Assembly (NCBI GenBank): GCA_902475865.1
Contig: CABSBK010000011.1
Coordinates: 1-11,327 of the forward strand
DNA: 11,327 nt
Direction: 5' to 3'
Source of the DNA: an uncultured Collinsella sp.
Lineage (GTDB): Bacteria > Actinomycetota > Coriobacteriia > Coriobacteriales > Coriobacteriaceae
Every line of letters begins with the position of its first letter. Position 1 is the stretch's first letter. Position numbers and translations under genes: made by a program. Positions 1 through 11,327 of the stretch are shown one piece after another. The notes below the pieces were generated by a model that was not told the DNA's origin, did no database searches, and saw only the letters and a list, made by a program, of their open reading frames with translations.

Positions 1-5
1 CGAAA

Positions 6-84
6 CGGTTTCAAAACCGCAGGTAGAAGTGTTAACGACCGGTAAACGGTCGAAATATCACCGTGAGCGGTGCAAAAACGTTTT
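6..84. repeat. Cluster of four short palindromes in the upstream region
   Basis: Positions 1-274 hold no gene. The first 84 bases carry four short dyads in a row: CGGTTT/AAACCG at 6-19 (2-base gap), CGACCG/CGGTCG at 36-52 (5-base gap), CACCG/CGGTG at 59-72 (4-base gap) and the gapless AAAACGTTTT at 75-84. The last has the central CG typical of LacI-family operators, but no cre-like sequence fits well. None has a T-run, so they are not terminators. They may be regulator sites for the PTS operon or for a gene off the left edge. The dyads are plain in the sequence; their role is unknown. Confidence 0.4.
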
Positions 85-119
85 ACCGTATGAATCAACG
101 AAAGCGACCTCTTCTGGGG

Positions 120-128
120 TGATATAGT
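120..128 (+). promoter_or_regulatory. Possible extended -10 promoter of the PTS operon
   Basis: TGATATAGT fits an extended -10 element (TGnTATAGT). No good -35 sits 16-18 bases upstream, which is common for extended -10 promoters. Transcription would start near 135, so the dre-like operator at 146-158 would lie just downstream of the start, where a bound repressor would block elongation or initiation. The leader would be about 140 bases. Assignment is by eye only. Confidence 0.4.
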
Positions 129-145
129 GACAACAACACGTCACG

Positions 146-174
146 TGGTTACTACCAGTTTAGAAACCACTGGT
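146..174 (+). promoter_or_regulatory. dre-like GntR/HutC operator upstream of agaF
   Basis: TGGTTACTACCAG at 146-158 contains TGGT-N4-ACCA, the layout of DasR/NagR-type dre operators of amino-sugar regulators (core TGGTCTAGACCA). The same 13 bases recur exactly at 4439-4451 before agaS. A second overlapping dyad, ACCAGT (154-159) with ACTGGT (169-174), could bind a second dimer. The GntR-family gene at 3667-4398 is the obvious candidate regulator. Confidence 0.75.
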
Positions 175-221
175 CTTCAAAGAACGCTTTCTAAGAAGCT
201 TTAAGGGCGAGTGCCCGCTGG

Positions 222-264
222 CTTCCGAAAATCATCGGACTCAGATCGTACACACCTTCGGAAG
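222..264 (+). promoter_or_regulatory. Leader dyad overlapping the agaF ribosome binding site
   Basis: CTTCCGAA (222-229) is perfectly complementary to TTCGGAAG (257-264), which overlaps the start of the probable Shine-Dalgarno of agaF (GAAGGGA, 261-267). A smaller competing hairpin, CCGA (225-228) with TCGG (235-238), uses part of the same left arm, and a third hairpin GGGC/GCCC lies at 205-216. The mRNA leader could therefore switch between an open and a closed ribosome binding site. This is visible complementarity only; no known riboswitch class is recognised. Confidence 0.35.
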
Positions 265-274
265 GGAAATTTGA

Positions 275-718
275 ATGGTTGGCTTTATTCTTACCGGTCA
301 TGGACAGTTCGCACCCGGCCTTGCAAGCGCTATCGCTATGGTTGCCGGCGACCAGCCTGCTTTTACCGTCGTTCCTTTTGAGGGCGACCAGGCCGCATCC
401 TACGGTGAGGATCTCCGCGCCGCTATTACCGCCATGCGCGAGGAGTGCGATGGCGTGCTCGTCTTTACCGACCTGCTTGGCGGCACCCCGTTCAACCAGT
501 CGATGATGATTGCCCAGGATGTCGACAACGTCGAGGTTCTGACTGGCACCAACCTTCCCATGGTTATTGCGCTTCTGTTCCTCCGCGGCAATGCCACGCT
601 CGCCGAGCTTGGCGAGCAGGCCGTGACCGTTGGCCAGACGGGCGTCACCGCCCAGACGGTCGCATCCGTTGCCGGCTCCGAGGAAGAGGATATCTTCGGC
701 GACGAGGACGGCATCTAA
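275..718 (+). CDS. agaF: PTS Man-family EIIA component (AgaF-like)
   Basis: Cytoplasmic IIA phosphocarrier of a mannose-family PTS. It takes phosphate from HPr and passes it to the IIB protein. The 147-residue length fits stand-alone IIA proteins of the AgaF/ManX type. The N-terminal motif TGHGQFAPGL places the phosphorylated histidine at residue 9, and the conserved DLLGGTPFNQS lies near residues 66-76. The start is ATG 275, with GAAGGGA 8 bases upstream. The last 15 residues form an acidic tail ending in EDGI, longer than the fold needs; the IIC of this operon also ends in EDGI. The stop overlaps the next start (TAATG), which implies translational coupling. The first gene of the operon, it lies behind a dre-like operator. 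GalNAc specificity is inferred from the neighbouring agaS and deacetylase genes and the AgaV-like IIB; the IIA alone does not prove it. Confidence 0.93.
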   Translation: MVGFILTGHGQFAPGLASAIAMVAGDQPAFTVVPFEGDQAASYGEDLRAAITAMREECDGVLVFTDLLGGTPFNQSMMIAQDVDNVEVLTGTNLPMVIALLFLRGNATLAELGEQAVTVGQTGVTAQTVASVAGSEEEDIFGDEDGI

Positions 719-999
719 TGGCCGATTTCGGAGCCAACGTCCTGAGCTCCTCGGTCGCCCTTTTAGGCCTGCTTGTCATCATGGGCTTGATTTACACCAT
801 CTGGTCGCAAATCAACATGAAGAAGAAGCAGAAGTACTTCAAGGAGCTGCACACCGAGCTCAAGCCGGGTCAGGAGGTTCTTTTCGCCGGCGGTATCTAC
901 GGAACCGTCAAAGGCATCGAAGGCGAGAAGGTCCAGATCAAAGTCCGATCCGGAGCCGTCGTAGATGTTTCGCGTTACGCGATTCAGGAGATCAAGTAA
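718..999 (+). CDS. YajC-like small membrane protein within the PTS operon
   Basis: A 93-residue protein with the YajC layout: one hydrophobic N-terminal helix (about residues 10-30), a basic stretch MKKKQKYFKEL, then a small soluble domain with LKPGQEVLFAGGIYGTV and VVDVSRYAI, matching the YajC core (GdxVxxxGGIyGtV). YajC normally sits with SecDF at the translocon. Here it is placed between the IIA and IIB genes and its ATG overlaps the agaF stop (TAATG), so it should be made together with IIA. No secD or secF is near. From memory, Man-family PTS loci for host glycosaminoglycans in streptococci also carry a yajC gene after IID. I infer an accessory role in insertion or stability of the IIC/IID membrane complex rather than general secretion. 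Family is well supported; function is not shown. Confidence 0.85.
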   Translation: MADFGANVLSSSVALLGLLVIMGLIYTIWSQINMKKKQKYFKELHTELKPGQEVLFAGGIYGTVKGIEGEKVQIKVRSGAVVDVSRYAIQEIK

Positions 1000-1035
1000 C
1001 TGTCGTCAGCAAATAACGAAAGGAAGCTGATCAAC

Positions 1036-1518
1036 ATGGCAGAACCCAACATTCTTCTTACCCGCATCGATAACCGACTGGTTCATGGTCAGGTTGCCAC
1101 CCAGTGGAACTCCACCCTGGGCTCCAACCTCATCCTCGTCGCCAACGACGACGTGGCGTCCAACACCATGCGCCAGAACCTCATGAAGATGGCCGCTCCC
1201 GCCGGCGTCGCTACGCGTTTCTTCTCTCTGCAGAAGACCATCGACGTCATTGGCAAGGCGAGCCCGCGCCAGAAGATCTTCATCGTGGCCGAAACACCGG
1301 AAGACGTGCTTACGCTCGTCAAGGGCGGTGTGCCTATAAAGAAGGTAAACATCGGCAACATGCACATGTCGGAAGGAAAGCGCCAAGTCGCCACCTCCGT
1401 CGCAGTTAACGACGAGGATGTCGCTGCGTTTAAAGAGCTGCAGGAATTGGGGGTGGAGTTGGAGATCAGGCGCGTTCCGAGCACGCCTGTTGAGGACACG
1501 AGCAAGCTCTTCTCGTAA
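1036..1518 (+). CDS. agaV: PTS Man-family EIIB component (AgaV-like)
   Basis: Cytoplasmic IIB that receives phosphate from IIA and transfers it to the sugar during import through IIC/IID. It is 160 residues. The active-site motif RIDNRLVHGQV puts the phosphorylated histidine at residue 17 (codon CAT 1084-1086). Further family motifs are ANDDVA, RFFSLQKTID, LVKGGVPI and NIGNMHMSEGKR. From memory, these resemble E. coli AgaV/AgaB more closely than ManX IIB. The start ATG 1036 follows GAAAGGAAG. It lies 36 bases after the YajC-like gene and about 90 bases before IIC; that gap holds two hairpins. A second copy without the histidine lies at 10772-11254. The family is certain; GalNAc/galactosamine specificity is a context-based inference. 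Confidence 0.93.
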   Translation: MAEPNILLTRIDNRLVHGQVATQWNSTLGSNLILVANDDVASNTMRQNLMKMAAPAGVATRFFSLQKTIDVIGKASPRQKIFIVAETPEDVLTLVKGGVPIKKVNIGNMHMSEGKRQVATSVAVNDEDVAAFKELQELGVELEIRRVPSTPVEDTSKLFS

Positions 1519-1535
1519 TCCTCGTGATCCACGTT

Positions 1536-1585
1536 GTCAGGAGTAAAACCCTGACGTTCTGTACGTGAAATCCAAAGTGCGTACA
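1536..1585 (+). promoter_or_regulatory. Two tandem hairpins between IIB and IIC genes
   Basis: GTCAGG/CCTGAC (1536-1541 with 1550-1555) and TGTACG/CGTACA (1560-1565 with 1580-1585) form two successive stem-loops in the only sizeable gap (90 bases) inside the PTS operon. Neither is followed by a T-run, so they do not look like terminators. They may act as RNA processing or stability elements that set soluble IIA/IIB output apart from membrane IIC/IID output. A strong AAAGGAGGAG ribosome site follows before the IIC start. Confidence 0.45.
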
Positions 1586-1608
1586 TACATTTTGAAAGGA
1601 GGAGCAAG

Positions 1609-2409
1609 ATGGAATACTCGATCATCCAGATCGCTCTGGTCTTCGTCGTCACGTTCATCGCGGCAATCGACCAGTTTGACTTCCTCGAGTCTCTCTATCA
1701 GCCCATCGTCACCGGCGCCGTCATCGGTCTTATCCTTGGCGACCTCAACACCGGTCTTCTCGTGGGTGGTACCTATCAGCTCATGACGATCGGCAACATG
1801 CCGATCGGAGGCGCTCAGCCGCCTAACGCCGTCATCGGCGGCATCATGGCAGCCATTCTCGCTATCGCCACGGGCCTCGAGCCCAACGCGGCAGTCGGCC
1901 TCGCCATTCCGTTCGCTCTGCTTGGCCAGCTTGGCGTTACCCTGGTCTTCACGCTTATGTCCCCGCTTATGTCCACGGCCGATAACATGGCTCACAACGC
2001 GGACACCAAGGGCATCGAGCGCCTGAACTACTTCGCCATGGCTCTGCTCGGCCTGATCTTCGCTGTCGTCGTCACCCTGTTCTTCATCGCTGGCGCTACC
2101 ATCGGTCAGACCATCGCTTCTGCCATCCCGACTTGGCTGCAGACCGGTCTGTCCGCTGCAGGCGGCATGATGCGCTTCGTCGGCTTCGCCGTCCTGCTCA
2201 AGGTTATGATGAACCGCGATATGTGGGGCTTCTTCCTCATGGGCTTCGGCCTCGCGCTCATCACCGTTGCCAACGATTCGCTGGCAACCCCTGCTCTGCT
2301 CATCCTCGCTCTCATCGGCTTCGGCATCGCTTTCTGGGACTTCCAGCAGCAGACCGAGCTGAAGGGTGCAGCTGTTTCTGACGGAGGTGACTTCGAAGAT
2401 GGCATCTAA
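1609..2409 (+). CDS. agaW: PTS Man-family EIIC membrane component (AgaW-like)
   Basis: Integral membrane sugar channel subunit of the Man-family PTS, 266 residues, close to the usual 255-270. It starts at ATG 1609 behind an almost ideal Shine-Dalgarno (AAAGGAGGAG). The hydrophobic segments and the conserved block GGTYQLMTIGNMPIGGAQPP (about residues 53-72), followed by NAVIGGIMAA, are diagnostic of the IIC Sor/Man family. The C-terminus is an acidic cytoplasmic-type tail ending in FEDGI. The final 11 bases overlap the start of IID, and the IID ribosome site lies inside this gene, so IIC and IID should be made in matched amounts, as expected for a fixed-ratio membrane complex. Substrate is inferred from the operon, not from the protein itself. 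Confidence 0.93.
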   Translation: MEYSIIQIALVFVVTFIAAIDQFDFLESLYQPIVTGAVIGLILGDLNTGLLVGGTYQLMTIGNMPIGGAQPPNAVIGGIMAAILAIATGLEPNAAVGLAIPFALLGQLGVTLVFTLMSPLMSTADNMAHNADTKGIERLNYFAMALLGLIFAVVVTLFFIAGATIGQTIASAIPTWLQTGLSAAGGMMRFVGFAVLLKVMMNRDMWGFFLMGFGLALITVANDSLATPALLILALIGFGIAFWDFQQQTELKGAAVSDGGDFEDGI

Positions 2410-3481
2410 TGAGTATGTGATCCCGGAGCACTACGAGGATCTCACTCCTGCTCCGCAGCTCGACCAGAAGACCCTCAACAAGATGGCTTGGCGCTCCTGC
2501 TTCCTGCAGGCATCGTTCAACTACGAGCGCATGCAGGCCGCTGGCTGGCTTTACTCCATCATCCCCGGTCTGGAGAAGATCCACACCAACAAGAACGACC
2601 TCGCGGCTTCCATGAGCCACAACCTGGAGTTCTTCAACACCCACCCGTTCCTCGTCACCTTTGTTATGGGCATCGTGCTTTCGCTCGAGCAGAACAAGGT
2701 TGACATCCCCACGATCCGCGCCGTCCGCGTCGCCGCAATGGGCCCGCTCGGTGGTATCGGTGACGCCCTGTTCTGGCTGACGCTCGTGCCTATCACGGCC
2801 GGCATCACCTCCAACATGGCCATCAACGGCAACGCTGCTGCGCCGATCATCTTCCTGGTGATCTTCAACGCCGTCCAGTTCGCTCTGCGCTTCTGGCTCA
2901 TGAACTGGTCCTACAAGCTTGGCACCAGCGCTATTGACGCTCTGACCGCCAACATGCAGGCCTTCACGCGTGCCGCTTCCATCATGGGCGTCTTCGTCGT
3001 CGGTTGCCTGGTCGTCACCATGGGTGGCACCCAGATCAACCTCCAGATCCCCAACGGCACCACCCGTGGCCTCTCCGCTACTACCGTGATCGTCTCCGAG
3101 AAGGAGGCCGAGAACTTCACCGGTATGGAGGGCATCGATACCGAGACCGCTGAGGCCGGTACCATCGCCATGACCGATGAGGACGGCAACGCCCTCACCG
3201 CTTCCGATGCCGACGGCAACGCTGTCGAGTGCGGCGTCACCGATCTGGGCAACGGCATGGAGTCCGTTACCTACGGCACCGTCACCGAGGATCCGGTCAA
3301 CTTCTCTGTTGCCGACACCCTCAACACCATCGTCCCCAAGCTCGTCCCGCTTATGCTTACGCTGCTGCTTTACTACATGTTCGCTAAGCACAGCTGGACC
3401 CCGACCAAGGGCATTCTCCTGCTCTTCGTCCTTGGCATCCTGGGCGCTGGCCCGCTTGGTCTCTGGCCGAGCATCTGGTAA
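2399..3481 (+). CDS. agaE: PTS Man-family EIID membrane component with large acidic insert
   Basis: IID partner of IIC, forming the membrane part of the PTS. I place the start at ATG 2399 (MASNEYVI), 9 bases after GGAGGTG, rather than at the upstream GTG 2366. Family marks include LNKMAWRSCFLQASFNYERM (about 26-45), the EF/FNTHPFL region near 77-85 and AAMGPLGGIGDALFW (112-126), then a hydrophobic C-terminal pair (about 315-355). At 360 residues it is longer than the usual 265-300. The excess is a stretch of about 90 residues (215-306) between the membrane segments. Residues 236-313 contain 17 Asp/Glu and no Lys, Arg or His, with two DxDGNA repeats at 260-265 and 270-275. The insert probably lies outside the membrane; its side and function are unknown. 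It is the last gene before the terminator. Confidence 0.92.
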   Translation: MASNEYVIPEHYEDLTPAPQLDQKTLNKMAWRSCFLQASFNYERMQAAGWLYSIIPGLEKIHTNKNDLAASMSHNLEFFNTHPFLVTFVMGIVLSLEQNKVDIPTIRAVRVAAMGPLGGIGDALFWLTLVPITAGITSNMAINGNAAAPIIFLVIFNAVQFALRFWLMNWSYKLGTSAIDALTANMQAFTRAASIMGVFVVGCLVVTMGGTQINLQIPNGTTRGLSATTVIVSEKEAENFTGMEGIDTETAEAGTIAMTDEDGNALTASDADGNAVECGVTDLGNGMESVTYGTVTEDPVNFSVADTLNTIVPKLVPLMLTLLLYYMFAKHSWTPTKGILLLFVLGILGAGPLGLWPSIW

Positions 3482-3488
3482 GGCTCTA

Positions 3489-3535
3489 GCTTGAGGGGTG
3501 TGTCCCTACGCGGCTCACACCCCGACCCCTTAAGC
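3489..3535 (+). promoter_or_regulatory. Long dyad after IID gene
   Basis: GCTTGAGGGGT (3489-3499) pairs with ACCCCTTAAGC (3525-3535) with one G-U pair. An alternative pairing within it joins GGGGTGTG (3495-3502) to CACACCCC (3516-3523). No T-run follows directly; the intrinsic terminator proper comes 13 bases later. It may protect the 3' end of the PTS mRNA from exonucleases. Confidence 0.5.
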
Positions 3536-3547
3536 CATGTGTATGTT

Positions 3548-3589
3548 AAAAGCCGCGTGCTCGAAAGAGCGCGCGGCTTTTGTTTTCTT
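3548..3589 (+). terminator. Intrinsic terminator of the PTS operon
   Basis: A 15-bp stem, AAAAGCCGCGTGCTC with GAGCGCGCGGCTTTT (one mismatch/wobble), is closed by a GAAA loop at 3563-3566 and followed by GTTTTCTT. The A-run and T-run symmetry would also allow some termination on the minus strand. Confidence 0.92.
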
Positions 3590-3611
3590 AATGATTCGGG
3601 TGTGGCAGACA

Positions 3612-3617
3612 GATAAT
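3612..3617 (+). promoter_or_regulatory. Possible -10 box of the GntR regulator gene
   Basis: GATAAT at 3612-3617 matches the -10 consensus at five of six bases; TTAATG at 3588-3593 would be a poor -35 with an 18-base gap. The site lies between the PTS terminator and the regulator gene, where a promoter is required. No TGGT-N4-ACCA operator is seen here, so autoregulation is not evident. Confidence 0.3.
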
Positions 3618-3666
3618 GCATAACACCCTAGGTAGTTAGCCGAATTCGAGCAAAAGGGAGGATAGG

Positions 3667-4398
3667 ATGGCGATCGGAGCGCGTAAGCAACCGCTGTACG
3701 ATCAGCTGGTCGATATTCTGACCGAAAAGATTGGCCATGAATATCGCGCCGGTGACATGATTCCTTCCGAGCGCGAACTTTCGGAGCGCTATGGTCTCTC
3801 GCGCACTACGGTACGCCTGGCTCTGCAGGAACTGGAGCGTTTAGGACTGGTGGTTCGGCAGCACGGTCGCGGTACCTTTGTGACCGACCGTTCGGCAAAA
3901 GCAACCAATCTTATGCAGTCCTACAGCTTTACCGAGCAGATGCGCGCGATGGGTCGAGAACCCGAGACCACGATTCTCGAGTTTTGCGAGATGGAGGCCG
4001 ATAAGAATCTGGCCGAGCATATGGGATTGCGCATCGGTGATCGCATTTTTAAGCTCAAGCGCCTTCGTTCTGCCGACAACATGCCCATGATGGTCGAACG
4101 CAGCTATCTACCGGTTCGTCAATTTCTGTCCCTAAAGCGACCGCTGCTGGAGCGTAAGCCGCTTTACGATGTGATTGAGCAGGACTTTCAGCAAAAGATT
4201 CGCGTGGCCGAAGAGGAGTTCTATGCGAGCATAGCCCGTCCCACCGATGCCCACCTTTTGGGAATTGTCGAGGGCTCGCCTGTGCTCGATTTGGTCAGGA
4301 CTACGTATAACGAGTCAAACGAGGTAGTGGAGTACACACTCTCGGTTGCTCGTGCCGATCAGTTTAAATACAAGGTTTACCACCAGCGCAGTAACTAG
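3667..4398 (+). CDS. agaR: GntR/HutC-family repressor with UTRA domain, probable amino-sugar regulator
   Basis: DNA-binding transcription factor of 243 residues. The N-terminal winged helix (about 8-74) shows the GntR signature PSERELSERYGLSRTTVR and the wing HGRGTFV. The remainder (about 90-237) is a UTRA effector domain, with the typical segments KRLRSAD, VERSYLP and EYTLSVARADQFKY. This is the architecture of NagR/DasR-type regulators that bind phosphorylated amino sugars and release DNA. Start ATG 3667 follows GGGAGG. It sits between two transcription units that both carry TGGTTACTACCAG upstream, matching the dre operator plan of this subfamily, so I infer that it controls agaF and agaS. 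Effector would be GalNAc-6-P, GalN-6-P or a relative. There is no terminator between it and agaS, so read-through is possible. Confidence 0.9.
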   Translation: MAIGARKQPLYDQLVDILTEKIGHEYRAGDMIPSERELSERYGLSRTTVRLALQELERLGLVVRQHGRGTFVTDRSAKATNLMQSYSFTEQMRAMGREPETTILEFCEMEADKNLAEHMGLRIGDRIFKLKRLRSADNMPMMVERSYLPVRQFLSLKRPLLERKPLYDVIEQDFQQKIRVAEEEFYASIARPTDAHLLGIVEGSPVLDLVRTTYNESNEVVEYTLSVARADQFKYKVYHQRSN

Positions 4399-4437
4399 TG
4401 CTCGCATCGTTTCCATATGGTGATTCTTTGCATTTAA

Positions 4438-4458
4438 CTGGTTACTACCAGATAACCA
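4438..4458 (+). promoter_or_regulatory. dre-like GntR/HutC operator upstream of agaS
   Basis: CTGGT-TACT-ACCAG (4438-4451) is a perfect 5-bp-arm palindrome; its 13-base core is identical to the site before agaF. It is nested in a wider dyad, TGGTTA (4439-4444) with TAACCA (4453-4458). It covers the place of the -35 element for the TATAAT at 4468, so binding should block RNA polymerase. Confidence 0.8.
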
Positions 4459-4467
4459 ACCGAAGTG

Positions 4468-4473
4468 TATAAT
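4468..4473 (+). promoter_or_regulatory. -10 box of the agaS promoter
   Basis: A perfect TATAAT lies 10 bases after the operator. The matching -35 region (around 4444-4450) is CTACCA-like, far from TTGACA, and is buried in the operator. The expected transcript start is near 4480, giving a leader of roughly 30 bases before the agaS ATG. Confidence 0.7.
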
Positions 4474-4512
4474 TGCACGTCAGAGGATTACTTCTAGAGA
4501 GAGGTATTAGAA

Positions 4513-5679
4513 ATGTTCGAGAAGAGTGTCGAGGAGCTCACCGAGCTCGGCGCCCAGATCACCACGGCCGAGATTGCTCAGCAGCCCGAGCTTTGGCGTG
4601 ATACGCTCAACATCTATCGCGAGAACAAGGAGGCCATCGAGGCCTTCCTGGCCGAGGCTCGCGCTATGGGCGAGGGTCGTCTGTCCGTTGTCTTCACCGG
4701 TGCCGGTACGTCCGACTACGTTGGCGATACCTGCGCCCCGTACCTGCGTCACGCTGGCAACACTGATCTCTACGACTTTAAGCCCATCGCCACGACCGAC
4801 ATCGTGAGCGCCCCGCGCGACTTCCTGCGCGCCGAGGATCCCACGCTCGTGGTTTCCTTCGCCCGCTCTGGCAACAGCCCCGAGAGCCTTGCCGCCGTTG
4901 CCGTTGCCAAGGAGCTCGTCCACAACGTCAAGTTCCTCAACATCACCTGCGCTCCCGAGGGCAAGCTCGCCGTCGAGTCTGCCGATGATCCCAACGCGCT
5001 GACGCTGCTCATTCCGCGCGCCAACGACAAGGGCTTCGCCATGACCGGTTCTTATTCCTGCATGACCCTGCTCTCTACCCTTATTTTCGACACTGCCTCT
5101 GATGAGCAGAAGGCCGAGTGGGTCGAGACGATTGCCAAGATGGGCGAGGAGGTCATCTCCCGTGAGCCCGAGATCGCCGATTACCTGGCTGGCGACTTCA
5201 ACCGCGTGACCTACTTGGGTTCTGGCTCCTTCGGTGGCCTTGCCCAGGAGAGCCAGCTCAAGATCCTCGAGCTCGCTCACGGTCTGGTCGCTACTTCCTA
5301 CGACACCTCCATGGGCTATCGTCATGGACCTAAGTCCTTCGTCGACGATAAGACGCTCGTCTTCGTGTTCGTCAATAACGACGCCTACACCCGTCAGTAC
5401 GACATCGACATCCTCAACGAGATCGGTGGCGACGAGATCGCTCAGCACACCATCGCCGTTCAGCAGGAAGGTGCCACCGTCTACGAGGGCGAGTCCTTCA
5501 CCTTTAAGGGCTACGAGGCACTTCCCGAGGGCTACCTTGCTCTGCCGTTCGTGATGTTTGCCCAGGCTATCAGCCTGCTCAACTCCGTGCGCGTGGGCAA
5601 CACGCCCGACACGCCGAGCCCCACTGGCACGGTCAACCGCGTGGTTAAGGGCGTGACGATTCACCCCTTCACCGCTTAA
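4513..5679 (+). CDS. agaS: AgaS: galactosamine-6-phosphate deaminase/isomerase (SIS domains)
   Basis: Cytoplasmic enzyme that converts galactosamine-6-phosphate to tagatose-6-phosphate and ammonia. It has 388 residues (E. coli AgaS is 384) with two SIS domains. Motifs in order: FTGAGTSDYVGD (61-72), SFARSGNSPES (115-125), GFAMTGS (174-180), YLGSGSFGGLAQES (234-247), YRHGPKSFVDD (269-279) and the C-terminal GNTPDTPSPTGTVNRVVKG (362-380), which from memory is nearly the same in E. coli AgaS and marks this subfamily off from GlmS or NagB. The start is ATG 4513, with GAGAGAGG about 9 bases upstream. It is the sole gene of its unit: own TATAAT, own operator and own terminator. It is the strongest evidence that the locus handles GalNAc/galactosamine rather than mannose. 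Confidence 0.95.
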   Translation: MFEKSVEELTELGAQITTAEIAQQPELWRDTLNIYRENKEAIEAFLAEARAMGEGRLSVVFTGAGTSDYVGDTCAPYLRHAGNTDLYDFKPIATTDIVSAPRDFLRAEDPTLVVSFARSGNSPESLAAVAVAKELVHNVKFLNITCAPEGKLAVESADDPNALTLLIPRANDKGFAMTGSYSCMTLLSTLIFDTASDEQKAEWVETIAKMGEEVISREPEIADYLAGDFNRVTYLGSGSFGGLAQESQLKILELAHGLVATSYDTSMGYRHGPKSFVDDKTLVFVFVNNDAYTRQYDIDILNEIGGDEIAQHTIAVQQEGATVYEGESFTFKGYEALPEGYLALPFVMFAQAISLLNSVRVGNTPDTPSPTGTVNRVVKGVTIHPFTA

Positions 5680-5697
5680 TCGCGTCCCCCTGTAAGG

Positions 5698-5739
5698 GCG
5701 CCCGTCCGCTCATAACGGCGGGCGGGCGCTTTTTGTTTT
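5698..5739 (+). terminator. Intrinsic terminator of agaS
   Basis: A 12-bp GC-rich stem, GCGCCCGTCCGC (5698-5709) with GCGGGCGGGCGC (5718-5729), has one G-U pair and an 8-base loop, and is followed by TTTTTGTTTT. Confidence 0.93.
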
Positions 5740-5751
5740 ACGTGAGCTGGG

Positions 5752-5757
5752 TATAAG
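5752..5757 (+). promoter_or_regulatory. Possible -10 box of the deacetylase gene
   Basis: TATAAG lies between the agaS terminator and the deacetylase start. The strong terminator upstream means the gene probably needs its own promoter, but no convincing -35 is present at normal spacing and no dre-like operator is seen in this 57-base gap. Confidence 0.3.
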
Positions 5758-5796
5758 CATCACCACAGTCAACTGCTTTAGAAGCGAGGAGTGCAT

Positions 5797-6966
5797 ATGA
5801 GCACGTACGCAATTAAGGCTGACAAGTTCTTCTTGCCGGCAGGCCCGCAACTGGGCGGCTATCTTATGGTCGAGGATGGCGTCTTTGGCGCCTGGCAGGC
5901 CGACGAGCCCTCTTGCGAGATTAAGGACTACACGGGATCGTGGATCGCACCGGGTATGGTCGATACTCACATCCATGGCTTCTACAACCACTCAACTACC
6001 GATAACGATCCCGAGGGCATCGATATCAGCTCGACCGAGCTCGCCCGTCGCGGTACCACCAGCTGGCTGCCCACGACGTTCACCGATGGCGTCGAGCAGA
6101 TCAAGGACGCCTGCGCCGCCATCGCTCAGGCGGACGAGGGTCGCGGCCCCGACTTCTGCGGTGCCCGCATTCAGGGCATCTACCTGGAGGGCCCCTTCTT
6201 TACCATGAAGCACGTGGGCGCGCAGAACCCCGCTTACCTCATCGATCCCTCCGAGGAGGTCTTCGATCAGTGGCAGGAGGCTGCGGGTGGTCGCATCGTT
6301 AAGAGCGCCATGGCGGCCGAGCGCGACGGTGCCGCTGCTTATGCGGCTGCTCTGAACGCCAAGGGTGTGGTGACCAGCATCGGTCACTCCGACGCCACCT
6401 ACGATGAGTGCATCGCCGCCATCAACGCCGGTGCCAGCTGCTTTACGCATACCTATAACGGTCAGCGCGGGCTGCATCACCGTGAGCCCGGTGTCGTGGG
6501 CGCTGCCATGTCCACGCCCGAGACCTACGCCGAGATCATCTGTGACGGCAAGCACGTTAACCCTGCCGCCATCAAGGCGCTGCTGCAGGCAAAGGGCTGG
6601 CAACACACGGTGCTCATCACTGACTGCCTGGGCTGCGGCGGCATGCCCGAGGGCAGCTACACCAGTGGTGGCATGGACGTCATCATGAAGGACAACCTGT
6701 GCTGGCTCGCCGACGGCAAGAGCATTGCTGGCTCGGTGCTCACGCTTGCCCAGGGCGTCAAGAACATCGTCGACTGGGGCATCGCCAGCGCCGATATCGC
6801 CATTCGTATGGCAACCGAGGTGCCGGCACGCTCCGCGCACATCGAGGATAAGTGCGGCAGCATCATGCCGGGTCGCGACGCCGACTTTGTCGTGTTCGAC
6901 CATGAGCTTACCCTCGTCGAGACGTATGTTGGCGGCCAGAGCGTCGGCAACGCCTTTACCGAGTAA
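5797..6966 (+). CDS. nagA: N-acetylgalactosamine/N-acetylglucosamine-6-phosphate deacetylase
   Basis: Cytoplasmic amidohydrolase that removes acetate from GalNAc-6-P (AgaA) or GlcNAc-6-P (NagA). It has 389 residues, the normal size. Seen residues: the HxH pair H58/H60 in DTHIHG, metal-bridging E131 in YLEGPF, H197 in IGHSDATYDE, H218 in THTYN, H253 in DGKHVNP and the catalytic D276 in LITDCLG. The HxH pair makes it the two-metal type as in Bacillus NagA; E. coli NagA lacks those histidines. I use ATG 5797, 5 bases after AGGAG, instead of GTG 5791. Placed just after agaS, it supplies that enzyme's substrate. The sequence cannot separate AgaA from NagA specificity; context favours GalNAc-6-P. 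A relic of the tail of a related gene lies at about 9666-9824. Confidence 0.93.
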   Translation: MSTYAIKADKFFLPAGPQLGGYLMVEDGVFGAWQADEPSCEIKDYTGSWIAPGMVDTHIHGFYNHSTTDNDPEGIDISSTELARRGTTSWLPTTFTDGVEQIKDACAAIAQADEGRGPDFCGARIQGIYLEGPFFTMKHVGAQNPAYLIDPSEEVFDQWQEAAGGRIVKSAMAAERDGAAAYAAALNAKGVVTSIGHSDATYDECIAAINAGASCFTHTYNGQRGLHHREPGVVGAAMSTPETYAEIICDGKHVNPAAIKALLQAKGWQHTVLITDCLGCGGMPEGSYTSGGMDVIMKDNLCWLADGKSIAGSVLTLAQGVKNIVDWGIASADIAIRMATEVPARSAHIEDKCGSIMPGRDADFVVFDHELTLVETYVGGQSVGNAFTE

Positions 6967-6972
6967 CGATAG

Positions 6973-7010
6973 AAAAAGACGGCGGGCCCGAATCTGCTCG
7001 GACCCGCCGT
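6973..7010 (-). terminator. Intrinsic terminator of the flavodoxin gene
   Basis: Read on the minus strand, a 13-bp stem with one mismatch (ACGGCGGGTCCGA with TCGGGCCCGCCGT) and a 6-base loop is followed by CTTTTTCT. On the plus strand the same hairpin has no T-run, so it mainly serves the minus-strand gene but may also slow transcription leaving the deacetylase gene. Confidence 0.8.
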
Positions 7011-7041
7011 ATGGGTTAAACGCTCAAAAGCACCTTCACAG

Positions 7042-7626
7042 TTACAGCTTGTTAGCGATCTTCTTTGCCGTGCGCTTGACGCCGGCCACCAGGCCTCCTG
7101 CAGGATGCTCCTTCTCGTATGCTAGACGCTTCTCGCGCTTGGCGTACTCTTCGACGATGATATCGCCATATTCGTCTTCGATCTTATCGAAGAAGTCGAC
7201 GGCGCCCTTAATTTCCTCAGCGGTTGGGTGTCCCTTTTGGACACCGCCGGCGAGTTTGAACGGCCCCCACGTATCAAAGCCGGGGCAGCCGTAGACACCC
7301 ATAAAGATGGCCTGCCTCATGCGGCAGATGCCATCGATATCCTTGCCGTACCACTTGTTTTTGCCACCGTAGGTCATAAGGCCAAACACCTTGTCCTGCG
7401 GCTGCAGCACGTTCGTGAGCACTCGTGCCATGTCCTTGTCGATCTCGGAGTAATAGATGCCCGTGGCGACGCCAATCAGATGGTATTCGTGCAGGTCGGG
7501 GTACTCGTTTTTGCCAAGCGCCTTGACGTCGAGGGTATCGATCTCGGGGTGTGCCTCGACGATGGCGTCCACGAGCTTTTTCGTATTGCCGTGATGGCGC
7601 GAGGCGTAGAGGATGATGGTTCGCAT
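7042..7626 (-). CDS. Flavodoxin-family protein
   Basis: A 194-residue protein beginning MRTIILYASRHHGNTKK. The N-terminal strand and the S-x-x-x-GNT loop (residues 9-15) form the FMN phosphate-binding site of flavodoxins. Further loops expected to flank the flavin are ATGIYYSEIDKD (54-65) and TYGGKNKWYG (85-94), and GFDTWGPFKLAGG (116-128) is also present. The last 35 residues are basic and likely helical, an extension beyond the flavodoxin fold. I chose ATG 7624-7626 because the FMN motif needs it near the N-terminus and AAAGG lies upstream; an in-frame ATG 10 codons earlier is less likely. It is the only minus-strand protein gene in the window, convergent with the deacetylase and divergent from the epimerase gene. 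The redox partner is unknown and a link to amino-sugar breakdown is not evident. Confidence 0.85.
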   Translation of the reverse strand: MRTIILYASRHHGNTKKLVDAIVEAHPEIDTLDVKALGKNEYPDLHEYHLIGVATGIYYSEIDKDMARVLTNVLQPQDKVFGLMTYGGKNKWYGKDIDGICRMRQAIFMGVYGCPGFDTWGPFKLAGGVQKGHPTAEEIKGAVDFFDKIEDEYGDIIVEEYAKREKRLAYEKEHPAGGLVAGVKRTAKKIANKL

Positions 7627-7782
7627 AAGAAGGCCTTTCAGCTGTAATTGCATCAATGTCTGTATGGTACCCCGTTACATGGCTGGGATACCGGACGCAT
7701 CGATGAACGTGCGGGTTTGTCCTTTGGTTAGGGCCGAGACGGGTACTTGCGAGCAAAAAGCAGCTGTTCGAAAGGATGGGCA

Positions 7783-8664
7783 ATGGAATACGCTCTCTCC
7801 AACGATTCGATTTCTATTAAGGTGTCCACGGCTGGTGGTTCGTTTACCTCGATCGAGGCCGGAGGTCGCGAGTATCTGTGGCAGGGCGATCCCGCCGTGT
7901 GGTCCGGCCAGGCACCGATTTGCTTCCCGATTTGCGGAGGCTTGCGCGATAACAACGCCATGACGTTTGCCGGGCATCATGTAAAGCTCGCTCGCCATGG
8001 GTTTGCGCGCAAACAGGAGTGGAAGCTGCTGAGCCAGAGCGAGAGCGAGCTGGCGATGTGCCTGGCTTCGGAGGATAACGCCGCGCTGCTGAGCGATTAT
8101 CCGTATCCGTTTAAGCTTGTCGTCCGCTATACGCTCGAGGACGCTGCCGTGCGCGTTTCCTACGAGGTCACCAACGAGGGCACCGAGGACATGCCGTTCT
8201 TTATCGGCGGTCATCCCGGCTTTAGGTGTCCGCTCGATGAGGGCGAGGCCTATACGGACTACGAGTTGCGCTTTGAGAAAGACGAGGCTGCGGAGCTCTG
8301 CACCGCCGTTCCCTCGACTGGATTGATTGACGTGGCAAACCGCTCCAAGAACCCCATGGTGGGAAAGACGCTGCCCCTGTCGCACGATCTCTTCGATTTT
8401 GCGGAGACCATCTTTGACGTGCTCGAGAGCCGTCAGGTCACGCTTTCCAAAAAGGGCGAGGACAAGGGCGTCCGCCTGAGCTTTGAGGGCTTCCCATATC
8501 TCATTGTGTGGAGCAAGCCCGAGGGCGATTTTGTGGCAGTTGAGCCCTGGGGCGGCCTCTCGACCTGTTCCGATGAGGATGACGTGCTTGAGCACAAGCG
8601 CGGCTGCCTTATCGCCAAGCCCAAAGAAACCATCGTGCGCTCGTTCACAATCGAGATTCTGTAG
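7783..8664 (+). CDS. lacX: Aldose 1-epimerase family protein, LacX-like
   Basis: Cytoplasmic mutarotase-type protein of 293 residues that interconverts alpha and beta forms of an aldose or aldose phosphate. The conserved sites are present: R55 in GGLR, H72 in RHGFAR, H144 in IGGHPGF and the likely catalytic base E254 in VAVEPWGG. The short ICFPICGGLRDNNAMTFAG region and overall size fit the LacX branch rather than GalM (about 345 residues). The start ATG 7783 follows GAAAGGA; an upstream TTG 7747 would add 12 residues that do not resemble the family. It opens a second gene group, followed at 59 bases by lacC; lactococcal lac operons also pair lacX with tagatose-6-phosphate genes. Its true substrate is not shown. 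The promoter must lie in 7627-7782, where I see no convincing one. Confidence 0.88.
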   Translation: MEYALSNDSISIKVSTAGGSFTSIEAGGREYLWQGDPAVWSGQAPICFPICGGLRDNNAMTFAGHHVKLARHGFARKQEWKLLSQSESELAMCLASEDNAALLSDYPYPFKLVVRYTLEDAAVRVSYEVTNEGTEDMPFFIGGHPGFRCPLDEGEAYTDYELRFEKDEAAELCTAVPSTGLIDVANRSKNPMVGKTLPLSHDLFDFAETIFDVLESRQVTLSKKGEDKGVRLSFEGFPYLIVWSKPEGDFVAVEPWGGLSTCSDEDDVLEHKRGCLIAKPKETIVRSFTIEIL

Positions 8665-8693
8665 TCGCATGTAGCCAATTCGTTTTGCAAGGC

Positions 8694-8718
8694 ATAAGGA
8701 GCCTGCGAGATAAGGAGC
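8694..8718 (+). repeat. Duplicated Shine-Dalgarno motif before lacC
   Basis: ATAAGGAGC occurs twice, at 8694-8702 and 8710-8718, 16 bases apart. The second is the functional ribosome site, 6-7 bases before ATG 8724. The first has no start codon at the right distance and could be a standby ribosome site or simply a small tandem duplication. Confidence 0.6.
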
Positions 8719-8723
8719 TAGAA

Positions 8724-9659
8724 ATGATCCTCACCGTTACGATGAACCCGTCCGTCGATACGCGCTATCAGCTCGATGAGCTCATTATCGACGACGTCAA
8801 CCGCGTGACGCCCGAAAAGACCGCCGGCGGTAAGGGCCTCAACGTGGCCCGCGTCCTGGGCCAGCTGGGCGACGATGTCGTGGCAACCGGCTTGCTTGGT
8901 GGTCATATGGGCGCCTATATGGCCGAGCTCATGGATGCCAACGGCATTAAGAATGATTTTGTGCCCATCAAGGGCGAGACCCGCATTTGCCTCAATATCC
9001 TTCATGCTGGCAACCAGACCGAGTTGCTCGAGAGCGGCCCGACGATTGCCCCCGAGGAGCTCGATGCCTTTACCGCCAAGTTCGCCGAGCTTGCGAGCAA
9101 GGCCGATGTCGTTACCATCTCGGGTTCGCTGCCCCGCGGCGTCGAGGCGGACTACTACGCCAAGATCACGGGCATTGCAGAGAACGCCGGCGCCAAGGTG
9201 CTGCTCGATACCTCGGGCGCCTCGCTCGAGGCTGCGCTCAAGTCCGAGGTCAAGCCTGAGCTGGTTAAGCCTAACCTGACCGAAATTAACGGCCTTCTGG
9301 GCACGAGCTTTACCACCGACGATGTGGACGAGCTCCGTTCCGCGCTCGCCTCTGACGCCCGCTTCTCCGATATCCCCTGGGTCGTCGTATCCATGGGCGC
9401 TGCCGGCTCCGTTGGTTTCCATAACGGCCGTGCGTTCCGCGCCAAGACCCCCGATATCCCCGCCGTTAACGCTACGGGCTCTGGCGATTCGACCATTGCC
9501 GGCTTCGCACATGCGATTGCTGCCGGAGCCGACGACGAGACGGTGCTGCGTACCGCCAACACCTGCGGCAAGCTCAATGCCATGGATCCCATGACCGGAC
9601 ACTTGGTTATGGATCGTTGGGATGAGGTTTACAACGGCGTTGTCGTGACCGAGCTGTAG
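8724..9659 (+). CDS. lacC: Tagatose-6-phosphate kinase (LacC, PfkB family)
   Basis: Cytoplasmic sugar-phosphate kinase, 311 residues, that phosphorylates tagatose-6-phosphate to tagatose-1,6-bisphosphate with ATP. The N-terminus MILTVTMNPSVDTRYQLDEL, the PfkB signature KTAGGKGLNVARVLGQLGDD (32-51), ISGSLPRGV (132-140), KPNLTEI (182-188) and the ATP/catalytic motif ATGSGDSTIAG with D255 as catalytic base are all present. The C-terminal MTGHLVM and the GSGDST form (not GAGDS) fit LacC more than FruK or PfkB. The start is ATG 8724. It uses the AgaS product, so it completes the GalN-6-P branch up to the bisphosphate; no LacD or GatY/KbaY aldolase is in this window. The TAG stop is followed in the same frame by a deacetylase relic with no stop until 9822. 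Confidence 0.92.
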   Translation: MILTVTMNPSVDTRYQLDELIIDDVNRVTPEKTAGGKGLNVARVLGQLGDDVVATGLLGGHMGAYMAELMDANGIKNDFVPIKGETRICLNILHAGNQTELLESGPTIAPEELDAFTAKFAELASKADVVTISGSLPRGVEADYYAKITGIAENAGAKVLLDTSGASLEAALKSEVKPELVKPNLTEINGLLGTSFTTDDVDELRSALASDARFSDIPWVVVSMGAAGSVGFHNGRAFRAKTPDIPAVNATGSGDSTIAGFAHAIAAGADDETVLRTANTCGKLNAMDPMTGHLVMDRWDEVYNGVVVTEL

Positions 9660-9665
9660 GAGCTT

Positions 9666-9824
9666 GTGCTGCGGCCCCGGCATCGGTTGCTGGCTCATGT
9701 CGACGACAAGTGCAGTAGCATTATGCCGGGGCGCGACGCCGACACTGTCGTGTTCAATCCCGACCTTACCCTGGTCGAGACGCATGTGGGTGGCAACAGC
9801 TTTGGTAATGCGTTTGCCGAGTAG
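9666..9824 (+). pseudogene. Relic of a second deacetylase (nagA) gene, C-terminal tail only
   Basis: From about 9693 the translation is a clear copy of the deacetylase C-terminus: by hand alignment 32 of 43 residues match, including KCSSIMPGRDAD, LTLVET and VGG-S-GNAF-E and then the stop. Many third-position changes and mild replacements suggest that it diverged as a working paralogue before loss, not a recent partial copy. Upstream the match fades; CCGGCA near 9677 may align to the intact gene in another frame, implying a small indel. The metal and catalytic residues are all missing. It is in frame with lacC behind the TAG stop at 9657-9659. A GTG at 9666 would open a 52-codon frame, but its AGGAG is only 3 bases away, so translation is doubtful. 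Confidence 0.85.
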
Positions 9825-9856
9825 CCGCCAAAGAAACGATCCGAGAGGGGATTTAG

Positions 9857-10330
9857 ATGATTTACGGTGCATTGGGCGATATCGAGGAGTACCGTGGAAT
9901 GCTCAAGGGCCTCGACGTGCTGATCGACTGGCTCGAGGAGAACGATCCGGCGAAGCTCGAGGTCGGCAGCCATCCGATTCTGGGCGACAAGGTCTTTGCG
10001 AACGTCATGGCTCCCACGACGCGTCCCGAGGCCGAGGCCCACTATGAGACGCATCAGCGCTATCACGACCTGCAGATCGACGTCGAGGGTCGCGAGGCCT
10101 TTAAGGTTGCCACGGGCAGCCTGACGCTGGTTCAGGAGTTTGACGAGAAGGACGACTACGACCTGGTCGATTCAGACGCCTCGATTGCCGGCGATCTTGC
10201 CGACGACAAGTTCGCGCTGTTCGTTGCCGGCGAGCCTCACATGCCCACGCTCGAGTTCCCGGGCGATGGGGCGCAGCCGGTCAAGAAGATCTGCTTTAAG
10301 CTGCTTGCAGATGCTTACTGGGAGGAGTAG
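9857..10330 (+). CDS. YhcH/YjgK/YiaL-family protein, probable sugar anomerase
   Basis: Cytoplasmic cupin-type protein of 157 residues, the normal size for this family (DUF386; EbgC, YiaL, TabA, NanQ). The family's metal-site motif is visible: E64, H66 and H70 in YETHQRYHDLQ and H128 in VAGEPHMP. E. coli NanQ (YhcH) of this family speeds up anomer conversion of N-acetylneuraminate, so a role on a sugar or amino sugar, or its phosphate, is a reasonable inference. The start ATG 9857 follows GAGAGGGG. It comes after lacC and the deacetylase relic, with no terminator between, and is the last gene of that group. With the LacX-like protein this makes two likely anomerases in one locus. The exact substrate cannot be read from the sequence. 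Confidence 0.88.
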   Translation: MIYGALGDIEEYRGMLKGLDVLIDWLEENDPAKLEVGSHPILGDKVFANVMAPTTRPEAEAHYETHQRYHDLQIDVEGREAFKVATGSLTLVQEFDEKDDYDLVDSDASIAGDLADDKFALFVAGEPHMPTLEFPGDGAQPVKKICFKLLADAYWEE

Positions 10331-10358
10331 CGCGCTGCTCGGCTGAGCTGTTCGTGTT

Positions 10359-10386
10359 GCGAGCGTTATCCCTTGGGGGAGCTCGC
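10359..10386 (+). repeat. Hairpin downstream of the YhcH-family gene
   Basis: GCGAGC (10359-10364) and GCTCGC (10381-10386) bracket TCCC/GGGA (10369-10372 with 10377-10380). No T-run follows. The inner ATCCCTTGGGG (10368-10378) recurs exactly at 11254-11264 after the orphan IIB gene, so it may belong to a dispersed intergenic repeat. Confidence 0.4.
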
Positions 10387-10390
10387 TTGG

Positions 10391-10440
10391 GCCCCGCTGA
10401 TCGCGGTTCCTTTGGGGATTGCGGTTGGCGGGGCTTTTGT
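10391..10440 (+). terminator. Probable intrinsic terminator of the lacX-lacC-yhcH group
   Basis: GCCCCGC (10391-10397) pairs with GCGGGGC (10428-10434), followed by TTTTGTT. The enclosed 30 bases can pair in part. From 10441 to 10504 I see no further feature. Confidence 0.7.
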
Positions 10441-10504
10441 TGAGTAGGGGAGTTTCCGGCGGCGTTGTGCTTGGATTGGCGGATGCGCGCCCGAAATCGG
10501 CAAC

Positions 10505-10527
10505 AAAAAAGCCGCCAGAAGGCGGCT
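10505..10527 (-). terminator. Intrinsic terminator of the tRNA-Thr gene
   Basis: On the minus strand AGCCGCC-TTCT-GGCGGCT is followed directly by a run of six T. It starts 11 bases after the tRNA CCA end. Confidence 0.9.
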
Positions 10528-10538
10528 ATCTTGTGCAA

Positions 10539-10614
10539 TGGAGCCAGCGACCGGGCTCGAACCGGTGACCCCCGCTTTACGAGAGCGGTGCTCTACCAAC
10601 TGAGCTACGCTGGC
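10539..10614 (-). tRNA. trnT: tRNA-Thr (anticodon CGT)
   Basis: On the minus strand, the 76-base gene folds as a full cloverleaf. The acceptor GCCAGCG pairs with CGCTGGC, followed by T and an encoded CCA. The D arm is GTAGCTCAGTTGGTAGAGCA. The anticodon stem CCGCT/AGCGG encloses loop CTCGTAA, giving anticodon CGT, which reads ACG threonine codons. The T arm contains GGTTCGAGCC. All standard positions look normal. Confidence 0.97.
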
Positions 10615-10653
10615 GGCCATGTGGTGACGCAATTGAGGCGTCAACGGCTGTCT

Positions 10654-10682
10654 ATGATACGGGACATCGCAAATCCGCGCAA
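10654..10682 (-). promoter_or_regulatory. Promoter of tRNA-Thr
   Basis: On the minus strand TTGCGC (10677-10682) and TATCAT (10654-10659) are separated by exactly 17 bases. TATCAT matches the -10 consensus at five of six bases and TTGCGC matches -35 at four of six. The start near 10647 gives a 5' leader of about 33 bases. It runs opposite to the orphan IIB gene, whose upstream region overlaps it. Confidence 0.75.
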
Positions 10683-10771
10683 GTGTTCTGACGGCTTTTC
10701 TCACTTTAAATGCACTAATATTGGAGACGCGATGTCTTGCTCTTACGGGTCTCAAACAGAATGGGGCAGCG

Positions 10772-11254
10772 ATGACTCAACCCAAGATTCTTCTCGCACG
10801 CATCGACGACCGTTTCATTTACGGACAAGACGTTGAGCTGTGGAACGAAGCCGTGGGTTCCAACCTTGTCCTAATCGTCAACGATGAGATCGCGGCAGAT
10901 TCGCGCCAATGGGCACCCATGAGGGTGGCGGCGCCAGAAGGCGTTTGGACGCGGTTTTTCTCGGTACAAAAGGCCATCGACATCATTCATACCGCAACGC
11001 CTCGCCAATTGATTCTGATCATGGTGGCCTCACCCTCCGATGCGCTCGCGCTGGTTAAGGGCGGTGTGCCAATAACCAAGATTAGTATCGGCCATATGCG
11101 GGCGGGGGAGGGCAAGCGCTCTGCAACGCCTGCCGTTGCCGTAGGCGATACAGACATCGCCGCCTTCAAAGAGTTGCAAAAGCTCGGTATAGAGCTAGAA
11201 ATCCGCTATCTCCCCAGTTCCGCCCCCGATCCCATCGGCAATCTGTTCAACTGA
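10772..11254 (+). CDS. Orphan PTS EIIB-like protein lacking the active-site histidine
   Basis: A 160-residue Man-family IIB protein, the same length as the operon IIB and about 53% identical by ungapped hand count (85 of 160). The scaffold is kept (RFFSVQKAID, LVKGGVPITK, AAFKELQKLGIELEIR), but the active-site motif reads RIDDRFIYGQD: residue 17, the phosphorylated histidine, is tyrosine (TAC 10820-10822). Residues next to it (20-23) and 45-49 have also drifted. It therefore should not carry phosphate in the normal way. I chose ATG 10772 because it restores the exact family N-terminus; a TTG at 10721 would add 17 unrelated residues. The ribosome site (GGGG) is weak and no clear promoter is seen. 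There is no IIA, IIC or IID beside it. It is either a decaying paralogue or a non-catalytic partner or regulator of the main PTS; the long intact frame favours current or recent selection. Confidence 0.9.
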   Translation: MTQPKILLARIDDRFIYGQDVELWNEAVGSNLVLIVNDEIAADSRQWAPMRVAAPEGVWTRFFSVQKAIDIIHTATPRQLILIMVASPSDALALVKGGVPITKISIGHMRAGEGKRSATPAVAVGDTDIAAFKELQKLGIELEIRYLPSSAPDPIGNLFN

Positions 11255-11282
11255 TCCCTTGGGGACGGAGGAAAACGGATCA
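11252..11282. repeat. Inverted repeat overlapping the IIB stop codon
   Basis: TGATCC (11252-11257, including the TGA stop) and GGATCA (11277-11282) flank a 19-base loop. The 5' part shares ATCCCTTGGGG with 10368-10378. A further small hairpin, CCCT/AGGG, lies at 11288-11299. This looks like a REP-type intergenic element. The remaining bases to 11327 show no supported gene. Confidence 0.4.
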
Positions 11283-11327
11283 TTTTGCCCTTGCGAGGGA
11301 CGCGTGCGATGCCGCCTGTTAAAAACT

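Follow-up and report, generated by a model that had tools for sequence, protein, structure and literature searches.

The open reading frame at 718-999 of a DNA stretch from the Collinsella aerofaciens group was confirmed to encode a genuine YajC inside a Collinsella N-acetylgalactosamine (GalNAc)-type PTS operon. YajC, a small membrane protein best known for assisting protein secretion, is mostly discussed together with SecDF. The copy described here very probably has a role linked to the PTS and not to SecDF, and we consider it rather probable that it belongs to a subfamily of YajC that is dedicated to this type of N-acetylgalactosamine PTS and amounts to an additional small subunit of the permease. 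The dedication is well supported, while the contacts within the transporter are those that we infer. Since this YajC has been retained without SecDF and is tied to one sugar transporter, the operon provides a natural separation in which the partner and action of YajC can be addressed in isolation.

The features of the window, by which we mean the whole analyzed stretch of 11,327 nucleotides, are given below.

145-158, plus strand: operator-like palindrome GTGGTTACTACCAG preceding the operon and its IIA gene (pattern search)
275-718, plus strand: EIIA (AgaF-like), PF03610 (EIIA-man) 82.3 bits, acidic C-terminal tail ending EDGI, stop codon TAA at 716-718
704-708, plus strand: GAGGA, putative Shine-Dalgarno-like site of YajC (by its sequence), inside the codons of the EIIA tail
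718-999, plus strand: YajC open reading frame, 93 aa, start codon ATG at 718-720
739-810, plus strand: transmembrane segment of YajC, approximately residues 8-31 by visual inspection, motif L-[A/S]-S-S, exit without Pro-Gln
1036-1518, plus strand: EIIB with HGQ motif (HGQ also in the relatives compared), PF03830 (PTSIIB_sorb) 185.5 bits
1609-2409, plus strand: EIIC (AgaW-like) with the tail EDGI, PF03609 (EII-Sor) 229.4 bits
2399-3481, plus strand: EIID, PF03613 (EIID-AGA) 292.7 bits
3041-3307, plus strand: EIID insert, about residues 215-303 (about 90 residues), from alignment and model, predicted beta-rich
3667-4398, plus strand: GntR/UTRA regulator in the operon, PF07702 and PF00392
4438-4451, plus strand: operator-like palindrome CTGGTTACTACCAG before agaS (pattern search)
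4513-5679, plus strand: AgaS-family sugar isomerase/deaminase, TIGR02815 400.2 bits, under the cut-off of 529.2
5791-6966, plus strand: NagA/AgaA-type deacetylase, TIGR00221 301.1 bits, above the cut-off
8685-9659, plus strand: tagatose-6-phosphate kinase-like protein, NF010033 363.4 bits, under the cut-off of 469

The genes were arranged in the order IIA, YajC, IIB, IIC, IID, GntR/UTRA, AgaS, and NagA-type deacetylase, with the tagatose-6-phosphate-kinase-like gene further downstream, and judged by sequence this content fits the import and breakdown of N-acetylgalactosamine. The IIA, IIB, IIC, and IID domains together with the GalNAc pathway genes mark a Man-family Aga (GalNAc)-type PTS at the sequence level, and the equivalog scores stayed under their cut-offs (AgaF, NF040761, 124.6 against 130; AgaW, 231.5 against 300; AgaE, 279.6 against 500). 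The histidine of the EIIB HGQ motif is presumably the phospho-site. The true start of EIID is likely the ATG at 2399, which gives an 11-nt overlap with the IIC stop, instead of the 2366 of the open reading frame list; this inner ATG was kept in 18 of the 18 relatives examined. When the window was searched with CTGGTTACTACCAG allowing at most two mismatches, two matches were found against 0.03 expected, the copy before IIA having one mismatch, and the palindromes at 145-158 and 4438-4451 are possibly operators of the GntR regulator.

Three further observations concern the surroundings of the operon. An orphan EIIB paralog at 10721-11254 carries YGQ in place of HGQ (Tyr for His), as in all seven of the C. 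aerofaciens-type loci compared, and may be an inactive EIIB that has taken on a regulatory role. A tRNA-Thr (CGT) lies on the minus strand at 10539-10614, flanked by the YhcH gene and the orphan EIIB. Locus L001 holds a NagA-like partial stretch (18977-19105, 74-86% identity) between the tagatose kinase and YhcH genes, as do 16 further C. aerofaciens-type loci, and this stretch is perhaps what remains of a second deacetylase gene.

The product of 718-999 scored above the cut-offs of both PF02699 (Pfam YajC; 60.2 bits, 1.8e-16, cut-off 28.2) and TIGR00739 (yajC; 52 bits, cut-off 44.2), with EIIA-man and PTSIIB_sorb domains on its two flanks, in agreement with the first-pass annotation, which had described a YajC-like protein embedded in a Man-family PTS operon. 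It did not belong to the YajC group NF005100 (PRK06531), for which it reached 24.9 bits, far under the cut-off of 129. The AlphaFold2 model (mean pLDDT 86.1, pTM 0.51) showed one long helix at residues 2-46 and five strands within residues 53-92, which is the N-terminal membrane helix and small barrel expected of a YajC. The protein is thus predicted to have one transmembrane helix followed by an SH3-like barrel, which would be cytosolic by the positive-inside rule. Only one PDB fold match was obtained at E ≤ 0.001, namely 9a7v_A (E 6.1e-7, TMq 0.69), and 9a7v is, from its PDB title, an integrative YrbF-GlpD model. We take YrbF to be the YajC of B. subtilis. A profile built from PTS-linked and SecDF-linked YajCs together matched the YajC chain of 2rdd, from E. 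coli, in the PDB, along with five chance-looking ubiquitin rows, three of which ranked above 2rdd, and a profile of the PTS-linked YajCs alone matched no PDB chain.

The position of the gene was strongly conserved. The order IIA-YajC-IIB-IIC-IID-GntR was found in 43 of 43 Coriobacteriia loci, followed by AgaS and NagA in 42 of them, the remaining locus stopping at a contig end; a 44th YajC match was from Saprospiraceae and had no PTS match. The YajC protein itself was 100% identical in 9 of the 44 loci found. As had been noticed earlier, YajC starts on the stop codon of EIIA (agaF), the ATG at 718 sharing one base with the TAA at 716-718. Among 58 rows, of which eight were second copies of a locus already counted, this one-base overlap recurred in 46 of the 50 distinct loci, and the other four had gaps of 9-33 nt. 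The IIA-YajC-IIB arrangement is not due to chance.

The genome-wide counts were made in relatives of the window source, using a class sample of 119 genomes and an order sample of 297, which overlap. An ortholog of the window IIC (68-100% identity, at least 372 bits, the next best match reaching 137 bits) was found in 22 of the 119 class-sample genomes, and these were exactly the 22 genomes with a PTS-linked YajC. Man-type PTS without any YajC occurred in 17 of 39 class-sample genomes. Up to ten Man-type IIC matches were counted in one genome, and the other Man-type PTS there were without YajC. The order sample contained 77 genomes with a YajC above the cut-off, 78 with the IIC ortholog (E ≤ 1e-40), and 75 with both, always at a YajC-IIC spacing of 619-824 nt; 220 of the 297 genomes had no YajC above the cut-off. 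The suggestion that YajC is associated with the PTS instead of SecDF was thus borne out by a nearly one-to-one pairing with one PTS ortholog group. In the phylum sample (246 genomes), the nine genomes with an IIC ortholog of at least 372 bits were all already in the class sample.

Five exceptions in the order sample were inspected (G505, G386, G463, G544, and G570). G505 had YajC between IIA and IIB, with no IIC match after IIB and a partial IID, while the YajC of G386 was a partial Sec-type sequence bearing RPQ on a 3.3-kb contig and is probably contamination. G463, G544, and G570 carried the orthologous PTS operon without YajC. YajC was therefore kept in 76 of 79 orthologous operons, G505 included, and the three operons without it indicate that it is not strictly required by the PTS. 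The IIA-IIB gap of G570 (L165 5366-5557) has, by eye, the look of a shortened YajC in two frames, with a start, part of the helix, and the last residues; the YajC profile gave only 4.2 bits on this gap. If this reading as a remnant is right, the absence of YajC from G570 would be a secondary loss.

The search was extended to plasmids. YajC matched seven plasmid records, none of them of Bacillota. IID matched 341 records, from which ten regions were examined (four of E. faecium and one each of Enterococcus sp. DA9, E. raffinosus, E. faecalis, L. paracasei, E. coli, and Photobacterium), annotation being absent for three and incomplete for some others; the YajC profile had no match on the 1254 open frames of these ten regions. 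No Bacillota sequence was present among the named matches listed from protein searches (the best 120 of 211, 120 of 508, and 8 of 8, most rows being nameless).

Two features of the permease were considered as YajC-specific traits and rejected. The ends of IIA and IIC are both acidic-(D/E)GI, in 50 of 50 distinct loci for IIA and 49 of 50 for IIC, the exception being the IIC of L042, which has an in-frame stop. Four further YajC operons had IIA ending in EDGI (three) or GGI (one), two of the three YajC-less orthologous operons had GL instead of GI at the IIA end, and the paralogous IICs compared ended differently. However, the same ends were found in the aga-type PTS of E. coli, Photobacterium, and L. 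paracasei without a YajC match, which makes the tail characteristic of this type of PTS and not of YajC. The tail of IIA and IIC in the aga-type PTS is a possible shared docking end; in this type of operon the IIC tail codons overlap the IID start codon. The second feature was the EIID insert (mean pLDDT of the model 69.9, with ten-residue blocks of 72-82 over residues 221-300), which is probably located on the outer face. All 19 IIDs aligned from this operon contained it, and many paralogous IIDs had shorter frames. Since other IIDs without YajC also reach 340-390 codons as open frames, the insert was left out of the evidence.

None of the ten window proteins scanned with Pfam was SecD or SecF, as the first-pass annotation had stated for the vicinity of the gene, and the same separation was seen across genomes. 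YajC was above the cut-off in 69 of the 119 class-sample genomes. Forty-five of these YajCs (77-105 bits) lay within 2.8 kb of SecF and 22 (44.6-64.4 bits) within 0.82 kb of a Man-type IIC, while none of the 69 was near both, so that 0 of the 22 PTS-linked genes was near SecF; the other two were on contigs with neither neighbor, in genomes that have SecDF. SecDF (PF02355) was found in one of the 22 PTS-linked genomes and was absent from 21, and SecD (TIGR01129) was missing in 26 of 27 PTS-YajC genomes. Since YidC was found in all 27, the absence of SecD is not explained by poor assemblies. Twelve of 12 relatives searched had a single YajC whose coordinates were those of the PTS-linked copy, and none of the 12 had a SecD/SecF domain (PF02355), a search that gave a match in 12 of 14 known genomes used as a control. 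Judged in the relatives, the two marks of a SecDF-YajC complex, SecD and SecF in the genome and a gene adjoining secD/secF, were therefore missing.

Usually yajC stands between tgt and secD. In G124, the one exceptional genome, a tgt-like gene (named by reading) is followed by secD and secF; the 163 nt that separate the tgt-like gene from secD hold no yajC, and the sole YajC of this genome belongs to a PTS operon in which order and overlap are as in the others. SecDF without YajC occurred in up to 22 class-sample genomes, which is an upper figure because some SecDF rows were weak or partial (G029, G093). Four genomes (G056, G067, G077, and G090) showed a second YidC-like domain in long open frames (679-1430 codons) besides a normal YidC.

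The two kinds of YajC were also separated in the protein tree, which included 39 PTS-linked sequences, 30 SecDF-linked sequences (the best-scoring 30 of 47), and one from Bacteroidota (93 columns, unrooted). The PTS-linked YajCs split from the rest with an SH-aLRT of 99.9 and UFBoot of 100 on a branch of 1.04, so they were not mixed with the SecDF-linked ones; such mixing was what the first-pass annotation had named as contrary to its idea. The helix motif L[A/S]SS was present in 38 of 39 PTS-linked YajCs and in none of the 30 SecDF-linked ones, whereas Pro-Gln at the helix exit was found in 0/39 and 30/30, respectively. Four further PTS-linked YajCs had L[A/S]SS (three) or LGAS (one). The barrel glycines at positions 51, 58, 59, 62, and 79 were common to both kinds. 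Among nine comparisons within the C. aerofaciens group, the three with dS of at least 0.1 gave a dN/dS of 0.04-0.05, while the other six had dS under 0.09 and a ratio of 0 to 0.30 or undefined. The PTS-linked YajC is under purifying selection.

We propose that the YajC helix would pack against IIC/IID in the membrane, while the cytosolic SH3-like barrel may hold or order the soluble components beside the permease, IIA first and perhaps IIB; alternatively, YajC may stabilize the assembled PTS complex. IIA is favored as the partner because the YajC gene overlaps the IIA gene. Since three orthologous operons and the E. coli aga operon lack YajC, it would improve or tune the transporter and not be essential to it. 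The tether or accessory-subunit mechanism in particular is held only tentatively, because profile, order, and overlap show association and not mechanism. It is doubtful, though conceivable, that YajC has evolved into a fifth membrane-anchored subunit of the PTS permease, with the helix binding IIC/IID and the barrel capturing IIA/IIB, and with the Sec role gone together with SecDF in Coriobacteriales. If true, YajC would in general act as an adaptor that joins membrane complexes to partners in the cytosol, and SecDF would be one of several clients. The likelihoods that we attach to these readings and to the alternatives overlap and do not sum to one, as the assembly and regulation alternatives share the PTS-dedication half of the broad reading.

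An unlikely but serious alternative is that YajC acts as an assembly or insertion factor, working transiently with YidC/SecYEG in the insertion or folding of IIC and IID and staying outside the mature transporter. The YidC carried by all 27 PTS-YajC genomes, the interaction of S. mutans YajC with YidC1 in the portion of the source available to us (PMC8546722), and the beta-rich IID insert, which could need help, are in its favor. However, the other Man-type PTS of the same genomes, with up to ten IIC matches, do without YajC, the YajC gene overlaps that of soluble IIA and not IIC or IID, and three operons keep such an IID without YajC.

It is improbable that YajC is a transport regulator, with a barrel that senses the state of IIA/IIB or with YajC binding IIC/IID to throttle import, as AcrZ does on AcrB. 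The fixed place of the gene beside IIA would suit such a role, as would the similar binding sites on AcrB that a review, consulted in part, assigns to YajC and AcrZ (PMC10710835). Nevertheless, no sensor domain or phospho-site was seen in the window YajC, for which Pfam returned YajC alone, and a GntR regulator, together with operator-like sites, is already present in the operon.

The first-pass annotation had reasoned that, with no other yajC in the genome, this gene would be the housekeeping copy, that is, the last YajC, still serving a general Sec/YidC route and merely relocated into the PTS operon. Its premise agreed with the sole YajC in 12 of 12 relatives, and the partly available source describes S. 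mutans YajC beside YidC1 and SecYEG (PMC8546722). The conclusion failed, because SecD/SecF are absent too (0/12, and SecD in 1/27) and this PTS is the only context in which the gene was found. Its presence follows one PTS ortholog group, the tree split and changed helix set it apart, and the 220 of 297 order-sample genomes without YajC indicate that the order has no need of a general YajC, which makes this alternative decidedly improbable. That YajC is a passenger without a PTS role, carried by linkage, is highly improbable, since the three YajC-less operons, among them the one with an apparent remnant, stand against a dN/dS of 0.04-0.05 where measurable, its retention in 76 of 79 operons, and the conserved overlap and order. 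The reading that we prefer remains a YajC dedicated to this PTS.

The PTS-linked YajC resembles that of the SecDF-YajC system (E. coli YajC; TIGR00739, PF02699) in its family by profile and in its layout of an N-terminal helix and small barrel, but it does not lie beside secD/secF, SecD is missing in 26/27 genomes, Pro-Gln is absent (0/39), and it is separate in the tree. SecDF-independent activity has precedent. When overexpressed, the YajC of E. coli is reported to counteract the LdrA membrane peptide, an action without SecDF, and other SecDF-independent roles are cited in the same source, of which we had a part (PMC12643268). The 2rdd entry of the PDB contains YajC, and AcrB is its partner there according to the parts available of two sources (PMC12643268; PMC10710835). 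The YrbF-GlpD model (9a7v), our best fold match, is alike in that a YajC is modeled with a soluble metabolic enzyme, and differs in partner and organism; it is known here from the PDB title alone. No paper on YrbF-GlpD was found, and the accessible part of PMC10090944 contained neither YajC nor YrbF. The YrbF-GlpD and AcrB precedents concern partners other than a PTS.

The E. coli aga PTS (AgaF, AgaV, AgaW, and AgaE; L161) is 53% identical to the window in IIB, 42% in IIC, 47% in IID, and 37% in IIA, and has the same acidic-GI ends on IIA and IIC. It differs in that IIA follows IID, IID has 294 aa with an insert that is far smaller if any, and the aga stretch has no YajC match, although the E. 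coli genome has one (control search). As to the host, the operon resembles the gut GalNAc pathway that a human-genetics study, available to us in part, linked to ABO blood group, with C. aerofaciens among others; in that study GalNAc was used by two C. aerofaciens strains that carry genes of the pathway, a result not tied to the window operon (PMC10808065). The words yajc, translocase, and secdf are absent from its main text.

Glycosaminoglycan (GAG) loci are a further close known system. The first-pass statement that streptococcal loci of this kind carry a yajC agrees with the Man-family GAG PTS loci listed for S. pneumoniae in the part of PMC6722419 at hand, and the hyaluronan PTS locus of C. 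perfringens has yajC (CPF_0405) directly after EIIA in the part of PMC11496695 at hand. The position next to IIA, earlier taken to be peculiar, is consequently shared. On hyaluronan, the table of the latter source gives an expression change of 6.59 for EIIA, 8.51 for yajC, and 2.4-2.8 for EIIB-EIID; its available text gives no tested function for this yajC. A literature search that mostly excluded subscription journals brought up no description of PTS-paired YajCs in genomes lacking SecDF. The S. pneumoniae and C. perfringens loci, compared by description and not by sequence and from sources seen in part, thus share with the window a yajC in a Man-family PTS locus but carry ugl and hepC, whereas the window holds an aga operon. 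A PTS-locus yajC is already listed for Streptococcus and Clostridium, and the SecDF-free pairing of YajC with a PTS is the new part.
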